Shown one piece after another: positions 1 through 64,000 of a stretch of DNA of 64,000 nucleotides. The notes beneath the pieces were generated by a model. It saw only the letters and a program-made list of their open reading frames with translations. It was not told where the DNA came from and did no database searches. Location: positions 464,759 through 528,758 of the forward strand of contig NZ_LT635454.1 of assembly GCF_900120005.1 (NCBI RefSeq), given 5' to 3'. The position numbers and the translations under genes were made by a program. Every line of letters begins with the position of its first letter. The stretch's first letter is position 1. This DNA comes from Holdemania sp. Marseille-P2844 (GTDB taxonomy: Bacteria > Bacillota_I > Bacilli_A > Erysipelotrichales > Erysipelotrichaceae).

Positions 1-661
1 TATTTCCGTTGACGCGGCCTGGAAGCTTTCCCGTCAAGTGCGGCACGCGGAAAGTCTGGAAGCGGTGCTGAAGACGGCGGACTATGTGACGATTCATGTG
101 CCGCTGACGCCGCAGACAAAGAATTTAATCGCTGCCGGCCAGTTAAAATTGATGAAGACTAAAGCGGTGCTGCTCAACTTTGCGCGCGGCGGTCTGGTTC
201 AGGAAGACGCCGTGCTGGCGGCGCTGGCAGCTAGGCAGATCCGCGGTTACGTTACGGACTTCCCAAGTCCGGCTTTGGCTGGGAAGCCGGGCGTAACTTT
301 AATCCCGCATTTAGGCGCTTCGACGGAGGAAGCGGAGGAAAACTGCGCGGTGATGGCGGCGCAGGAATTGATCGATTATCTGGAGAACGGAAACATCCGG
401 AACGCTGTAAATCTGCCTGACGTTGTCATGGAGCGCAGCGGTCAGGCGCGGCTCTGCTGCTTCCACCGGAATGTGCCGAACATGCTGGCGCACATCTCCG
501 GCATGATCTCGAAGCAGGGGATCAATATTGAAAATCTGCTCAGCCGCTCGCAAGGGGAGTTTGCCTATACGTTAGTGGATGTGGATACTTTGGCGGTGGA
601 GGAAATCGCCGCCACGCTGCGTCAGCAGCCTGAGATCCTGCGCGTGCGGGTTTTAGTTTAA
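1..661 (+). CDS. serA: D-3-phosphoglycerate dehydrogenase, C-terminal part (5' end outside window)
   Basis: First enzyme of serine biosynthesis: oxidises 3-phosphoglycerate to 3-phosphohydroxypyruvate with NAD, in the cytoplasm. The reading frame is open from base 2, upstream of the first possible start (GTG at 38), so the gene is cut by the window edge; about 219 residues are visible. They show the end of the NAD-binding domain (TADYVTIHVPLTPQTKNLI, then NFARGG) and the catalytic histidine in PHLGAST. A C-terminal ACT-like domain begins near RLCCFHRNVPNMLAHISG and ends at the stop. There is no long extra regulatory domain, so this is the short SerA type with a terminal ACT domain. Related 2-hydroxyacid dehydrogenases share the catalytic part, but the ACT tail favours SerA. 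Base composition is GC-rich like pheST. Confidence 0.9.
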   Translation, partial: ISVDAAWKLSRQVRHAESLEAVLKTADYVTIHVPLTPQTKNLIAAGQLKLMKTKAVLLNFARGGLVQEDAVLAALAARQIRGYVTDFPSPALAGKPGVTLIPHLGASTEEAEENCAVMAAQELIDYLENGNIRNAVNLPDVVMERSGQARLCCFHRNVPNMLAHISGMISKQGINIENLLSRSQGEFAYTLVDVDTLAVEEIAATLRQQPEILRVRVLV

Positions 662-693
662 AAGTGTCTGGGAAAAGAACAGGTCATCTTCTG

Positions 694-716
694 CGAGGGT
701 GTCCCTCGGTAGATTT
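694..716 (+). terminator. Possible serA terminator
   Basis: A 6-bp perfect stem (CGAGGG, loop TGT, CCCTCG) lies 33 bases after the serA stop. It is followed by GTAGATTTT, a poor T-run, so it may be a weak terminator or only a hairpin. Confidence 0.35.
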
Positions 717-759
717 TCATTCCTTTTCCATGAAAAAATCATTCAATTTGAATCAAAGC

Positions 760-788
760 TTGCAAAAAAAATTTCAGATGGCTATAAT
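760..788 (+). promoter_or_regulatory. Promoter of the T-box / pheST operon
   Basis: TTGCAA at 760-765 and a perfect TATAAT at 783-788 are separated by 17 bp. This fits a sigma-A-type promoter. Transcription would start a few bases downstream, just before the T-box leader. Confidence 0.8.
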
Positions 789-794
789 AACTAC

Positions 795-1057
795 TAGAAA
801 GCGGTTTAACTAAAGGATTAGTAACAGAAGAACCTGGGAAAAGAGAGGAACGGTGACCCGCTGAGAGCCGTTCTGCCCGGCAGGTTTCTGCGAATTCACC
901 TTTATAGTGGGAGTAATGATCCCCGTCTTCCTCACGTTACAGGGAAAATTAAGGTGTATCTTTGCGCCGGCGGACGCGTTGGTGTCGGCAGGCAGGGCAA
1001 GGATAAATCAGGATGGTACCGCGAGCCGTCGTTCCTGAATCAGGAACGACGTTTTTT
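795..1057 (+). ncRNA. T-box riboswitch (tRNA-Phe responsive leader)
   Basis: The pheS 5' leader carries the T-box core GGATGGTACCGCG (1011-1023), directly followed by a strong hairpin and T-run. This is the classical layout in which uncharged tRNA binds and favours an antiterminator over the terminator. A likely specifier codon is TTC at 895-897 (context GAATTCACC), which codes for phenylalanine and agrees with pheST downstream; the specifier choice is inferred from position, not folded. When tRNA-Phe is charged, transcription should stop at about 1057. Confidence 0.9.
1027..1057 (+). terminator. T-box terminator hairpin
   Basis: Perfect 11-bp stem: CGTCGTTCCTG (1027-1037), loop AAT, CAGGAACGACG (1041-1051), followed by TTTTTT. 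The 5' arm begins directly after the T-box core, as expected for alternative pairing with the antiterminator. Confidence 0.9.
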
Positions 1058-1088
1058 ATTTTTGTAAAGGAACAAAGGAGAACCGATT

Positions 1089-2123
1089 ATGGAAAAAGTT
1101 CAGCAAGTCCAGGCTCAGGCGCTGGAAGAAATCAAAGCCTGCGAAGATTTGCAGCAGCTGCAGCAGATCCGGGTGACGACGCTGGGGAAGAAAGGCCCAA
1201 TTCAGTCGCTAATGACGATGATGAAGGATCTTTCCCCGGAAGAAAAACCGGCTTTCGGTCAGGAAGTCAACGAGTGCAAGAAAGCCGTTGCCGCCGCGAT
1301 TGAAGCGAAAATGGCGGTGCTTGAAAAAGCGGCGATGAACCGTAAGCTCGAAGAAGAAAAAATCGACATCACGCTGCCGGGCGTGCCGTTTCGCACCGGG
1401 ACGCTGCATCCGCTGACGCTGATCAGCCAGGAAATCGAAGATCTGTTCATCGGCATGGGCTACACCGTCGCCGAAGGTCCGGAAGTCGAACTCGATTTCT
1501 ACAACTTCGAACGCGCCAACATCCCGGCCGATCACCCTGCCCGCGATATGCAGGATACGTTCTACATCAATCCGAAGGAGCTGCTGCGCACGCATACCAC
1601 GGCGATTCAGATGCGCGAGCTGGAAAAGGCCCATGGCCAGCTGCCGATCAAGGTCATCTGCCCGGGTAAAGTCTACCGCCGCGATGACGACGATGCGACT
1701 CACTCCCATCAGTTCATGCAGGCGGAAGGTCTGGTCGTCGGCGAGAATATCACGCTGACCGACCTGAAGGGCACGCTGCAGTTCATGGCCGACCGGATGT
1801 TCGGCAAAGGCCGCCAGATCCGTTTCCGTCCTTCGTATTTCCAATTCACCGAACCAAGCGTCGAGGTCGACGTCAGCTGCCACATCTGTGGCGGCAAGGG
1901 CTGCCCGGTCTGCAAAGGCACCGGCTGGATCGAAGTGCTCGGCGCCGGGATGGTGCATCCGAACGTGCTGGAAATGGCGGGCTTTGACTCGACGAAATGC
2001 TCCGGCTTCGCCTTCGGCGTCGGCATCGAGCGTGTCGCGATGCTGAAATACGGCGTTGACGATATCCGTAATTTCTATATTAACGATACCCGGTTCCTCA
2101 AAATGTTCGATCGTTTTGACTAA
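1089..2123 (+). CDS. pheS: Phenylalanine-tRNA ligase alpha subunit
   Basis: Catalytic subunit of the alpha2-beta2 phenylalanyl-tRNA synthetase, which charges tRNA-Phe in the cytoplasm. The 344 residues match the usual bacterial length. The N-terminal coiled-coil region (about 1-90) is followed by the class II catalytic core. Visible motifs are [19 protein letters not shown], the motif 2 region [14 protein letters not shown] with QAEGLVV, and motif 3 [14 protein letters not shown] near the C-terminus. The ATG follows AAAGGAG at good spacing. The gene is controlled by the T-box upstream and lies 23 bp before pheT, with which it forms the usual operon. Confidence 0.97.
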
Positions 2124-2146
2124 TCGCTGAAGGAGGAAAAAAGAAA

Positions 2147-4540
2147 ATGAGAATGAGTATGAACTGGCTGAAGGAGTACGTCAATCTGGACGGCGTCACC
2201 CCGGAAGCCTTAGCTGAGAAATTAACGATTGCCGGACTGGAAGTCGAAGGCATCGAAAAAGTGGCCGAAGGCACGAATCTGGTCATCGGTCAGGTTCTGA
2301 CCTGCGAGAACCACCCCGACAGCGATCATCTGCACGTCACGACGGTCAATGTCGGCGACGAAGTGCTGAATATCGTCTGCGGCGCGCCGAATGTCCAGGC
2401 GGGACAGAAAGTCATCGTATCCAAGGTCGGAGCCGTGCTGGCCGGCGGTTTTGAAATTAAACCGGCCAAGGTGCGCGGCGTGGAATCCAACGGCATGATC
2501 TGCAGCCTGTCGGAGCTGGGCGTGGATAAAAAAGCCCAGACGGAAGAACAGCTGAACGGCATTTACGTTTTTGACGACGAAGCGCCGGTGGGTGAAACCC
2601 GGGTTCTGGAATACCTGGGATTGGACGATACGATCCTGGATATCGGTTTGACGCCGAACCGTGCAGACTGCAACGCGATGTGGAATCTGGCGAAGGAAGT
2701 CGGCGCGGTGCTGCACCGCGAGGTGACCTGGCCAGACTGCAAGTCCGCCAGTCAGATCGGCACGCCCGGCAATTTCAAAGTTGCCAGCAAGACGGAAAAA
2801 TGTCCGGTATTCGTAGGCAAGGTCGTTAATCACGTGAAGGTGGGCCCTTCGCCGAAATGGCTGTCCAACTATCTGCATGCCTATGGCATCAAATCGATCA
2901 ACAACGTCGTCGATATCTCCAACTTCGTCATGGTCGAAACCGGCCAGCCGCTGCACTACTATGATTTAAGCAAGCTGCCGCATCATGAAATTACCGTTGT
3001 GGACGACGTTGAGATGACGATGCAGGCGCTGGATGGACAAGACTATGAAATTAAGAAGGGCGATCTGTTGATCACAACCGGCGGCGAACCGACGGGAATC
3101 GCCGGGATTATGGGCGGCGAGGAAAGCAAGATCGACGAATCGACGACCAGTATTTTCATCGAAGCCGCCGTTTTCAACGCGGTATCAATCCGCAACACTT
3201 CACGCCGGCTGGGCTTGAGCACGGAAGCCGCGATGCACTTCACCAAAGGCGTGGAGCCGATGGCGCCGATCAAAGCGGTTGACCGTTCTGTTCAGCTGTT
3301 AAAAGAACTGGCGGAAGCCGACGGTTTTGAAGAAAATGTTCTGGTGGGAACGATTGAGGATCCGGTGAAAACCGTGAGTGAAACGCTGACTCACTGCAAT
3401 ACGTTGTTAGGCACAGAATTCACGATGGATCAGGTGCTGGGCGTTTTGAAGGATCTCGATCTCAATCCCGTCCAGGACGGCGACTGCTTTACCTGCACGA
3501 TCCCATCTTACCGCACAGATTTAAATATCCGCGAAGACATCGACGAAGAAATCATCCGCCTGTTAGGCTATGAAGACCTGAAAACCACGCTGCCGACGAT
3601 GGAAGCGACGGCCGGGCAGCTGACGGACCGGCAGGCGATGCGCCGCAATCTGCGCAGCTCCCTGAATGGGCTCGGACTTTCCGAAGTCATCACCTATACG
3701 CTGGTATCGCAGAAAGCGATCGACAATGCACTGATGCCGCTGGGCGAGGCAGTCGCTCTGGCTGCGCCGATGAGCGAGGAACGCAAATATGTCCGAACCT
3801 CGCTGATTATGAGCCTGCTGGAATGTCTGGCTTACAATCAGAATCATAAGAATGAAAACGTGAATCTGTTTGAAATCTCCAACGTCTATGCGGTCAATAC
3901 CCAGCAGGAACGGCTGGCGATCGTGATGTCGGATTCATTGCAGAATTCCAAGCTGAACCGGATCGATATCCGCAGCGATTTCTTCGCGGCTAAGGGCGTC
4001 TTGACAGAGACGCTGCGCAGACTGGGCTTTGCGGCGGAACGGTTAAGCTTTAAGGAAAATGATCAGGATGTGGAACATTTCCATCCTTACCGCAGTGCCT
4101 GCGTCATGCTGGGAAATCAGCTGCTGGGCGTCCTGGGCGAAATCCATCCAGTCCTGGCGAAGGAGCTGGGGATCGGCAAAGCGGTCTATGGGGAATTCAA
4201 CCTGGAGCTGTTGTTGGCCAGCAAGGCCAGCAAGGTTAAATTCAGTGCGATCAATCGGTTCCCGGCTGTTCACCGCGACATCGCTTTAGTCGTGAGGGAA
4301 GAAGTGAAGGCGGAGCAGCTGATGAAGGCGATCAAGGCGGCAGGCAAGCGCATGGTCAAGCAGGTCGAGGTTTTCGACGTCTATCAGGGTGAACATGTCG
4401 AAAGCGGCAAGAAATCGGTAGCGCTGTCGATCACCTATCAATCGGAAGATCACACGCTGACCGATCAGGAAATTCAGGACGTGCATCAGACGGTTCTGGC
4501 TCGTCTGGAAAAGGATTGCCAGGCTGTGCTGCGCGGTTGA
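2147..4540 (+). CDS. pheT: Phenylalanine-tRNA ligase beta subunit
   Basis: Beta subunit of phenylalanyl-tRNA synthetase, needed for tRNA binding, structure and editing. The 797 residues show the normal domain order. A tRNA-binding EMAP-like domain lies at about 40-150 (GQVLTCENHPDSDHLHV, CGAPNV). It is followed by the B3/B4 editing region with NVVDISNFVMVETGQPLHYYD, the B5 domain around 400-470 (IPSYRTDLNIREDIDEEI), a catalytic-like core, and a C-terminal FDX-ACB anticodon-binding domain from about 705 (INRFPAVHRDIALVV). The first ATG follows AAGGAGG at good spacing; internal ATGs at codons 3 and 5 are alternatives. Co-transcribed with pheS. Confidence 0.97.
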   Translation: MRMSMNWLKEYVNLDGVTPEALAEKLTIAGLEVEGIEKVAEGTNLVIGQVLTCENHPDSDHLHVTTVNVGDEVLNIVCGAPNVQAGQKVIVSKVGAVLAGGFEIKPAKVRGVESNGMICSLSELGVDKKAQTEEQLNGIYVFDDEAPVGETRVLEYLGLDDTILDIGLTPNRADCNAMWNLAKEVGAVLHREVTWPDCKSASQIGTPGNFKVASKTEKCPVFVGKVVNHVKVGPSPKWLSNYLHAYGIKSINNVVDISNFVMVETGQPLHYYDLSKLPHHEITVVDDVEMTMQALDGQDYEIKKGDLLITTGGEPTGIAGIMGGEESKIDESTTSIFIEAAVFNAVSIRNTSRRLGLSTEAAMHFTKGVEPMAPIKAVDRSVQLLKELAEADGFEENVLVGTIEDPVKTVSETLTHCNTLLGTEFTMDQVLGVLKDLDLNPVQDGDCFTCTIPSYRTDLNIREDIDEEIIRLLGYEDLKTTLPTMEATAGQLTDRQAMRRNLRSSLNGLGLSEVITYTLVSQKAIDNALMPLGEAVALAAPMSEERKYVRTSLIMSLLECLAYNQNHKNENVNLFEISNVYAVNTQQERLAIVMSDSLQNSKLNRIDIRSDFFAAKGVLTETLRRLGFAAERLSFKENDQDVEHFHPYRSACVMLGNQLLGVLGEIHPVLAKELGIGKAVYGEFNLELLLASKASKVKFSAINRFPAVHRDIALVVREEVKAEQLMKAIKAAGKRMVKQVEVFDVYQGEHVESGKKSVALSITYQSEDHTLTDQEIQDVHQTVLARLEKDCQAVLRG

Positions 4541-4561
4541 TTCACAATTCAGTTTTCGAAC

Positions 4562-4592
4562 AAGATCCGGTGAAAATCGGGTCTTTATTTAT
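4562..4592 (+). terminator. pheST operon terminator
   Basis: AAGATCCG (4562-4569), loop GTGAAAAT, CGGGTCTT (4578-4585) forms an 8-bp stem with one G-U pair. It is followed by TTATTT, 22 bases after the pheT stop. Confidence 0.65.
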
Positions 4593-4707
4593 GCAAAAAG
4601 ATGTAAAATTGAGCTTGCATGGAATCCCTGATGAAGCCGTGGTTAATCATTTCGTTCATCCGTCGATATATTTTTTTCCAAACTCTGAAAAACTCTGAAA
4701 TCCCCTC

Positions 4708-4736
4708 TTGTCTTTGATTCAAGAGTGCGGTAATAT
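4708..4736 (+). promoter_or_regulatory. Possible promoter for the gene at 4776
   Basis: TTGTCT (4708-4713), 17 bp, TAATAT (4731-4736). It is a moderate match to the vegetative consensus and lies 39 bp before the GTG start. Confidence 0.45.
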
Positions 4737-4775
4737 GAAGAAGTTCACGTTTTTGGTGAAAGAGAGGGAAGTTTT

Positions 4776-5318
4776 GTGGTTGAATTTAACAATGAAGAGA
4801 TGCAAGGTGAAAGACGTGAGACCTTTGTTATCCAGGCTGATCGCTTTGGTGAGGACAGTGCGTTAAACAGTGTCCGGGAGAAGCTTCGGCCCTTATTAAA
4901 AAGAGGATTTGCCGGGTTTGCGGAAAAGCGGATGACGCAGTGCGGAACGCTGAATCCCTATTTGTACCGGGCTTCCTTAGTTCGGGCAACGGCAATTTTA
5001 GGCGGCCATTTGGTCTGGAATCAAGGCGAAGACTGGTTGGTCAGTGAAGAAAGACAGATTTTACTGAAGGAAACTTCGCTGGAAGGTACGGCCTGGCTGG
5101 TTGCTTTGTTATATTATATGACGATGTTTGAAACAGGAGCGAAGTTAATCATCGAAGCTCCGGAGCAGGGCTTAAATTTGAATCAGCAGAAGATGCTGAG
5201 CGAAATGATGGTGTTGTATGAAGCGGTGGATGGCGTCGTCGCGATCACGAAATCGGATTCGCCGTATTTTCAGATCAATCAGGCGGAAGCCTTGCCGCAG
5301 GCAGATCATCGTGATTGA
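4776..5318 (+). CDS. Small protein resembling the C-terminal part of an ABC/AAA-type ATPase, Walker A absent
   Basis: 180 residues, GTG start after GAGAGGG at good spacing. I do not recognise a named family. The second half looks like the Walker B end of a DNA-repair/abortive-type AAA ATPase. ETSLEGTAWLVALLYYM (99-115) resembles the signature helix, KLIIEAPEQGLNLNQQK (123-139) resembles the Walker B plus D-loop pattern IIDEPEQGL, and SPYF (162-165) resembles the H-loop THSPYF. No Walker A P-loop is present, the Walker B acidic pair reads E-A, and the H-loop histidine is missing, so ATP hydrolysis is unlikely. It may be a decayed remnant or a small repurposed protein. It has its own probable promoter and terminator, which argues for expression. 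Function unknown. Confidence 0.7.
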   Translation: MVEFNNEEMQGERRETFVIQADRFGEDSALNSVREKLRPLLKRGFAGFAEKRMTQCGTLNPYLYRASLVRATAILGGHLVWNQGEDWLVSEERQILLKETSLEGTAWLVALLYYMTMFETGAKLIIEAPEQGLNLNQQKMLSEMMVLYEAVDGVVAITKSDSPYFQINQAEALPQADHRD

Positions 5319-5366
5319 TTCACACAGGATGCAAATGCAAGAACGAGGCTCAATGATGAACCTAAT

Positions 5367-5412
5367 AAAAAGATCAGATTCCAGGAATGGCTGGATATTC
5401 TGATCTTTTTTT
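5367..5412 (+). terminator. Terminator after the ATPase-like gene, possibly bidirectional
   Basis: AAAAGATCAGA (about 5368-5378) pairs with TCTGATCTTTT (5399-5409) and is followed by more T residues. The A-rich left arm would also serve the GH9 gene arriving on the minus strand. Confidence 0.75.
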
Positions 5413-5510
5413 CGTTATCGTCCGGGATTGGACAAGTTCGCCTTGGTTCGTGTTCAGCTAAACTGGACAGTGAACGAGAGGGAAGAAAGTTATTTTTTTG
5501 GAAAGGCTGG

Positions 5511-7697
5511 TTAGTTGGCGTTTTCTACGGCGCTGATCAGAGCCACCAGCGGGGAATTCCAATAGATCGCCACTTCGTTGGTTGAATAGCTTTCCGCATC
5601 ATCGACATAACACTTGGCCGGTGCGGTGTCGCCGTTAAACAGCGACTGGGTCACAGGATCCTCGAGCGCGGAATCCGGACCGCCGACCAGCGCGCCGGGC
5701 AGCAGAGCATTTGCCGCGGAGGCAGGACGGTGATGGAGGTGCTGAGGTGAATGAATTCCGGAATTGGTCACAAAGGAGAGATTCAGGCTGTTGCGGCCCA
5801 ACAGATAATGGAGATGGTCAGCCGCGCTGTTGACATAGTTGACGTTGGCGCGGATATCGTTGGCCAAGGCCAGAATTAAACCGTTGTTGGCGATATCGGC
5901 ATTGCTGCCCCAGGCGTATGCGGAATACAGGGAAACAAAATAGCCGTCGTTGGACGTGGCGTTGAGGACCTGTTCGGCATCGGTGATCAGCTTGGACAGC
6001 AGTTGTTGATAGAAAGTGGAATCGGCGTTTTGAACATTGGAAAGTTTTAATATCAGGTAGGTGCCATAAGAGCCCATCGTTTTCCACTGCACACCGGTCA
6101 GCTGATCGGCGCTGGCCTGGAATATCGTTTTTACGGAATCGAGGTATTTCTGTTCGCCGGTCGCGGCGTAGAGAGCGGCCGAGGCGAGATAGCGCTCATC
6201 GGTATCGTTGTCGTCGCTGTATTGGCCGGCGGAAAAGCCTTCCGGATTGGTGTAGACAGAAAGGCTGGCTGACTGCAGATAGTCCCAAGACAGCTTCGCG
6301 GCGTCCAGGCAGCGCTCGGCGAACTCAGGATCGATATCTTGATAAATAAAATAAGCCAAAGCCATTGCGCCGACAAAATCGCCGGTGGAGGTTGTCATTT
6401 CCTGCATGATATAGAGCGGAGCCTGATCGTGATCCGGCATGATGAAATCCGGGAATTGCGCGGTGACGACTTTATCATAAACGCCGCCCCAGCCGTTCTG
6501 CATCTTTAACAGCCATTCTAACTCGACGCGGGCTTCATCAAGAATATCCGCGACGCCGTTGCCGCTTTCCGGAATGCCGATCGCGTCGGTGAACAGATGC
6601 GGGTTCATTTGGTAGGCGAGCATCAGGTCGATGACTGCTTTTGTCCCAGTCGGCACATAGCGGCCGTAATCGCCGGCGTCATGCCAGCCGCCGCTGACAT
6701 CCAGCTGCTGATAAGTGCCGTAGATCGTAGCGATCTGGGTGTGGCATTGTTCATGGGCGAAGGCCCCGGCCCAGTCGGCGGTTAACGTCTGACCACAGCG
6801 CTGCAATGAGAGCATTTTGACGGTCTGATCCAGCAGGTTGTGGTACAGGTCTTCCTGAATTTCAAATTCGTAGGAGGTTCCGTTAAGCTGGGATTGCAGG
6901 CGGTAGCGGCCAGGGGTTGTGAAATCGCTGAAATCGCCGTAGAAGGTTGTTTCCTTCGTGCTTTCGTTGTACAGCTTCCGCAGAATCGGGGCGGTGTAGA
7001 CGACGGCGTTGGTGTTGGCGTCGATCACCTGGAAGCAGTCCCCCTGATCGAACGGGAAAACAACTTTTTTCTGAGCGTTGGGCAGGTAGCCGGTCTGGTT
7101 GATTTTGATATTCGGCTCTGTCGGGCCATCAGAGGCTTCCTGAAGGATTAAATTGGAGATGGTGACTTCATGGTAGTCGTAGGTAGTTTCGGGTGTTGGC
7201 GCGCCTGTATTGAAGGCGAGACGGCCGTTCCAGGAGGTGTTGCCCTGGATTTTGATGTCGAATTCATAATGCGTGCCGTTTTCGGTGGCCGTCAGCATCT
7301 GCGTGAATTCGATCGCGCTGTCGTCGACGTTCATGACGAACACCTCGACCGGACGCTCGATCGTAGCGCTGAGATCAAAGCTGAGGTGGTAGGTGACGCC
7401 GTGAATCAGCGGCAGGCCTTCGTGATAGGTCTGGACGCCGAAAATCTCGGTGCCGGGGGAGTTCATAATAATTTTAATGTTGGAAAAGGTGCTTTCGAGA
7501 ATGCCATAGCCGTCGGTGGACGTTAAGGCCCAGGTTGTTTCAAATTCCGGCTGGGCGATGGGAGCTTGCGTGACGGGTAAATCCACGACGCTGATGACAG
7601 GATTGGAGCTCGGTTCGGACGTCGGTTTATTTTCAGCCTTGGAGCAGGCGGTCGTTAAGTATAGCAAGGCCAGCATGGAAATCAGAATTTTTTTCAT
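5511..7697 (-). CDS. Secreted lipoprotein glycoside hydrolase family 9 (cellulase/endoglucanase-like)
   Basis: Probable extracellular beta-glucanase. The best start is the ATG at 7697, directly after CGAAGGAGGG; a longer reading frame to 7736 lacks a good site. This gives 728 residues. A lipoprotein signal peptide ends in LTTAC with the lipidated Cys at 18, then a Ser/Pro/Thr-rich linker. A beta-sandwich region resembling a carbohydrate-binding module lies at about 50-180, followed by an Ig-like CelD_N domain (PNIKINQTGYLPNAQKKVVF). The GH9 catalytic domain contains GGWHDAGDYGRYV with the catalytic Asp region, HYLLGRNSLNLSFVT, and the C-terminal DDAESYSTNEVAIYWNSP with the likely catalytic Glu. 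Composition is GC-rich like pheST and unlike the glycan locus next to it. The true substrate (cellulose, mixed-linkage glucan, xyloglucan) cannot be read from sequence. Confidence 0.9.
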   Translation of the reverse strand: MKKILISMLALLYLTTACSKAENKPTSEPSSNPVISVVDLPVTQAPIAQPEFETTWALTSTDGYGILESTFSNIKIIMNSPGTEIFGVQTYHEGLPLIHGVTYHLSFDLSATIERPVEVFVMNVDDSAIEFTQMLTATENGTHYEFDIKIQGNTSWNGRLAFNTGAPTPETTYDYHEVTISNLILQEASDGPTEPNIKINQTGYLPNAQKKVVFPFDQGDCFQVIDANTNAVVYTAPILRKLYNESTKETTFYGDFSDFTTPGRYRLQSQLNGTSYEFEIQEDLYHNLLDQTVKMLSLQRCGQTLTADWAGAFAHEQCHTQIATIYGTYQQLDVSGGWHDAGDYGRYVPTGTKAVIDLMLAYQMNPHLFTDAIGIPESGNGVADILDEARVELEWLLKMQNGWGGVYDKVVTAQFPDFIMPDHDQAPLYIMQEMTTSTGDFVGAMALAYFIYQDIDPEFAERCLDAAKLSWDYLQSASLSVYTNPEGFSAGQYSDDNDTDERYLASAALYAATGEQKYLDSVKTIFQASADQLTGVQWKTMGSYGTYLILKLSNVQNADSTFYQQLLSKLITDAEQVLNATSNDGYFVSLYSAYAWGSNADIANNGLILALANDIRANVNYVNSAADHLHYLLGRNSLNLSFVTNSGIHSPQHLHHRPASAANALLPGALVGGPDSALEDPVTQSLFNGDTAPAKCYVDDAESYSTNEVAIYWNSPLVALISAVENAN

Positions 7698-7807
7698 TGA
7701 ATCCCTCCTTCGATGAATAGTACTATGATACAACAAATAAAAAAAGAAAGGGGTGGAAAATTCTGATTGACTGAAAATTGTAATATTTTTAATTTTTATG
7801 ATTTTTT

Positions 7808-7816
7808 TGTTATAAT
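7808..7816 (+). promoter_or_regulatory. Extended -10 promoter of the GT4 gene
   Basis: TG-T-TATAAT: extended -10 with a perfect TATAAT (7811-7816), 38 bp before the ATG at 7855. No good -35 is visible, which is usual for extended -10 promoters. Confidence 0.65.
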
Positions 7817-7854
7817 GTATTCAGCTACTAGAAATAGTAGTAAGAGGAAACTAT

Positions 7855-8946
7855 ATGCGAAAAATGTTAATTATTACTAATTCAACCCCAATTCAACCAA
7901 GAATTTATAAATTATCACAAATTTTTAAAGAAATGAAAATTGATTTAACTTATTTGGTGTGGGATTGTGAGAATGATCAAAATAAGTTTTTATCTGACAA
8001 TATAATCTATCATTCTAAAAAAATAGGATATGGACATCCGATAAAAAAAGCCTTGGATTCAAAAAATATGATTATAAAAGCAAGACAGATAATTAAGGAG
8101 AAAGAAATTGATTCTATTTATGCTTTCAATATAGATTCAGCAATAGTAATGGCATTTAGTTGCTTAAATAAGAAGGATTTATTCACAATTTATGACGCTG
8201 CAGATTTACCTGTTATGGGAAAACATTTTATTGATAAGGGTTTAAGATTTTTCGATAGAATGATAAGCGAAAAGGCAAATGTGATATTTTTGGGTTCTAG
8301 ATATTTTACAAGTTATTATAAAAACTATAAAAGTAAAACTATAGTGATAGAGAATAGGGTGACAAAAAATTACAAAAAAAATTTATATTATTCTGATGTG
8401 AATGCTAGGAAAAAACAAGTAAATAAGTTAATAATATCCTTTATTGGAATTGTGAGATACAAGGATATATTAATTAATTTGTTTAAAGCTACTCATAAAT
8501 TGCCAGTTTTGATAAATATTTATGGAGGAGGTATGGATAAAGTATATTTAGAAAATTTTTGCAAGGAAAATAATTATGTGCATGTTAAATTTTGGGGATG
8601 GTATAATAATACAGATTTAGAGAAAATATATTTTGAATCAGATTTAATTTGGTCAGTATATCCAGCAAAAGGCTTAAACGAAGAATTAGCGATTAGTAAT
8701 AAATATTTTGAGTCTATATATTATGAGAGACCGTGTGTTTTTGATCTTCGGAGTAAAGTCGGTGAACTTGCTGTAAAAAAAGATGTTGGTTTCATTGTTG
8801 ACGGCTATGATGTAGAATCAATAAAAAGATTTTTTGAACAATTACTGAAAGAAAAAGATAAATTAAAGAATATGAGAGAAAACTGTTTAGAAAATATTGA
8901 ATATTTTGAAGATTATTATAAACTTATTGAAGACAGATTATTTTAA
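7855..8946 (+). CDS. Glycosyltransferase, GT4-like (GT-B fold)
   Basis: Probably a cytoplasmic sugar transferase acting on a lipid-linked glycan. 363 residues with no clear membrane segment. The C-terminal half is typical of GT-B enzymes: KLIISFIGIVRYKD, INIYGGGMDK, then NKYFESIYYERPCVF (the usual nucleotide-sugar contact region with conserved Glu), then GELAVKKDVGFIVDG. The N-terminal acceptor domain shows MLIITNSTPIQPRIYKLSQ. The sequence is strongly AT-rich, an abrupt change from the GC-rich GH9 gene on its left. It lies 15 bp before the wecB fragment and was probably its operon partner. Donor and acceptor cannot be told. Confidence 0.8.
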   Translation: MRKMLIITNSTPIQPRIYKLSQIFKEMKIDLTYLVWDCENDQNKFLSDNIIYHSKKIGYGHPIKKALDSKNMIIKARQIIKEKEIDSIYAFNIDSAIVMAFSCLNKKDLFTIYDAADLPVMGKHFIDKGLRFFDRMISEKANVIFLGSRYFTSYYKNYKSKTIVIENRVTKNYKKNLYYSDVNARKKQVNKLIISFIGIVRYKDILINLFKATHKLPVLINIYGGGMDKVYLENFCKENNYVHVKFWGWYNNTDLEKIYFESDLIWSVYPAKGLNEELAISNKYFESIYYERPCVFDLRSKVGELAVKKDVGFIVDGYDVESIKRFFEQLLKEKDKLKNMRENCLENIEYFEDYYKLIEDRLF

Positions 8947-8961
8947 GGAGAAATAGAATAA

Positions 8962-9149
8962 ATGAAGGTAATGGTAATATTTGGAACTCGTCCAGAGGCT
9001 ATTAAAATGTGCCCATTGGTAAATGAATTAAAACATAGGAACAGATTAGAAACAATTGTTTGTGTAACTGGACAGCACAAAGAAATGTTGTCATCTGTTT
9101 TAGATGTTTTTAAGATAATACCAGATTATAATTTACATGTAATGAAAAA
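8962..9149 (+). pseudogene. wecB: UDP-N-acetylglucosamine 2-epimerase, 5' fragment
   Basis: Intact WecB/MnaA converts UDP-GlcNAc to UDP-ManNAc. Only the first 60 or so residues are present: MVIFGTRPEAIKMCPLV and IVCVTGQHKEML are the classical start of the family. Similarity ends after DYNLHVMK at about 9147. The open frame continues to 9327, but that part is the antisense of a GT2 gene. The full enzyme is about 370-380 residues, so all catalytic residues beyond the N-terminus are lost and the product cannot be active. Confidence 0.88.
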
Positions 9150-9439
9150 TTGGCTTGATGCTGGCCGTCTCCATCAAATTGAATGGCACAATCATAGTTG
9201 TTTTCATAACCATATTTGTAGCCTAGCTGCATTGCACAGCTTAATCCCATGTTGCAAGGTAGATCGATATGATTGTATTTTTTTTCATCAAGTAATTCCT
9301 TTGTGTTATCTGTACTACCATCATTAATAATGACATATCCAAAATCACTATAATTGCTAAAGTTATCTTTTAAATTACTGATTACTTTGTCTATGTTAGA
9401 CTCCTCATTGTATGCAGGTATAATTACAAGAAGTTTCAT
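9150..9439 (-). pseudogene. Family 2 glycosyltransferase, 5' fragment
   Basis: The first 96 or so residues of a GT-A fold GT2 (dolichol-phosphate-mannose-synthase-like). They include LVIIPAYNEESNIDKVISNL, VIINDGSTDNT and CAIQFDGDGQHQ, with the DXD-type metal site in the last. Similarity stops right after DGDGQHQ; the open frame then runs to 9110 through antisense wecB sequence. The ATG at 9439 has a good GGGGTG ribosome site, and the fragment lies 71 bp downstream of the minus-strand SGNH gene, so it was probably the last gene of that operon. Lacking the acceptor part and any membrane segments, it should be inactive. Confidence 0.88.
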
Positions 9440-9510
9440 TTTTTCACCCCGTAGTTAATAATATCATAATTTAAGTTTTAAATTATATAAAATTCAATTT
9501 TTATGAAAAT

Positions 9511-10947
9511 TCAACGACTTTTTAACCAAAAAACCATTGAATAATTAATATACAATGAATCAAGTACTCTTCCTTGTGTATCAATTATAACAATTTTAAG
9601 TCCTGGATCTTCCGAGGTTTCTTGTTTCCCGTTTATGATGATATTATTATTTTCAAATTTTACACTTGCATTTTTAGATTTATACTCTTTTACTAAGCTG
9701 TTATCCTCTTCATAAAATAATACTTGATCATTTTGAGTTACCATAATGAAGTCTTTGTCTTTATTATTGATAAAATCAAAGTGAATACCAACATTATTTA
9801 ACATTTGACTTTCATATTCTCCAATAAAAGAACGTCCATCGGTTCCATTATAGCTAATTGCAAATGTAAACCCTGATTCTTGAATATAATCAAAGTAATT
9901 GTAAATATCATCGACACTTTGTAATAATTTTTCCATCGTATCATTGTAGAGTTGATCTAAAGCAGTTTCGTACGATTCAATTTTCTTCGGCTTTGAAGCG
10001 CTTAAGTGATAATCTTGTTTTAAGACTTCAATCAACTTATTCATGAGTTTTGTAGAACCGCGGATATTAGTATGCCAGATATCGCCATCCTGATCAAAAT
10101 GAAAGTTCATTTCTTCATAGAGATCGTTAAAATCGATGAATTGAATTTCTTTTCTTTGAGTATATTGCTTAATATATTGAAGCATATTGTATTCTTGCTG
10201 GGTGACATAGAACGGGGTTTTGACTAATAAGAGCGGTAAATTCTTTTTCCTGCATAGATCAATAATTTTATCAAGATATTGCAGATTGGTTTCATCGGGT
10301 TTTACAGTTTCTGTTTGATGGTAGGTATCTCGTTCTATTTTTTTATCAGATTCAGGATAGCCCATAGTCCAACCGAAAAAAGGATTGAAGTGCTTTTCAA
10401 AAGGAAATTTAAAATCATCCAGTGTCATTTCATTCAATCGTGAGTGATAGAGTCTCAAATCTAACAAATAATCCAATTTCAGTGATTTATCGCTTATTTC
10501 TTTTAGAGATTGAGCTCGATAGATCTCATTTCGCAAACCTTCAGAGTTCTTTTTATAAATTCCGTCTGTCTGGCAGGCTTTAGAGCTTTCCAGAAGACCG
10601 AAGACATCGAGGACAATAACTTGAGGTGTTTGTGTCTTTAACGCTTGCTTGAGGTAGTAATAGGTCTGTGAAAAGGGTTGACACTCGCCTGCGAAAACAT
10701 AACTGTAAGCTCCTGTTTTTTTCCAGAGAATTGCTGGATTGAAGGCATAGTAAGAATGGCTGGAGCCAAGGAAAAGGACATCTAACGAATCTTTTTCGAG
10801 CGCATAGAAACCTTCTGTTTTGTTCGTCATATCATCCGGCGCTTCATAGTATTTTGGATGCAAAACGATTGAAAAGTAAGTCATCAGCAGACAAGCTGTG
10901 ATCACTAATAACATACATTTAAATATAAACTGAATTGTTTTCTTCAT
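9511..10947 (-). CDS. Membrane-anchored SGNH-fold acyl-transfer protein, partner of MBOAT
   Basis: Likely works with the MBOAT protein encoded just upstream (19 bp away) to acylate a surface glycan, as DltD- or AlgX/AlgJ-like proteins do. From the ATG at 10947 (GAAGGT at 7 bp; the ATG at 10953 is too close to it) it has 478 residues. One N-terminal membrane helix (about 5-28) is followed by an extracytoplasmic domain. The SGNH block I is LFLGSSHSYYAFNP with Ser63. The Asp-x-x-His type block is probably GDIWHTNIRGS near residue 292. A C-terminal beta-rich region of about 130 residues follows. The family match is by motif only; the acyl group and target glycan are unknown. Confidence 0.8.
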   Translation of the reverse strand: MKKTIQFIFKCMLLVITACLLMTYFSIVLHPKYYEAPDDMTNKTEGFYALEKDSLDVLFLGSSHSYYAFNPAILWKKTGAYSYVFAGECQPFSQTYYYLKQALKTQTPQVIVLDVFGLLESSKACQTDGIYKKNSEGLRNEIYRAQSLKEISDKSLKLDYLLDLRLYHSRLNEMTLDDFKFPFEKHFNPFFGWTMGYPESDKKIERDTYHQTETVKPDETNLQYLDKIIDLCRKKNLPLLLVKTPFYVTQQEYNMLQYIKQYTQRKEIQFIDFNDLYEEMNFHFDQDGDIWHTNIRGSTKLMNKLIEVLKQDYHLSASKPKKIESYETALDQLYNDTMEKLLQSVDDIYNYFDYIQESGFTFAISYNGTDGRSFIGEYESQMLNNVGIHFDFINNKDKDFIMVTQNDQVLFYEEDNSLVKEYKSKNASVKFENNNIIINGKQETSEDPGLKIVIIDTQGRVLDSLYINYSMVFWLKSR

Positions 10948-10965
10948 TGTCATTACCTTCTTTAA

Positions 10966-12351
10966 TTAAAACTGAATGTAAATAAATTGATTCGCATCAT
11001 ATCCTGTTCCATACACGCCAAGAATAAGGAAAGTGGAGAATAAGAGAATATAAATTAAGAAACGAAATACAAAATTTCTTTTTCTAAACCATTTGATCAT
11101 ATCGAAATGATTTCGCAGGAGATCTAAAATTACAATAATCAAAATGAAGAACAAAGCGATGGAGAGTTCTTTTGAAGAGATTTTAAGTAAATCTAAGTTG
11201 AGTTTAAAGGAAGGGAAAAATAATGCTTTCTGTAATATTGCCAGTGCTTGTTTAACATCTGTTATTTTAAAGAATACCCATGAGATAGCAATTAAAACAA
11301 AGTTAAGTATAATCTTTAAAAACCGGATTATTGAATTCGAAGCTTTCTTCGATAAATGTATGATTTGTTCAAATATTTGTAAAAGGGCATGGAAGAGTCC
11401 CCAGAGAACAAACGACCAAGAGGCACCATGCCATAAACCGCTAATCAGGAAGACAACAATCAAATTCCTGTATTTCTTTGCCGTCCCTTTGCGATTCCCG
11501 CCTAAGGGAATATAAATATAATCCCGCAGCCATGAACTAAGGGAAATATGCCAGCGCCGCCAGAATTCAGAGATGCTCTCGGCAAGATAAGGTGTTTTAA
11601 AATTTTCTTCAATCTTGAATCCAAAACATTTCGAGATACCAATTGCCATATTGGAATAGACATCAAAGTCTAGATAAATTTGAAAAGAGTATAAGATCAT
11701 GGCAATCCATAGTAAACCTCCTGAGGCTTCTTGCCATTGGAAGTAGATGGAATCGACTAATATTAATAAATTATCAGCGATCACTACTTTTTCAAAACAA
11801 CCCAAGGCTGTACGGATCAAACCTGATTCAATCCGGGATGTTTTCCAGGGACGCTGCTTTTTTAACTGTGTAAAAAAAGATTTTGGTCGATTAATCGGCC
11901 CGGCTGTAAAAACTGGGAAAAAGGAAAGATAAAGCCAGCAATTTAGATAACTGGTTTCTGCGTCCATCCTTTTTTTAGCAACTTCAATACAATAGCTGAT
12001 TGCTTTAAAGGTATAAAAGGAGATGCCAACGGGCGCTAGCCAGGAAAAATGGAAGAAAGGAAATATAAATTTATAATATTTGAAAATAACTAACCCCGCT
12101 GCTAACACAACAAGTGCAATTAATAATTCGGACTTTTGCTTTTTCCTTTTTGTTTTACTTAGGCGCAGTCCAAGAATATAGACAACAAGACTTACTACAA
12201 ATAAATAGATCACGCTCAATAGCCCGAATGAACTGACATAAAATAAATTAATCAGAGTGAGCCAATAGTTTTGAATCCGTTTAGGTATCATATAGTAAAT
12301 AACTAAACTGATTATTAAGAAAGCTGCAAAATTTAATGAGGTAGGCTGCAT
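10966..12351 (-). CDS. MBOAT-family O-acyltransferase (DltB/AlgI-like)
   Basis: Multi-pass membrane protein predicted to move acyl groups across the membrane for transfer to an extracellular glycan. 461 residues, close to the family norm. Clear MBOAT features are FPVFTAGPINRP, the IYLDFDVYSNMAIGISK region, FWRRWHISLSSWLRDYIYIP, and SGLWHGASWSFVLWG with the invariant His near 307. It sits between a GT-C-like membrane protein (upstream) and an SGNH partner (downstream) in one minus-strand operon. No dltA/dltC-type carrier genes are nearby, so acetyl-type O-acylation of sugar seems more likely than D-alanylation; this is inference. Confidence 0.92.
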   Translation of the reverse strand: MQPTSLNFAAFLIISLVIYYMIPKRIQNYWLTLINLFYVSSFGLLSVIYLFVVSLVVYILGLRLSKTKRKKQKSELLIALVVLAAGLVIFKYYKFIFPFFHFSWLAPVGISFYTFKAISYCIEVAKKRMDAETSYLNCWLYLSFFPVFTAGPINRPKSFFTQLKKQRPWKTSRIESGLIRTALGCFEKVVIADNLLILVDSIYFQWQEASGGLLWIAMILYSFQIYLDFDVYSNMAIGISKCFGFKIEENFKTPYLAESISEFWRRWHISLSSWLRDYIYIPLGGNRKGTAKKYRNLIVVFLISGLWHGASWSFVLWGLFHALLQIFEQIIHLSKKASNSIIRFLKIILNFVLIAISWVFFKITDVKQALAILQKALFFPSFKLNLDLLKISSKELSIALFFILIIVILDLLRNHFDMIKWFRKRNFVFRFLIYILLFSTFLILGVYGTGYDANQFIYIQF

Positions 12352-12368
12352 GGTTGTTCTCCTTATCT

Positions 12369-14372
12369 TTAATGGAATAATCTATAGAATTGCGAGTACA
12401 ACTGAGGATTAGTGAGCGCAATATTGTCTGAGTCCGGAAGAAAGAATAAAAATAAATTATATAAAATACCAATCAGGCATAGAAATAAAACTATATATAT
12501 GAATATTTTTCTTACTTCTTTATCTTTCATTTGAATATAAAGAGCAAAGAGAATAAGCGTGGTTCCTATAAAAATAAAGATTGCAAAATCGGAAATGTAA
12601 CGTTGTAATAACCCTGCACATTGAATATCAATAAATATAATAAGAATACCGAGGATTGGAAAAGTAAGATAGCTAATTAAAGTTTTAGGTTTTTTTATTC
12701 GTTTTAAATTTGGTAATAAAAATGAAAAATAAAGAATAGGGTTGCAAGATAAGAGCCCTCCTGTCATTGATTCTCGAGTAAGTTCCCCTATATAATTTGT
12801 ATTAAATTCAACGTATTGAAGATACGGAAAGACAGATTGTATATTCGGAAACTGAAATAAATAAGTGAAAATTCCTATAAAGAATCGATCAAAAACAAAA
12901 CCTCTCCGAGTCATATCGTTGGTCGTTAAATTATAGCTTGATCCAAAATCAAAAGGAGAATCAAAGCGTGTCCAGTTATAGAACATTAATCCTGCAGCGA
13001 TGATGACATAGGGGAGTAAGGCAACCATAAGGTATTTTTTGTTTTGTTTTTCTCTTAGATTCATTAATTCGGGTAGGAAGAAGAGGAATGCTAAGAAAGA
13101 ACCGAGAATCAGTTGCGGTCTGCAGGCGGCAACGAAGGCCATACAACAAGATCCTATAAACAAAATTTTGCAATTAAGCGAATGATCAGTTTGCTTGGAT
13201 TTCAGCCACAAAAATAGTCCCCAGATCGTAAGCGCCAATCCCATCATAATGGGTACTGAATAAATATCAGGACGTCTGGCTATGAAAAAAGCCCCGCTGC
13301 CCAATATTGTGGCTGAACTTAGTAATAGACTTAAACCGAGTGGTATTTTTCTTTGATAATAACGAATAACAATTTCTTCAAAAAACAAGAAAACTCCAAG
13401 AATGAAGAAAATTTCAGAGATCATAATTGGAATGGGATTAGGAAGATAAGTTCCTGTAATTAAAAAATAAGGAAGATAGAAGACCAGTTCCGGACCAATT
13501 CCAAAATACACAAAATATTTACCTTTATAATAAGCAAAATCCCAGAAATAATAGACATCTTTCTTGATTCGGAGCGAACTATCATAGGGATTTGATAGTT
13601 GTTTTAATTCTTCAGAAGGATCGACGAGTAAAGATGTCTGTCCCTTAGCTAATGCTTCAGCTAAATAATGATATTCTTGAGGATGAGGATAGGCTGTATC
13701 TTTCCAGAAGAAGGGATTAGAGAAAAGCACAAGAACAAATAACAGGATATGGCATGAAGCAGTTACAATAATCATAGTCTTCCGTTTTGTTGAATTTCCT
13801 TTAAAAGAGAGAGTAAAGAAGCTGCGATGCTGATATAATTGATAAATAAGGATGAAGAGGATGAACAACGTTAAAATTCTTAATGTTTGTATTTTCAAGG
13901 GAACTCGAACATTTATTTCAGAAGCGATTATAGTAAATTTGGCGTTATCTGGATTATAGAAAGAAATAAGTAGACTTTTTACATCACCATAGGGGTGTAT
14001 TCTAATGATGTGCGTTTCTTCCAGAGATTCAATATAAGTTTGATTCCCTTTATAACTCATTTGGGAATGACCTTCATCGCTATAATTGATTTTTAAATCG
14101 AGCGTAGTCGGGCAGCCATTTCCTTCACAGTGCAGATTGATTTTTATATTCTGGACATTTTGATTTAAATAATTATATTGTATTGTTTGTAAACTTTGAT
14201 CTGGGAATACTAATTTATCGGATATAGAATTTCCGTCGATAGAAATTTGATAGCCAGGTTTACTTTGAGGAAATGTAAGTGATTCCCAAGTGCGCCAGTT
14301 AAAAATGAAAACTTCAATGGCCATGACAACAAGTAAAAAAATGAAATAAGGATAGAATTTCTTTTTCTTCAT
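12369..14372 (-). CDS. Large membrane protein, GT-C-like with N-terminal extracytoplasmic domain
   Basis: 667 residues. ATG at 14372 after GGGGAG at good spacing. One N-terminal membrane helix (about 7-25) precedes an outside domain of about 140 residues rich in beta-type sequence, which includes a Cys pair (CEGNGC). Many membrane helices then follow from about 165 to the end. A loop containing YPHPQEYHYLAEALAKGQ has the layout of the acidic first-loop region of GT-C glycosyltransferases, so a polyprenyl-phosphate-sugar-dependent transferase is my best inference. No named family is recognised. It is the first gene of the minus-strand operon with MBOAT and SGNH, divergent from the PMT gene. 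Confidence 0.75.
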   Translation of the reverse strand: MKKKKFYPYFIFLLVVMAIEVFIFNWRTWESLTFPQSKPGYQISIDGNSISDKLVFPDQSLQTIQYNYLNQNVQNIKINLHCEGNGCPTTLDLKINYSDEGHSQMSYKGNQTYIESLEETHIIRIHPYGDVKSLLISFYNPDNAKFTIIASEINVRVPLKIQTLRILTLFILFILIYQLYQHRSFFTLSFKGNSTKRKTMIIVTASCHILLFVLVLFSNPFFWKDTAYPHPQEYHYLAEALAKGQTSLLVDPSEELKQLSNPYDSSLRIKKDVYYFWDFAYYKGKYFVYFGIGPELVFYLPYFLITGTYLPNPIPIMISEIFFILGVFLFFEEIVIRYYQRKIPLGLSLLLSSATILGSGAFFIARRPDIYSVPIMMGLALTIWGLFLWLKSKQTDHSLNCKILFIGSCCMAFVAACRPQLILGSFLAFLFFLPELMNLREKQNKKYLMVALLPYVIIAAGLMFYNWTRFDSPFDFGSSYNLTTNDMTRRGFVFDRFFIGIFTYLFQFPNIQSVFPYLQYVEFNTNYIGELTRESMTGGLLSCNPILYFSFLLPNLKRIKKPKTLISYLTFPILGILIIFIDIQCAGLLQRYISDFAIFIFIGTTLILFALYIQMKDKEVRKIFIYIVLFLCLIGILYNLFLFFLPDSDNIALTNPQLYSQFYRLFH

Positions 14373-14511
14373 TTTCTTCTCCCCTGTAAAAATAAATCCC
14401 CGAAATAGTTCTTAAAAAAATAATACACAATTTATTCAAGAAATTCTATAGTTAGTGTAAAGTTGTAAAAGAAATGTAAGTATGAAGTATGTAGAAAGCC
14501 TGGTTTGATTC

Positions 14512-14520
14512 TGATATACT
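14512..14520 (+). promoter_or_regulatory. Extended -10 promoter of the PMT gene
   Basis: TG-A-TATACT, with TATACT at 14515-14520, 24 bp before the ATG. AAAGGAG lies between promoter and start. Confidence 0.55.
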
Positions 14521-14544
14521 ATTAGCTAAAAGGAGTCCTGAAAC

Positions 14545-16476
14545 ATGTTAAAAGAAATAAGTTTAACGCTTTTTCATAATCAAGAATTAATTAGTTTGCT
14601 TCTAATTGAAGGTGTTATCCTGATTGTTTCTTTTATGATATATAAGAGTTTAAAGAAAAAAGATGAAATAATAAAGCCTCATTCAAAAGAAACATCCGCT
14701 GGAAAGGCGGTCTGGAATGCTTTCGACAGTTTAATATGCGGAACAATAACGTTTATGTTCCTGGCTGTTGCATTCTGGCAATTGGGGGACACTGAAATGC
14801 CGCAAACGCGCTGGCAGCCAACCCAGTCGAATGAATCTTTTATTTTACAGATTGCGGATGGAAGCAGTGCCTTTGATCGAATTTATCTGCTTTCTGGTGA
14901 GGGGGATAATAATGCATTGGAAAGCGGTTATCAAATTGGTTTAAGAAATGTCTTAATTGAAGGATCCAATGATTTAGTAGATTGGGATAATATTTCGCAA
15001 ATTGATAACAGCAGTTATCTCCAGTGGAAAATTATCGAAGGACAATGGAATTATCGCTATCTTCGTATCACGGCTGGAGAAAAGAATAATGTTATTAATG
15101 AAATTGGATTGAAGCGAGCGGGATTTAATGATTTTTTACCATTGACTGTTTATTCGAGTAATCCTGAAGGCACTTACGATCCGCAGTTGGTTATTGACGA
15201 GCAGTCTAAGCTGAAGATCGATCCGTTGTATCTGAATGAAACTTATTTTGACGAGATCTATCATGTCCGCAATGCTCAGGAAATTGCTGAAGGTCAGGTT
15301 ATGTATGCTTTCGTCCATCCGCTTTTGGGAACGCAAGTTATTGCGTTTTTTATCAAATTATTAGGTAATAATCCTTTTGCGTGGCGATTTGGCGGGGTTC
15401 TTTTCAGCGCCGCGATGATCCCTCTGTTGTATGATCTTTGCCGCAGATTATTTAATAAGACTTTTTACGCAGCTCTGGGAGCTGTTTTCCTGGCCTGTGA
15501 TTTTATGCATTTAACAACGGCGAGAATCGCTACGTTGGAACCTTTTTCTGTTTTCTTTATTTTACTGATGACTTATTTCATGATTCGTTATTGCTTGATG
15601 AACTTTTATGTGGATGATTTTAAGAAATCATTAGGTTTATTAGCCGCAGCTGGAATTAGCATGGGAATTGGCGTTTCCGTAAAATGGACAGGTGTTTATG
15701 CCGGGATGGGACTTACCGTATTATTTTTCAGCAGCTTAATCAGCCGTTATGTTGAATACAGACAGGCGAAACGATCAAAAGATCTAACTGCATTAGAAAA
15801 ACATAAAATTGAAGTTTTCCCTAAATACTGTTGGATTACCCTTCTTTGGTGCTGCCTGTGGTTTGTTTTGATTCCTTTGATCATCTATGCTTTATCTTAT
15901 TTGCCATGTATAATCAATCGCGGCGAGGGATGGAGTCTGGCCGGAGTTTTCAAGCAGACTATGGGGATGTATAACTATCATGCGAATCTTGACGCAACCC
16001 ATCCTTTTCAATCGGTATGGTGGCAATGGATACTGGATGCCCGTCCAATTTGGTATTATCATCATATCAGTGAGAATCTTGTTTACACCATCTCAGCTTT
16101 TGGCAATCCGCTGATTTGGTGGTCTGGGTTTATTGCGATTCTTTTCTGTGCCTATGAATTTATCAGAAATAAAACAAAAACAGCGGGAATGATTTCAGTC
16201 TGTTATTTTGCTCAGCTCATTCCTTGGATGTTAGTCACTCGCTGTGTTTTTATTTATCACTATTATCCTTCAGTTCCATTTTTAATCGTCGCGCTTGTAT
16301 ACGGATTGAAATGCTTGGTTGACAAGGATGTTCGTTACGAAAAGCGGATCAAAATTTTTGCCCTTGCTTGTATTTTGCTTTTTGTTTTATTTTTACCTGC
16401 GACAGCTGGCTTTGGCACAACTCAAGCTTATATTGATGGATTTATGCGATGGTTTCCAAGTTGGTACTTTGGATAA
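14545..16476 (+). CDS. Protein O-mannosyltransferase-type (GT39/PMT) glycosyltransferase with discoidin-like insertion
   Basis: Membrane transferase that takes a sugar from a polyprenyl-phosphate donor and adds it to an outside acceptor. 643 residues. The catalytic acidic pair is in YFDEIYHVRNAQEI (Asp236-Glu237), followed by HPLLGTQVIAF and many helices; a second PMT signature is ISMGIGVSVKWTGVYAGMGL. Unusually, about 130 residues between the first helices and the catalytic loop (roughly 90-220) look like an F5/8 type C (discoidin) beta-sandwich: IEGSNDLVDWDNIS and YRYLRITAG. Such a domain may bind the acceptor glycan. First gene of an operon with the PTPS-related and DUF2383 genes. GC content is between that of the flanks and the core. 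Confidence 0.85.
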   Translation: MLKEISLTLFHNQELISLLLIEGVILIVSFMIYKSLKKKDEIIKPHSKETSAGKAVWNAFDSLICGTITFMFLAVAFWQLGDTEMPQTRWQPTQSNESFILQIADGSSAFDRIYLLSGEGDNNALESGYQIGLRNVLIEGSNDLVDWDNISQIDNSSYLQWKIIEGQWNYRYLRITAGEKNNVINEIGLKRAGFNDFLPLTVYSSNPEGTYDPQLVIDEQSKLKIDPLYLNETYFDEIYHVRNAQEIAEGQVMYAFVHPLLGTQVIAFFIKLLGNNPFAWRFGGVLFSAAMIPLLYDLCRRLFNKTFYAALGAVFLACDFMHLTTARIATLEPFSVFFILLMTYFMIRYCLMNFYVDDFKKSLGLLAAAGISMGIGVSVKWTGVYAGMGLTVLFFSSLISRYVEYRQAKRSKDLTALEKHKIEVFPKYCWITLLWCCLWFVLIPLIIYALSYLPCIINRGEGWSLAGVFKQTMGMYNYHANLDATHPFQSVWWQWILDARPIWYYHHISENLVYTISAFGNPLIWWSGFIAILFCAYEFIRNKTKTAGMISVCYFAQLIPWMLVTRCVFIYHYYPSVPFLIVALVYGLKCLVDKDVRYEKRIKIFALACILLFVLFLPATAGFGTTQAYIDGFMRWFPSWYFG

Positions 16477-16490
16477 AAGGAGGGCAAAAG

Positions 16491-18209
16491 ATGAAGCGAA
16501 AGCAACAACTGATTTTTGTTCTATTCTGTTTTGTTATTGCCTTGTTATCTTTAGCTCCTTATTGGACTCATGGAGTTAATTTGGAACATGACACATGTTT
16601 TCACTTAAGCAGGATTGAAGGTTTGGCGCAAAGCTTTAAAGACGGAATTTACATGCCGCGAATTTATCCCTATAAGAATAATAATTTTGGATATGCCAGT
16701 CCGTTGTTCTACTGTGATTTTTTCTTAATCATACCCGCCTTACTCTATAATGCGGGCTTAAGCTTGGCGCGCAGCTATCAATTCTTACTCTTGCTTTGCA
16801 GCTTTTTTTCGGCTTGGTATATGGGAAAGCTAACAATGAAGCTTAGCCGGCAGCAGCCGGCAATGTATTTGGCTGCATTTCTTTATGTTTTTTCACTCTA
16901 CCGATTCACCGATATTTATGTTCGCGGAGCTTTAGGGGAAGTGCTGGCCTTTGTCTTTATGCCTGTGGCTTTAATTGGAATCTATGAAGTCCTTTGGGGT
17001 GATGAAAAAAAGTGGTCTTGGCTAATGACGGGCTATTCAGGCTTACTTCTTTCCCACACGCTATCCTTTTATCTGATGGTTCTAATTTTGATTGTTTTCA
17101 TCCTTATTCGCTGGCATGTGTTAAATCAGCAGAGACAGAGGGGAACAGCGATCACCAAAGCAGCTTTATGGGCAATCGGCTTATGTTCCTTTTATCTGTG
17201 GCCAATGCTGGAACAAATGACAAGTCAGGAGCTATACTTACATTATTATGCGGGAAGCTCTGATTTGGCATCGACCGCATTAAATGCCTGGCAATATACC
17301 GAAATGACGATGAATTTTTCCGTTTCTAATGTTGCTTATGATCCAGGTCAGGCAATGACGACCAATCTGGGCGTTTTGATACCTATTTTACCTTTGCTCG
17401 GCGTATTTTTCTTTAATCAAGAAAAAACAAAAGAAAGTAATTTTCTTTATCTGATTTGCGGCTTGGGTTATCTTTGTTACTTCTTATGCAGCCGATTATT
17501 TCCCTGGGAATACTTTGCGTGGATGCGAATTATTCAGTTTCCGTGGCGATTGATGAGTCTTGCTGATTTATTTCTATGTCCTGCTGCAGCGATTATCTCC
17601 GTAAGATTTTTTAGAAGATCGGGCATCATAGTTGTTCCGTTTTTAATTGTTTGTGGAATAGTGGTGGGACTTATACGGATTATGCCTGTTGCTGAAAGAC
17701 CAATTGTTTTTGGGACAGACATGCCGTATGAAGCTTTGATTGATGGAACTTTATTGGATCCATACTATGGCGATTCTTTTTATGTCCGACCTGAAATCGC
17801 CGGCGCAGATTATTTGCCAGTAGCTCAAACCGATTATCGTATAGCATCCCGTTGTGTGACTGTCGAGAATAAAGAAGTTGCCTGCGGCATTGAAAAACAA
17901 GGAAACAAAACAAGTTTTGAAATTACCAAGATGGGAACCAATACATGGATGCAAATACCGGTGACTTATTATAAGGGGTATACTGCTGCGGCGGTGGATA
18001 CGAATGGTAAACAATTCAAACTCCCTGTAATAAAGAATAAAGACAGCGGATTGGTTGAAGTAAATAATAAGAATGTTACATCGGGAATAATTACTATAAC
18101 TTATTCAGGAACCTGGATCCAAAAAGTTTCTGTGCTGCTTACTTTCTTAACCTGTTGTTTATGGACCTGCACTCAACTTATCTATAGAAAAAAGGATAGA
18201 TCGTTATAA
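16491..18209 (+). CDS. PTPS-related (PF10131-type) membrane protein, probable GT-C glycosyltransferase
   Basis: 572 residues from the ATG at 16491, which follows AAAGGAGGG; an in-frame ATG at 16449 overlaps the upstream gene and lacks a site. The sequence NLEHDTCFHLSRIEGLAQSF (His33-Asp34 in the first outside loop) and YASPLFYCDFFL are typical of the family called '6-pyruvoyl-tetrahydropterin synthase related, membrane protein', which is really a multi-pass GT-C-like family. About 11 helices precede a C-terminal outside domain with PVTYYKGYTAAAVDTNGK, which parallels the C-terminal domain of YfhO proteins. A close paralogue is at 21401. It follows the PMT gene by 14 bp, so the two are one operon. 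Confidence 0.8.
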   Translation: MKRKQQLIFVLFCFVIALLSLAPYWTHGVNLEHDTCFHLSRIEGLAQSFKDGIYMPRIYPYKNNNFGYASPLFYCDFFLIIPALLYNAGLSLARSYQFLLLLCSFFSAWYMGKLTMKLSRQQPAMYLAAFLYVFSLYRFTDIYVRGALGEVLAFVFMPVALIGIYEVLWGDEKKWSWLMTGYSGLLLSHTLSFYLMVLILIVFILIRWHVLNQQRQRGTAITKAALWAIGLCSFYLWPMLEQMTSQELYLHYYAGSSDLASTALNAWQYTEMTMNFSVSNVAYDPGQAMTTNLGVLIPILPLLGVFFFNQEKTKESNFLYLICGLGYLCYFLCSRLFPWEYFAWMRIIQFPWRLMSLADLFLCPAAAIISVRFFRRSGIIVVPFLIVCGIVVGLIRIMPVAERPIVFGTDMPYEALIDGTLLDPYYGDSFYVRPEIAGADYLPVAQTDYRIASRCVTVENKEVACGIEKQGNKTSFEITKMGTNTWMQIPVTYYKGYTAAAVDTNGKQFKLPVIKNKDSGLVEVNNKNVTSGIITITYSGTWIQKVSVLLTFLTCCLWTCTQLIYRKKDRSL

Positions 18210-18242
18210 AAATGGGGAATACTATTTTTAGAGGTGAATGAA

Positions 18243-18695
18243 ATGAATTCTATGGATAACGAAATTGTTAAAGATTTAAACGAATTATTAAGAGGGTGTC
18301 ATATGGGGGCATCGACGTTTAAGGAGTATTTAGTCGAAGCGCAATCAGAAAAGTTAAGAGAAACATTAAAGCATTCGTTAGATATTTTTCAGAAACATGA
18401 AACTGAATTGACAAGCAGAATTAATTCCTATGGTGAGGATGCGGCGGATTCTACTGGGATCATGGCTGTCTTATCTGAAATGACTGAGAAGATTAAAACG
18501 ATGATGGCAGATAGTGACGAAGAAATTTTGAATCAATCAATCAAAGCGATGGACATGGGATTAAAGGCTTGTCATGATTTTATTGATAGACATAAACAGG
18601 TACCTGAAGAATTGTTATTTGTCATTCATGATCTTGAAGCGGATTACAAAAAGGTTTATCATGATTTGACTGAATTAAAGTTAAATAATTATTAA
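18243..18695 (+). CDS. DUF2383 / PA2169-type four-helix-bundle protein
   Basis: 150 residues from the ATG at 18243, with GAGGTG 6 bp upstream; an in-frame GTG at 18234 overlaps that site and is less likely. All helical and cytoplasmic, with the ferritin-like pattern of DUF2383: IVKDLNELLRGCHMGASTFKEYL, HETELTSRINSYG and KACHDFIDRHKQVPEELL. Members are often stress-linked, with no assigned enzymatic role. It is the last gene of the PMT operon, 33 bp behind the PTPS-related gene and just before a terminator. Its presence in a glycan locus is odd and its link to the neighbours is unknown. Confidence 0.8.
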   Translation: MNSMDNEIVKDLNELLRGCHMGASTFKEYLVEAQSEKLRETLKHSLDIFQKHETELTSRINSYGEDAADSTGIMAVLSEMTEKIKTMMADSDEEILNQSIKAMDMGLKACHDFIDRHKQVPEELLFVIHDLEADYKKVYHDLTELKLNNY

Positions 18696-18697
18696 GG

Positions 18698-18726
18698 CTT
18701 GATTGCTTAACGCATTCAAGTTTTTT
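18698..18726 (+). terminator. Terminator after the DUF2383 gene
   Basis: CTTGA-T-TGC, loop TTAAC, GCA-T-TCAAG (18698-18720): an 8-bp stem with one T-T mismatch, followed by TTTTTT. Confidence 0.75.
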
Positions 18727-18793
18727 ATTTAGAAGAAATCGTTAATTTTATAGGTTGTTTGAAGAAGAAAATGAAGCTTTACGAATCAAAATA

Positions 18794-18802
18794 TGATAAA
18801 CT
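18794..18802 (+). promoter_or_regulatory. Possible extended -10 promoter of the GtrA gene
   Basis: TG-A-TAAACT, 30 bp before the ATG. The hexamer is a partial match and no clear -35 is visible. Confidence 0.4.
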
Positions 18803-18832
18803 AAATAAGGTTAAAGAGTTAAGGAGTTCAAT

Positions 18833-19243
18833 ATGTTAGAAAAAATAAAAGAAAAATTTTTAAATAGAAGTTTTTTATCGTTTGCTTTTATCGGTGCGTT
18901 CAATACGATTTTATCTCAGATATTATATATGATTTTCGTTAGTTTCAGTATCGCAGTATCGACTTCAAGTTTACTTGGAGATATTGTTCCTATGTTTTTT
19001 TCTTATTTTTTAAACATGCATTTTACTTATCATGAAAAACCGAATTGGAAAAGCTTTATTTCATTTCCAATCAGTTATCTTCCGGGAATTATCATTAATA
19101 TGGTAATGACTGTAATCTTCGTTAATTGGATCGGCGTGGACAAACTTTTTGCCAAAGCTTTCGCCTTGCCGCTGACAATTCCTATTAATTACTTGACAAT
19201 GTCCTTAATCGTAAAATTAACATCGAATAAAGATAAAAATTAA
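18833..19243 (+). CDS. GtrA-family membrane protein, probable polyprenyl-phosphate-sugar flippase
   Basis: GtrA/GtcA proteins are thought to flip undecaprenyl-phosphate monosaccharides to the outer face of the membrane for GT-C enzymes. 136 residues with four membrane helices and the family pattern FLSFAFIGAFNTILSQILY at the N-terminus, then YFLNMHFTYHEKPNW and PLTIPINYLTMSLIVKL. The ATG follows AAGGAG. It stands alone between two terminators with its own probable promoter. It is the only recognisable flippase in the window, although several polyprenyl-phosphate-loading enzymes and many GT-C proteins are encoded around it, so it may serve all of them. Confidence 0.88.
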   Translation: MLEKIKEKFLNRSFLSFAFIGAFNTILSQILYMIFVSFSIAVSTSSLLGDIVPMFFSYFLNMHFTYHEKPNWKSFISFPISYLPGIIINMVMTVIFVNWIGVDKLFAKAFALPLTIPINYLTMSLIVKLTSNKDKN

Positions 19244-19253
19244 GGTGAGTACG

Positions 19254-19285
19254 GCCGGTTCCAGTGTTTTCTGGGCCGGCTTTTA
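19254..19285 (+). terminator. Terminator after the GtrA gene
   Basis: GCCGG-TT-CCAG, loop TGTTTT, CTGG-G-CCGGC (19254-19280), followed by TTTTAT. The GC-rich stem stands out in an AT-rich region. Confidence 0.8.
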
Positions 19286-19305
19286 TAGAAAGTCAGTTTG
19301 ATCTA

Positions 19306-19314
19306 TGATATGAT
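19306..19314 (+). promoter_or_regulatory. Probable extended -10 promoter of the 19333 operon
   Basis: TG-A-TATGAT (hexamer 19309-19314), 18 bp before the ATG, with AAGGTG between them. Confidence 0.5.
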
Positions 19315-19332
19315 TTACAAGGTGATTAGGTT

Positions 19333-21408
19333 ATGATTAAAATATTATTAGCTGTAGGTGTTGTTTTATTTTGCAGTGCTGGTTATGGATTGTTTGCTGA
19401 GAAATTATTAAAATTAAAGCCGACGGGCTTTACCGCTCCTTTGGGCTTTGTTTTGTTATTATGTACGCTGCAGCTATGTTATTATCCTGTACAGTTCTTT
19501 AATGGGTCTGTATCTTGGAGTTATGCTAGCAGTTATCTAATATTCGGCTGTTTACTACTATATTCGTTATTTCATATTAAGGAATTATTTAAACGTTACT
19601 GGCAATGGAATACCCTTTGGATTATAGCTTCATTTCTTGCTTTCATCGCTGTATTTTACCAGTTATTTATCGATATTGGTTTCTCAGATTCACCAATGTA
19701 TTTGAATTACATTGCTCAGAATATTGATAATCAACATTTAAATTTATTTAATTTGTATTCTGGAAAGGTGGGCGCTGAGTGGGATGCGCTGTATTTGTTC
19801 CAGGGTTATTATCATTTCGGTACTTTTTTATGCCATATAATTAATGTTCCGTCAGTTTTATTAGGAATTGGCGGTAAAATTGATAATATTGTAATCTCTA
19901 CGTGGGGATTAGGCATGATCTATTCGTTGATTTCTTCCATGTTAATAGTTAACTTTGCTGAAGGGTTAAAGATCAAACAAAAAAGTGTTAAGTATGTGCT
20001 TATTGCATTTACATTATTTTTCAGTAATTTCTACTATTGGCGTGTTGCCTTTGCGTTTTATGGGAATACTTACCGCACTCTGCTAGCTGCTTATTTAATC
20101 TATACAGCGTATTGTTGGCTGCGTGATAAAGAAGATTCGTTAAAGTATGTCATGATGTTCATCGTCGGAGCGGGTTTAGCTTGTTCCTCATCTTACTTGT
20201 TTATTTCCTTTGCGATTTTATTTAGTTTGGCTGCTTATCTTTTTGTTAGTAAAAAAGAGAATGCCTTTGTTGATATGTCAATCATCGTTTTACCTATGGC
20301 GATCTATGCGGTTGCGATGTTTAGTCGGAATAAGGAAATTCCCTGGATCGCTCCCGCACTAGCTCTAATTTTTATAGCTTATTATAGTTTGCGATTCACA
20401 AAGTGGATGAAGAAAATTATTGATATAATTGAAAAATTCTTTTTCAAACATGGTAAATTTATTTTCTTTATTCTTATTCCTGTTCTTATGATGGTGTTTG
20501 CGGCTTATGTTAATTTCTTTAAACCTGATTATTTATATGATTATGCCTATTATTTCAATAATCATCAAGATTATGACATGGTTAAAGATTATTATTTCAT
20601 TTATTCCCATATTTTCGATAATATTCTTAACATTATACGATGGATCGGCGTTATCTTGATTCTTTGGAAAGCTCAATCAGAAGAACAAAACTATATAAAA
20701 TCTTTATTTGTTATGATGTTGATTTTATTTTTAAATCCATTAGCGACGACTGCGGTAGCCTACTTGATTGCCTCTAATGTATTTTATCGTACTGTAGAAG
20801 TTTTGTTTAATCCATTTACAGAGATGTTGATTTTATTAGCTGTTATTCAATGGCTTGATCAGCGAGAATGGATAAAACGGATGTTATTAGTTATTCTTTG
20901 CGTCGAGATTGTTGTCGGTCATGTTGCTTCTTATTTGGATTCTGATTGGGGATTATATACCTTTCATGTAAATGGAGGGAAAACAGTGAATCCGATCTAT
21001 AAAATCAGTGATGAGGAAATTGAGGCGATACATGTTCTTGAGGGGTTAATTAAGCGTGACCGAAATCGATTTAACGATGAGCATCAACCGACAATTATTT
21101 CTCATGCGGAAGGGGTAAGAACTTTTCTTCCTAATGTATATCAGATATTTACTGCACGGGATTATTATTATATTTGGAATCGAGTTGATTGGATTTTCTA
21201 TGATTTAGCCCGCAGACATTATGATTGGGAAGCTCCAGCAACAGAAGATTATGCTCGTTCCTGTGGTTATTTGGATTATTATGACGTTGATTATCTTATT
21301 ATTCAGTATTGGGAAAATCCAGAATTTGATAAGGCAACAGATGCTTGTGCGATAACAGAAATAACTACAGCGAAGTTTAAGATTAAGAGTGTGACAAAAA
21401 ATGAATAG
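19333..21408 (+). CDS. Large multi-pass membrane protein, GT-C-like (DUF6077-type, tentative)
   Basis: 691 residues, about 13-14 predicted helices and a soluble C-terminal part from about 550. The pattern after helix 4, DIGFSDSPMYLNYIAQNI (Asp119), has the place and look of a GT-C catalytic loop acid. It is followed by FQGYYHFGTFL, a motif shared with the paralogue at 32296 (YQGYYHFIASI); both also share FTAPLGFVLLLCTLQLCYYP-like N-termini. I recall this family as a domain of unknown function (DUF6077), but the name needs a profile search. It heads an operon with PTPS-related, GT2 and GDPD-like genes; its stop overlaps the next start by 8 bp. Confidence 0.75.
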   Translation: MIKILLAVGVVLFCSAGYGLFAEKLLKLKPTGFTAPLGFVLLLCTLQLCYYPVQFFNGSVSWSYASSYLIFGCLLLYSLFHIKELFKRYWQWNTLWIIASFLAFIAVFYQLFIDIGFSDSPMYLNYIAQNIDNQHLNLFNLYSGKVGAEWDALYLFQGYYHFGTFLCHIINVPSVLLGIGGKIDNIVISTWGLGMIYSLISSMLIVNFAEGLKIKQKSVKYVLIAFTLFFSNFYYWRVAFAFYGNTYRTLLAAYLIYTAYCWLRDKEDSLKYVMMFIVGAGLACSSSYLFISFAILFSLAAYLFVSKKENAFVDMSIIVLPMAIYAVAMFSRNKEIPWIAPALALIFIAYYSLRFTKWMKKIIDIIEKFFFKHGKFIFFILIPVLMMVFAAYVNFFKPDYLYDYAYYFNNHQDYDMVKDYYFIYSHIFDNILNIIRWIGVILILWKAQSEEQNYIKSLFVMMLILFLNPLATTAVAYLIASNVFYRTVEVLFNPFTEMLILLAVIQWLDQREWIKRMLLVILCVEIVVGHVASYLDSDWGLYTFHVNGGKTVNPIYKISDEEIEAIHVLEGLIKRDRNRFNDEHQPTIISHAEGVRTFLPNVYQIFTARDYYYIWNRVDWIFYDLARRHYDWEAPATEDYARSCGYLDYYDVDYLIIQYWENPEFDKATDACAITEITTAKFKIKSVTKNE

Positions 21409-23080
21409 AAAACGAATATTAATTTTATTATTTTGCTTGTGCTTAACTGTGGTGTTCTGCATACCGTTGTTTTCTTCGGTATCGCTCTATTCAGGTCATG
21501 ATACTGATTATCATATAGCTAGAATCTATTCTTTATCTAAAGCAATCCAATATCACGATTATTTTCCATCTTTATTTTACCTTCAAAGTTATGGATATGG
21601 ATATGCTTCGCCTCTTTTTTATTCAAATTTCTTAATCTATATACCAGCAGTTTTAAATGCAATCGGAGTAAATATTACAACAAGTTATAAAATGTTCATT
21701 TTTATATGTGTGTACCTAACGTCGCTTTTAATGTTTTGGTGTTCATATCGTATCTTTAAAGATTGTAAAAGCGCTGCAGTTTCTAGTGTTTTATATATCT
21801 TTTCAAACTACTTTATAACAGATGTATTCTATAGAGGCGCTTTGGGAGAAGTACTTGCATTTATGATTGTCCCAATAATCATGTTAGGTGCTTATAATCT
21901 GATTGAAGGTAAAGGAAATGATTGGTTTTTGCTTACCATTGGGTTTTCGTGTCTGTTATTGGTTCATAATATCAGTTTTATTTTAATATGTTTTGCTTTT
22001 GGATTATATCTGATGATTAATATAAGGAAGTTTCTAACAAAACGTGTATTGTTAAATTTGTTTAAAGCAGTGATACTTTCAATAGGGTTAACCGCATTTT
22101 TTCTTTTCCCAATGTTAGAACAATTGAACGTAGGGATCTATCGAGTATCATCTTATTTTTCGGATAATAGTTTTGCTAAAAGTCTATTGACGTTTTCAGA
22201 AGCGATCTCTATTTTTCCAGGAACCGGTATGATTTGGGGAATAGAGGATAACAAAATTAATATGAGCATTGGAATAATTCAAATTTTTATAATTTTAATT
22301 TCTTTATCAAAATATAAAGAAAATAAGCGAGCATTCTTTTATGCGGTGATTATATTGATTGTAATCTTGATGACAACTCGTTATTTTCCATGGCAATATC
22401 TGCTTAAACCTAATTTTATTCAGTTTAGTTGTCGATTATTAATTATAGCTATACCTCTATGTGCTATTCTTGGAGGGTTTTTGGTTAAGTCAAATTTGCG
22501 TTCATCCGTTTTAATAATAATGTTAGCAGTAGGCTTCGGGTTATTTCAAATCTATCCTTTGATTTCATTATCAAAAATAGATGAAAATAATCTAAAAACA
22601 TTAGATTTATACTATAATGGTCAAGGGGACAGATTAAGTGAAGAAATTTGGGCTTTAGGAGCTTTAGATTATATGCCTATAACAATTTACGATCAGCTAC
22701 AAACTCGTGAGAAAAGTATATTAGTAAATGATGGACAGAGAATTTTAAATTATAAGCAAGATTATAATCTATTAACATTTGAGGATGAGAGAGAGTCTTT
22801 AGTTGAATATGTACTTCCTTTAATCTATTATAAAGGTTATAAAGTTGTTGAAATTTTTGATGACAAAGAACAAAGTTTGAATGTATATCCAAATGAAGAA
22901 GGGTTTGTTTCTTTTTCAAATAACACTCTTTTAACAAATGTACACTATGAAATAAAATATTCTGGCACTTTAGTTCAAAGCTTAAGTAAAATAGTATCTA
23001 TCATAAGTATATTTATTTTAATTTACATGAAGTGTTATGAATCAAATATTAAAAATATAAAGAGGAGGATAAATTTATGA
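21401..23080 (+). CDS. PTPS-related (PF10131-type) membrane protein, paralogue of 16491
   Basis: 559 residues. The first outside loop has LYSGHDTDYHIARIYSLSKA (His33-Asp34 as in the paralogue), then GYGYASPLFYSNFLIYIPAV, YRGALGEVLAFMIVPI and a C-terminal outside domain with LPLIYYKGYKVVEIFDDK. Together these mark it as the same GT-C-like family. It overlaps the upstream gene by 8 bp and the downstream GT2 by 4 bp (ATGA), so translation is probably coupled. Pairing with the GT2 suggests that the GT2 makes the lipid-linked sugar that this protein transfers. More AT-rich than its paralogue at 16491. Confidence 0.8.
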   Translation: MNRKRILILLFCLCLTVVFCIPLFSSVSLYSGHDTDYHIARIYSLSKAIQYHDYFPSLFYLQSYGYGYASPLFYSNFLIYIPAVLNAIGVNITTSYKMFIFICVYLTSLLMFWCSYRIFKDCKSAAVSSVLYIFSNYFITDVFYRGALGEVLAFMIVPIIMLGAYNLIEGKGNDWFLLTIGFSCLLLVHNISFILICFAFGLYLMINIRKFLTKRVLLNLFKAVILSIGLTAFFLFPMLEQLNVGIYRVSSYFSDNSFAKSLLTFSEAISIFPGTGMIWGIEDNKINMSIGIIQIFIILISLSKYKENKRAFFYAVIILIVILMTTRYFPWQYLLKPNFIQFSCRLLIIAIPLCAILGGFLVKSNLRSSVLIIMLAVGFGLFQIYPLISLSKIDENNLKTLDLYYNGQGDRLSEEIWALGALDYMPITIYDQLQTREKSILVNDGQRILNYKQDYNLLTFEDERESLVEYVLPLIYYKGYKVVEIFDDKEQSLNVYPNEEGFVSFSNNTLLTNVHYEIKYSGTLVQSLSKIVSIISIFILIYMKCYESNIKNIKRRINL

Positions 23081-24018
23081 GTAAAGTTGCAGTCTTAATT
23101 CCATGTTATAATGAAGAACTAACAGTTGAAAAAGTTGTAAAAGATTTTAAAAAAGAATTGCCTACCGCGGATATCTATGTCTATGACAATAACTCTAAAG
23201 ATAAAACTGCAACTTTGGCATTAGCTGCAGGCGCGATAGTTAGAAAAGAAACTGCACAGGGAAAAGGAAATGTTGTACGCGCAATGTTTAAAGATATTGA
23301 TGCTGACGTTTATATTCTTGTTGATGGTGATGATACTTACCCTGCTGATGAGGTACATAAATTGATTCAACCAGTTCTAGAAGGATGTGCGGATATGGTT
23401 ATAGGAGATCGCCTTTCTAATGGAACATATTTTGAGGAGAATAAACGAGGCTTTCATGGATTTGGTAATAATTTAGTTAAAAATCTGATTAATTTTCTGT
23501 TCAAAAGTAATATTAACGATATCATGACCGGATATCGTGTCTATAGCCGTAGATTTGTAAAAAATATGCCGGTTATGAGTTCGGGGTTTCAAATTGAAAC
23601 TGAGATGACGATATTCTCACTGGTTTACCGCATGAAGCTTGTTGAAATTCCGATAACATATCGAGATAGGCCAGCAGGAAGCGAGTCAAAACTAAATACA
23701 TTTTCAGATGGCTTTAAGGTTTTAGTAAAGCTATTTGATTTGTTTAAAAACTATCGACCTATGTTATTTTTTAGTTGTATATCTTTTTTGTTTGTAACTT
23801 TAGGTCTGCTAATAGGGATACCGGTCATTACAGAGTTTGTTAAAACTGCATTCATTACTAAAATTCCAAGTGCAGTACTTGCAGCTTCTTTGTTTATTAT
23901 AGCTTTTCTGCTTTTTATGGTTGGAATTATCTTAGATGCTATTAAAAATCAGATGTGTATTTTATTTGAATGTCAGTTGAACCAATTTGAATATCAAGAA
24001 AAGTGTAAAGTGAGGTAA
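23077..24018 (+). CDS. GT2 polyprenyl-phosphate glycosyltransferase (DPM1-like)
   Basis: Loads a sugar from a nucleotide donor onto a polyprenyl phosphate at the inner membrane face. 313 residues. The GT-A domain shows VAVLIPCYNEELTVEKVV, YVYDNNSKDKT and LVDGDDTYPADEV (DXD metal site DGDD). MTGYRVYSRRFVKNMP and YRDRPAGSESKLNTFSDG are typical of the dolichol-phosphate-mannose-synthase group. Two C-terminal membrane helices (about 230-250 and 265-285) follow. The start overlaps the previous stop (ATGA), with AGGAGG upstream. The next gene begins 2 bp after its stop. The sugar transferred cannot be told. Confidence 0.9.
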   Translation: MSKVAVLIPCYNEELTVEKVVKDFKKELPTADIYVYDNNSKDKTATLALAAGAIVRKETAQGKGNVVRAMFKDIDADVYILVDGDDTYPADEVHKLIQPVLEGCADMVIGDRLSNGTYFEENKRGFHGFGNNLVKNLINFLFKSNINDIMTGYRVYSRRFVKNMPVMSSGFQIETEMTIFSLVYRMKLVEIPITYRDRPAGSESKLNTFSDGFKVLVKLFDLFKNYRPMLFFSCISFLFVTLGLLIGIPVITEFVKTAFITKIPSAVLAASLFIIAFLLFMVGIILDAIKNQMCILFECQLNQFEYQEKCKVR

Positions 24019-24020
24019 AT

Positions 24021-25001
24021 ATGAAAAAATTGTTAATTCTTGCAATCAGTGTATTAGTGCTCACAGCGTTCGGCAGTTTTGCTTTTATTTTATTTAACAA
24101 CATATATCAAGATAAAGGAAATTTTGATGATTATAGAGATAATGCTCCTGTTGTTAATATTGACGAAACAGAACAAGTGTTAAAAATCACTTCTGACGTT
24201 GGAGAGTTAGTTGAAGATTGGAATCATACGTATCGAGTTATGGCACATGCCTTAGGTGGCATTGGAGAGTATGATTACACGAATTCTTTAGAAGCTTTTT
24301 ATCAAAATTATAATGAAGGTACACGGTTGTTTGAAATCGATCTTGATACAACGTCGGATGGGGATATATGCTTAATTCATACTTGGGAAGATTTTCGTAA
24401 TAAATTAACGGATATTGGCGGAGATTGGCCAATGTCTACGGACGAGTTTAAGCAAGTTAAGATTCATGGAAAATATAAAACAGTGATGTTTAAAGATCTT
24501 CTGAAACTTATGAACGAAATTCCGGATTTTTATATTATCATTGATTCTAAAACTTTTGATATTGATGGATCGAGAGTGATGTATAACAAAATGATAGACG
24601 AAGTAAATTCAGTTAATCCAGACTTAATCAATAGAATTATACCTCAAGCCTATACTCCAGATATGTATGTTTTCTTAGATGAGAATTATGACTTTAATAA
24701 AATCATATTCACTCTTTACCATTATTATGTTGATTCTGATGGACAAAAAATTTATCAATTTGTTAAGGAACATAAAGTGCCGGTAGTTGTTATGCATATG
24801 GATAATGAATGGGCTACAAAAGTAATTACTGATATTTATGCTTATGCTGAAATGCAGGATTATGAAGATCAGTTTACAATCTATATTCATACAGTTAACC
24901 AGATAGATAAAGCTTTGAAAATTATTAATGATAATCATTTCTTTGGTGTTTATTCAGATTTTATTACAGAAGAGGCGCTGCAACAAGCTATGATATCTTG
25001 A
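24021..25001 (+). CDS. Membrane-anchored glycerophosphodiester phosphodiesterase-like protein
   Basis: 326 residues. One N-terminal helix (about 4-26) anchors a domain facing outside. The fold signature is that of GDPD/PI-PLC-like enzymes: RVMAHALGGIGEYDYTNSLE (His76, Asn88, Glu91), FEIDLDTTSDGDICLIHTWE (Glu105, Asp107, His120), and FYIIIDSK. These are the usual metal and catalytic positions, although the classic HRG start is HALGG. Members hydrolyse glycerophosphodiesters. In this wall-glycan setting, and next to an LtaS-like gene, a role in trimming glycerol-phosphate groups on a polymer is possible but unproven. Last gene of the operon, ahead of a strong terminator. Confidence 0.8.
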   Translation: MKKLLILAISVLVLTAFGSFAFILFNNIYQDKGNFDDYRDNAPVVNIDETEQVLKITSDVGELVEDWNHTYRVMAHALGGIGEYDYTNSLEAFYQNYNEGTRLFEIDLDTTSDGDICLIHTWEDFRNKLTDIGGDWPMSTDEFKQVKIHGKYKTVMFKDLLKLMNEIPDFYIIIDSKTFDIDGSRVMYNKMIDEVNSVNPDLINRIIPQAYTPDMYVFLDENYDFNKIIFTLYHYYVDSDGQKIYQFVKEHKVPVVVMHMDNEWATKVITDIYAYAEMQDYEDQFTIYIHTVNQIDKALKIINDNHFFGVYSDFITEEALQQAMIS

Positions 25002-25024
25002 AAATATCTGAATTAGAATAAAAT

Positions 25025-25074
25025 GAGCTATCCTTAAGAAATCGATATGATTCTTAAGATAGCTCTATTTTTTG
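25025..25074 (+). terminator. Strong terminator of the 19333-25001 operon
   Basis: GAGCTAT-C-CTTAAGAA (25025-25040), 10-base loop, TTCTTAAG-ATAGCTC (25051-25065): a 15-bp stem with one bulged C, followed by TATTTTTTG. Confidence 0.9.
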
Positions 25075-25223
25075 ATGAAGTATATACATATGACCATTGT
25101 GAGATTTATTAACTCAACCATCGCAGATTTTGGTATAAATGAATTACTAGTTTATAAATATATTTTCTTTAATACTGATGTTGAGTTTACAGCAGGGTAA
25201 TGGAAGTTCGCTTTTTAAATTTT

Positions 25224-27095
25224 TTAATTCTTTTCAGCGAAATAATCAGATGTTAGAATATTCTGACTAATTTGGATTTCTTCGAAAACTTTGTTATTTA
25301 TTTCTTCTATTTCATCATCAGTTATAGATGGATCTAGTTTAATGACTGTTCCTTTCGTTGCATTATAATAGGCTTGATCATTAAGCCAGGAGCGATCTTC
25401 AAAGATAACAAGTCCATCTTTATCTGATAATGCATCACGACCAGTGATGAGATGACCGTTTAAGTTTATATCAAACAAATTACATAAAGTTGGCATAATA
25501 TCATATGTTGAGGTCACTGTTTCGATAGTTGTACTATTCTCTAAACTTGGAGTCCAAATGATGAATGGAACTTTATAAATTTCATAGTCATTTTTAAGGT
25601 CAGTGAATAATTCTTTTGTCGCGGATTTTGTTAACCCATAAGGATAATGGTCTCCATAGACAGCGATAACAGTGTTTTCGAGTTGACCGGTTTTTGTAAG
25701 ATCTTCAATTAAAATTTCCAATCCACTATCAAGCGTTTTCTGTGCTGCTAGATAACAAAGTGCTTCTGTAGAATACTTTTCACCAGCTTCACCATGGAGA
25801 ACGATAGTTTGCCAAAGATCATATTCCAATTCATAACGTTCACGAACATAAGGTACATGCCCAGAAACACTAATAAAGAAATCAAAGAATGGTTCAGTAG
25901 CATTTTCATTTGTCGCTTCCAGAGCCTTAGTGAAAAGTTCACGATCATGAATCCAGTTATAAGCCTCTACAAATTCTGGACGCTTTTCTAAATTAAGATC
26001 AACCCAATCATAGAGGTAGGTAAATCCGTAGGTGTAATGCAAAGTTTCACGATTATAAAATTCCTTTTTGAAAGAATGAAATGAGTTAGCTGAATATCCT
26101 ATTTCTCGAAATAATTGAGGAAGTGCGCTTGGGAAAGTATTTTCATAAAAATCATAAGCAAGCGGACCATTGTCAATAGAAGGAATTTGGGAAGTAAGAC
26201 TGATGAATTCACTATCCGCTGTAGCAGATTGATATACTGGTGCATAATGGTTATCAAAATTGATTCCTTGCGTTTTCATCATGTATAAGGTAGGAGTCAG
26301 TTCTTCGTCAATAACAATTGTGGATAAAGATTCACATAAGATAAGAATTAAATTTTTACCTTTAAATATCCCTGTATAATCATTAGGTTCTGAAACATAT
26401 CCATGTTCTTCTATATAAAGATCAATCATTGTTTTTTGTTCGTCAGTATTTTCTATTTTATGATTCAGAGTTAACTGTGCATCTTTAATGGTGTATGAAT
26501 ACAAGCCTAGTCGATCAATGGCTCTGACTTTATTGTAAAGTGTATGGTAAAGGTACGAATCACTCTCACTTTTCTTGATATTCTCCGGGTAATTTGAGAA
26601 TGTTAAGAAAAGGCAGACAATACTTAATATACATAAAAAACTTGAAATACATATTCTTAGAATATAATTATATTTATATTGCTTTCCTTTAAATAAATTA
26701 ACAAGAATAAAAGGGATTAGAGGCAAAAAATATCCAAAGAGATCTAATGTTAATTTTCCGGTAGCTTCATTTTTCACTTGGAAAAATTCTTTTAGAATAC
26801 TAGCTTTAGAAAAAGAAAAGAAAGTAGAGAAATAATTATAATGGAGATTTTGACAAAAGCAAAGTAAGGCCATCGTACTTATCAAAATTATTCCATAAGT
26901 TAATCTCATTTTTCGCCCCATGAGAAACATAAAGGAACTTAATAAAATAGCAATAAAAATATTTACAAAAATTATTTTAGCGTTAGCTGAGGACATACCC
27001 AATTGATTACGAAAGTAATAATCAAAAAATAAGACAGAGAAGAAAAAGATTAAAATATCAATGTTGCTTAATAAATGCTTTTTTATTTTTTTCAT
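25224..27095 (-). CDS. LtaS-like sulfatase-fold phosphoglycerol transferase
   Basis: LtaS-type enzymes move glycerol phosphate from phosphatidylglycerol onto a lipoteichoic acid chain or related glycan, outside the membrane. From the ATG at 27095 (AGGTG 6-7 bp upstream; the in-frame GTG at 27104 lies inside that site) it has 623 residues. Five N-terminal helices are followed by an extracellular sulfatase-fold domain. Motifs are NLILILCESLS (metal-binding Glu), YQSATADSEFISLTSQIPS (nucleophile probably Thr292), FFDFFISVSGHVPYV, and VIAVYGDHYPYG (Asp-His metal pair). The nucleophile region of typical LtaS reads GNTSDAEF, so SATADSEF is a divergent version. It is monocistronic and opposite to its neighbours, which hints at separate control. 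Confidence 0.88.
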   Translation of the reverse strand: MKKIKKHLLSNIDILIFFFSVLFFDYYFRNQLGMSSANAKIIFVNIFIAILLSSFMFLMGRKMRLTYGIILISTMALLCFCQNLHYNYFSTFFSFSKASILKEFFQVKNEATGKLTLDLFGYFLPLIPFILVNLFKGKQYKYNYILRICISSFLCILSIVCLFLTFSNYPENIKKSESDSYLYHTLYNKVRAIDRLGLYSYTIKDAQLTLNHKIENTDEQKTMIDLYIEEHGYVSEPNDYTGIFKGKNLILILCESLSTIVIDEELTPTLYMMKTQGINFDNHYAPVYQSATADSEFISLTSQIPSIDNGPLAYDFYENTFPSALPQLFREIGYSANSFHSFKKEFYNRETLHYTYGFTYLYDWVDLNLEKRPEFVEAYNWIHDRELFTKALEATNENATEPFFDFFISVSGHVPYVRERYELEYDLWQTIVLHGEAGEKYSTEALCYLAAQKTLDSGLEILIEDLTKTGQLENTVIAVYGDHYPYGLTKSATKELFTDLKNDYEIYKVPFIIWTPSLENSTTIETVTSTYDIMPTLCNLFDINLNGHLITGRDALSDKDGLVIFEDRSWLNDQAYYNATKGTVIKLDPSITDDEIEEINNKVFEEIQISQNILTSDYFAEKN

Positions 27096-27458
27096 TATTA
27101 TCACCTGTTAATTATTATAAGCAAAATTAAGAACAAATAAAAGTATGAATAAGTTTTTCTAATATATTTTATAATCACAAACGATTTTAATTATACTAAA
27201 AGGGCGTGACTGAGTCATATTACATCGAGAAATCTAATTGAAATGATATTTTTATCATAATCCTGTAAATATTGTGTTTGCTAAAAACATTCGTATTATG
27301 CTGGAGTATTTAAAGTAAGAATTCATTGCCAATAAGGAATTAGAATAAGGAATGGAGTTTTATTGCATAACACCATGTAAAAAAAATATTTAAGAATTTT
27401 TATCATAGTTAGTTGCTGAATTATAAGATATAATGGATCAGTGTCAATGGAGGTTTTT
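27096..27458. other. 363-bp divergent intergenic region
   Basis: Separates the LtaS-like gene (-) from the first yfhO-like gene (+). It is very AT-rich, with no convincing reading frame or RNA structure. A TATAAT at 27429-27434, 24 bp before the ATG at 27459, is the likely -10 for the plus-strand gene, without a good -35. TGGAGG precedes the start. Nothing else is recognised. Confidence 0.5.
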
Positions 27459-29759
27459 ATGCTAAAAAAATATAAGTACCCGCTTTTACTTGCAGGAGCA
27501 GTAACTCTAATCTGTGGATGTATGTTTTTACCTAATTTGCTAGCGCACATACCGGTAACATATGGTACAGACTTAAAACCTGAACAGTTTTTCTTTAATA
27601 TGGAATTTACCAATTTAATGAATCAATTCTTTACCAAAGGAACCTTACCTTTTTATTCGTGGAGCATGTTTTTAGGTACTAATTTCTTTGCTTCGCAAAC
27701 CTTTTATATTATGGGCGATCCTTTTACTTGGGCAAGTTTGCTATTTCAAAATCTTAATTTCTTTGATAGAACTTTGTTATTAGAAATTGGAAAATTCTTC
27801 ATCAGTGCATTTTCAATGTTTTATTTGTTAAGAACGATGAAAATCTCAGAGAAAGTTAGTTTCTTCGGAGGCTTATGTTATGCGTTTAGTGGATGGGCTA
27901 TATTCTTTAGTGGACAATTAATGTTTCATTCTTTTTATTGTCTCGTGCCACTTTATTTCTGTGGTATAGAAAAATATCTTATTACTGGGAAGAAAATGCA
28001 GTTTCTTTTGATTACTGCTATTTTACTAAGTTCACATTGGTATTTCTTTTATACATTATCATTTTTAACACCTTTCTTTTATATTTATCGTTATAGTCAG
28101 ATAAAGTTTAATTTTAGTAAATTTATACCAGATACTTTGAAGTTAATTGGAATTTATTTAATTGGAGTAATGATGGCTGGAATCGTATTAGTTCCAACAA
28201 TTAGTTATATGAGCGGAAATAATCGAATTGGATTAAATATTTCATTATTATTTCAAGATCCGCAGGTCTATTTACACTTTCTTGCTTCTATGTTTGTTCC
28301 AAATTATCAATACATTTATGGCGTAAACGTATTTGAAACAAACTGGCATGTAACACGTGAAATTTGTATATGGGCAGGAAGTTTAACTGCATTGCTTGTT
28401 TGTCAGGTATTTTGTATAACTGATAAATCATATCAAAGGAAAACTTTGTTATTTTATCTATGTCTAATTATTCTAGCAATCTTTCCGATTGGAGATGCAG
28501 CGTTACACGGATTTAGTGAACCTTCGTTCAGATGGACTTTTTTGTTAACTTTATTTAATATAATTACAGCCTGTTATCTCTTTGATCATTTAGAAATTAT
28601 AAATATCAAAAAAATATATCCAATAGCTACTCTTATAGCTGCTTTTTGCATCGTTATTGTTCCTTTATCTGCAATAATAGAAGGCAAATTTAACATTGTT
28701 TTTAATGAATATGGTTCGCAAATTATTTTGTTTGCTGGGTGTGCTATATTAATTTTTGTTTTTGCGTTTTTGCTAAAGCGCAGAGCAATTAATGCGTTGC
28801 TTATTTTGTCTGTTTTGGAATTTGCATTATCAGGAGGGATTCATTATATTCGTAAAATGGATACTTCAGAAAGAGGAAGTTATGCTTTTGCGAATGAGGT
28901 AACCCATGTATTGCAAGATGAAGATCAAGGATTAAATAATTATCTAGATTATTTAGATCCAGAAAATTATACTGAATATTATAGAATTTACGTACCACAT
29001 AACTCGTTATATTGGAATTATAGTCATAATATGTCCATAGCTTATCAATTAAATGGATTGATGATTTATGACTCGACTTATTCACCATCAATCAACAAAC
29101 TTGCGGAACTTGCTCCAGAAATCAGGGAGTTTAACTCAGGAATGATTTTTAATATTAAGAATGGTGACTTAATGAAGTTTTTGAATGTTAAATATGCGTT
29201 AGTGTTAAATTCTAAAGAACTTCCTTTCGGAGTTAATTGGGAATTAATTCAAGATGACTATCGAGGAAGTATTTCAATATATGAAAACAAAGACTTCAGA
29301 CCGTTGGGAACTACTTATAATTCTGCATTAACTTATGAAGAATTTATGCAAACTAATCAAAGCCTCTATGAATTGAATAACATAGTAATATGTAATAATG
29401 AAAATCTTGAAGAAATAAAGGCACTTGTTAAACGTGATACGAAATCCGAATTAAATAACATTCAATATGGAGGAAATCAGCTTACGGGCGACATAAAATC
29501 TGATAATGGAGGATTTATGGTCATAACATTACCTTATGATGAAGGATGGAAAATCCTGGTTAATGAGAATGAAGTGAAAAAATATGAAGTTAATGGCGGC
29601 TTTATAGGAATACCAATTAATCAGGGGGAAAATCATATTGAGATGTATTTCGTACCAAAAGGATTTAAGTTTGGTTTGATAATGAGTGTTATTGGAAGTA
29701 TTATGGCTACGGTTTTATTCATTTTTAGCATAAAAGAAAGAAAAAAGTCCAGTATATAG
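27459..29759 (+). CDS. YfhO-family membrane protein 1 (GT-C glycosyltransferase-like)
   Basis: YfhO of Bacillus works with a CsbB-type GT2 and a GtrA-type flippase to glycosylate lipoteichoic acid; this is the family model. 766 residues from the ATG at 27459 after TGGAGG (an in-frame upstream start at 27441 lacks a site). The N-terminal outside loop has TYGTDLKPEQFFF (likely catalytic Asp), then LPFYSWSMFLGTNFFAS. About 13 helices follow, then a C-terminal outside domain with THVLQDEDQGLNNYL, YRIYVPHNSLYWNYS, YDSTYSP and the family hallmark LPYDEGWKILVNENEV, and a final helix. Closest to paralogue 5 (49552). A single-gene unit ending in a terminator, followed 47 bp later by a GT2 gene, its likely partner. 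Confidence 0.85.
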   Translation: MLKKYKYPLLLAGAVTLICGCMFLPNLLAHIPVTYGTDLKPEQFFFNMEFTNLMNQFFTKGTLPFYSWSMFLGTNFFASQTFYIMGDPFTWASLLFQNLNFFDRTLLLEIGKFFISAFSMFYLLRTMKISEKVSFFGGLCYAFSGWAIFFSGQLMFHSFYCLVPLYFCGIEKYLITGKKMQFLLITAILLSSHWYFFYTLSFLTPFFYIYRYSQIKFNFSKFIPDTLKLIGIYLIGVMMAGIVLVPTISYMSGNNRIGLNISLLFQDPQVYLHFLASMFVPNYQYIYGVNVFETNWHVTREICIWAGSLTALLVCQVFCITDKSYQRKTLLFYLCLIILAIFPIGDAALHGFSEPSFRWTFLLTLFNIITACYLFDHLEIINIKKIYPIATLIAAFCIVIVPLSAIIEGKFNIVFNEYGSQIILFAGCAILIFVFAFLLKRRAINALLILSVLEFALSGGIHYIRKMDTSERGSYAFANEVTHVLQDEDQGLNNYLDYLDPENYTEYYRIYVPHNSLYWNYSHNMSIAYQLNGLMIYDSTYSPSINKLAELAPEIREFNSGMIFNIKNGDLMKFLNVKYALVLNSKELPFGVNWELIQDDYRGSISIYENKDFRPLGTTYNSALTYEEFMQTNQSLYELNNIVICNNENLEEIKALVKRDTKSELNNIQYGGNQLTGDIKSDNGGFMVITLPYDEGWKILVNENEVKKYEVNGGFIGIPINQGENHIEMYFVPKGFKFGLIMSVIGSIMATVLFIFSIKERKKSSI

Positions 29760-29770
29760 AGGACTTTTTT
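29741..29770 (+). terminator. Terminator with the yfhO-1 stop codon in its loop
   Basis: AAAAAAGTCC (29741-29750), loop AGTATATAGA containing the TAG stop (29757-29759), GGACTTTTTT (29761-29770). A perfect 10-bp stem with a T-run. Confidence 0.9.
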
Positions 29771-29772
29771 GC

Positions 29773-29778
29773 TATAAT
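29773..29778 (+). promoter_or_regulatory. -10 element of the GT2/sugar operon promoter
   Basis: A perfect TATAAT begins 3 bp after the terminator T-run and lies 28 bp before the ATG at 29806. The -35 would fall inside the terminator hairpin, where no good match is seen. Confidence 0.5.
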
Positions 29779-29805
29779 AAATTAGTATCACAAGAGGAGT
29801 TAAAT

Positions 29806-30741
29806 ATGTCAAAAGTATCTATAGTTATTCCGTGCTATTTCAATGAACTGAATATAGCTGAGACTTATAAAGTATTAGTTCGTGATGTTTTTGAAAAAAG
29901 AAAAGATATTGAATTTGAAATTGTATTTGTTGATGATGGATCAAGAGATAAAACATTAGATGAATTAAAGAAAGTTCAAACATATGATAATCATGTGAAA
30001 ATTGTTAAACTTTCTCGTAATTTTGGAGAATTCCGTGCGATAGTTGCTGGCATGAGTCAAGCTACTGGCGATGCGATTGCTGTGATGAGTGCAGATTTAC
30101 AAGATCCTCCTTATTTAATTACAGAAATGATTCAATATTGGCAGCAAGGCGAGAAAGTAGTCATTGCAGCCAGAAATAAACGCGATGAGCCTTGGATAAA
30201 GAACTTCTTCGCTAATACTTATTATCGTATTGTAAGAAAGTTGGTTATTGCTGATTATCCTAAGCAGGGCTTTGATTTCTTTTTGATGGATAAGAGTGTA
30301 GCAGAGATTTTGGTTAATATGCAGGAAAAGAACTCTTCGATTTACGTTCAATTGATTTGGACTGGATTTAACCCAAAAGTTATAGAGTACACGAGACAAG
30401 CAAGAGAAAAAGGAAAATCAATGTGGTCCTATAAAAAAAGAATTGATCTTTTTATCGATACTTTTATTGTTTTCTCACATACTCCAATTCGTTGGATTAG
30501 TGGATTAGGTTTTCTAATGAGCATAAGTGGCTTTGTTTCAGCTTTGCTTCTAGTTTATGATAAATTGGTTCATGGGTCAGATGTTGCTGGATGGACATCT
30601 TTAATGGTTGTTGTCTTGGTGCTGGCGGGAGTACAAATGATTATGCTTGGAATTATCGGTGAGTATATGTGGAGAAATCTTGATGAATCTAGAAAACGCC
30701 CTTTATACATCATAGATGAAATAATTGAGGATAAAAAGTAA
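29806..30741 (+). CDS. GT2 polyprenyl-phosphate glycosyltransferase (CsbB/GtrB-like)
   Basis: Loads a sugar onto undecaprenyl phosphate at the cytoplasmic face. 311 residues: VSIVIPCYFNELNIAETY, IVFVDDGSRDKTLDEL, VKLSRNFGEFRAIVAGM and MSADLQDPPYLITEMI (metal-binding DLQD), then YPKQGFDFFLMDKSV and AREKGKSMWSYKKRIDL. Two C-terminal helices (about 228-250, 263-290) follow. All are typical of the CsbB/GtrB/ArnC group. GAGGAG precedes the ATG. The stop overlaps the start of the FdtA-like gene by 1 bp. Its position between yfhO-1 and deoxysugar genes suggests that it handles a deoxysugar made by its neighbours. Confidence 0.9.
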   Translation: MSKVSIVIPCYFNELNIAETYKVLVRDVFEKRKDIEFEIVFVDDGSRDKTLDELKKVQTYDNHVKIVKLSRNFGEFRAIVAGMSQATGDAIAVMSADLQDPPYLITEMIQYWQQGEKVVIAARNKRDEPWIKNFFANTYYRIVRKLVIADYPKQGFDFFLMDKSVAEILVNMQEKNSSIYVQLIWTGFNPKVIEYTRQAREKGKSMWSYKKRIDLFIDTFIVFSHTPIRWISGLGFLMSISGFVSALLLVYDKLVHGSDVAGWTSLMVVVLVLAGVQMIMLGIIGEYMWRNLDESRKRPLYIIDEIIEDKK

Positions 30742-31151
30742 TGAAGAATGTTTATTTGCAAGCTTTTAAGGCCCATGGCAGTGCGAATGATGGTTATCTT
30801 AGCGCAATAGAAAGAAATACAGGACTTCCGTTCGATATCCGAAGAGTTTATACTGTGATTAATACTCAAGAGGGAAATGTTAGAGGTTATCACGCACATA
30901 AAAGTTTATTTCAAATATTTTTTGCTTTAAGCGGAAAAATTGTTGTCCACTGCGAAGATATAAATGGTAATCAAGAGTGCTTTGAACTCAACGATCCTCA
31001 TGTAGGGCTTGTGTGTGGTCCTCAAATCTGGCATACGTTAACTTATCATGATAATGCAATATTGATGGTATTAGCCAGCGAAGGCTATGATGAATCTGAT
31101 TATATAAGAGAATATGATACATTTAAGATGTTGAAAGAAGGAAATTTATGA
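30741..31151 (+). CDS. FdtA/QdtA-like sugar 3,4-ketoisomerase (cupin)
   Basis: FdtA/QdtA enzymes convert dTDP-4-keto-6-deoxyglucose to the 3-keto isomer, the step before C3 amination. 136 residues, the normal size for the single-domain cupin. GNVRGYHAHKSLFQIFFALSG contains the active-site His pair (His51, His53), followed by GPQIWHTLTY in the second cupin strand set. Overlaps its neighbours on both sides (1 bp and 4 bp), so it is translationally coupled to the aminotransferase. The genes that would make the dTDP substrate (rmlA, rmlB) are not in the window, so the substrate must come from elsewhere or be a CDP-sugar made by RfbG. Confidence 0.85.
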   Translation: MKNVYLQAFKAHGSANDGYLSAIERNTGLPFDIRRVYTVINTQEGNVRGYHAHKSLFQIFFALSGKIVVHCEDINGNQECFELNDPHVGLVCGPQIWHTLTYHDNAILMVLASEGYDESDYIREYDTFKMLKEGNL

Positions 31152-32242
31152 AAATAGAAAATAATCAATTACTTCCGCAATATTTGAAATTTAAAAACGA
31201 ATATCTAAAAAAGGTCGAGGAGGTTTTAGATAGCGGATGGTATGTGCTCGGTAATGAAGTGAAGTGTTTTGAAGAAGAATTTGCTGAATATAATCAATCA
31301 AAATATTGTGTAGGTGTAGCCAGTGGACTTGATGCTTTGATTTTAGCTTTTGAAGCGCTTCATTTGAATCCTGGAGATGAAGTTATTGCGCCAGCAAATA
31401 CATATATAGCTTCAATTATGGGATTTACCAGAAATGGCTTAGTGCCTAAATTTGTTGAACCTGACCAATATTATAATTTGGATCCTTCGAAGATTGCAGC
31501 CGCTATAGGACCTAAGACAAAAGCAATTTGTGTTGTTCATTTGTACGGACAGATAGCAAATATGCCGGAAATAATGAAGATTGCAAGAAAATATAATCTT
31601 AAAGTTATTGAGGATTGCGCACAATCTCATGGTGCTTCTATTAATGGGAAGAAATGTGGCACCTGGGGTGATGTAGGTTGTTTTAGCTTCTATCCAACCA
31701 AAAATCTCGGCGGTTTCGGCGATGGGGGCGCCATTATTACAGATAATAAAGACATTGCTGAAGAAGTTAGAATGATGAGAAATTATGGTTCTAAAAAAAC
31801 ATATTATTTTGAAAAAGTAGGTTATAATTCTCGACTGGATGAACTTCAAGCTGGGCTATTGCGGGTTAAATTAAAACATTTAGATGAACTTACTGCTGAA
31901 AGAAAAAAAGATGCTTTAAGATATTTAACCGAAATCAAAAATCCTAAAATTAAATTACCTAAGATGCAGTTTGGTGAGTTAGGTCATGTATTTCATTTGT
32001 TTGTAATTGAAGTAGAAGATCGAGATAAATTCATGCGATATTGTGAAAATCATGAAATAGGTTTAAAGATTCATTATCCACAGCCCCCACATCTAAGCGA
32101 AGCATATCGAGATTTGGGTTACAAAAATGGTGATTTCCCAATTACTGAAATGATGGCTGATCATATAGTTTCTATACCTTTGTACAATGGGATAAATCTA
32201 TCTCAAATGAAATACATTATTGAATGTTTAAATAATTACTAA
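31148..32242 (+). CDS. DegT/DnrJ/EryC1/StrS sugar 3-aminotransferase (FdtB/QdtB-like)
   Basis: PLP enzyme that aminates a 3-keto-6-deoxysugar nucleotide to a 3-amino-3,6-dideoxyhexose. 364 residues. Motifs are VASGLDALILAFEAL, GDEVIAPANTYIAS, VIEDCAQSHGASINGK (PLP-binding Asp) and FSFYPTKNLGGFGDGGA with the Schiff-base Lys at 185, then NSRLDELQAGLLRVKL. Pairing with an FdtA-type isomerase, whose stop it overlaps (ATGA), is what points to the 3-amino product rather than a 4-amino sugar. No N-acyltransferase (FdtC/QdtC) gene is adjacent, so the amine may stay free or be acylated by an enzyme encoded elsewhere. Confidence 0.88.
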   Translation: MKIENNQLLPQYLKFKNEYLKKVEEVLDSGWYVLGNEVKCFEEEFAEYNQSKYCVGVASGLDALILAFEALHLNPGDEVIAPANTYIASIMGFTRNGLVPKFVEPDQYYNLDPSKIAAAIGPKTKAICVVHLYGQIANMPEIMKIARKYNLKVIEDCAQSHGASINGKKCGTWGDVGCFSFYPTKNLGGFGDGGAIITDNKDIAEEVRMMRNYGSKKTYYFEKVGYNSRLDELQAGLLRVKLKHLDELTAERKKDALRYLTEIKNPKIKLPKMQFGELGHVFHLFVIEVEDRDKFMRYCENHEIGLKIHYPQPPHLSEAYRDLGYKNGDFPITEMMADHIVSIPLYNGINLSQMKYIIECLNNY

Positions 32243-32295
32243 CGAATAAGTTGGCTTAGAAAGGAATAAATATATATTATTTAGTGTAATTGACA

Positions 32296-34341
32296 ATGAG
32301 AATTTATATATTATCAGCTATAGTGTTATTAGTCTTATCGTTTTTGCTTGGATCGGTCATAGTTGATTATTGCGGGCTAAGAAAGTATGGATTCCGATTC
32401 ACCGCTCCATTCGGTTTTTTTGTTATGATCGCTTTATTGCAGGTTTGTTATTACCCTATTCAAATAACACACGGAGATTCACGGCTGATTCATTTTTCCA
32501 CAATGTTAGTTTTTTTCCTTATTGTGATGCTGGCAATAATAAGGAGAAATAGTATAGTGATACAAATAAAGCAATTGATAAAGAATAAGAAACAAATATT
32601 ATTTTTATTATTCATAATGCTTTTATGTTTTGTGTTTTACTATAAAACGGAGATTTCGTTAAGAACAGATGATCTGACATTTTATGTACCTTATATTTCT
32701 GGAAATATTCATACTGAACATTTAACGGTATACAATGTTCAGTATGATTATCAAGGGTATTATCATTTCATAGCATCGATTATATTTTTACTAGAAAAGT
32801 TGAATACAATCAGATTTAATTACGATTATCTTCCTATCGGAGCAATTACTTGGATAATGGCGATTTTGTTTTACTTTTTGTTAACGGAAATAATGATCGA
32901 TATTTACAATATAATGAATAAAAATACAGATAATCACCGCTTAAATCTTTTTCTTCTGTTAATACTTGTTATCTATAATTTTAGTTTTGCTTGGTATCTA
33001 TCTCAGCCTTATTATGGTAATACGATGCGCAGAATAAATGTTATTTTGTTAATCCCATTATGTGGGATTATTTCAAAAGATCACAATTTAAAAATAACAG
33101 CCTTAGTATCGTTGCTCTTTGGTTCTTTAATTTCTTTTACTTCTACAGGTTTCTTTTTTAGCGCAATGATAATTTATTGTTTATTATTATATTTTATGAA
33201 TTCGAAGAGTAAAAACTATATAGAACAAATTGCTTTAATCTCAATTTTTCCAGCAATTTTTATGGTTTTATTTATAAAAAGTAAATTGATTTCTATTTTT
33301 GTAATTTTATTATATTTAGTTTATTTCGTTTTTAAAATATTTCATATACTCCCTTATATCGAAAAATATTTGAATAAATTTTCAGCATATTTTTTTATTG
33401 GCGTACCCATGCTCTTTACTATCGTGCCTTTTTTACCTTTTTACGTAAAAAGGAAATTTAATTCTGGTAGTTTTGAACTTGAAAATTATAATTTTTTTGA
33501 TCCCCATGCTTTTGAATCTGTACCAAACTATTTAAATTTTTCAGTTTATAATGTTTCAAGTTTCATTAGAAATTTCTTTTTCTTATTAATTTGGTTGGCG
33601 GTTATTTACTTTTTATATAATTCTTATAAAAAAAGTAAATTATCGTTCCTTCCTTTTTATCTTTTTACAATGTTTTTAACTTTTTTTAACCCGTTAGTAT
33701 TTCAATTCGTTGCTGATAATATAACAAATGTAGTATATTTTAGGATCTATGATTTAATATTTAACTCGTTTACTCTATTTGCTTTGTTTTACTATTTGAT
33801 TAAAGATTTAAAAAAACCTATGTTAATTGGCGTATTGCTTTTAATTTTTGTGATCAATGAATTAACATTTAATCCTGTTTGGTGGTCAATATTCTCTAAA
33901 AAAGATGAAGATTTTAACCCTTTGTATCACACAAGCAACAAGGAAATAGAAGTTTTAGAAGAGTTCACTGAAAAGTTTTTAAGCCCTAGTGATAAACCGA
34001 TTATTATTGCTTCGCAAATATATAGTACTGAATCACTGACAACTGCCAACTTAAAGAATACAATAAAAAATTTTGCTGATTTGGATGGAATGATTAAATT
34101 TAATGACTTTGATCATCAATTTCAAAGAGTTTTTTATCGCAGATCTCCTGCTGTGGAAGATATTGGTGCTGATTATTTAAAAGCTTGCGAATTTGCAAAA
34201 GAAAAAGATGTAGAATATGTTATACTAGACGCACAGTATAATTGGGAATTAGAAACAGGTATCGGTTATTGTGGGGAAAAATTATTCGAAATGCATAATT
34301 ATCGTATTTTTAAAATGCACTATGACTGGTTAAAGGAGTGA
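32296..34341 (+). CDS. Large multi-pass membrane protein, paralogue of 19333
   Basis: 681 residues from the ATG at 32296; an in-frame TTG at 32290 is a less likely start. No clear ribosome-binding site precedes it, and the gap from the aminotransferase stop is 53 bp. It shares with 19333 the N-terminal pattern RFTAPFGFFVMIALLQVCYYP, the loop LRTDDLTFYVPYISGNI (acidic pair where 19333 has SDSP), the YQGYYHF motif, and a soluble tail with PLYHTSNKEIEVLEEF. About 13 helices. Probable GT-C-type transferase by analogy; the family name (DUF6077) is tentative. Among the most AT-rich genes here. It lies between deoxysugar genes, 5 bp before rfbF. Confidence 0.72.
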   Translation: MRIYILSAIVLLVLSFLLGSVIVDYCGLRKYGFRFTAPFGFFVMIALLQVCYYPIQITHGDSRLIHFSTMLVFFLIVMLAIIRRNSIVIQIKQLIKNKKQILFLLFIMLLCFVFYYKTEISLRTDDLTFYVPYISGNIHTEHLTVYNVQYDYQGYYHFIASIIFLLEKLNTIRFNYDYLPIGAITWIMAILFYFLLTEIMIDIYNIMNKNTDNHRLNLFLLLILVIYNFSFAWYLSQPYYGNTMRRINVILLIPLCGIISKDHNLKITALVSLLFGSLISFTSTGFFFSAMIIYCLLLYFMNSKSKNYIEQIALISIFPAIFMVLFIKSKLISIFVILLYLVYFVFKIFHILPYIEKYLNKFSAYFFIGVPMLFTIVPFLPFYVKRKFNSGSFELENYNFFDPHAFESVPNYLNFSVYNVSSFIRNFFFLLIWLAVIYFLYNSYKKSKLSFLPFYLFTMFLTFFNPLVFQFVADNITNVVYFRIYDLIFNSFTLFALFYYLIKDLKKPMLIGVLLLIFVINELTFNPVWWSIFSKKDEDFNPLYHTSNKEIEVLEEFTEKFLSPSDKPIIIASQIYSTESLTTANLKNTIKNFADLDGMIKFNDFDHQFQRVFYRRSPAVEDIGADYLKACEFAKEKDVEYVILDAQYNWELETGIGYCGEKLFEMHNYRIFKMHYDWLKE

Positions 34342-34346
34342 ATTAA

Positions 34347-35120
34347 ATGAAAGTCGTAATTTTAGCAGGTGGGTATGGAACACGGATCAGTGAAGAATCT
34401 CATTTAAAGCCAAAACCGATGATTGAAATTGGGGGAAAACCAATTATGTGGCATATTATGAAATATTATAGTCATTTTGGTTTTCATGATTTTGTGATTT
34501 GCTGTGGTTATAAAGGTTATGTAATTAAAGAATTCTTTGCTGACTACTTTCTCCATAATTCAGACATCACATTTGATTTGCAGAACAATAAACTGGAAAT
34601 CCATAATAACAGTTCAGAGCCTTGGAAAGTAACCTGTGTAGATACCGGTTTGAATACAATGACAGGCGGAAGAATTAAACGAATTCAAAAGTTTATTGGC
34701 AATGAGTCGTTTCTGATGACCTATGGAGATGGTGTTAGTGATGTAGATATCACTTCATTACTTGAATGCCATAGAAAAGCGAGAAAAACTGTGACTTTAA
34801 CTGCAGTTCGCCCGGGAGGTAGATTCGGAGCACTTGAATTATCTGAATCTAATGAAATTCGATCTTTCAAGGAAAAGAATATTGATGATGGTGGATGGAT
34901 TAATGGCGGATTTATGGTGATAGAGCCACAGATATTTGATTATCTTAATGGAGATTCTTGTGTTTTTGAAAGGGAGCCTTTGGAAGCTTTAGCAAATCAA
35001 GGACAGTTACAAGCTTATAAACATTATGGATTTTGGCAATGCATGGATACGATGAATGATAAGAATAAATTAGAGAAACTTCTAGAAAAAGAGGAAGCAC
35101 CATGGAAAGTATGGGATTGA
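34347..35120 (+). CDS. rfbF: Glucose-1-phosphate cytidylyltransferase
   Basis: Makes CDP-glucose from CTP and glucose 1-phosphate, the entry to CDP-3,6-dideoxyhexoses. 257 residues, the usual length. The nucleotidyl-transferase start VVILAGGYGTRISEESHLKPKPMIEIGG is diagnostic, with the CDP-glucose-type follow-up PIMWHIMKYYSHFG. Later motifs are MTYGDGVSDVDI (metal-binding Asp) and the C-terminal FWQCMDTMNDKNKLE. ATG follows AAAGGAG. The end overlaps the start of rfbG. First of three consecutive genes whose order rfbF-rfbG-rfbH is that of known CDP-dideoxyhexose clusters. Confidence 0.95.
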   Translation: MKVVILAGGYGTRISEESHLKPKPMIEIGGKPIMWHIMKYYSHFGFHDFVICCGYKGYVIKEFFADYFLHNSDITFDLQNNKLEIHNNSSEPWKVTCVDTGLNTMTGGRIKRIQKFIGNESFLMTYGDGVSDVDITSLLECHRKARKTVTLTAVRPGGRFGALELSESNEIRSFKEKNIDDGGWINGGFMVIEPQIFDYLNGDSCVFEREPLEALANQGQLQAYKHYGFWQCMDTMNDKNKLEKLLEKEEAPWKVWD

Positions 35121-36166
35121 TGAAATCATTTTACAAAGGGAAAAAAGTTTTAGTTACCGGACATACTGGCTTTAAGGGAAGCTGGCTATGCAGTATTCTT
35201 TTAGAATGTGGCGCAGAAATATGTGGTATTGGATTGCAGCCTAATACAGATCCCTCATTATTTAATTTATTAGATTTAGAAAATCGTATTCAGTCGCATA
35301 TTTTAGATATTCGGGATCTTCAAAACGTTAAAAGGATTTTTGATGAATTTAAACCAGAAATTGTCTTTCACTTAGCAGCTCAGCCCTTGGTCATTGATTC
35401 CTATAAAAATCCAGTTTACACCTTCGATGTTAACGTTATTGGAACTGTTAATATTTTGGAATGTATTCGATTAAATCCTTGTGTGAAATCGTTCGTTAAT
35501 GTGACCACAGATAAAGTTTATGAGAATCAGGAACAAGAAAGTTACGGTTACGTTGAAACTGATAGATTGAATGGCTATGATCCTTATTCTAATAGTAAAT
35601 CTTGTTCAGAGCTGGTTACCGCGTCATACTGTAAATCGTTTTTTAGTGATCGAAATTTAGCTGTTTCAACATGCCGGGCAGGAAATGTTATCGGAGGCGG
35701 AGATTTCTCGGAGAATCGAATAGTTCCTGATTGTATAAAATACACTGTAAAAAATATACCAATTATTGTTAGGAACCCAAATTCAGTCCGGCCATATCAA
35801 CATGTTTTGGAAGCAGATATGTTCTATTTAATGTTGGCTATGAAACAATATAATAATAAAAGCTATGCAGGAAATTATAATATTGGGCCAGATGATAGCG
35901 ATTGTGTAACAACAAGTCAGCTTTGTGAGCTGTTTTGTCATTTTTGGGAAGGTGCTAAATGGAAAGCAACGGACTATCAAGGGCCGCATGAAGCTAATTT
36001 TCTAAAATTAAATTGTGAAAAAGCAAAAAGTATTTTAAAATGGTATCCACGCTGGCATGTGGCTGAGGCTGTAAAGAAGACTATAGAATGGTCAAAAGTA
36101 TTTGTAAATAACGGAGATCTTAAAGAAATTACAAGTCATCAAATTTTAGAATATATGGAGGAATGA
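35102..36166 (+). CDS. rfbG: CDP-glucose 4,6-dehydratase
   Basis: NAD-dependent short-chain dehydrogenase that turns CDP-glucose into CDP-4-keto-6-deoxyglucose. 354 residues. VLVTGHTGFKGSWL is the NAD-binding loop with the form special to this subfamily; VFHLAAQPLVIDSYKNP and the catalytic NVTTDKVYEN with YDPYSNSKSCSEL (YxxxK) follow. Start at 35102, with AGAGGAAG just upstream, overlaps rfbF by 19 bp; an ATG at 35120 (TGATG overlap) is an alternative closer to the usual N-terminus. Its product feeds RfbH. Confidence 0.95.
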   Translation: MESMGLMKSFYKGKKVLVTGHTGFKGSWLCSILLECGAEICGIGLQPNTDPSLFNLLDLENRIQSHILDIRDLQNVKRIFDEFKPEIVFHLAAQPLVIDSYKNPVYTFDVNVIGTVNILECIRLNPCVKSFVNVTTDKVYENQEQESYGYVETDRLNGYDPYSNSKSCSELVTASYCKSFFSDRNLAVSTCRAGNVIGGGDFSENRIVPDCIKYTVKNIPIIVRNPNSVRPYQHVLEADMFYLMLAMKQYNNKSYAGNYNIGPDDSDCVTTSQLCELFCHFWEGAKWKATDYQGPHEANFLKLNCEKAKSILKWYPRWHVAEAVKKTIEWSKVFVNNGDLKEITSHQILEYMEE

Positions 36167-36168
36167 TT

Positions 36169-37512
36169 ATGAATTCAATGTCAGAAGATAAGAAGCAAAT
36201 ATTAGAATTAGTAAAAGAGTACTACAATCATCATCATAAAGACACTGATGAGTATAGCGAAGGAGATCGAATTGCTTATGCAGGACGAGTTTATGATGAA
36301 GAAGAAATGGTTAATCTGGTTGATAGTGCTTTAGATTTCTGGCTTACATCGGGCAGATACTGCGCACAATTCGAAAAAGATTTTTCAAAGTTCTTGGGGG
36401 TTAAGCATTGTTTGTTAACGAATTCAGGTTCATCCTCAAATTTGATTGCATTTATGACGCTGACCTCTCCATTATTGAAAGAAAGACAAATCAAGCGTGG
36501 AGACGAGATAATCACGGTTGCAGCTGGTTTTCCTACGACGATCTCTCCTATCTTGCAGTATGGGGCTATTCCGGTCTTTGTAGATGTTACTATCCCTACC
36601 TATAATATTGATGTTAGTCAATTGGAAGCCGCTGTTAGTGAGAAAACAAAGGCTGTTATGATAGCACATACGTTAGGAAACCCGTTTGATTTAGAGAAAG
36701 TAAAAGCATTCTGTGATAAATATAATCTCTGGTTGATTGAGGACAATTGTGATGCATTAGGATCAACTTATTACCTTAATGGGGAAGAAAAACTAACAGG
36801 AACCATTGGCGATATTGGAACATCTAGCTTTTATCCGCCTCATCATATGACAATGGGCGAAGGGGGAGCTGTTTATACTAATAATGCTTTGCTTTATAAA
36901 ATAGCTTTGTCGTTTAGAGATTGGGGTAGAGACTGTATCTGTCCAAGCGGACATGATAACTTCTGCGGGCATCGTTATGATGGGCAATACGGATTATTGC
37001 CAAAAGGCTATGATCATAAATATGTTTATTCACACTTTGGATATAATCTGAAAGCGACAGAGATGCAAGCTTCGATAGGGGTTGCCCAGCTAAAGAAACT
37101 TAATGAATTTACAAAACAACGCCGAGAGAATTTTGAGTATTTGAAAGATAATTTGAAAGATCTTGAATCTTATTTGATTCTTCCTGAAGCTACGGTAAAT
37201 TCAAATCCTTCGTGGTTTGGCTTTCTTATAACAGTGAAAGAAGGCGTGGATAGAAACGAACTTGTTCAATTTATCGAATCAAATAATATTCAAACAAGAA
37301 TGTTATTTGCAGGGAATATGATTAAACATCCATGTTTTGACCAGTTACGAGAACAACAATCGGGATATCGAGTTGTTGGTGATTTAAAAAATACGGATCA
37401 CATTATGGAAAACACATTTTGGATTGGTGTTTCACCGAAAATGAATAAGCAAAAGTTGGATTTTATGAGCAAAATTATTCATAATTATTTTAGTAAACGA
37501 GAAGAGCGCTGA
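36169..37512 (+). CDS. rfbH: CDP-4-keto-6-deoxyglucose-3-dehydrase (E1)
   Basis: Iron-sulfur, pyridoxamine-phosphate enzyme that removes the C3 hydroxyl to give, with a reductase, a CDP-4-keto-3,6-dideoxyhexose. 447 residues from the ATG at 36169, 7 bp after GGAGG; the ATG at 36163 is too close to that site. The fold is that of DegT aminotransferases, but the PLP lysine is replaced: SSFYPPHHMTMGEGG has His225-His226 at that place, the mark of this enzyme. The cysteines DCICPSGHDNFC (C256-X-C258-X7-C266), with Cys194 upstream, match the known [2Fe-2S] pattern and rule out the cluster-free ColD type. No E3 reductase gene (rfbI/ddhD/ascD) lies nearby. Confidence 0.95.
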   Translation: MNSMSEDKKQILELVKEYYNHHHKDTDEYSEGDRIAYAGRVYDEEEMVNLVDSALDFWLTSGRYCAQFEKDFSKFLGVKHCLLTNSGSSSNLIAFMTLTSPLLKERQIKRGDEIITVAAGFPTTISPILQYGAIPVFVDVTIPTYNIDVSQLEAAVSEKTKAVMIAHTLGNPFDLEKVKAFCDKYNLWLIEDNCDALGSTYYLNGEEKLTGTIGDIGTSSFYPPHHMTMGEGGAVYTNNALLYKIALSFRDWGRDCICPSGHDNFCGHRYDGQYGLLPKGYDHKYVYSHFGYNLKATEMQASIGVAQLKKLNEFTKQRRENFEYLKDNLKDLESYLILPEATVNSNPSWFGFLITVKEGVDRNELVQFIESNNIQTRMLFAGNMIKHPCFDQLREQQSGYRVVGDLKNTDHIMENTFWIGVSPKMNKQKLDFMSKIIHNYFSKREER

Positions 37513-37526
37513 TCTCTTCTCGTTTT
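37498..37526 (+). terminator. Terminator with the rfbH stop codon in its loop
   Basis: CGAGAAGAG (37498-37506), loop CGCTGAT with the TGA stop (37510-37512), CTCTTCTCG (37514-37522), then TTTTC. Perfect 9-bp stem. Confidence 0.85.
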
Positions 37527-37595
37527 CATAAGGGAGAATGACTTTTATTCATATTCTTCTTAGTGTAAAATAAGAGAAGAAAAAGGAGAATGATT

Positions 37596-39299
37596 ATGAA
37601 AGCTTCTGATGCCATCGTTCAATTTTTTATTGATAAACAGATTACTGATATTTTTGGATATCCAGGAGGTATGGTAACTCATTTAATGGATTCCTTTGAT
37701 AAATATAAAAATAAAATCTCCGCCCATGTTACCTATAATGAACAAGGCGCGTCATTTGCGGCCTGTGGATACGCCCAAGTTAGTCTAAAGCCAGGAGTCG
37801 CTTATGCGACGAGTGGTCCGGGAGCGACGAACTTGATTACCGGTATTTGCAATGCCTATTTTGATGGAATTCCCGCAATATTTATAACAGGGCAGGTCAA
37901 TACCTACGAGTCAGGCAAAGGTCTTTCCTGCAGGCAAAAAGGATTTCAAGAAACTGATATTCTAGGAATTGTCAGGCCTGTTACGAAATATTGTTCATAT
38001 ATAGAAAAACCGGAAGACTTATTGCCAGAATTAGAAAAAGCTTATTCCATTGCGATGGATGGGCGTTGTGGACCTGTAGTACTAGATGTTCCAATGAATG
38101 TTCAACGTGCTGACATTGTTTATTCTATAAACGGAGCGCAGAATCAAGTACCGAACTTGATAGATGAAAATCAGCTGCAGGTTATAATTGATATTGTCAA
38201 AACTGCTAAAAGGCCTTGTTTTCTAGCGGGGGCTGGAATTCGTCAAAGTGGTTCATTGAACCAATTCGTTGAGTTAATCAATGAGAATCGTATACCTGTA
38301 GTAACTAGTATGATCGCAATCGATACTTTGCCTAGTAATCATTCTATGAAGTATGGCTTTATTGGCGCCTATGGCGATCGTACAGCTAATTTTATTGTAG
38401 AGAAGTGTGATTTGTTAATTACATTGGGAAGTCGCTTAGATATTCGGCAAACGGGTGTGAATCAAAAGAATTTTGCACCGCATGCTAAACTTATTCGTGT
38501 GGATATTGATCGTCAGGAATGCACAAATAAAATCAAAACAGATGAGATTGATATTAACTTGGATTTAAAAGAAGCAATTCCAGTATTATCACAAATTTTA
38601 AGAAATTATTTGAATGAAAATGAGGATTGGATTAAACTTTGTAACACGATTAGGAATGAACTGAGCAGTATTGATGATCAATTACCTAATCAAATTGTTA
38701 CTTCTTTAAGCGAGAAGATTCCTGAAGATGTAGTCATTACCACAGATGTGGGACAGAATCAGGTATGGATTTCACAATCTTTTCAGGTGAAAGAAAATCA
38801 AAGAATTTTATTTTCTGGGGGACATGGGGCAATGGGATATTCTTTGCCTGCCGCAATTGGCGCCTATTATGCTTCTAGGAAACCGATTGTATGTTTTAAT
38901 GGTGATGGTGGATTTCAAATGAATATTCAGGAATTACAGTTTATTGCCAGTCATCATCTGCCGATAAAGATAATAGTATTTAATAATCATTCTCTAGGTA
39001 TGATTAGACATTTTCAAGAAATGTATTTTGATTCACGATATGCGCAAACGATAGCTTCTGGAAACTATTTTAGTTGTAACTTGAGGAAAATTTCAGAGGC
39101 TTATAATATTCCATTTTATGAATTCTCTGATAGCGATTTTACAGTAAACCATGTTTTTGACGATATGGGACCATGCTTGATTGAAATCAGTCTGCCAGAA
39201 GAAACTTATGTTATACCTAAATTATCTGTTGGGAAACCGAATACCGATCAAGAACCACCATTAGATCGTGTTCTTTATAGAAAGTTGATGGATTTATGA
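37596..39299 (+). CDS. Thiamine-diphosphate enzyme of the acetolactate synthase family, possibly YerE-like
   Basis: 567 residues from the ATG at 37596, 7 bp after AAAGGAG. Full set of family marks: GYPGG near residue 21, the catalytic Glu49 in YNEQGASFAACGYA, ATSGPGATNLITGICNAYFDG, FAD-type middle domain, and the ThDP/Mg site FNGDGGFQMNIQELQF (GDG at 436-438) ending in FNNHSLGM. By sequence alone it could be an IlvB-type acetolactate synthase. Against that, no ilvN or ilvC is near, and it sits directly behind rfbFGH inside a glycan locus. The known precedent is YerE of Yersinia, which adds a two-carbon unit from pyruvate to CDP-4-keto-3,6-dideoxyglucose on the way to yersiniose. The family is sure; the sugar role is inference. 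It overlaps yfhO-2 by 4 bp. Confidence 0.85.
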   Translation: MKASDAIVQFFIDKQITDIFGYPGGMVTHLMDSFDKYKNKISAHVTYNEQGASFAACGYAQVSLKPGVAYATSGPGATNLITGICNAYFDGIPAIFITGQVNTYESGKGLSCRQKGFQETDILGIVRPVTKYCSYIEKPEDLLPELEKAYSIAMDGRCGPVVLDVPMNVQRADIVYSINGAQNQVPNLIDENQLQVIIDIVKTAKRPCFLAGAGIRQSGSLNQFVELINENRIPVVTSMIAIDTLPSNHSMKYGFIGAYGDRTANFIVEKCDLLITLGSRLDIRQTGVNQKNFAPHAKLIRVDIDRQECTNKIKTDEIDINLDLKEAIPVLSQILRNYLNENEDWIKLCNTIRNELSSIDDQLPNQIVTSLSEKIPEDVVITTDVGQNQVWISQSFQVKENQRILFSGGHGAMGYSLPAAIGAYYASRKPIVCFNGDGGFQMNIQELQFIASHHLPIKIIVFNNHSLGMIRHFQEMYFDSRYAQTIASGNYFSCNLRKISEAYNIPFYEFSDSDFTVNHVFDDMGPCLIEISLPEETYVIPKLSVGKPNTDQEPPLDRVLYRKLMDL

Positions 39300-41851
39300 G
39301 TGTAAAAATAAGAAAAATCCTGCCTTTGTGGGGCTGTTTGACTTTGATTCTTTGTGCATTTTATACCTATGTTTATGTAATCAATCATTATACTTTAGTT
39401 TTCTGGGGAGATCAGACTGAGGCATTAATCCCTTATATGATTGATTTGTATACGCAGTTTAAAGAGAGTGGGTTTACTCTATGGAATCATTCCATCGGAT
39501 TAGGTGCAAGTAACCTTGTCTATTATTATACGATATTAGGTTCGCCTTCCTTCTATTTAAATTTATTACTGCCCACGAGTGACTGGATTCCTTATTTTAT
39601 TCCTGTACTGGATAGCTTGCGTTTCTTCTTAATTGGAACTGCTGCTTGGCTATGGCTAGACAAATTAGTTTGCAGTGATAAAGCGAAACTCATCGGGGCT
39701 TTAATCTTTACCTTCTCCGGCTGGGCAATGTACTGGCTGCATTTCAGCTATTTTCTAGATGCGTATCTCTATTTAGCTTTTCTTTTGTATTTTAGCGAAG
39801 AAATTCTTGAAGGAAGGAAAAAGTTAGGTTTCACTCTAATTATTTGTTTGTCATCAATTATCAGTCCCTATATTTTATATATGTTTTCTTGGCTATTATT
39901 GATCTACATGATATGCAGACTTTTCATGAAATATGAAAAAGTGACTTTTAAGTTTTTCTTTCAGAAATTCTTATCTGTTTTTGTTTATTATTTGTTAGGA
40001 GTTGCTTTGTCAGCCTTTGCATTATTACCTGCAGGACTCATGTTATTATCAACTGATCGCATAGGAAGTGGAACGGAGTCATTATTCAATCCTTTGTTAG
40101 GCGGGGATTTGATTCGAGTTATAACATCATTATTTTCACCAGTAATTAATGATTATGATTATAATATTTTCAGTTCTCCTTTCTTAAAATTGGATAATCG
40201 TGTTTATACTGTTTATAATTATTCATTTATTCTATTTGTTCTCTTATTGCCTCAACTTTTGAAAATAAAGTTTAGAGGGAAGAAACCCCTAATAATAACA
40301 AGTTTAGTTTTATATGCGATGCTTCTGTTTCCGGTCTTTTATTTAGTTTTTAACGGTAACACGTCAATTCGCTGGAGTTTTTATTATATTGTTTTCAATG
40401 TTATGCTTATTGCCTATATCCTACAGAATGAAGAACAACTTGATAAAAGGCTGTTAGCTGTATCGGGAGGGGGATGCATTTTAGTTCTTATTGGTATTTC
40501 TTTGTTGAGCATGAAATTAGGCTGGACAACAGAAATAAATCAGAGTGTGATTAAACGAGTCTGTGTTGTTGTTTCCGGTTGTGTTGTTCTCTATACATTT
40601 TCTTTATTAAAGAATAAAAATAAGTTTTGTAAAGCTTTATTAATAAGTACCGTGATTGTCGAAGCAGTATTTTGTATGTGTCTGAGAGTTGTCAATGGTA
40701 CGAATAGTTTAGTTGCTAATTCCGAGAGTTGGAATGAATATCAACAGAAAATGTTAAACACAGATGCCGTTGATTTTATAAAAAAACAGGATTCTGGATT
40801 TTATCGTATCGATTTTGCAGATAATTCAAGCATTGCTTATAATTATCCAATAGTGAAACGATATAATGGTTTTACTTCCTATTTTAATGTCTATAATCAT
40901 GAAACAAGGCCTTTGTATGATAATCGAAGTACTGATAATTGGTTTCTAGGTTATCAACCTTCAAAGTTTTTACTTAAGTCTTTATTAGGCTCAAAGTATA
41001 TGATTACGTGGGAAGATAATCAATTTTTAATTCCTCATACCTATGATTTGATCTATGAGTCATCAAAACAAAAAGTTTATAAAAATTCTCTCGATATGTC
41101 ATTAGGTTATGCTAGTTCAAAAATATCGGGATTCAATATCCTGGAAGATCTTGACAAATCTCAGGAAGACATTGTTCTGTTAAATTCAATTGTAATTCCA
41201 GAGGCAAAGAATAACGAATCAAATATTAATGATATTTATCCATTAATTGCTGAGAACTTAGTTAATTCTGGTTTTCCTTGGCATGAGAAAGAGGGCTATT
41301 TGTTTGTTGATTACAGTCAAAGTAATCCTTATGGCATAGTTGCTTACGAATTTTATAAAAATGGAAAACAAGTAAAATACGAGGAAAATTATGAATATGG
41401 ATATACTGCCATCCGTGTTGATCAAGATATAGATGAAGTATATATCTATTGCAAGAATTTTAATAATATAAATGAATATATTCCTGTTAATGTATATTGG
41501 ATTTCTGATAAGGTTATCGACCAATGCTTTTCTCGCTTAGCTTCAGAAGATCACTTTGAAAATGTTTTAGTTTTAGGTGAAGATCTCTCTGCGGATATAA
41601 CAATTAACAATGAAAAAAAATGGGTTGCCACCACTATTCCATATAATCCAGGCTGGAAAGTCTGGGATAATGGTAAAATAGTGGATGTCAAAGAAGTGAA
41701 TGAAGTATTTATTGGTTTTGAATTAGATGAGGGAGTTCATAGAATCCAATTTAAATTTATGCCCTCAGGTTTGAAGCTTGGGCTGGGAATTAGCTTTGGA
41801 GCATGTATAATCGTTATATTCTTAGGGTATAAGAAGGTAAAAGCAAGCTGA
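39296..41851 (+). CDS. YfhO-family membrane protein 2
   Basis: 851 residues, one of the two long versions. The first outside loop is FWGDQTEALIPYMIDLYTQF (likely catalytic Asp), then FTLWNHSIGLGASN. About 12-13 helices and a large outside domain follow, with FIKKQDSGFYRIDFAD, LKSLLGSKYMITWED, and the hallmark IPYNPGWKVWDNGK near the C-terminus before the last helix. The start overlaps the ThDP-enzyme stop (ATGA), so the two are made together; this links the transferase to the possible branched-sugar product. More distant from the other five shorter paralogues than they are from each other, and most like paralogue 3. Confidence 0.85.
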   Translation: MSVKIRKILPLWGCLTLILCAFYTYVYVINHYTLVFWGDQTEALIPYMIDLYTQFKESGFTLWNHSIGLGASNLVYYYTILGSPSFYLNLLLPTSDWIPYFIPVLDSLRFFLIGTAAWLWLDKLVCSDKAKLIGALIFTFSGWAMYWLHFSYFLDAYLYLAFLLYFSEEILEGRKKLGFTLIICLSSIISPYILYMFSWLLLIYMICRLFMKYEKVTFKFFFQKFLSVFVYYLLGVALSAFALLPAGLMLLSTDRIGSGTESLFNPLLGGDLIRVITSLFSPVINDYDYNIFSSPFLKLDNRVYTVYNYSFILFVLLLPQLLKIKFRGKKPLIITSLVLYAMLLFPVFYLVFNGNTSIRWSFYYIVFNVMLIAYILQNEEQLDKRLLAVSGGGCILVLIGISLLSMKLGWTTEINQSVIKRVCVVVSGCVVLYTFSLLKNKNKFCKALLISTVIVEAVFCMCLRVVNGTNSLVANSESWNEYQQKMLNTDAVDFIKKQDSGFYRIDFADNSSIAYNYPIVKRYNGFTSYFNVYNHETRPLYDNRSTDNWFLGYQPSKFLLKSLLGSKYMITWEDNQFLIPHTYDLIYESSKQKVYKNSLDMSLGYASSKISGFNILEDLDKSQEDIVLLNSIVIPEAKNNESNINDIYPLIAENLVNSGFPWHEKEGYLFVDYSQSNPYGIVAYEFYKNGKQVKYEENYEYGYTAIRVDQDIDEVYIYCKNFNNINEYIPVNVYWISDKVIDQCFSRLASEDHFENVLVLGEDLSADITINNEKKWVATTIPYNPGWKVWDNGKIVDVKEVNEVFIGFELDEGVHRIQFKFMPSGLKLGLGISFGACIIVIFLGYKKVKAS

Positions 41852-41853
41852 TA

Positions 41854-41882
41854 TTGTAAATGATTAAAAGATAACGTAAGAT
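41854..41882 (+). promoter_or_regulatory. Weak possible promoter before the third GT2 gene
   Basis: TTGTAA (41854-41859), 17 bp, TAAGAT (41877-41882). Partial matches only; the gene may simply be read from upstream. Confidence 0.3.
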
Positions 41883-41909
41883 AAATAGGTTGAGAAAGGC
41901 GGAAATAAC

Positions 41910-42842
41910 ATGAAAAAGATTAGTATAGTTGTCCCTACTTATAATGAAGAGGAAAATGTAAAGCCTTTATCAGAAGCTATTATTAACGAATTGAGTATAA
42001 ACTGTAATACATATGATTATGAATTAATATTCATTGATAATAATTCAAGGGATAACACTCGAAGCATTATCAGACATTTATGCAATGAAAATCCTAAAAT
42101 AAAAGCGATATTTAATACTAAAAATTTTGGACAGGCTAATTCTCCATTCTATGGGATACTTTCGAGCACGGGAGATTGTACTATTCTTATCTGCGCTGAC
42201 TTCCAAGATCCGATCGACATGATTCACCAATTTGTTCGAGAATGGGAACAAGGCTATAAGATCGTAATAGGAAGAAAGACAACAAGTAAAGAAAATAAAG
42301 TAATGTATACATTCCGCAGCCTCTATTACAAGTTGTTAAATAAATTTTCAGACTTTGAACAAATAGAGCATTTCACTGGCTTTGGTTTATATGATGCTAG
42401 TTTTGTGCAAACACTACGAGAGTTAAAAGATCCAACGCCATTTTTAAGAGGTATTGTGGCCGAGTTGGGACCGGAAAGAAAGGAAATTGCTTATACGCAG
42501 CAACAGCGCAGAGCGGGAAAAACAAAAAATAATTTCTTTCGGTTATATGACTTAGCAATGTTAAGCTTTACTTCTTATACGACAATAGGGTTACGAGCTG
42601 CAACTTTTATCGGATTTATCTTTTCTATATTGAGTTTATTTGTCGCCTTTCTCTATTTAGTGCTTAAGTTAATAAATTGGTATACATTCCCCATGGGGCA
42701 GGCGCCTATTTTAATTGGCGTATTTGTGTTTGGGTCGCTTCAACTGTTTTTTATAGGGTTGATTGGAGAATATATCATAGCAATGAACAAACGTTTAATG
42801 AATCGTCCGTTAGTTGTGGAAGAAGAAAGAATAAATTTTTAA
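41910..42842 (+). CDS. GT2 polyprenyl-phosphate glycosyltransferase (GtrB-like)
   Basis: 310 residues. ISIVVPTYNEEENVKPLSEA, LIFIDNNSRDNTRSII, FNTKNFGQANSPFYGI and ICADFQDPIDMIHQFV (metal-binding DFQD) form the GT-A domain. TGFGLYDASFVQTLRELKDP and RRAGKTKNNFFRLYDLAM form the conserved C-terminal part, followed by two membrane helices (about 230-255, 265-290). It makes a polyprenyl-phosphate sugar at the inner face. It lies 11 bp before yfhO-3, the same GT2-YfhO pairing known from CsbB-YfhO, and is clearly distinct from the GT2 genes at 23077 and 29806, so it probably uses a different sugar. Confidence 0.9.
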   Translation: MKKISIVVPTYNEEENVKPLSEAIINELSINCNTYDYELIFIDNNSRDNTRSIIRHLCNENPKIKAIFNTKNFGQANSPFYGILSSTGDCTILICADFQDPIDMIHQFVREWEQGYKIVIGRKTTSKENKVMYTFRSLYYKLLNKFSDFEQIEHFTGFGLYDASFVQTLRELKDPTPFLRGIVAELGPERKEIAYTQQQRRAGKTKNNFFRLYDLAMLSFTSYTTIGLRAATFIGFIFSILSLFVAFLYLVLKLINWYTFPMGQAPILIGVFVFGSLQLFFIGLIGEYIIAMNKRLMNRPLVVEEERINF

Positions 42843-42853
42843 AGCGGTGAAAC

Positions 42854-45418
42854 ATGAATAAGATAAATTTTGAAAAGCTAAAAATACGTTTACTTTCTTT
42901 ACTTATTCCAATATTTTGCTTTTTATTAATCCTTTATACAGTTAAATTATGGCCCTTTGGTGAGCAAACGATAGTGAGCCTTGATTTAGATTCTCAATAT
43001 ATTTCGTTTTTCAGTTATTTAAAAGAAATTTTCAGAGATCCTACGACTCTCTTTTATTCTTTCTCAAAAACATTAGGCGGAGATATGATAGGCTTGGTTT
43101 CATATTACCTGATGAGTCCTTTTAACCTCATTGCTCTGTTTTTTTCTACAAGCAATTTGCCTATTGCGATGACGCTTATAATTATTTTAAAAATAGGCTC
43201 GGCAGGATATACATTTAATCTTTTTCTAAAAAATAATGGATATACTTCGTTAATTTTTTCAACCGCTTACGCATTGATGGCTTTTGTTATCGCTAATTAT
43301 AGTAATGTAATTTGGCTAGATGGAATCATACTCTTGCCTTTAATTGCTATGGGAATTGAAAAAATTATAGTTGGAAAATCTCCGGCTTTTTATATTTTTA
43401 GTTTGTCGGCAAGCATCTTTACTAATTATTATATAGGCTACATGCTTTGTATTTTTTCTGTTATTTATTTTTTCTATTGTTTTTATTTCAAAGAGGAGAC
43501 TCGATCACTACGATCCAGCAAAGTTTTTATTAATTTTTGCTTTGCATCGATTATTTCAGGTGGTTTGGCAGCGGTTTTGCTGATTCCTGTAAAGTATTCA
43601 TTGGAAACGACAAAAGGATTATTTGATCTATCAAGTATACAGTGGCAAGCTAACTTAACGTTAAGGGATTTATTTAGTAAATTAATATTAGGCTGTTATA
43701 ATTTTAATGAAGCTATGTCTGGAAAGCCTAACATTTATTGTAGTTATATCGGTTTATTAAGCTTTGTTTTTTATTTCCTTAATAAGAAGATTGATAAAAG
43801 AGAGAAAACAGGATGCTTCCTAATATTATTGTTGTTTTTAGTTTCCTTTATCTTCGAACCTATTAATTTGATTTGGCATGGCTTCAGTAAGCCAAATTGG
43901 TTCCCTTATCGCTATAGTTTTATATTTGCTTTTTTTGTATTATTAATTGGTCATAAAGGATTGAATACAACTCTCGAAGGCAATAATAAAGGAATTGTTC
44001 TCTTAAGTGCAGGCATGCTAAGTTTATTTATTTTAATTGGTTATATGGGAAATTTTAGTTATCTAAATATTTATAAATTTTTAGCCAGCCTTATTTTTAT
44101 TTCTTTTATAATTTTGTATTTTCTTAAAAATATGAAAGCCAAAGGAACATTGTTGGTAGTTTTAGTATTAGAACTTACTGTAAATGGTTATTTTAGTTTG
44201 AAGGAAATACCGTATTTATCTTTAAATGAGTATAAAACTTACGTTGATAAGGTAGAGCCAATCATAAAAAGTATTAGAAAAAAAGATAGTGGTTTTTATA
44301 GATTTGAAAAGACTTTTCAAAGAACGCAGAATGATCCTATGCTTTTAAATTATTCTGGTTTATCTCATAACAGCTCGGCAGAAGCTTCTTTTGTGCGTAG
44401 CTATTTATATTCTCAATTAGGGTTATGCACAGAAGATAATTGGACTTATTATAATAGTGGGACAACGTATGCGAATGATTCATTACTGGGGATTAAGTAT
44501 ATTTTGACGCAGCAAAAAATAAGTATGGGATATACCGCGTTAAATACTTATGGTGATTCTACTCTATATTTAAATGATTTTACTTTACCGTTTGGTTTTT
44601 TGACTTCTGGGCCTGTACATACATATTATCCTGTCGACTTTTCGTGGTTATCAAATCAAAATAATATCTGGAAAGTTCTTAGTAATAATGAAAATTTAGA
44701 AATTATGAAAAGTCTGGAATTTAGTATTATCAAAAATGACATTATTCAGAACGATGATTATTTTAATTATATTGTGAATGGTGAAGATCCTTTTCTTGAA
44801 TATCAGTTTGCAATGCCAAAAAAAGGACCAGTTTTCATTTATTTAACATCCAATGATGAGAGAAAAGTAAAGCTGTTTATAAATAATGAATATCTTTGTG
44901 ATTATTTCACTTATGGACAACATCAAATGATTCGTTTAGGGGAGTATGATAAAGATGAGATAGTTACTTTGAAATTGAAACTTGAGGAAGAACAACTGGA
45001 TATTCAGTCTGTAAATTTGTTTTATCAGGATATGGATGTTTTTGAGGAAGCTTTTACAAGTTTGATTAATAATAATACCTTCATGATAGAGAATAAAAAG
45101 AATGGTTATATTGCGGGGCATATCGAGGTCAAAGAGCCTTCAAATCTAATTTTACAAATACCTTATGATCAAAATTGGAGATTTTATGTTGATGGTAATA
45201 AAGTTAATAGCTATGAAAGTTTAGGTATTTATAGTACACTTTATTTAGATAAGGGATTTCATAATATCAGAGCGATATATATTCCGAGGGGATTAAAGCT
45301 TGGCGGTTTAGTAACCATTTTATCGATTATTATTTTGCTTTTTTGGCTTTGTTGTTTACAGAATAAAACTTTTGAAGGGGGACGAATGAATGCGTTTAAA
45401 AGAGGAAAAGAAAACTGA
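42854..45418 (+). CDS. YfhO-family membrane protein 3
   Basis: 854 residues, the longest paralogue. First outside loop: IVSLDLDSQYISFFSYL (Asp cluster), then FSKTLGGDMIGLVSYYLMSP. The later NVIWLDGIILLPLIAMGIEK and KPNWFPYRYSFIFAFF are typical of the main YfhO family. The outside C-terminal domain has IRKKDSGFYRFEKTFQRTQN, YSGLSHNSSAE, LLGIKYILTQ and IPYDQNWRFYVDGNKV, with a final helix. The DSGFYR and LLGIKY motifs make it the most orthodox YfhO of the seven. It follows a GT2 by 11 bp and overlaps the next yfhO-like gene by 29 bp. Confidence 0.9.
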   Translation: MNKINFEKLKIRLLSLLIPIFCFLLILYTVKLWPFGEQTIVSLDLDSQYISFFSYLKEIFRDPTTLFYSFSKTLGGDMIGLVSYYLMSPFNLIALFFSTSNLPIAMTLIIILKIGSAGYTFNLFLKNNGYTSLIFSTAYALMAFVIANYSNVIWLDGIILLPLIAMGIEKIIVGKSPAFYIFSLSASIFTNYYIGYMLCIFSVIYFFYCFYFKEETRSLRSSKVFINFCFASIISGGLAAVLLIPVKYSLETTKGLFDLSSIQWQANLTLRDLFSKLILGCYNFNEAMSGKPNIYCSYIGLLSFVFYFLNKKIDKREKTGCFLILLLFLVSFIFEPINLIWHGFSKPNWFPYRYSFIFAFFVLLIGHKGLNTTLEGNNKGIVLLSAGMLSLFILIGYMGNFSYLNIYKFLASLIFISFIILYFLKNMKAKGTLLVVLVLELTVNGYFSLKEIPYLSLNEYKTYVDKVEPIIKSIRKKDSGFYRFEKTFQRTQNDPMLLNYSGLSHNSSAEASFVRSYLYSQLGLCTEDNWTYYNSGTTYANDSLLGIKYILTQQKISMGYTALNTYGDSTLYLNDFTLPFGFLTSGPVHTYYPVDFSWLSNQNNIWKVLSNNENLEIMKSLEFSIIKNDIIQNDDYFNYIVNGEDPFLEYQFAMPKKGPVFIYLTSNDERKVKLFINNEYLCDYFTYGQHQMIRLGEYDKDEIVTLKLKLEEEQLDIQSVNLFYQDMDVFEEAFTSLINNNTFMIENKKNGYIAGHIEVKEPSNLILQIPYDQNWRFYVDGNKVNSYESLGIYSTLYLDKGFHNIRAIYIPRGLKLGGLVTILSIIILLFWLCCLQNKTFEGGRMNAFKRGKEN

Positions 45419-47684
45419 TATAGTAGCTGCTTTTATTATTATTTTAATTCTTTTTATAATTTTTTTTCCTTATATCAAAAATAGCAATGGGATTTGTCCT
45501 TTTATCTTACGTGATGATTATAATTCACAACACATTCCTTTTTATAAAGAGTTTTTTCGATTAATAGGGACCGGAAACATTGGTTGGACATGGAATAGTT
45601 TATTAGGCCTTAATTTTTATGGTTCTAAAGCCTATTATATGGTAGGCGATATATTTGCATGGATTGCCTATATAATTTATTTATTTGTTAATGATGTAGC
45701 ATGGTCTTTATTTTATGTTACTTTATTAAAACTTTTTATTGGCTGTTATCTGTTTTATAAGTTTTTAAGAAATTTTAATTATTCTTTTAAAACTTGTTTA
45801 ATATTTGCTGTTTTCTTTATGTTTTCTGGCTGGGTTTTAATTTTTATTGAGCAACCTGTTTTTATTAGCTTCTATAGCTGGATTCCTTTGGTTTTAATAG
45901 GAATAGAAAAAATTTTAAGGAAAGATAAATATTCAATATTTTCTATTTCAATAATGCTAATTATTAGCACAAACTATTACCTAGCTTGGACTTTGTGCTT
46001 TTTTATACTTGGTTATTGGTGCATCAATTATTATGTTTCAAAGCATCCAATAGGAATATTGCCTTTTTTTAAGGATTCATTGAAGGTGTTCAAAGCTTTT
46101 TTAGTAGGTGTATTATTGTCATCTTTTGTTTGGTTGCCTTCTTTGTTACACATGTTATCTAGTCCAAGATTAAATTCTTATGATACGCCTATGTTTGGAT
46201 GGAAATCTGAAAATGTTTTGCAGATTATTTCAAGTATATTTGTTCCTGTTATTAAATGTGATCAAAGTTTTTATAGAGTTAGTGAATATAATTTTTATCA
46301 AATTGGACTTTATATAGGTTCCTTATCTTTATTACTTATTCCACAAAATTTAATAAAAAAAAATATAAATAGGAAAATTTTGATTCTTGATTTATTTATA
46401 TCTATTATATTAGTTTGCTCGCCACTAATAGGACTTATATTTCATTTCACTTATAGTTTACGTTATACTTGGATTATAACTATTATATTATTATTAGAAG
46501 GAGCAAAAGCTTTTGATGGCTTAATAAAAGGAAATTTTGATAAGGGAGTCTTAGTGAAGACCATTTTCCTAATTTATATTTTGTTACTTTGTTTATGTGT
46601 TTTAATACCTATTTGTATTAAACATAGTGTAATTAAAAATTACCAAGATTTAGTATTGTTGTTTGTTGCTTTATGTTTTGTTACGATTGAATTTTTATTT
46701 TTATATAACTCAAAAGAGAATAGAAAAATGATTTCACTTTGTGTAATAATCTCTATTATAGAATGTATTCTGTTTGCGAAAATATCTTTGTTTTTCCAGT
46801 TGCAAGTAAATGAAAGTGAAATGAGTTATTTGATACATGAAAAAGAAATATCTGAAATCGTACATTATCTAAAAGAAAAGGATCCAACTTTTTATAGATT
46901 ATATATAGATGATGAAGTTTATAATAGTCCAATGTATTTTGAATACCCAGGAATTAAGGCATATGATTCGACTTATGAATACGCACTAAAATATTTCTTA
47001 GGTATGATTAGACATTACCCTGAAACAACATGGCTTATTAATATAAATGAGCCGGAATTGTTTGATTTTTTAGGGGTAAAATATGTTATAACTACGGAAA
47101 ATTCTGATATAAGTTTGTGGGATTATTTGGGCAAGGAAGAATATGAAGTTAGCAATGAAAAGTTTAAAGTGTATAAACTAAATTGTAAAAGCGATATTGT
47201 AAAATTTTACAATAAAATGATATCCATTGATGTTATAAAAGAGATGGCAAATAATAGGGAACGAACATATTTATATGAAATTGCTGATACAATAAGTCAA
47301 TATTTACCGATTTCAGAAGGTGTTGTGAAAAAATTTCAGGATATAGAGCCAGAGTTAAATTGTTCTTATGAAATATTGGATGTTTCTGACAATACTATTA
47401 GTATTAATATAACGAACGAGACTGATGTAGTTGCTCTTTTCACTATTCCTTATGATCGTGGTTGGAGAGTTTATGATCAAGACAATAGAAATTTGGATAT
47501 GCTAAATGTTGCGGGTGGGTTTATTGGAGTGATTCTTAATAAAGGGGAGCATAAATTAAGATTTAACTACAGTGTACCAGGTAAAAAACTAGGATTTATT
47601 ATTTCTAGTATTACTTTGATTACGATTATAATTCATTATTTATATGGTCGATTAAACAACAAAATTTCAAGAGGTAGATTATGA
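45390..47684 (+). CDS. YfhO-family membrane protein 4
   Basis: 764 residues. The start ATG lies inside the end of yfhO-3 (29-bp overlap), with AAGGGGGA 5-10 bp upstream. First outside loop: FILRDDYNSQHIPFYKEFF, then NIGWTWNSLLGLNFYGSKAYYMVGD. About 13 helices, then PTFYRLYIDDEVYNSPMYF, YDSTYEYALKYF, FLGVKYVIT and IPYDRGWRVYDQDNRN in the outside domain. Extremely AT-rich. Its stop overlaps the start of the DUF6020-like gene by 4 bp, so four consecutive membrane genes (from 41910) are tightly coupled. Confidence 0.85.
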   Translation: MRLKEEKKTDIVAAFIIILILFIIFFPYIKNSNGICPFILRDDYNSQHIPFYKEFFRLIGTGNIGWTWNSLLGLNFYGSKAYYMVGDIFAWIAYIIYLFVNDVAWSLFYVTLLKLFIGCYLFYKFLRNFNYSFKTCLIFAVFFMFSGWVLIFIEQPVFISFYSWIPLVLIGIEKILRKDKYSIFSISIMLIISTNYYLAWTLCFFILGYWCINYYVSKHPIGILPFFKDSLKVFKAFLVGVLLSSFVWLPSLLHMLSSPRLNSYDTPMFGWKSENVLQIISSIFVPVIKCDQSFYRVSEYNFYQIGLYIGSLSLLLIPQNLIKKNINRKILILDLFISIILVCSPLIGLIFHFTYSLRYTWIITIILLLEGAKAFDGLIKGNFDKGVLVKTIFLIYILLLCLCVLIPICIKHSVIKNYQDLVLLFVALCFVTIEFLFLYNSKENRKMISLCVIISIIECILFAKISLFFQLQVNESEMSYLIHEKEISEIVHYLKEKDPTFYRLYIDDEVYNSPMYFEYPGIKAYDSTYEYALKYFLGMIRHYPETTWLININEPELFDFLGVKYVITTENSDISLWDYLGKEEYEVSNEKFKVYKLNCKSDIVKFYNKMISIDVIKEMANNRERTYLYEIADTISQYLPISEGVVKKFQDIEPELNCSYEILDVSDNTISINITNETDVVALFTIPYDRGWRVYDQDNRNLDMLNVAGGFIGVILNKGEHKLRFNYSVPGKKLGFIISSITLITIIIHYLYGRLNNKISRGRL

Positions 47685-49507
47685 AAAGAAAAGCATTGAT
47701 TGTATTTCAGAGTATTCTTGGTTATATGGCTTTAGTTTATTGTGGACCTAGAGTCATTGAAGGTGAATATATATGGTTGGACAATTTCACTGAAGCATTC
47801 AAAGGCTACGGAATAAATGGAATATTAATTCCAGTACTATTAATGTTTTTTTATAATTATGTTGATAGAGTAAAACAAAAATATAAAAATGATACAAACT
47901 ATATTATAACCTTATCAGTTATTTTTGCTATAATAATGGCAATCGGAAGATATTTTCAATATAAAGTGGTGTCAACAGAAACAAGCTGGATATTATATTT
48001 TCAAATTTTTTTAATTCCTATCTTATATTTAGGGTTTTATTACCTATTTAAAAGAGTTATAAAAATGCTATTACATCTTTTTGATAATATTGAGGATGAA
48101 AACAGATTTAAGTTCAACGAATTTGTTTTTGATCAACATTATATTTTATTATCAATTTTTACACTGCTTCTTTGTTATTTACCTTATATTATTGCCTTTT
48201 ATCCAGCTAGTATTTCTTATGATGGGGCCTACCAAATTGGAGAGTATTTGAATTTGTTTGCGAAAACAGATCATCATCCTCCATTTGTTACGTTATTATA
48301 TGGTTACTTTGCTAATTTATATGAAAAATTCCAGAGTGAAATCTTCTTATTTTTCCTTGTTATTATTCAACTTATTCTATTAGTAATAGCTATACTTCTT
48401 GTGCTTAAATTAATGAAAAAATGTAAGTTACCTTATAAGGTTCGATGGATTACATTGCTTTTTTATTCTTTGTTTACAGTTTTTCCTGTTTTTACAGTAA
48501 CGATTATCAAAGATTCATTATATTATCCGTTAACACTCATATATACTGTATTCTTATGCTTTGGTGTTCTATTTCCTGATGAGTATCTTAATAAGAAGTT
48601 CTATTATGTAGGTTTGGTAATAACTTTAATATTCTTGATTCTGACAAGAAATAATGGCATTTATACGCTTATATTATCATTCCCATTATTTATACTATTT
48701 ACAAAGAAATATAAAATTCAACTTTGCTTAGTTTTATTATGCGTTTTATGTATAACTTCCGGGATTAACCAAAAATTTTATAGTATGGGAATAAAAAAGT
48801 TAAACTTCAAAATAGATATGTTTACTGTAATGCTGCAACAGACGGCTCGTTATGGTGCTGAACATCTGGATGATGTAACACCGGAAGAGTATAAAAGTTT
48901 GGATGAAATATTTGAGTATTGGAGATTACCATATGAGTATAATCCTAGAAATGCTGATTTCGCTAAAAATTGTTTGAGAGTAGATGAAGAGAGCGAAAAA
49001 TACATTTTGGAAGATCGAATGGGAGATTATTTGAAAATTTGGTTAAATCAACTATCGAAACATCCGATGAGTTATATCTCTTCTTTTATCGAGAGTTCAT
49101 ATGGTTATTATTATCCTGATATTAAAGAAGCTTATGAAGGCCTTGGCTGGTATAGATCCATAAATCCAGCATCAGAAGTTTTTCATTATTCTGATGCTGC
49201 GGAAACAAAATCTTTTCGTTCATTTCTTGAAGGAACAGCTTATTTTCTGCGTGATTTTCCTATAACTGGAATACTATATAGTTGTGGCTTTTATGCTTGG
49301 ATTGTTATTAGTGCCTTTATTTATCTGATAATTCATAAGCAAGGAAAACAATTAATTTGCATAATGCCATCAATTATTAATATTTTGGTATGCTGTGTTT
49401 CTCCTATATCTGGTTATATTAGATATGTGCTGCCTGTAATAGCTGCAGCCCCGGTAATTTTTACATTAGTTTATTGGAATAGAAAAAATTTAGAAGAAAG
49501 GTACTAA
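47681..49507 (+). CDS. DUF6020-like multi-pass membrane protein, probable GT-C type
   Basis: 608 residues, not a YfhO. Five or so helices precede the segment YIIAFYPASISYDGAYQIGE and KTDHHPPFVTLLYGYFANLY, which I associate with the family called DUF6020 and which has the form of a GT-C first outside loop (SYDGAYQ acid, DHHPP). FTVTIIKDSLYYPLTL and a C-terminal part with WYRSINPASEVFHYSD follow, with further helices. The enzymatic role is not established. The start overlaps the yfhO-4 stop (ATGA). Before yfhO-5 there is a 44-bp gap with a promoter. Confidence 0.75.
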   Translation: MKRKALIVFQSILGYMALVYCGPRVIEGEYIWLDNFTEAFKGYGINGILIPVLLMFFYNYVDRVKQKYKNDTNYIITLSVIFAIIMAIGRYFQYKVVSTETSWILYFQIFLIPILYLGFYYLFKRVIKMLLHLFDNIEDENRFKFNEFVFDQHYILLSIFTLLLCYLPYIIAFYPASISYDGAYQIGEYLNLFAKTDHHPPFVTLLYGYFANLYEKFQSEIFLFFLVIIQLILLVIAILLVLKLMKKCKLPYKVRWITLLFYSLFTVFPVFTVTIIKDSLYYPLTLIYTVFLCFGVLFPDEYLNKKFYYVGLVITLIFLILTRNNGIYTLILSFPLFILFTKKYKIQLCLVLLCVLCITSGINQKFYSMGIKKLNFKIDMFTVMLQQTARYGAEHLDDVTPEEYKSLDEIFEYWRLPYEYNPRNADFAKNCLRVDEESEKYILEDRMGDYLKIWLNQLSKHPMSYISSFIESSYGYYYPDIKEAYEGLGWYRSINPASEVFHYSDAAETKSFRSFLEGTAYFLRDFPITGILYSCGFYAWIVISAFIYLIIHKQGKQLICIMPSIINILVCCVSPISGYIRYVLPVIAAAPVIFTLVYWNRKNLEERY

Positions 49508-49520
49508 ATTCAGGTTTATC

Positions 49521-49529
49521 TGTTATACT
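49521..49529 (+). promoter_or_regulatory. Extended -10 promoter of yfhO-5
   Basis: TG-T-TATACT (hexamer 49524-49529), 22 bp before the ATG, with GGATGG as ribosome site. Confidence 0.55.
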
Positions 49530-49551
49530 GCATGTAAAGGATGGATGTAAT

Positions 49552-51867
49552 ATGTTAAAAAAAGAAATAAAAGAGATAGTCTTATTAAGCTTATTGGTTC
49601 TTTTTATAAGCTTTTTTATGATGTCACCTTATTTATTAAATCAGATGCCATTGACATACGGTACTGATATAAAACCACAATGGTTTGAGTTTTATACTGA
49701 ATTTAAGAATTTGATAATACAGTTTTTTGAAACAAAACAATTACCTTTTTACTCATGGAATTTATTTTTAGGCAATAATTTCTATGCTTCTAAAAGTTAC
49801 TACTTGATGGGGGATATATTTAGTTACATAGGTTTGTTAATCCCTTTGAACTTCTTTGATGTTGCTCAAATATTAGAAGTAATAAAATTTTTAGTTTCAG
49901 GATGGACAATGTATTATTTGCTAGGATGCTATAAACTGAATTCTAAAGTTAAATTTATTGGTTCTATTGCTTATACATTCAGTTCTTGGGCAATTTTTTA
50001 TAGCGGGCAATTATCATTTCTTTCATTCTATTGCTGGATGCCATTATATTTTGCGTCCATAGAATTATATTTGCGAAAAGGGAAAAAGCTGATGTTTCCT
50101 TTTATCTGCATGATTTTATTATTCACAAATTTTTATTTCTTTTATACTCTATCTTTCTTTACTCCAATTTATTATATCTATCGCTATAGCTTGTTAAAAG
50201 ATAATTTTAAAAATTTTATAAAAGATACCCTAGTTTTAATTGGTTGTTATTTGCTAGGTGTTTTTATGACCGGTGTGTTAACATTGCCGACAATGGCATA
50301 TATTCTTCAAAATGACCGTGTTGGTCAATTTTCTTTGAAACTGTTTTTTGAACAACCAAGTATTTATCTTCACGAATTATGCGCTCGGTTAGTACCGAAT
50401 TATATCTATATTTATCGAACTAACGTTTTTGAAACTGCTACCCATACAACTAGAGAACTATGTTTATATAGCGGAACTTTAACTGCTGTTTTGCTACCGC
50501 AAATTTTTTCGGATAAAGATAAAAATTTCAGAAAAGTAACTTTAATATTCTATATAATTTTGAATTTATTTTTGATATTCCCATTTTTAAGTTCAATGGC
50601 TCATGGTTTTAGTGATCCAACTTTTCGATGGACAATGATATTAATCCTTGTTCAAATTTTGACTGTATGTAATTATTTGGAAAATATCAATCAATTAAAT
50701 ATTAAAAATTTAAAGATAACAATGGGTATTTCGATCTTTGTATTAATTGCAGTTATTCCGCTGACTGTGATCCTTTCAAAGGGAAATACAATATCTGCTT
50801 ATAGAAATCAAATATTGCTGTTTTTAGCTGCTATTATTTTTGTGATTTTGAACACTTGGCTTTTATTAAATAAAAAATCTTATATATGGATCTTAACGGT
50901 GTTGTGTATTGAATATTCCTTTTCAGGATTTACTTTATATTATTCTCGGATGCATAGTGAAGGAATAACTTATGAATTCATTGATTCTGTTACGCATGTA
51001 TTACAAGATGAAGATAATGAATTAAATGTTTTTTTGGAAAACATTGAACCGATCAATTGTTTGCAATATTATAGAATTTATATTCCTTTAGAATCAATTT
51101 ATTGGGACTTTAGTCATAATATGAGTTTAATGGTCCAATTGCAAGGAACAATGACTTACGATTCTACCTATGCACCAAGTTTTAATAAGATGAAAGAGAT
51201 TGTACCAGAAGTAAAAGATTATGATTCTGAATGGATTTTTAACATTAAAGAACCTAATGTGTTACAATTTTTAAGCGTGAAATACGCTATTGTCACACAC
51301 TTTTCAGAGTTGCCTGAAGGATTAAATTGGCGATTGCTGACAGACAATTATAGGTCTGGTTTATTAGTTTATAGAAATGATGATTATCGACCGCTAGGTA
51401 CAACGTATAATAAAATAATATCTTATGAAAATTATAATATAGGAAATCCTTTATCTTTACTAACTGATACTGTTTTATGCAGCTCAAAAGAGTTGCAAAC
51501 AATTCAAGAAAAAATGAAATCTACTTCTAGGGCTGAACTAGAGAATATCAAATATCAAGGAAACTATCTAACTGGCACATGTGATACAGACGAGTCTAGT
51601 TTTCTTGTTTTGTCGCTGCCTTATGATGAAGGCTGGAATGTCTTTGTAAATGGACAAAATGTAAAAACATATTCTGTTAATGGTGGCTTTGTTGGATTTG
51701 AGGTTGAAGCGGGTAATAATCAAATTGAAATGTATTTTACACCTGTAGGCTTTAAACAAGGAGCAATAATATCTTTGATTGGAATTATGGGATATGTTGT
51801 ATTAATTATTCATGAAAAATTAAAAACTAGAAATAGCAGGAGATATAAAAATGAGCAAAGTATTTAG
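49552..51867 (+). CDS. YfhO-family membrane protein 5
   Basis: 771 residues. Clearly the closest relative of yfhO-1: the first loop TYGTDIKPQWFEFYTEF, LPFYSWNLFLGNNFYAS, the helix region FYCWMPLYFASIELYL, THVLQDEDNELNVFL, YRIYIPLESIYWDFSHN, YDSTYAPSFNKM, FLSVKYAIV and LPYDEGWNVFVNGQNV line up one by one with that protein. The two probably arose by duplication and act on similar substrates. It has its own promoter and overlaps yfhO-6 by 17 bp. Confidence 0.88.
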   Translation: MLKKEIKEIVLLSLLVLFISFFMMSPYLLNQMPLTYGTDIKPQWFEFYTEFKNLIIQFFETKQLPFYSWNLFLGNNFYASKSYYLMGDIFSYIGLLIPLNFFDVAQILEVIKFLVSGWTMYYLLGCYKLNSKVKFIGSIAYTFSSWAIFYSGQLSFLSFYCWMPLYFASIELYLRKGKKLMFPFICMILLFTNFYFFYTLSFFTPIYYIYRYSLLKDNFKNFIKDTLVLIGCYLLGVFMTGVLTLPTMAYILQNDRVGQFSLKLFFEQPSIYLHELCARLVPNYIYIYRTNVFETATHTTRELCLYSGTLTAVLLPQIFSDKDKNFRKVTLIFYIILNLFLIFPFLSSMAHGFSDPTFRWTMILILVQILTVCNYLENINQLNIKNLKITMGISIFVLIAVIPLTVILSKGNTISAYRNQILLFLAAIIFVILNTWLLLNKKSYIWILTVLCIEYSFSGFTLYYSRMHSEGITYEFIDSVTHVLQDEDNELNVFLENIEPINCLQYYRIYIPLESIYWDFSHNMSLMVQLQGTMTYDSTYAPSFNKMKEIVPEVKDYDSEWIFNIKEPNVLQFLSVKYAIVTHFSELPEGLNWRLLTDNYRSGLLVYRNDDYRPLGTTYNKIISYENYNIGNPLSLLTDTVLCSSKELQTIQEKMKSTSRAELENIKYQGNYLTGTCDTDESSFLVLSLPYDEGWNVFVNGQNVKTYSVNGGFVGFEVEAGNNQIEMYFTPVGFKQGAIISLIGIMGYVVLIIHEKLKTRNSRRYKNEQSI

Positions 51868-54139
51868 AAAGCGGCCATGGATTTTATTAATTATTCTCCT
51901 TTCTTGTTTAGCAGGCAGTATCATCCTTCCATATATTCTTACAGATACGCCTTTTATGCTGGGATGGGATATGCGGACCCAATATAGTTCTTTCTATGAA
52001 AATCTTAAAACAATGTTCTTAGAAATGAAAAATACAGGTTCACTTCCATTTTATTCTTGGTCTGCATTCCTGGGTAATAATTTCTGGGGAAGTAAACTTT
52101 TCTATTATCATGATATATTTGATTATTTATCATTATTGATTTTTCCTAATTTTGATTATAATCGAGTTATTATGCTACAGACTTTTGTGAAATTGGGAAT
52201 TGCAGGGGTTTGTTTTTATCGCTATTGTCAATATCATCATTATTCCAGTTCTACAAGCATTATTGGCTCATTGCTATTTGCGTTTTCTTCGTATTCATTA
52301 GAAGCGTTAAAAGATCCATTTTTCCTGTCATTTTATATTTTTATCCCACTATATTTTCTGTCAATAGATCGGTATTTAATTGAGAAAAAGAAAATAGGAT
52401 ATATCTTAATTACTGCATTTTTAGCAATAACAAATTACTATCACTTTTATTCACTTAGTGTTTTCAGTGTTATTTATTTTATGTATAGATATTCATGTTT
52501 GCATAATACATTAAAAGGCTTTTTTAAAGAAGCAATCCCTTTAATTGGTACTTATATTATCGCTGTTTTACTTGCGGGATTCGCATTAATTCCTGAGTTT
52601 TTTAATATTCTTACGAATCAAAGAATTGGAAATTCATCTGCTTTCTTATTCTATGATAGTATAAAGACATATTTTTACATTTTATCTGGTTTGTTTTTTC
52701 CATCAAGTATAATCATCAATCGCACCAATGAATTTTCGTCAATCTATACTTATGTTTCTGATAATAACACTGTATTATATGTATGCCTTTGGGCAGGATC
52801 ATTTTGTTCTCTATTGATTCCGCAAATATTTTCAAAAAAAGGAAAGAACAAAAATATTATAATCTTTTTATTGGTTAATTTATTAATTATGATAATACCG
52901 TTTGGTTCTTCAATTATGCATGGCTTTAGTGAACCGGCTTTTCGTTGGTTTCAATTTCCTTTGTTTGTTAATCTTACTTTGATTCTGCCTTATTTAGATG
53001 AAAATCAACTTATTAATAGAAAATGTTTGTTCTTGTCTGTTTTATTTATATCTTTGATCCTTCTTTTAGGAACACCTTTATTAGGAATTTTGTGTAATAT
53101 TCCTTTTCAAAAATATAGCCGCGAATATAGTTTAATATTAATTGCTTTACCTTTTTTATGGATAGGTTATTTTGTCTTGTTAAAAGGGAAAAAATGGATA
53201 TTCATTGTTTTCACTTTCGTTGAGGTGTTGTTTGTGTCTTATATGTCAGTGTATTCTAACAGTTATTATCGGCAATTTACAAAAGAAACAATTCAAGGTG
53301 TTACTCACGTACTACAGAATCGCAATGATTTGAATCAATATCTTTTAACATTAGATGAGAAAAATAGTGAACAATTCTATCGTATTTATATTGATCCTAG
53401 TGCTGTTTATTGGGATTATTCTACGAATTTAAATTTAAATTTTAATGTTATGGGATTGATGACATATGATTCCACCGTATCTTCTTCAATTGTAGATATG
53501 AATCGGATTGCTGACATAGAGTCATATTTACCATGGTCTTATGAGATCAAAGATCCCTATCTGATAGATTTTTTATGCACAAAGTATGCGGTGGTTACAG
53601 ATATTTCACAACTTCCTCATAAGAATTTTAAACAGGTAGGGGAATTTAACTATCTTTTAATATTTGAAAATTTGAATTATCAAAATTTTGTCCGAACTTA
53701 TCATAATATAATAACGCTGAATCATGAGAATATTCAAAGCAAAGAACTATTAAATACTGTAATATGTCATGAAGAAGATCTTGATCAGTTGGAAAATTTA
53801 ATTAATTTATCAGGAAATGTAGAATGTACCTATATCAATCGTCAATCAAACCAGATCTATGCAGGAATTAATTCTTCCGATTCAGAGTTTATATCAATAC
53901 CTATTCCTTATGATGAAGGCTGGAATATTGAAATTAACGGAGAGAAAATTCAATATTATTCAGTAAATGGAGGCATGATTGGGTTTTCTGTTCCGAAGGG
54001 GTATAGTGAAATTCATATGATTTTTATCCCACAAGGTTTTAAGATGGGAATGGTGGCAAGTTTAACCGGTGTTTTTTTACTGATTATTTTAGTTATAGCC
54101 AAGAAAATTCAAAAGAAAGTAAAAAAGCAGAACTTGTAA
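51851..54139 (+). CDS. YfhO-family membrane protein 6
   Basis: 762 residues. First outside loop: FMLGWDMRTQYSSFYENL, then LPFYSWSAFLGNNFWGSKLFYYHD. Shares with paralogues 1 and 5 the segments THVLQNRNDLNQYL, YRIYIDPSAVYWDYSTN, YDSTVSSS and IPYDEGWNIEINGEKI, but the Asp loop GWDMRTQ is its own. The ATG lies inside the end of yfhO-5, preceded by AGCAGGAG. The stop codon is in the loop of a terminator shared with the convergent SDR gene. Confidence 0.88.
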   Translation: MSKVFRKRPWILLIILLSCLAGSIILPYILTDTPFMLGWDMRTQYSSFYENLKTMFLEMKNTGSLPFYSWSAFLGNNFWGSKLFYYHDIFDYLSLLIFPNFDYNRVIMLQTFVKLGIAGVCFYRYCQYHHYSSSTSIIGSLLFAFSSYSLEALKDPFFLSFYIFIPLYFLSIDRYLIEKKKIGYILITAFLAITNYYHFYSLSVFSVIYFMYRYSCLHNTLKGFFKEAIPLIGTYIIAVLLAGFALIPEFFNILTNQRIGNSSAFLFYDSIKTYFYILSGLFFPSSIIINRTNEFSSIYTYVSDNNTVLYVCLWAGSFCSLLIPQIFSKKGKNKNIIIFLLVNLLIMIIPFGSSIMHGFSEPAFRWFQFPLFVNLTLILPYLDENQLINRKCLFLSVLFISLILLLGTPLLGILCNIPFQKYSREYSLILIALPFLWIGYFVLLKGKKWIFIVFTFVEVLFVSYMSVYSNSYYRQFTKETIQGVTHVLQNRNDLNQYLLTLDEKNSEQFYRIYIDPSAVYWDYSTNLNLNFNVMGLMTYDSTVSSSIVDMNRIADIESYLPWSYEIKDPYLIDFLCTKYAVVTDISQLPHKNFKQVGEFNYLLIFENLNYQNFVRTYHNIITLNHENIQSKELLNTVICHEEDLDQLENLINLSGNVECTYINRQSNQIYAGINSSDSEFISIPIPYDEGWNIEINGEKIQYYSVNGGMIGFSVPKGYSEIHMIFIPQGFKMGMVASLTGVFLLIILVIAKKIQKKVKKQNL

Positions 54140-54149
54140 TCTGCTTTTT
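54122..54149. terminator. Bidirectional terminator between yfhO-6 and the SDR gene
   Basis: AAAAAGCAGA (54122-54131), loop ACTTGTAA holding the yfhO-6 stop (54137-54139), TCTGCTTTTT (54140-54149). A-run and T-run on opposite sides allow use on both strands; the SDR stop (54148-54150) touches the right arm. Confidence 0.88.
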
Positions 54150-55206
54150 ATCTTCTGAGGGCTAATTCATCTTCAATCATATCTATTGTGCGTCGGAAAC
54201 CATCCTGAATGGAAATCGTAGGTTTCCAACCTAAAGCTCTCAGCTTTTGAGTAGATACATTTATGTAGGTAGTTACCTTATTTTCAATATAAGAGGAATT
54301 TGTCTCACGTTTTTCCTTATAAAACCTAATATTTCTATCTGGAAAAGCTTTGATTATTTCTTGCGCTAGTTCTTTGATAGAAACGAAACATTCATCATTT
54401 GCCATATTGTAGGCTTCTCCGGGAAGTCCGTGAGACAATAAAGTAAGACAAGCAGAAACCAGGTCTAGTACATAACAAAAAGCTCGTTTTGCTTCTCCGG
54501 TTGATTTCATAATAATCTGGTTATTTTCAATTACAGATTTAACAAATTCACTAAATACGCGTTGATCATGATGATAATCTAATGTTGGACCGTAAGTATG
54601 AAAGATTCTTAGGCAAGTAACAGGGATTTGGTATTGTTCATAATATGATTTGCAAAGAGTTTCACCCATCCGTTTGCTTTCGCTATAACAACTGCGGATA
54701 TCTAACGGATCAATTGTACCCAATGTGTTTTCTGTAATAAGCTGAGAATTAGAAATTTTACCATAAACTTCAGCGCTTGAAAAATATAAAAAATGTTCAA
54801 TTTTTTTCTTGCGAGCTAATTCAAGAAGATAATAAGTACCCAAGATATTGGGCAGTGTAACATCAACTGGATTAGTTTTGTAATACTGAGGATCTGCCAA
54901 TGATGCAGCGTGAATGATATAATTGATTTTTTCTTCTGTTCTTAAAGGTGTGTTTAACTCTGAAACTAAACAATGAATATTTTTATTTAATTTATCACCA
55001 AACAATAATTCAACTTTTTTTAAATTTCGAACAATAAGCAGTATCCTTAAATTTAGATTTTTCACTGCATTTAAATAAATAAAGTATTCTGTTAAATATC
55101 GCCCAAGCATTCCTGTTGCCCCGGTTATAAGAAGTGTTTTATTTCTTAAGAACTCATAATCTAAATTCTGCGAAACTAATTCTTGAAAATCAGTAGTTAA
55201 GTCCAT
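54148..55206 (-). CDS. NAD-dependent epimerase/dehydratase (extended SDR)
   Basis: Nucleotide-sugar-modifying enzyme of the cytoplasm. From the ATG at 55206 (GGGAGG 5 bp upstream; a longer frame to 55227 covers that site) it has 352 residues. LLITGATGMLGRYL (29-35 is the NAD loop), YIIHAASLADPQYY, LYFSSAEVYG, CYSESKRMGETL (YxxxK) and the substrate-side HTYGPTLDYHHDQRVFSEF are typical extended-SDR features. The exact reaction (dehydration, epimerisation, decarboxylation or ketone reduction) cannot be told. In this locus a reductase or epimerase for the deoxysugars is attractive, for example the reduction that YerF does after YerE, but that is only context. It stands alone on the minus strand. 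Confidence 0.85.
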   Translation of the reverse strand: MDLTTDFQELVSQNLDYEFLRNKTLLITGATGMLGRYLTEYFIYLNAVKNLNLRILLIVRNLKKVELLFGDKLNKNIHCLVSELNTPLRTEEKINYIIHAASLADPQYYKTNPVDVTLPNILGTYYLLELARKKKIEHFLYFSSAEVYGKISNSQLITENTLGTIDPLDIRSCYSESKRMGETLCKSYYEQYQIPVTCLRIFHTYGPTLDYHHDQRVFSEFVKSVIENNQIIMKSTGEAKRAFCYVLDLVSACLTLLSHGLPGEAYNMANDECFVSIKELAQEIIKAFPDRNIRFYKEKRETNSSYIENKVTTYINVSTQKLRALGWKPTISIQDGFRRTIDMIEDELALRR

Positions 55207-55301
55207 GATATCCTCCCATAAAAACAAGCTATAATATATTATATAGTATAACTACTTTTGTTTCGACTAAACTTTAATTTTCTAGAGCTTATTTTAGAAA
55301 C

Positions 55302-55330
55302 TTGCATAACATTAGGTTAAAGGATAAAAT
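55302..55330 (+). promoter_or_regulatory. Promoter of the 55357 gene
   Basis: TTGCAT (55302-55307), exactly 17 bp, TAAAAT (55325-55330), 26 bp before the ATG. GAGGTG is the ribosome site. Confidence 0.6.
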
Positions 55331-55356
55331 AAGAAAAGATTTATTGAGGTGAAATT

Positions 55357-57150
55357 ATGAAATATCTTGTGGGCAGTGTATATCCAATTCTCTTAATACT
55401 GATCGCTGTTGTTTTATGGCATAATGATAAAATCAGGGAAACAGTAAAAACTAATAAAAAATCTATTTTGCTGTTTCTTTTATTTAATTTCGTAATGATT
55501 AATGTTATGTTATTTCTTCATTTGCGACAAGAACAGTTTATTGCTTATTGGGATTTTGGCGGTTTTTGGCGTAAATCAGTTGAATTTAATCAGATGATGG
55601 ATCGAAGTGTAAAAGAAGCCATGGATAACCTTTGGTTTTCATTGAACTATTCAGAATACTCATATTTACCTGAATGGTTCTTATATCTGCCAACGCAGTT
55701 ATTAGGAAGCTCTTATCCGCGATTTATTTTAGCAATGTTTAATAGTTTTGTACTTCCTGCTAATTTAATATTGTATATTTTTAGCTTGATGGTTTTAGGA
55801 GATAAACAATCAACGCTGAAAAAAGCTTTCCTGGGATTGTTTATCGCTACCTTTGCGGGTAATTTATATTCCATGGTTTTCGGATATATCGGCAGCGCAG
55901 GCTTACCTATCATTACCAGTATCTTGCTATTAGTTTATGCAGGCGGCTTAGATACATTTGAGTGGAAAAATAATGTCTTTATTGGGATATCTATGATAAT
56001 TCTATTATTAGTTAGACGATGGTTTGCTTATTGGATTGTAGGTTTCTATATTGCTTATACTTTAGCATATTTAATAAAGGAAGGGTCTGCGCACTCTCTT
56101 ACAAAGTCAAAAATAAAAGTACAATTTATGAATATGCTTGTTTGCGGCATCATTCCATTAACCATACTATTAACTTTATTCTTCCCTTTATTTAAAACAA
56201 TCACAACTTATAACTATGCTGAAGCATATTCTGTAGCAAAGGTTGGTGGGGCTGCTTATGTTATTGGCTGGTTCATTCAATTTTACGGTTGGCTTTTAAT
56301 CATTTTGCTAATCATCGGGTTCTTTTATGGGATTAAATCGAAAGAACATCGTCTAATTACTTGTTTATGTGTTATCCAAACATTAGTTGCTGTTATTTTA
56401 TTTAATCGTGTACAAAGCTTTGGATCTCATCATTATTACATTATTAATGGCCCTGTGATGATTCTGATGATTTTTGGTTTAAAGAAGGTTCTTGATTGTT
56501 TATCTGATAAGAAGAGTGTTGCACTTCTTGCGGCTTCTGCTTGCTTAATTTGTATAAATTTTTCAAAAACAGTGGTATTTGGCAAAAATCCCAAAGTTGA
56601 TGTATTCTTAGATAAATTAAATGTGTTGATATCAGCGCCTTTTCCTGATTTGAGAATCCGTAATGATCTTGATCAAATCCGAAATATGGCAGAATTTCTA
56701 GATAAGACGCCTAATGAATATGAATACGTATATGTTTTATCTAATTCTGTATTATTTAACGATGATATGTTAAGAAATGCCTTTTTTCCAGAGAAGAATG
56801 AAGGGGTAGCAAATTTGTTGGTTGCTGATGCTTATGATTACCGCGATGGAATACCCGCTGATTTTTTTCAGTATTACTATATTGTTGTTGCGGATCCTAT
56901 TCAACTTCAGTTTGGTGCAGAAAATCAGAAATGTGTCAGTATATTAGCAGAATTTATGCTGAATTCTGAAGAGTCTGGTCCTTATTATCGTATAGTTAGA
57001 GAATATGATTTAGACAATGATGTGCATATCAATATTTATCAAAGAGTAGAACAAGTTCCAAATGAAATGCGAAAAGAAATTAGTGATCGCTATCGGAGTT
57101 TTTACCCACATAATCCAGAACTTTATGAGTTTAATTTGTTATCAGAATAA
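55357..57150 (+). CDS. Multi-pass membrane protein, GT-C-like, unassigned
   Basis: 597 residues, about 11-12 helices up to near 400 and a soluble C-terminal part of about 180 residues. The first outside loop has IAYWDFGGFWRKSVEFNQMM (acidic residue where GT-C enzymes carry theirs), followed by YLPEWFLYLPTQLLGSSYPRF. The tail contains NEYEYVYVLSNSVLFNDDMLRN. It lacks the PYDxGW motif of YfhO and the HDT motif of the PTPS-related group, so it is a separate type. No named family recognised. It begins a unit with yfhO-7, 23 bp downstream. Confidence 0.75.
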   Translation: MKYLVGSVYPILLILIAVVLWHNDKIRETVKTNKKSILLFLLFNFVMINVMLFLHLRQEQFIAYWDFGGFWRKSVEFNQMMDRSVKEAMDNLWFSLNYSEYSYLPEWFLYLPTQLLGSSYPRFILAMFNSFVLPANLILYIFSLMVLGDKQSTLKKAFLGLFIATFAGNLYSMVFGYIGSAGLPIITSILLLVYAGGLDTFEWKNNVFIGISMIILLLVRRWFAYWIVGFYIAYTLAYLIKEGSAHSLTKSKIKVQFMNMLVCGIIPLTILLTLFFPLFKTITTYNYAEAYSVAKVGGAAYVIGWFIQFYGWLLIILLIIGFFYGIKSKEHRLITCLCVIQTLVAVILFNRVQSFGSHHYYIINGPVMILMIFGLKKVLDCLSDKKSVALLAASACLICINFSKTVVFGKNPKVDVFLDKLNVLISAPFPDLRIRNDLDQIRNMAEFLDKTPNEYEYVYVLSNSVLFNDDMLRNAFFPEKNEGVANLLVADAYDYRDGIPADFFQYYYIVVADPIQLQFGAENQKCVSILAEFMLNSEESGPYYRIVREYDLDNDVHINIYQRVEQVPNEMRKEISDRYRSFYPHNPELYEFNLLSE

Positions 57151-57173
57151 GTAGGGAGCGTTATATAGCTAAT

Positions 57174-59471
57174 ATGAAAGCATGGATATCCAGAAATAAA
57201 AACTTAATATTTATGTTGTTAGCAGCCATATTTATGATTTTTGGCATATATATTTTAGGCGGACGTGAATTCTTATTTAATGCTGATCAGCGACTGCAGT
57301 ATAATTATTTTTATGATGAATGGCTGAGATTAATTGAAAAGTTTATAACAAATGGAGAATTCCCGTTTTATTCGTGGAATACCTTTTTAGGGAATAATTT
57401 TTACGCGTCAAAAGCGTATTATGTTGTTGGCGATATATTTCTTCCATTTCTCTTTTTAATGCGCAGCAATTTGGATGTAGCACTGATGATCGAATCATTA
57501 ACGCTAATTTTTTTATCGGGGTTATTCTTTTCGGGTTATCTTAATGCATATGGTTTTAAAAATAATAATGTTATTCTGTTGCTCTCTTTAATATATGCAT
57601 TATCAGGTACATCTACAATTTTTGTGGGTCAATATATGTTTCATCGCTTTTATGCTTTTTTTCCGTTGTTGCTTTGGGGGATTGAATGCTATTTCAACAG
57701 AAATAAAAAGTGTTTATTCATCTTTTCAGTTTTTCTTTTGTTTATAACCAATTATTATTTAATGTTTCCGACCACACTGTTTTTGCCTTTATATTTCTGG
57801 CATACGTGGATACGCAGATATTCGTTTAATATAAAGAAGTTTTTTGCAAAAGCTTTCATTTTAGTGTTTTATTATTTTATAGGTTTTTTCATGGGATGTA
57901 TTATTGTTTTACCTGCAATTTTGTATATGTTAGGGAATTCCCGATTAGGTGAATATAATACGTGGAATAATTTTTGGGAATTTCGAGTTTATATGGGTTT
58001 TCTTTTTAGTTATATTACACCTCCTGCGACACTTTATACAACCATTCCTTATATTTTTGTCAGTGGTTTTAATGGACATGACTATTGGTATTCAATTTAT
58101 GCTTCTGTACTAGGCTGTATAACATTGTTTAGCTCGCTGATTTTTAGTAATAAAAAATTTAGAATCACGACGGTAATTCCTTATCTAATTTTGCTGACCA
58201 TAGCCTTCTATAAACCATTTAATTCTGTTATGCACGGTTTATCCCAACCCTCATTTCGCTGGTCGTTTTTGATATTTACTTTTGGATTGTTAATGACTGG
58301 TTATGTCTTAGAACATATTCATGATTGGACAAACAAATTGATTAAAGGTTATGCTGTTTATGTGATTTTGTATATAATCTATTTAGTCATTGGCTTTATG
58401 AACAAAACCGTTGTTTTGCCTGATCATAATTATCATTTATTGCTGAGTTTAATTTATTTACTGGTTGGCGGAATTTACTGCATATTCATAAAGAAAGGCC
58501 TGATTAAGTTTTTATATTTTTGCGTATACCTTGAATTGTGTTTTAGCATGACATTGACATGTTGGAATTTAAGTAAGGATTATCGTTCGTTTATTCCGTC
58601 TATTGATAGAAATATATTAAAATATTGGCAGGATGTAGATGAAGACCTTATGTTTAGAATTTATATCAATCCAGACGAACTGATGCCGATCAGTGATATG
58701 AATAAAAATCAATCCTTACCTTTGGGATATATGTCAACTGCTACTTATGATTCTACTTATGAACCAGAGTTAACAGAATATTTGAAGAACAATGGAATAA
58801 ACTGGCATAATGTTAACCTGAATTCAGAGGAACAATTAAAATCTTTAGGTGTAAAATATATCTTAGTTAAAAACCAACAGGAACTGCCTCAAGAATTAAG
58901 CGTAACAAAGGCGTTTGATATTAATGAATATCAAGCTTGGAAGCTTCAGGACTTTAAGTCCATTGGCTTAACCTATTCTTCATATGTTAGTGAAAACCAA
59001 GTAAATCCGAATCATTTAGCAAGTTGGGATTGGGATGAATCGTTAAAAGATCAAATGACGTCGTGGACATGGAGTACAACATTAATTATTCCAGAGATTT
59101 TAATGAATCGAGTTGCTAATTCAGAGGAACCGCAAGTTTCGTTTACTGTTACGGAGAAGTATAACAATGGAATAAAAGGTTATATAGAGGTAGTAAATGA
59201 GCCTTCGATTTTATATTTTTCAATACCCTACAGTAAAGGCTGGAAAGCTGTTGATAATGACAATTCTATTCCTATTTATAAAGTGAATAATGGATTTATA
59301 GGAATGTTGTTAGAGCCAGGTTATCATCAAATCCAGTTAAATTTTACACCCTATGGTTTTAAAGGTGGATCTGTTTTGAGTTTACTTGGCGGACTTGGAT
59401 TCGTCATTGTAATCTTAAATGAACACAAGGAAATTAAAAGTAAGACACTAAAAAAATTTAGAAAATCTTAA
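57174..59471 (+). CDS. YfhO-family membrane protein 7
   Basis: 765 residues. First outside loop: LFNADQRLQYNYFYDEWLRL, then FPFYSWNTFLGNNFYASKAYYVVGD. The outside domain has MFRIYINPDELMPISD, ATYDSTYEPELTEYL, SLGVKYILVKNQQELP, the hallmark IPYSKGWKAVDNDNS and a last helix. It is unusual in a Trp-rich stretch LASWDWDESLKDQMTSWTW in that domain. The ribosome site is weak (TAGGGAG about 14 bp before the ATG). The stop comes immediately before a perfect promoter for the next gene. Confidence 0.85.
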   Translation: MKAWISRNKNLIFMLLAAIFMIFGIYILGGREFLFNADQRLQYNYFYDEWLRLIEKFITNGEFPFYSWNTFLGNNFYASKAYYVVGDIFLPFLFLMRSNLDVALMIESLTLIFLSGLFFSGYLNAYGFKNNNVILLLSLIYALSGTSTIFVGQYMFHRFYAFFPLLLWGIECYFNRNKKCLFIFSVFLLFITNYYLMFPTTLFLPLYFWHTWIRRYSFNIKKFFAKAFILVFYYFIGFFMGCIIVLPAILYMLGNSRLGEYNTWNNFWEFRVYMGFLFSYITPPATLYTTIPYIFVSGFNGHDYWYSIYASVLGCITLFSSLIFSNKKFRITTVIPYLILLTIAFYKPFNSVMHGLSQPSFRWSFLIFTFGLLMTGYVLEHIHDWTNKLIKGYAVYVILYIIYLVIGFMNKTVVLPDHNYHLLLSLIYLLVGGIYCIFIKKGLIKFLYFCVYLELCFSMTLTCWNLSKDYRSFIPSIDRNILKYWQDVDEDLMFRIYINPDELMPISDMNKNQSLPLGYMSTATYDSTYEPELTEYLKNNGINWHNVNLNSEEQLKSLGVKYILVKNQQELPQELSVTKAFDINEYQAWKLQDFKSIGLTYSSYVSENQVNPNHLASWDWDESLKDQMTSWTWSTTLIIPEILMNRVANSEEPQVSFTVTEKYNNGIKGYIEVVNEPSILYFSIPYSKGWKAVDNDNSIPIYKVNNGFIGMLLEPGYHQIQLNFTPYGFKGGSVLSLLGGLGFVIVILNEHKEIKSKTLKKFRKS

Positions 59472-59472
59472 T

Positions 59473-59501
59473 TTGACATGCATTCATAAGTTTCCTATAA
59501 T
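59473..59501 (+). promoter_or_regulatory. Perfect consensus promoter, probably giving a leaderless mRNA
   Basis: TTGACA (59473-59478), exactly 17 bp, TATAAT (59496-59501). Both hexamers are perfect. The ATG of the next gene is at 59509, seven bases after the -10, where transcription itself should begin. Confidence 0.85.
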
Positions 59502-59508
59502 GACAAAC

Positions 59509-60786
59509 ATGAACACATTAAAAATAATAAGAAATCTGATTTTGATTTTATTGATAGCGATAGTGAGCGGGCTGGCTCTGAACACTATCGCTTTTTCACT
59601 TCCTGTTCAGCCCGTAAAAGAAAATCTTACAGAGAACCTGGAAGTTTTTGAAAAGGAAATGGAGTCGGAATATTTCAGGGTTATCGAAAACGATGACGCC
59701 ACCATGCTGGATTTATATACGGATGCTCTGATGATGAATACGATGATTTATGAGAGTGATCAAAGTAACTTTATTAATGCTGTGGCAGCACATCATTATT
59801 TCAACGAGGAACAAACGATGCAACAAAGCTTTCTGGATCTTGTTGAAGAAAAGACAGAAGGGAAAGAGGTCTACGCCTATGCACGATATTGGCATGGATA
59901 CCTGCTGCCGCTAAAGCTGGCATTGTCTTCAATGACCTATCTCGACTTTCGCATCTTAAACCTGTTTTTACAAATCCTTTTGTTAGGTCTGGCTGTAAAA
60001 ACAATGGCGGAACAGGGCGGCAGGAAGCTAGTGATCCCCTTATTAGTTGCTTTTGTCTTTCTAATGCCTGTCGCTACGGCCTATTGCTTACAGTATTCGT
60101 TTATTGTGTATATCACATTGATTGCGACGATTCTATTATTTCATTTCCGAGAGAACCTGGATCAAAGAAAAAATGCGATTTATTTCTTTTTCATTATCGG
60201 AGTGGTGACCAATTACTTTGACCTGTTGACTTATCCTCTGATTACGTTTGGAATTCCGGCGGTTCTTTTGTTATTCAGCGGTAAAAAGAAAACGACTATT
60301 TTAGAATCTTTGATCACTTTTGCGGCGATAGCCTGCGCCTGGATCGGTGGTTATGCCCTGATGTGGGTGGGGAAGTGGACTGTAGCTACGCTGGTTCTTC
60401 ATGAGAATATTTATCTGGATGCGATCCAACAGATTATTCTGCGTACTAACGATGAAGTGAAGAATTTGGAACTAACCTATTCCATGGTATTAGAAAAAAA
60501 TCTGAAATTGCTGCAGCGTTTACCCTATGCTCTTTTATTCTATATTCCATTAATAACGAAAATTCCTTCAATCGTCGCTTTACTGATTCACGATCAACGG
60601 GTATTCTTTCAGAAAATACTGATAATGGCCTGTTTCGTATGTGTCCCCTTAGTTTGGATTCTTGTTTTGCGGAATCATTCATTTATGCATTATTTTTATA
60701 CGTATCGTATTTTAATTATTGCTTCATTCGCAATTCAGTGCGCTGCTTTTTCAACCCTGTCATTATTGCGAAATGCTGAAGAGTAA
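59509..60786 (+). CDS. Multi-pass membrane protein, unassigned, probable GT-C type
   Basis: 425 residues from the ATG at 59509. A longer frame starts with a TTG inside the -35 box and is impossible if that promoter is used. One helix at about 8-30, an outside loop of about 100 residues with DDATMLDLYTDALMMNTMIY and YARYWHGYLLPLKLALSS, then about eight helices. The YARYWHGY motif recurs in uncharacterised Firmicutes membrane proteins as far as I remember; function is unknown. No ribosome-binding site fits the start, in line with a leaderless transcript. GC content is clearly higher than in the core. Confidence 0.75.
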   Translation: MNTLKIIRNLILILLIAIVSGLALNTIAFSLPVQPVKENLTENLEVFEKEMESEYFRVIENDDATMLDLYTDALMMNTMIYESDQSNFINAVAAHHYFNEEQTMQQSFLDLVEEKTEGKEVYAYARYWHGYLLPLKLALSSMTYLDFRILNLFLQILLLGLAVKTMAEQGGRKLVIPLLVAFVFLMPVATAYCLQYSFIVYITLIATILLFHFRENLDQRKNAIYFFFIIGVVTNYFDLLTYPLITFGIPAVLLLFSGKKKTTILESLITFAAIACAWIGGYALMWVGKWTVATLVLHENIYLDAIQQIILRTNDEVKNLELTYSMVLEKNLKLLQRLPYALLFYIPLITKIPSIVALLIHDQRVFFQKILIMACFVCVPLVWILVLRNHSFMHYFYTYRILIIASFAIQCAAFSTLSLLRNAEE

Positions 60787-60815
60787 GTTTATAGCGTGTT
60801 TTCTTCTCTGAAAAA

Positions 60816-60845
60816 TTCACAACCCGAATTAAATTCTGGTATACT
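60816..60845 (+). promoter_or_regulatory. Promoter of the GT2-GT4-DUF6056 operon
   Basis: TTCACA (60816-60821), 18 bp, TATACT (60840-60845) with an extended TG (TG-G-TATACT). Start codon 17 bp downstream. Confidence 0.7.
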
Positions 60846-60862
60846 ATAAAAGGTGATGAAAA

Positions 60863-61849
60863 TTGAAACATCTTGTCAGTGTCATTGTTCCAGTCTATAA
60901 CGTGCAAGCCTATCTTGACCGATGTGTTCAGTCAATTGTAGATCAGACGTATTCAAATTTGGAAATTCTTTTAATTGATGACGGCTCAACGGATGAGTCA
61001 TATCGATTAATGCAGAACTGGGCTGAAAAAGACAAACGAATTCATTTGCTTCAAAAGACAAATGGCGGATTAAGCGATGCCCGGAATTTTGGAATCCAAA
61101 GAGCGCAGGGAGAATACTTAGCGTTTATCGACAGCGATGATTTTATTCGCCCGGCGATGATCGAAAAAATGTTGGCGGCGATGGTCGAGCAGCAAGCTCA
61201 AATCGGTGTTTGCGATATGGAGTATCTCTATGATGACGGCCGGGTCGAATTTGCCAGCGGCGGAGCGTTTGCTGTGGGGGATGTGAAAACCCATCCGGAA
61301 TTAATTCGTATGAATAACAGCGCTTGTAATAAGCTTTTCGCTCGTTCTCTGTTTCAGGACATTGAATTTCCGGTTGGAAAATGGTATGAAGATTTGGCAA
61401 CGATTCCGATGATCTGCTTTAATGCGGAACGGATTGTGAAAGTGAACGAAGCGTTTTATGTTTATTATCAGCGGTCAGGTTCGATCGCGCACAGCGCAAA
61501 TCCTAAAATATTTGATATCTATAAAGCGATTCAGCGTGTCATTGAATATATAGAGATTCATTGCGATGATACATCTTTGAAAAACCAGTTTATTCTGGAA
61601 ATGAAGCATTGCTATATCATCCATGGATTAGATTTAACGACGCTGCGGATCAAGGACTTTGATGAATCGGAAGACAGGGAAAAGTATTTGGCGGAAAACA
61701 TGAAGCAATTAAAACAGTGTTATCCGGATTGGGAGCAGGATGCATTCGTAAAATCAGCGGGATTGAAGAAAAAACTGATCATTGCGCTGTTGAAGAGGAA
61801 ACAATGGAAGGCGGTGCTCGGCATTTATGACCGGTCAAAATCAGCGTGA
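60863..61849 (+). CDS. Family 2 glycosyltransferase (EpsJ/CpsI-like, soluble)
   Basis: Cytoplasmic GT-A transferase for building a lipid-linked surface glycan. 328 residues, TTG start with AAAGGTG 7 bp upstream; the nearby ATG at 60856 is in another frame. VSVIVPVYNVQAYLDRCVQS, LLIDDGSTDESYRLM, NGGLSDARNFGIQRAQGEY and AFIDSDDFIRPAM (metal site DSDD) are textbook family features, followed by NKLFARSLFQDIEFP and WYEDLATIPM. No membrane helix, unlike the GT2 genes of the core. It overlaps the GT4 gene by 23 bp and is GC-richer than the core. Confidence 0.92.
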   Translation: MKHLVSVIVPVYNVQAYLDRCVQSIVDQTYSNLEILLIDDGSTDESYRLMQNWAEKDKRIHLLQKTNGGLSDARNFGIQRAQGEYLAFIDSDDFIRPAMIEKMLAAMVEQQAQIGVCDMEYLYDDGRVEFASGGAFAVGDVKTHPELIRMNNSACNKLFARSLFQDIEFPVGKWYEDLATIPMICFNAERIVKVNEAFYVYYQRSGSIAHSANPKIFDIYKAIQRVIEYIEIHCDDTSLKNQFILEMKHCYIIHGLDLTTLRIKDFDESEDREKYLAENMKQLKQCYPDWEQDAFVKSAGLKKKLIIALLKRKQWKAVLGIYDRSKSA

Positions 61850-62999
61850 CAAACGCAGAATTTTATTTGTTAACGATGAAATGGAAATGGGCGGCGTCGC
61901 CCGCGTTTTAAATACATTGATGAAAAATCTTGATCAGCAGGTATATCAAATCGATTTGTTGGTCTTACATAAAACAGGCACACTGCTTCAGGATATCCCG
62001 GAAGGTGTGCGTGTGATTGAAGGAACATCGTTTTTTAACGCCGTGGACAGCCCGCTCAAAGAATTACTGAAAAAGGGAGACCTTCCGCATCTTTTCAGTA
62101 AGCTGCGCTTGCTGCTGTACATGAAAACAGGATTGATCCGCAGTAAAATCCTCAAGGAGCGAAAAAAGATGCTGTCCGGCGTCTATGATGTGGAAATGGC
62201 GGCGAAAGAGGGATTCTGTACAATCTTTACCGCTTATGGCAATAGTAAGCGGAAAGTCAATTGGGTATTGACTGATTACAGTGTCTGCAATTACTCCGCG
62301 AATCATATGCGATTGGTGAAGTCTGCTCTGCAGAAGATTGACCTGAATATTGCGGATTCAGCGGAAGCTACGGAGGCCTATAAAAAGGTCTTTGGAATTC
62401 AGAATGTCATAACGATTCATAATCTGATGAATACTGAAAAAGTAGAAAAAGGAAAGACAAAAACAGAAGATCAAGCAGAGATTGATCCTTCAAAACTGAA
62501 TTTGATTTCGGTGATCCGATTTCATCCGCAAAAGGCGGCGGATCGATTGCTGCAGGCGCATAAATATGTGCTGGATCAAGGGATTGAACATGAACTTTAT
62601 TTAATTGGCGGCGGCGAGCAGGAAGCGATGTTGTTGAAAATGCAGAAAGATCTGAATCTGACACACCTTCATTTCCTGGGCTTTAAAACAAATCCGTATG
62701 CTGATATCCGGGCTTGCGATTTGTTTGTTCTGCCTTCTTTGTATGAAGGCTTCGCGACGGTGATCAATGAATCGTTTATTGCCGGAACGCCGGTCTTGTC
62801 GACGGAGGTTGCGGGCGTTCATGAACAGATCACCGCTCCGCATTATGGATGGATTGTTGAGAATAGCCAGAAAGGCTTGAACGAAGGTTTGCTGAACGCG
62901 TTGCAATCGAAGGATCAGTTGCAGGAGATGAAACGGCAGCTGCAGGGGTATCATTATCCGAATGATGAAATCATCCGAAAGTTTACAGAAGTTTTATAA
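61827..62999 (+). CDS. Glycosyltransferase family 4
   Basis: Retaining GT-B transferase for a surface glycan. 390 residues. The N-terminal acceptor domain opens with RRILFVNDEMEMGGVARVLN (the GG loop). The donor domain has NLISVIRFHPQKAADRLLQA, LYLIGGGEQEAMLL and the conserved EGFATVINESFIAGTPVL (E-x7-E), then TEVAGVHEQI. The start overlaps the previous gene by 23 bp with only a weak ribosome site, so translational coupling is likely. The DUF6056-like gene follows 13 bp later with a strong GGAGG. Confidence 0.92.
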   Translation: MTGQNQRDKRRILFVNDEMEMGGVARVLNTLMKNLDQQVYQIDLLVLHKTGTLLQDIPEGVRVIEGTSFFNAVDSPLKELLKKGDLPHLFSKLRLLLYMKTGLIRSKILKERKKMLSGVYDVEMAAKEGFCTIFTAYGNSKRKVNWVLTDYSVCNYSANHMRLVKSALQKIDLNIADSAEATEAYKKVFGIQNVITIHNLMNTEKVEKGKTKTEDQAEIDPSKLNLISVIRFHPQKAADRLLQAHKYVLDQGIEHELYLIGGGEQEAMLLKMQKDLNLTHLHFLGFKTNPYADIRACDLFVLPSLYEGFATVINESFIAGTPVLSTEVAGVHEQITAPHYGWIVENSQKGLNEGLLNALQSKDQLQEMKRQLQGYHYPNDEIIRKFTEVL

Positions 63000-63012
63000 C
63001 GGAGGCGGATGT

Positions 63013-64000
63013 ATGGAAAAATTAAAAAAAGGAAAGTCCTGGTGCTGGCTGTTAGGCGCTTTGTTCATCTTTGTCCTGTTTTACTACATGACCGTCAGGA
63101 CGCCCCTGGCGGGAGATGATTGGGGCTACGCAGTCAATGGGATGAGCGGAAATCCGTTCGTCAAAGCGTGGGAATTCTATTTCACCTGGTCGGGGCGTTA
63201 TTTCGCGGAGCTTTGGGGCTTTATCGTCGCGCCGAGAAAAGGTCTGTGGAATTTCCTGAATCCTGCCTTATTCGCGGGAATCTATGTTTTGCTATATCAA
63301 ATTGTGAATCCAAAGCGTAATCCGCTATCCGTAGCGGTCTTGATTGCCGCGATGATGTTAACGGTTGCGGACCGGCTGCGGATGGAAACCTATACATGGA
63401 TTATGGGGACAACCTACGTCGTGCCGTTATTTTTGATTCTGCTGATCATCTGGATGATGAAAAATATCTTGTTTTCGGAACGGAAAATAAAAAAAGGACA
63501 TTATGCCGCGCTGATCCTTCTTAATTTTTATATCGGTTTGGCTATGGAAAATTGTTCAGCGGCCAGTATTTTGCTGAATCTTCTGATGCTGCTCTACGCA
63601 TATTTCAAGCGAAAAGACGCGTTGAAGTTAACGGGTGCGGGACTCGTGGTCAGCGTGCTTGGCTTTGCCTTGATCCGGATGTCGCCGGGCGCGGCGTTCC
63701 GGCTGGCGCGGGATAACCAGGCATGGATTGCGCTGGGCTTGTTTGGTCAGATCCAGCAGAACTGGGGTAATTTCCTGAATTACACGTTTATTGCGAATAA
63801 ATATATGATGCTGATTCTGAGTCTGATCACATTCCTGGCTTTGATTCATCATTGGGTAGACCGGATCTGGATGAATAAAAAAGATAAGCTGGCGGCGTTC
63901 GTTCAAGGATTCATCCTGACGATCGCGATCGTGGCCTGCTTTGCCCCGACATTCGTCGAGAAAATGAACCTTGAGGTTTTCAGTTTCTTTTATGACTTGG
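63013..64000 (+). CDS. DUF6056-like multi-pass membrane protein (3' end outside window)
   Basis: The frame is open from the ATG at 63013 (after GGAGGCGG) to the end of the window, 329 complete codons with no stop. After one helix (about 14-30) comes the outside segment PLAGDDWGYAVNG with FYFTWSGRYFAELWGFIVAP, the acid and W-(S/N)-G-R pattern that I link to DUF6056. The segment MLTVADRLRMETYTWIMG and at least six more helices follow. Proteins of this type occur in surface-glycan loci and may be GT-C transferases; no activity is known. Third gene of the operon started at about 60846. Confidence 0.78.
   Translation, partial: MEKLKKGKSWCWLLGALFIFVLFYYMTVRTPLAGDDWGYAVNGMSGNPFVKAWEFYFTWSGRYFAELWGFIVAPRKGLWNFLNPALFAGIYVLLYQIVNPKRNPLSVAVLIAAMMLTVADRLRMETYTWIMGTTYVVPLFLILLIIWMMKNILFSERKIKKGHYAALILLNFYIGLAMENCSAASILLNLLMLLYAYFKRKDALKLTGAGLVVSVLGFALIRMSPGAAFRLARDNQAWIALGLFGQIQQNWGNFLNYTFIANKYMMLILSLITFLALIHHWVDRIWMNKKDKLAAFVQGFILTIAIVACFAPTFVEKMNLEVFSFFYDL

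Follow-up and report, generated by a model that had tools for sequence, protein, structure and literature searches.

We found that a conserved membrane-protein gene of Holdemania, a genus of the Erysipelotrichales, is very probably expressed from a leaderless mRNA. The gene lies in a 64-kb stretch of Holdemania sp. Marseille-P2844 DNA (the window), directly behind a perfect consensus promoter and at the edge of a species-variable genomic island. In our best explanation of this arrangement, to which we give a probability of roughly 0.74, a housekeeping-type (sigma-A) promoter in the 37-nt intergenic gap would start RNA at, or within ~3 nt of, A59509. The message would then open with the start codon and be translated as a leaderless mRNA, with 70S ribosomes presumably binding the 5'-terminal AUG directly, as described in other bacteria. 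The conserved gene would thereby be expressed independently of whichever island gene sits upstream, and a terminator-like hairpin at codons 16-30 may tune its transcription through attenuation or polarity.

Table 1 Features at the predicted leaderless gene and its neighbors (positions in the window)
Feature	Position	Strand	Remarks
YfhO family membrane protein gene	57174-59471	+	765 aa; Pfam PF09586, E 6e-68
21-nt identical block	59457-59477	+	last YfhO codons, stop codon and first 5 bases of the -35 hexamer
-35 hexamer TTGACA	59473-59478	+	TTGACT in both relatives
Spacer, 17 nt	59479-59495	+	length kept, sequence not; 6/17 identical per species pair
-10 hexamer TATAAT	59496-59501	+	invariant across three species
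Seven bases GACAAAC between -10 and ATG	59502-59508	+
ATG, predicted start of translation and, at A59509, of transcription	59509-59511	+	7 bases past the -10 in three species
Predicted leaderless ORF	59509-60786	+	425 aa multi-span membrane protein, no named family
Hairpin in coding sequence	59556-59592	+	stem perfect, 10 bp (H. massiliensis: 8 bp); loop region 17 nt
T run (five T) that follows the stem	59592-59596	+	stem closed by the first of these T; terminator-like; same in all three species
Glycosyltransferase promoter-like site, TTCACA-18-TATACT	60816-60845	+	-10 preceded by TG; no differences among the three species
Family-2 glycosyltransferase	60863-61849	+	conserved; SD-like AAGGTGATG before a TTG start

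A consensus promoter adjoins the predicted start codon

An earlier note on this DNA had described TTGACA and TATAAT separated by 17 bases, the latter ending at 59501, with an ATG at 59509; both the letters and the coordinates are exact (Table 1). The promoter begins at the second base past the YfhO stop codon and fills the intergenic gap. It scores 12/12 and is the top promoter-like site within positions 50000-64000 of the window. Perfect TTGACA-16/18-TATAAT promoters number 2 in the window, against 0.08 expected from shuffled sequences, and 27 across all 3.68 Mb of the genome, where a reversed control pattern occurs once. The other one in the window, and the only one besides the promoter described here, lies at 27420-27447 on the minus strand, within a 510-codon open frame on the opposite strand.

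Transcription usually starts 6-8 nt past the -10 hexamer, and the only purine found at that distance in all three Holdemania species compared (see below) is the A of the ATG. The first T of TATAAT lies 13 bp before the ATG, much as in leaderless genes, whose sigma-70-type -10 box lies about 10-13 bp upstream of the start codon. We detected no Shine-Dalgarno (SD) match of at least 4 nt before ATG59509 or before any other candidate start of the ORF, in agreement with the earlier note, which had seen no ribosome site. That note had gone on to propose a leaderless start, a reading supported by the conservation of the promoter, its spacing and the ATG across the three species; the RNA start itself is a predicted position.

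The reading frame is also open upstream of ATG59509, a point absent from the earlier note, with an in-frame ATG59500 inside the -10 box and an in-frame TTG59473 within the -35. We rejected TTG59473 as the start codon, given that the peptide from there to ATG59509 is not conserved. Transcripts of this promoter are expected to begin downstream of ATG59500, and for these alone we rejected it. Over the 12 codons upstream of ATG59509, replacement differences outnumber silent ones in every species pair, so this segment is not coding-like. ATG59500 aside, the three species have no in-frame start in common before codon 50 except ATG59509.

A distant homologue in another genus (about 22-23% identity) begins at the methionine that matches ATG59509, and has an SD-like AAGAGGA 6 nt before its start. 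The start codon therefore looks right, and the leaderless state appears peculiar to the Holdemania lineage; to judge from this one homologue, the gene may ancestrally have had a leader. H. massiliensis also has a partial match that resembles a paralogue (L033, 28%); inspection of its reverse strand by eye shows an apparent SD-like GGGGG ahead of the ATG.

The N-terminal membrane helix proposed from the sequence is borne out by a 19-residue hydropathy scan, in which residues 1-33 are strongly hydrophobic. Searches of Pfam and NCBIfam with the ORF protein returned no family above cut-off, and PHROGs and PDB sequence searches returned nothing meaningful. Assignment to YfhO or another named membrane glycosyltransferase family was considered and dropped, as no curated profile matched the protein. 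An AlphaFold2 model built from three sequences had a mean pLDDT of 37 and is useless.

The promoter is conserved beside a changing neighbor

We compared the locus with those of the nearest named relatives, H. filiformis DSM 12042 (L035) and H. massiliensis AP2 (L036), so that all conservation described here is among three species. The ORF protein is 97% identical to its H. filiformis orthologue and 76% identical to that of H. massiliensis. Across 60 genomes, the protein was found in 4, its own included: the three Holdemania and, in another genus of the family, the distant homologue (23% identity over the part that aligns). The three loci align without gaps from the -35 hexamer (TTGACA in the window, T as the last base in both relatives) through 17 nt, TATAAT and 7 nt to the ATG. 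Invariant positions make up 11/12 of the hexamers versus 3/17 of the spacer (Fisher p 1.2e-4), and this retention of the hexamers beside a spacer that has turned over indicates that the predicted promoter is under selection. Between the window and H. filiformis, 11 of the 17 spacer positions have changed, whereas the third codon positions of the gene differ at only 19/425; the hexamers and the ATG have thus outlasted local turnover. Judged from these alignments, the promoter layout is not a product of chance.

The spacer turnover has a partial cause in the history of the locus, since DNA homology to the relatives breaks just upstream. From ~57151 to 59449 we found no DNA match to either relative, and both H. 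filiformis and H. massiliensis carry a different YfhO gene at this place. Homology resumes on both sides of the swapped gene, on the downstream side at 59450-59457. The spacer probably arrived with the swapped YfhO tract, which we infer to be the likeliest cause of its turnover. A search of five genomes with the window spacer gave, its own locus aside, one match with 2 mismatches, which means little. The 21-nt block at 59457-59477, identical in the three species, is present once per genome.

YfhO-type match segments number 10 in the genome by protein search, and all are on contig C17. The rise in GC content that the earlier note placed at the promoter is real, and it is sharp at third codon positions: GC3 goes from 0.295 in the upstream gene to 0.430 in the ORF and to 0.459 and 0.496 in the next two genes. 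GC per kilobase climbs gradually (0.31, 0.36, 0.38, 0.42, 0.44, 0.48). As read from sequence, the promoter is the seam at which a species-variable, low-GC glycan island ends and conserved genes begin. The earlier note was silent on this seam, on the conservation across species and on the intragenic hairpin described below. At the end of the H. filiformis YfhO gene, a run of N of ~1.7 kb (L035 3221-4935) has AAATTCAAAAAA at both edges, and reflects overlap in the assembly or, perhaps, an insertion left unassembled.

The layout is exceptional within this genome

Among the 27 perfect promoters of the genome, two have an ORF of at least 60 aa starting within 10 nt: this gene and L015. At L015, an in-frame start carrying AAAGGAGG lies 8 codons later, and in L066, its apparent H. 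filiformis counterpart, the same ATG opens just 12 codons. Only one of the 27, that of the gene described here, therefore has a long ORF within leaderless distance and lacks a nearby SD start. We also sampled 355 ORFs from 464 kb (the 64-kb window and 20 further stretches), called by a crude script. An SD match was present at the chosen start in 319 of them, and 36 had none at any candidate start. A -10-like hexamer 5-9 nt before the ATG was found in 9/355; by this crude SD scoring and gene calling, the combination of such a hexamer with a good -35 and no SD was found in 1/355, again this gene. The leaderless layout is exceptional within this genome.

The earlier note had called a perfect promoter with leaderless translation unusual in Firmicutes, which is half right: the layout is rare in its own genome, but leaderless genes have been predicted in 56/209 Firmicutes genomes, at a mean of 4.2% (Zheng 2011, PMC3160421). 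The same study reports them as concentrated in Lactobacillales and Mycoplasma, and places the leaderless signal ~12 bp before the start (PMC3160421). Measured leaderless shares are given as ~9% in streptococci (PMC6431027) and <1% in enterococci (PMC7724050), and for Bacillus methanolicus none is reported as strictly leaderless (PMC4342826). Leaderless mRNAs are thus already known in Firmicutes, and in this genome the case is a rare one.

The leaderless genes described in Lactococcus, Streptococcus and Mycoplasma resemble this one in having TATAAT ~12 bp before the AUG and no SD (PMC3160421, PMC6431027), and those of streptococci are likewise reported to be conserved between species (PMC6431027). 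Unlike the Lactobacillales and Mycoplasma clades as presented in PMC3160421, the host here is Holdemania, the -35 is a full consensus and the class appears very rare in the genome. In this human gut Firmicutes genus, which otherwise uses SD starts, the locus offers a comparatively clean leaderless case retained between species, and can be used to probe why one gene remains leaderless.

The pattern TTGAC-N18-TATAAT-N4-8-ATG is present in 45/60 genomes. We examined 30 of the listed places (L037-L066), of which six open an ORF of at least 60 aa; in four of these six, a strong SD start lies 7-9 codons later. This filter left L062 (289 aa) and the weak L061 (72 aa). With so few loci holding up, most matches to the pattern appear incidental. 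L062, from another genus of the family, is itself a leaderless candidate: its TTGACC-17-TATAAT lies 6 nt upstream of the ATG that opens the SD-less 289-aa ORF.

A terminator-like hairpin lies inside the gene

By eye, we found a hairpin element in codons 16-30 (59556-59596) that consists of AGCGATAGTG, 17 nt, CACTATCGCT and five T; the statistics that follow were computed after it was seen. The element ends 88 nt past the predicted RNA start, within the gene's own first membrane helix. As in a terminator, the stem is stable and leads straight into a U run, here a short one (5). The local fold has an energy of -19.5 kcal/mol (z -4.0) in the window, with a 10-bp stem, and of -13.6 (z -3.1) in H. 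massiliensis, with an 8-bp stem. Taken over the first 97 nt as a whole, H. massiliensis gives a weaker signal (z -1.3), and neither the minimum-energy nor the centroid structures of these 97 nt contain a competing antiterminator fold.

Of 11 codons examined at the core repeat and in the stretch that follows it, 10 are the same in the window as in H. massiliensis, above the 133/305 identical same-residue degenerate codons overall (p 0.0014). The right arm and T run together form 23 identical nt, one of the two longest identical stretches in the gene; the occurrence of invariant runs of 23 and 20 nt elsewhere in the gene counts against the hairpin. The 464-kb sample contains 40 terminator-like sites, 5 of them inside same-strand ORFs of at least 150 aa. 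A comparable element in coding sequence was found in 3/355 genes anywhere, and in 2/355 within the first 120 nt from the chosen start. The second of these two is on the minus strand of L084 (19180-19520), where a terminator-like hairpin and T run lie ~90 nt into the called CDS. The distant homologue has no such hairpin, and an Rfam search of 59000-61200 returned only two chance-level snoRNA matches. Beyond the three Holdemania genomes, a single genome among the 60 matches the core repeat, with a different middle.

These comparisons point to the hairpin as a probable conserved element that may act as an attenuator, a polarity element or an operator. That it is instead a chance outcome of the encoded protein, or an operator acting as DNA (an inverted repeat to which a regulator binds), with no role as terminator or attenuator, is a serious contender at somewhat less than even odds. 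The stem pairs show no compensatory changes among the three species, the pairing being kept by identity, and the repeat is a DNA palindrome too. Accident sits poorly with synonymous reshuffling of codons 1-40, which seldom yields such a hairpin (44/20,000 for the 10-bp stem of the window; 57/20,000 for the 8-bp stem of H. massiliensis), and the T run directly after the stem on the sense strand, together with a core repeat that occurs at no other place in the three Holdemania genomes, also argues for a terminator-like element. Ribosome-gated termination in turn has against it that B. subtilis RNA polymerase is reported to outrun ribosomes (PMC13323073).

Other possible sources of the transcript

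The YfhO gene and the ORF are co-directional, only 37 nt apart, and our terminator scan gives no site between the YfhO gene and the ATG. The gene might then be expressed mainly by read-through from the YfhO operon, with ATG59500 or ATG59509 used on a long SD-less mRNA and the promoter playing a minor part. We consider this unlikely, since the promoter hexamers have been kept although the upstream gene was swapped and no SD precedes either ATG. ATG59500 is present in all three species, but it is part of TATAATG, and its conservation is accounted for by the -10 box.

If the leaderless reading is right, read-through RNA could meet a different fate from RNA born at the promoter. An internal AUG with no SD should go untranslated on read-through RNA, so that 59509-59596 would lie free of ribosomes, the hairpin would form and transcription would end. 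RNA born at the promoter would start with AUG, load a ribosome at once and have its hairpin kept open. The hairpin would then act as a gate at the island boundary, a terminator that passes only transcripts born at the leaderless promoter, an idea that we regard as quite unlikely. In its favor are the leaderless short ORFs in mycobacterial (PMC13236596, from its cited title) and corynebacterial (PMC11857589) attenuators, and the uORF-based attenuation reported for B. subtilis vmlR (PMC9226507). The outrunning of ribosomes by RNA polymerase in B. subtilis speaks against it, and the same source classes Bacillota as having runaway transcription (PMC13323073).

The mycobacterial polycysteine ORFs and the Corynebacterium ilvBNC leader share with this locus leaderless translation beside an intrinsic terminator or attenuator (PMC13236596, PMC11857589), but those systems, as described, have a small leader peptide ahead of the structural gene, whereas here the hairpin lies within the structural gene. 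In vmlR, as in the proposed gate, ribosome position decides whether the terminator forms; vmlR differs in having a long leader with alternative hairpins, where this gene would have no leader (PMC9226507). In open-licence PubMed Central titles and abstracts on leaderless genes with attenuation or with intrinsic or intragenic terminators, and on leaderless genes or promoters of Holdemania, we recognized no case of a terminator inside a leaderless structural gene. A gate, if true, would insulate the conserved block from whichever cassette sits upstream. More broadly, the position at the island edge and the hairpin suggest that leaderless translation could insulate a gene from changing neighbors.

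We think it very unlikely that the promoter, though strong, leaves a leader of 2-5 nt or that translation begins at a later internal start, such that the gene is not strictly leaderless. In the window, RNA could start at any of A59505-A59507, and A59507 or a base nearby would leave a 2-4 nt leader, but H. massiliensis has A, G and T at these positions, so only those nearer to the box could be shared, while the first later in-frame start shared by the species is codon 51 (zero-based 50), which is past the first membrane helix and has no well-placed SD common to them.

The downstream gene

The predicted leaderless transcript may serve mainly its own ORF, since the conserved glycosyltransferase gene that follows has a promoter-like site of its own (Table 1). 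The region from this site up to the glycosyltransferase start (60816-60862), with GAATTAAATTC inside the promoter spacer, is letter-identical in the three species, spacer included, unlike the leaderless promoter, and may hold a regulator site.
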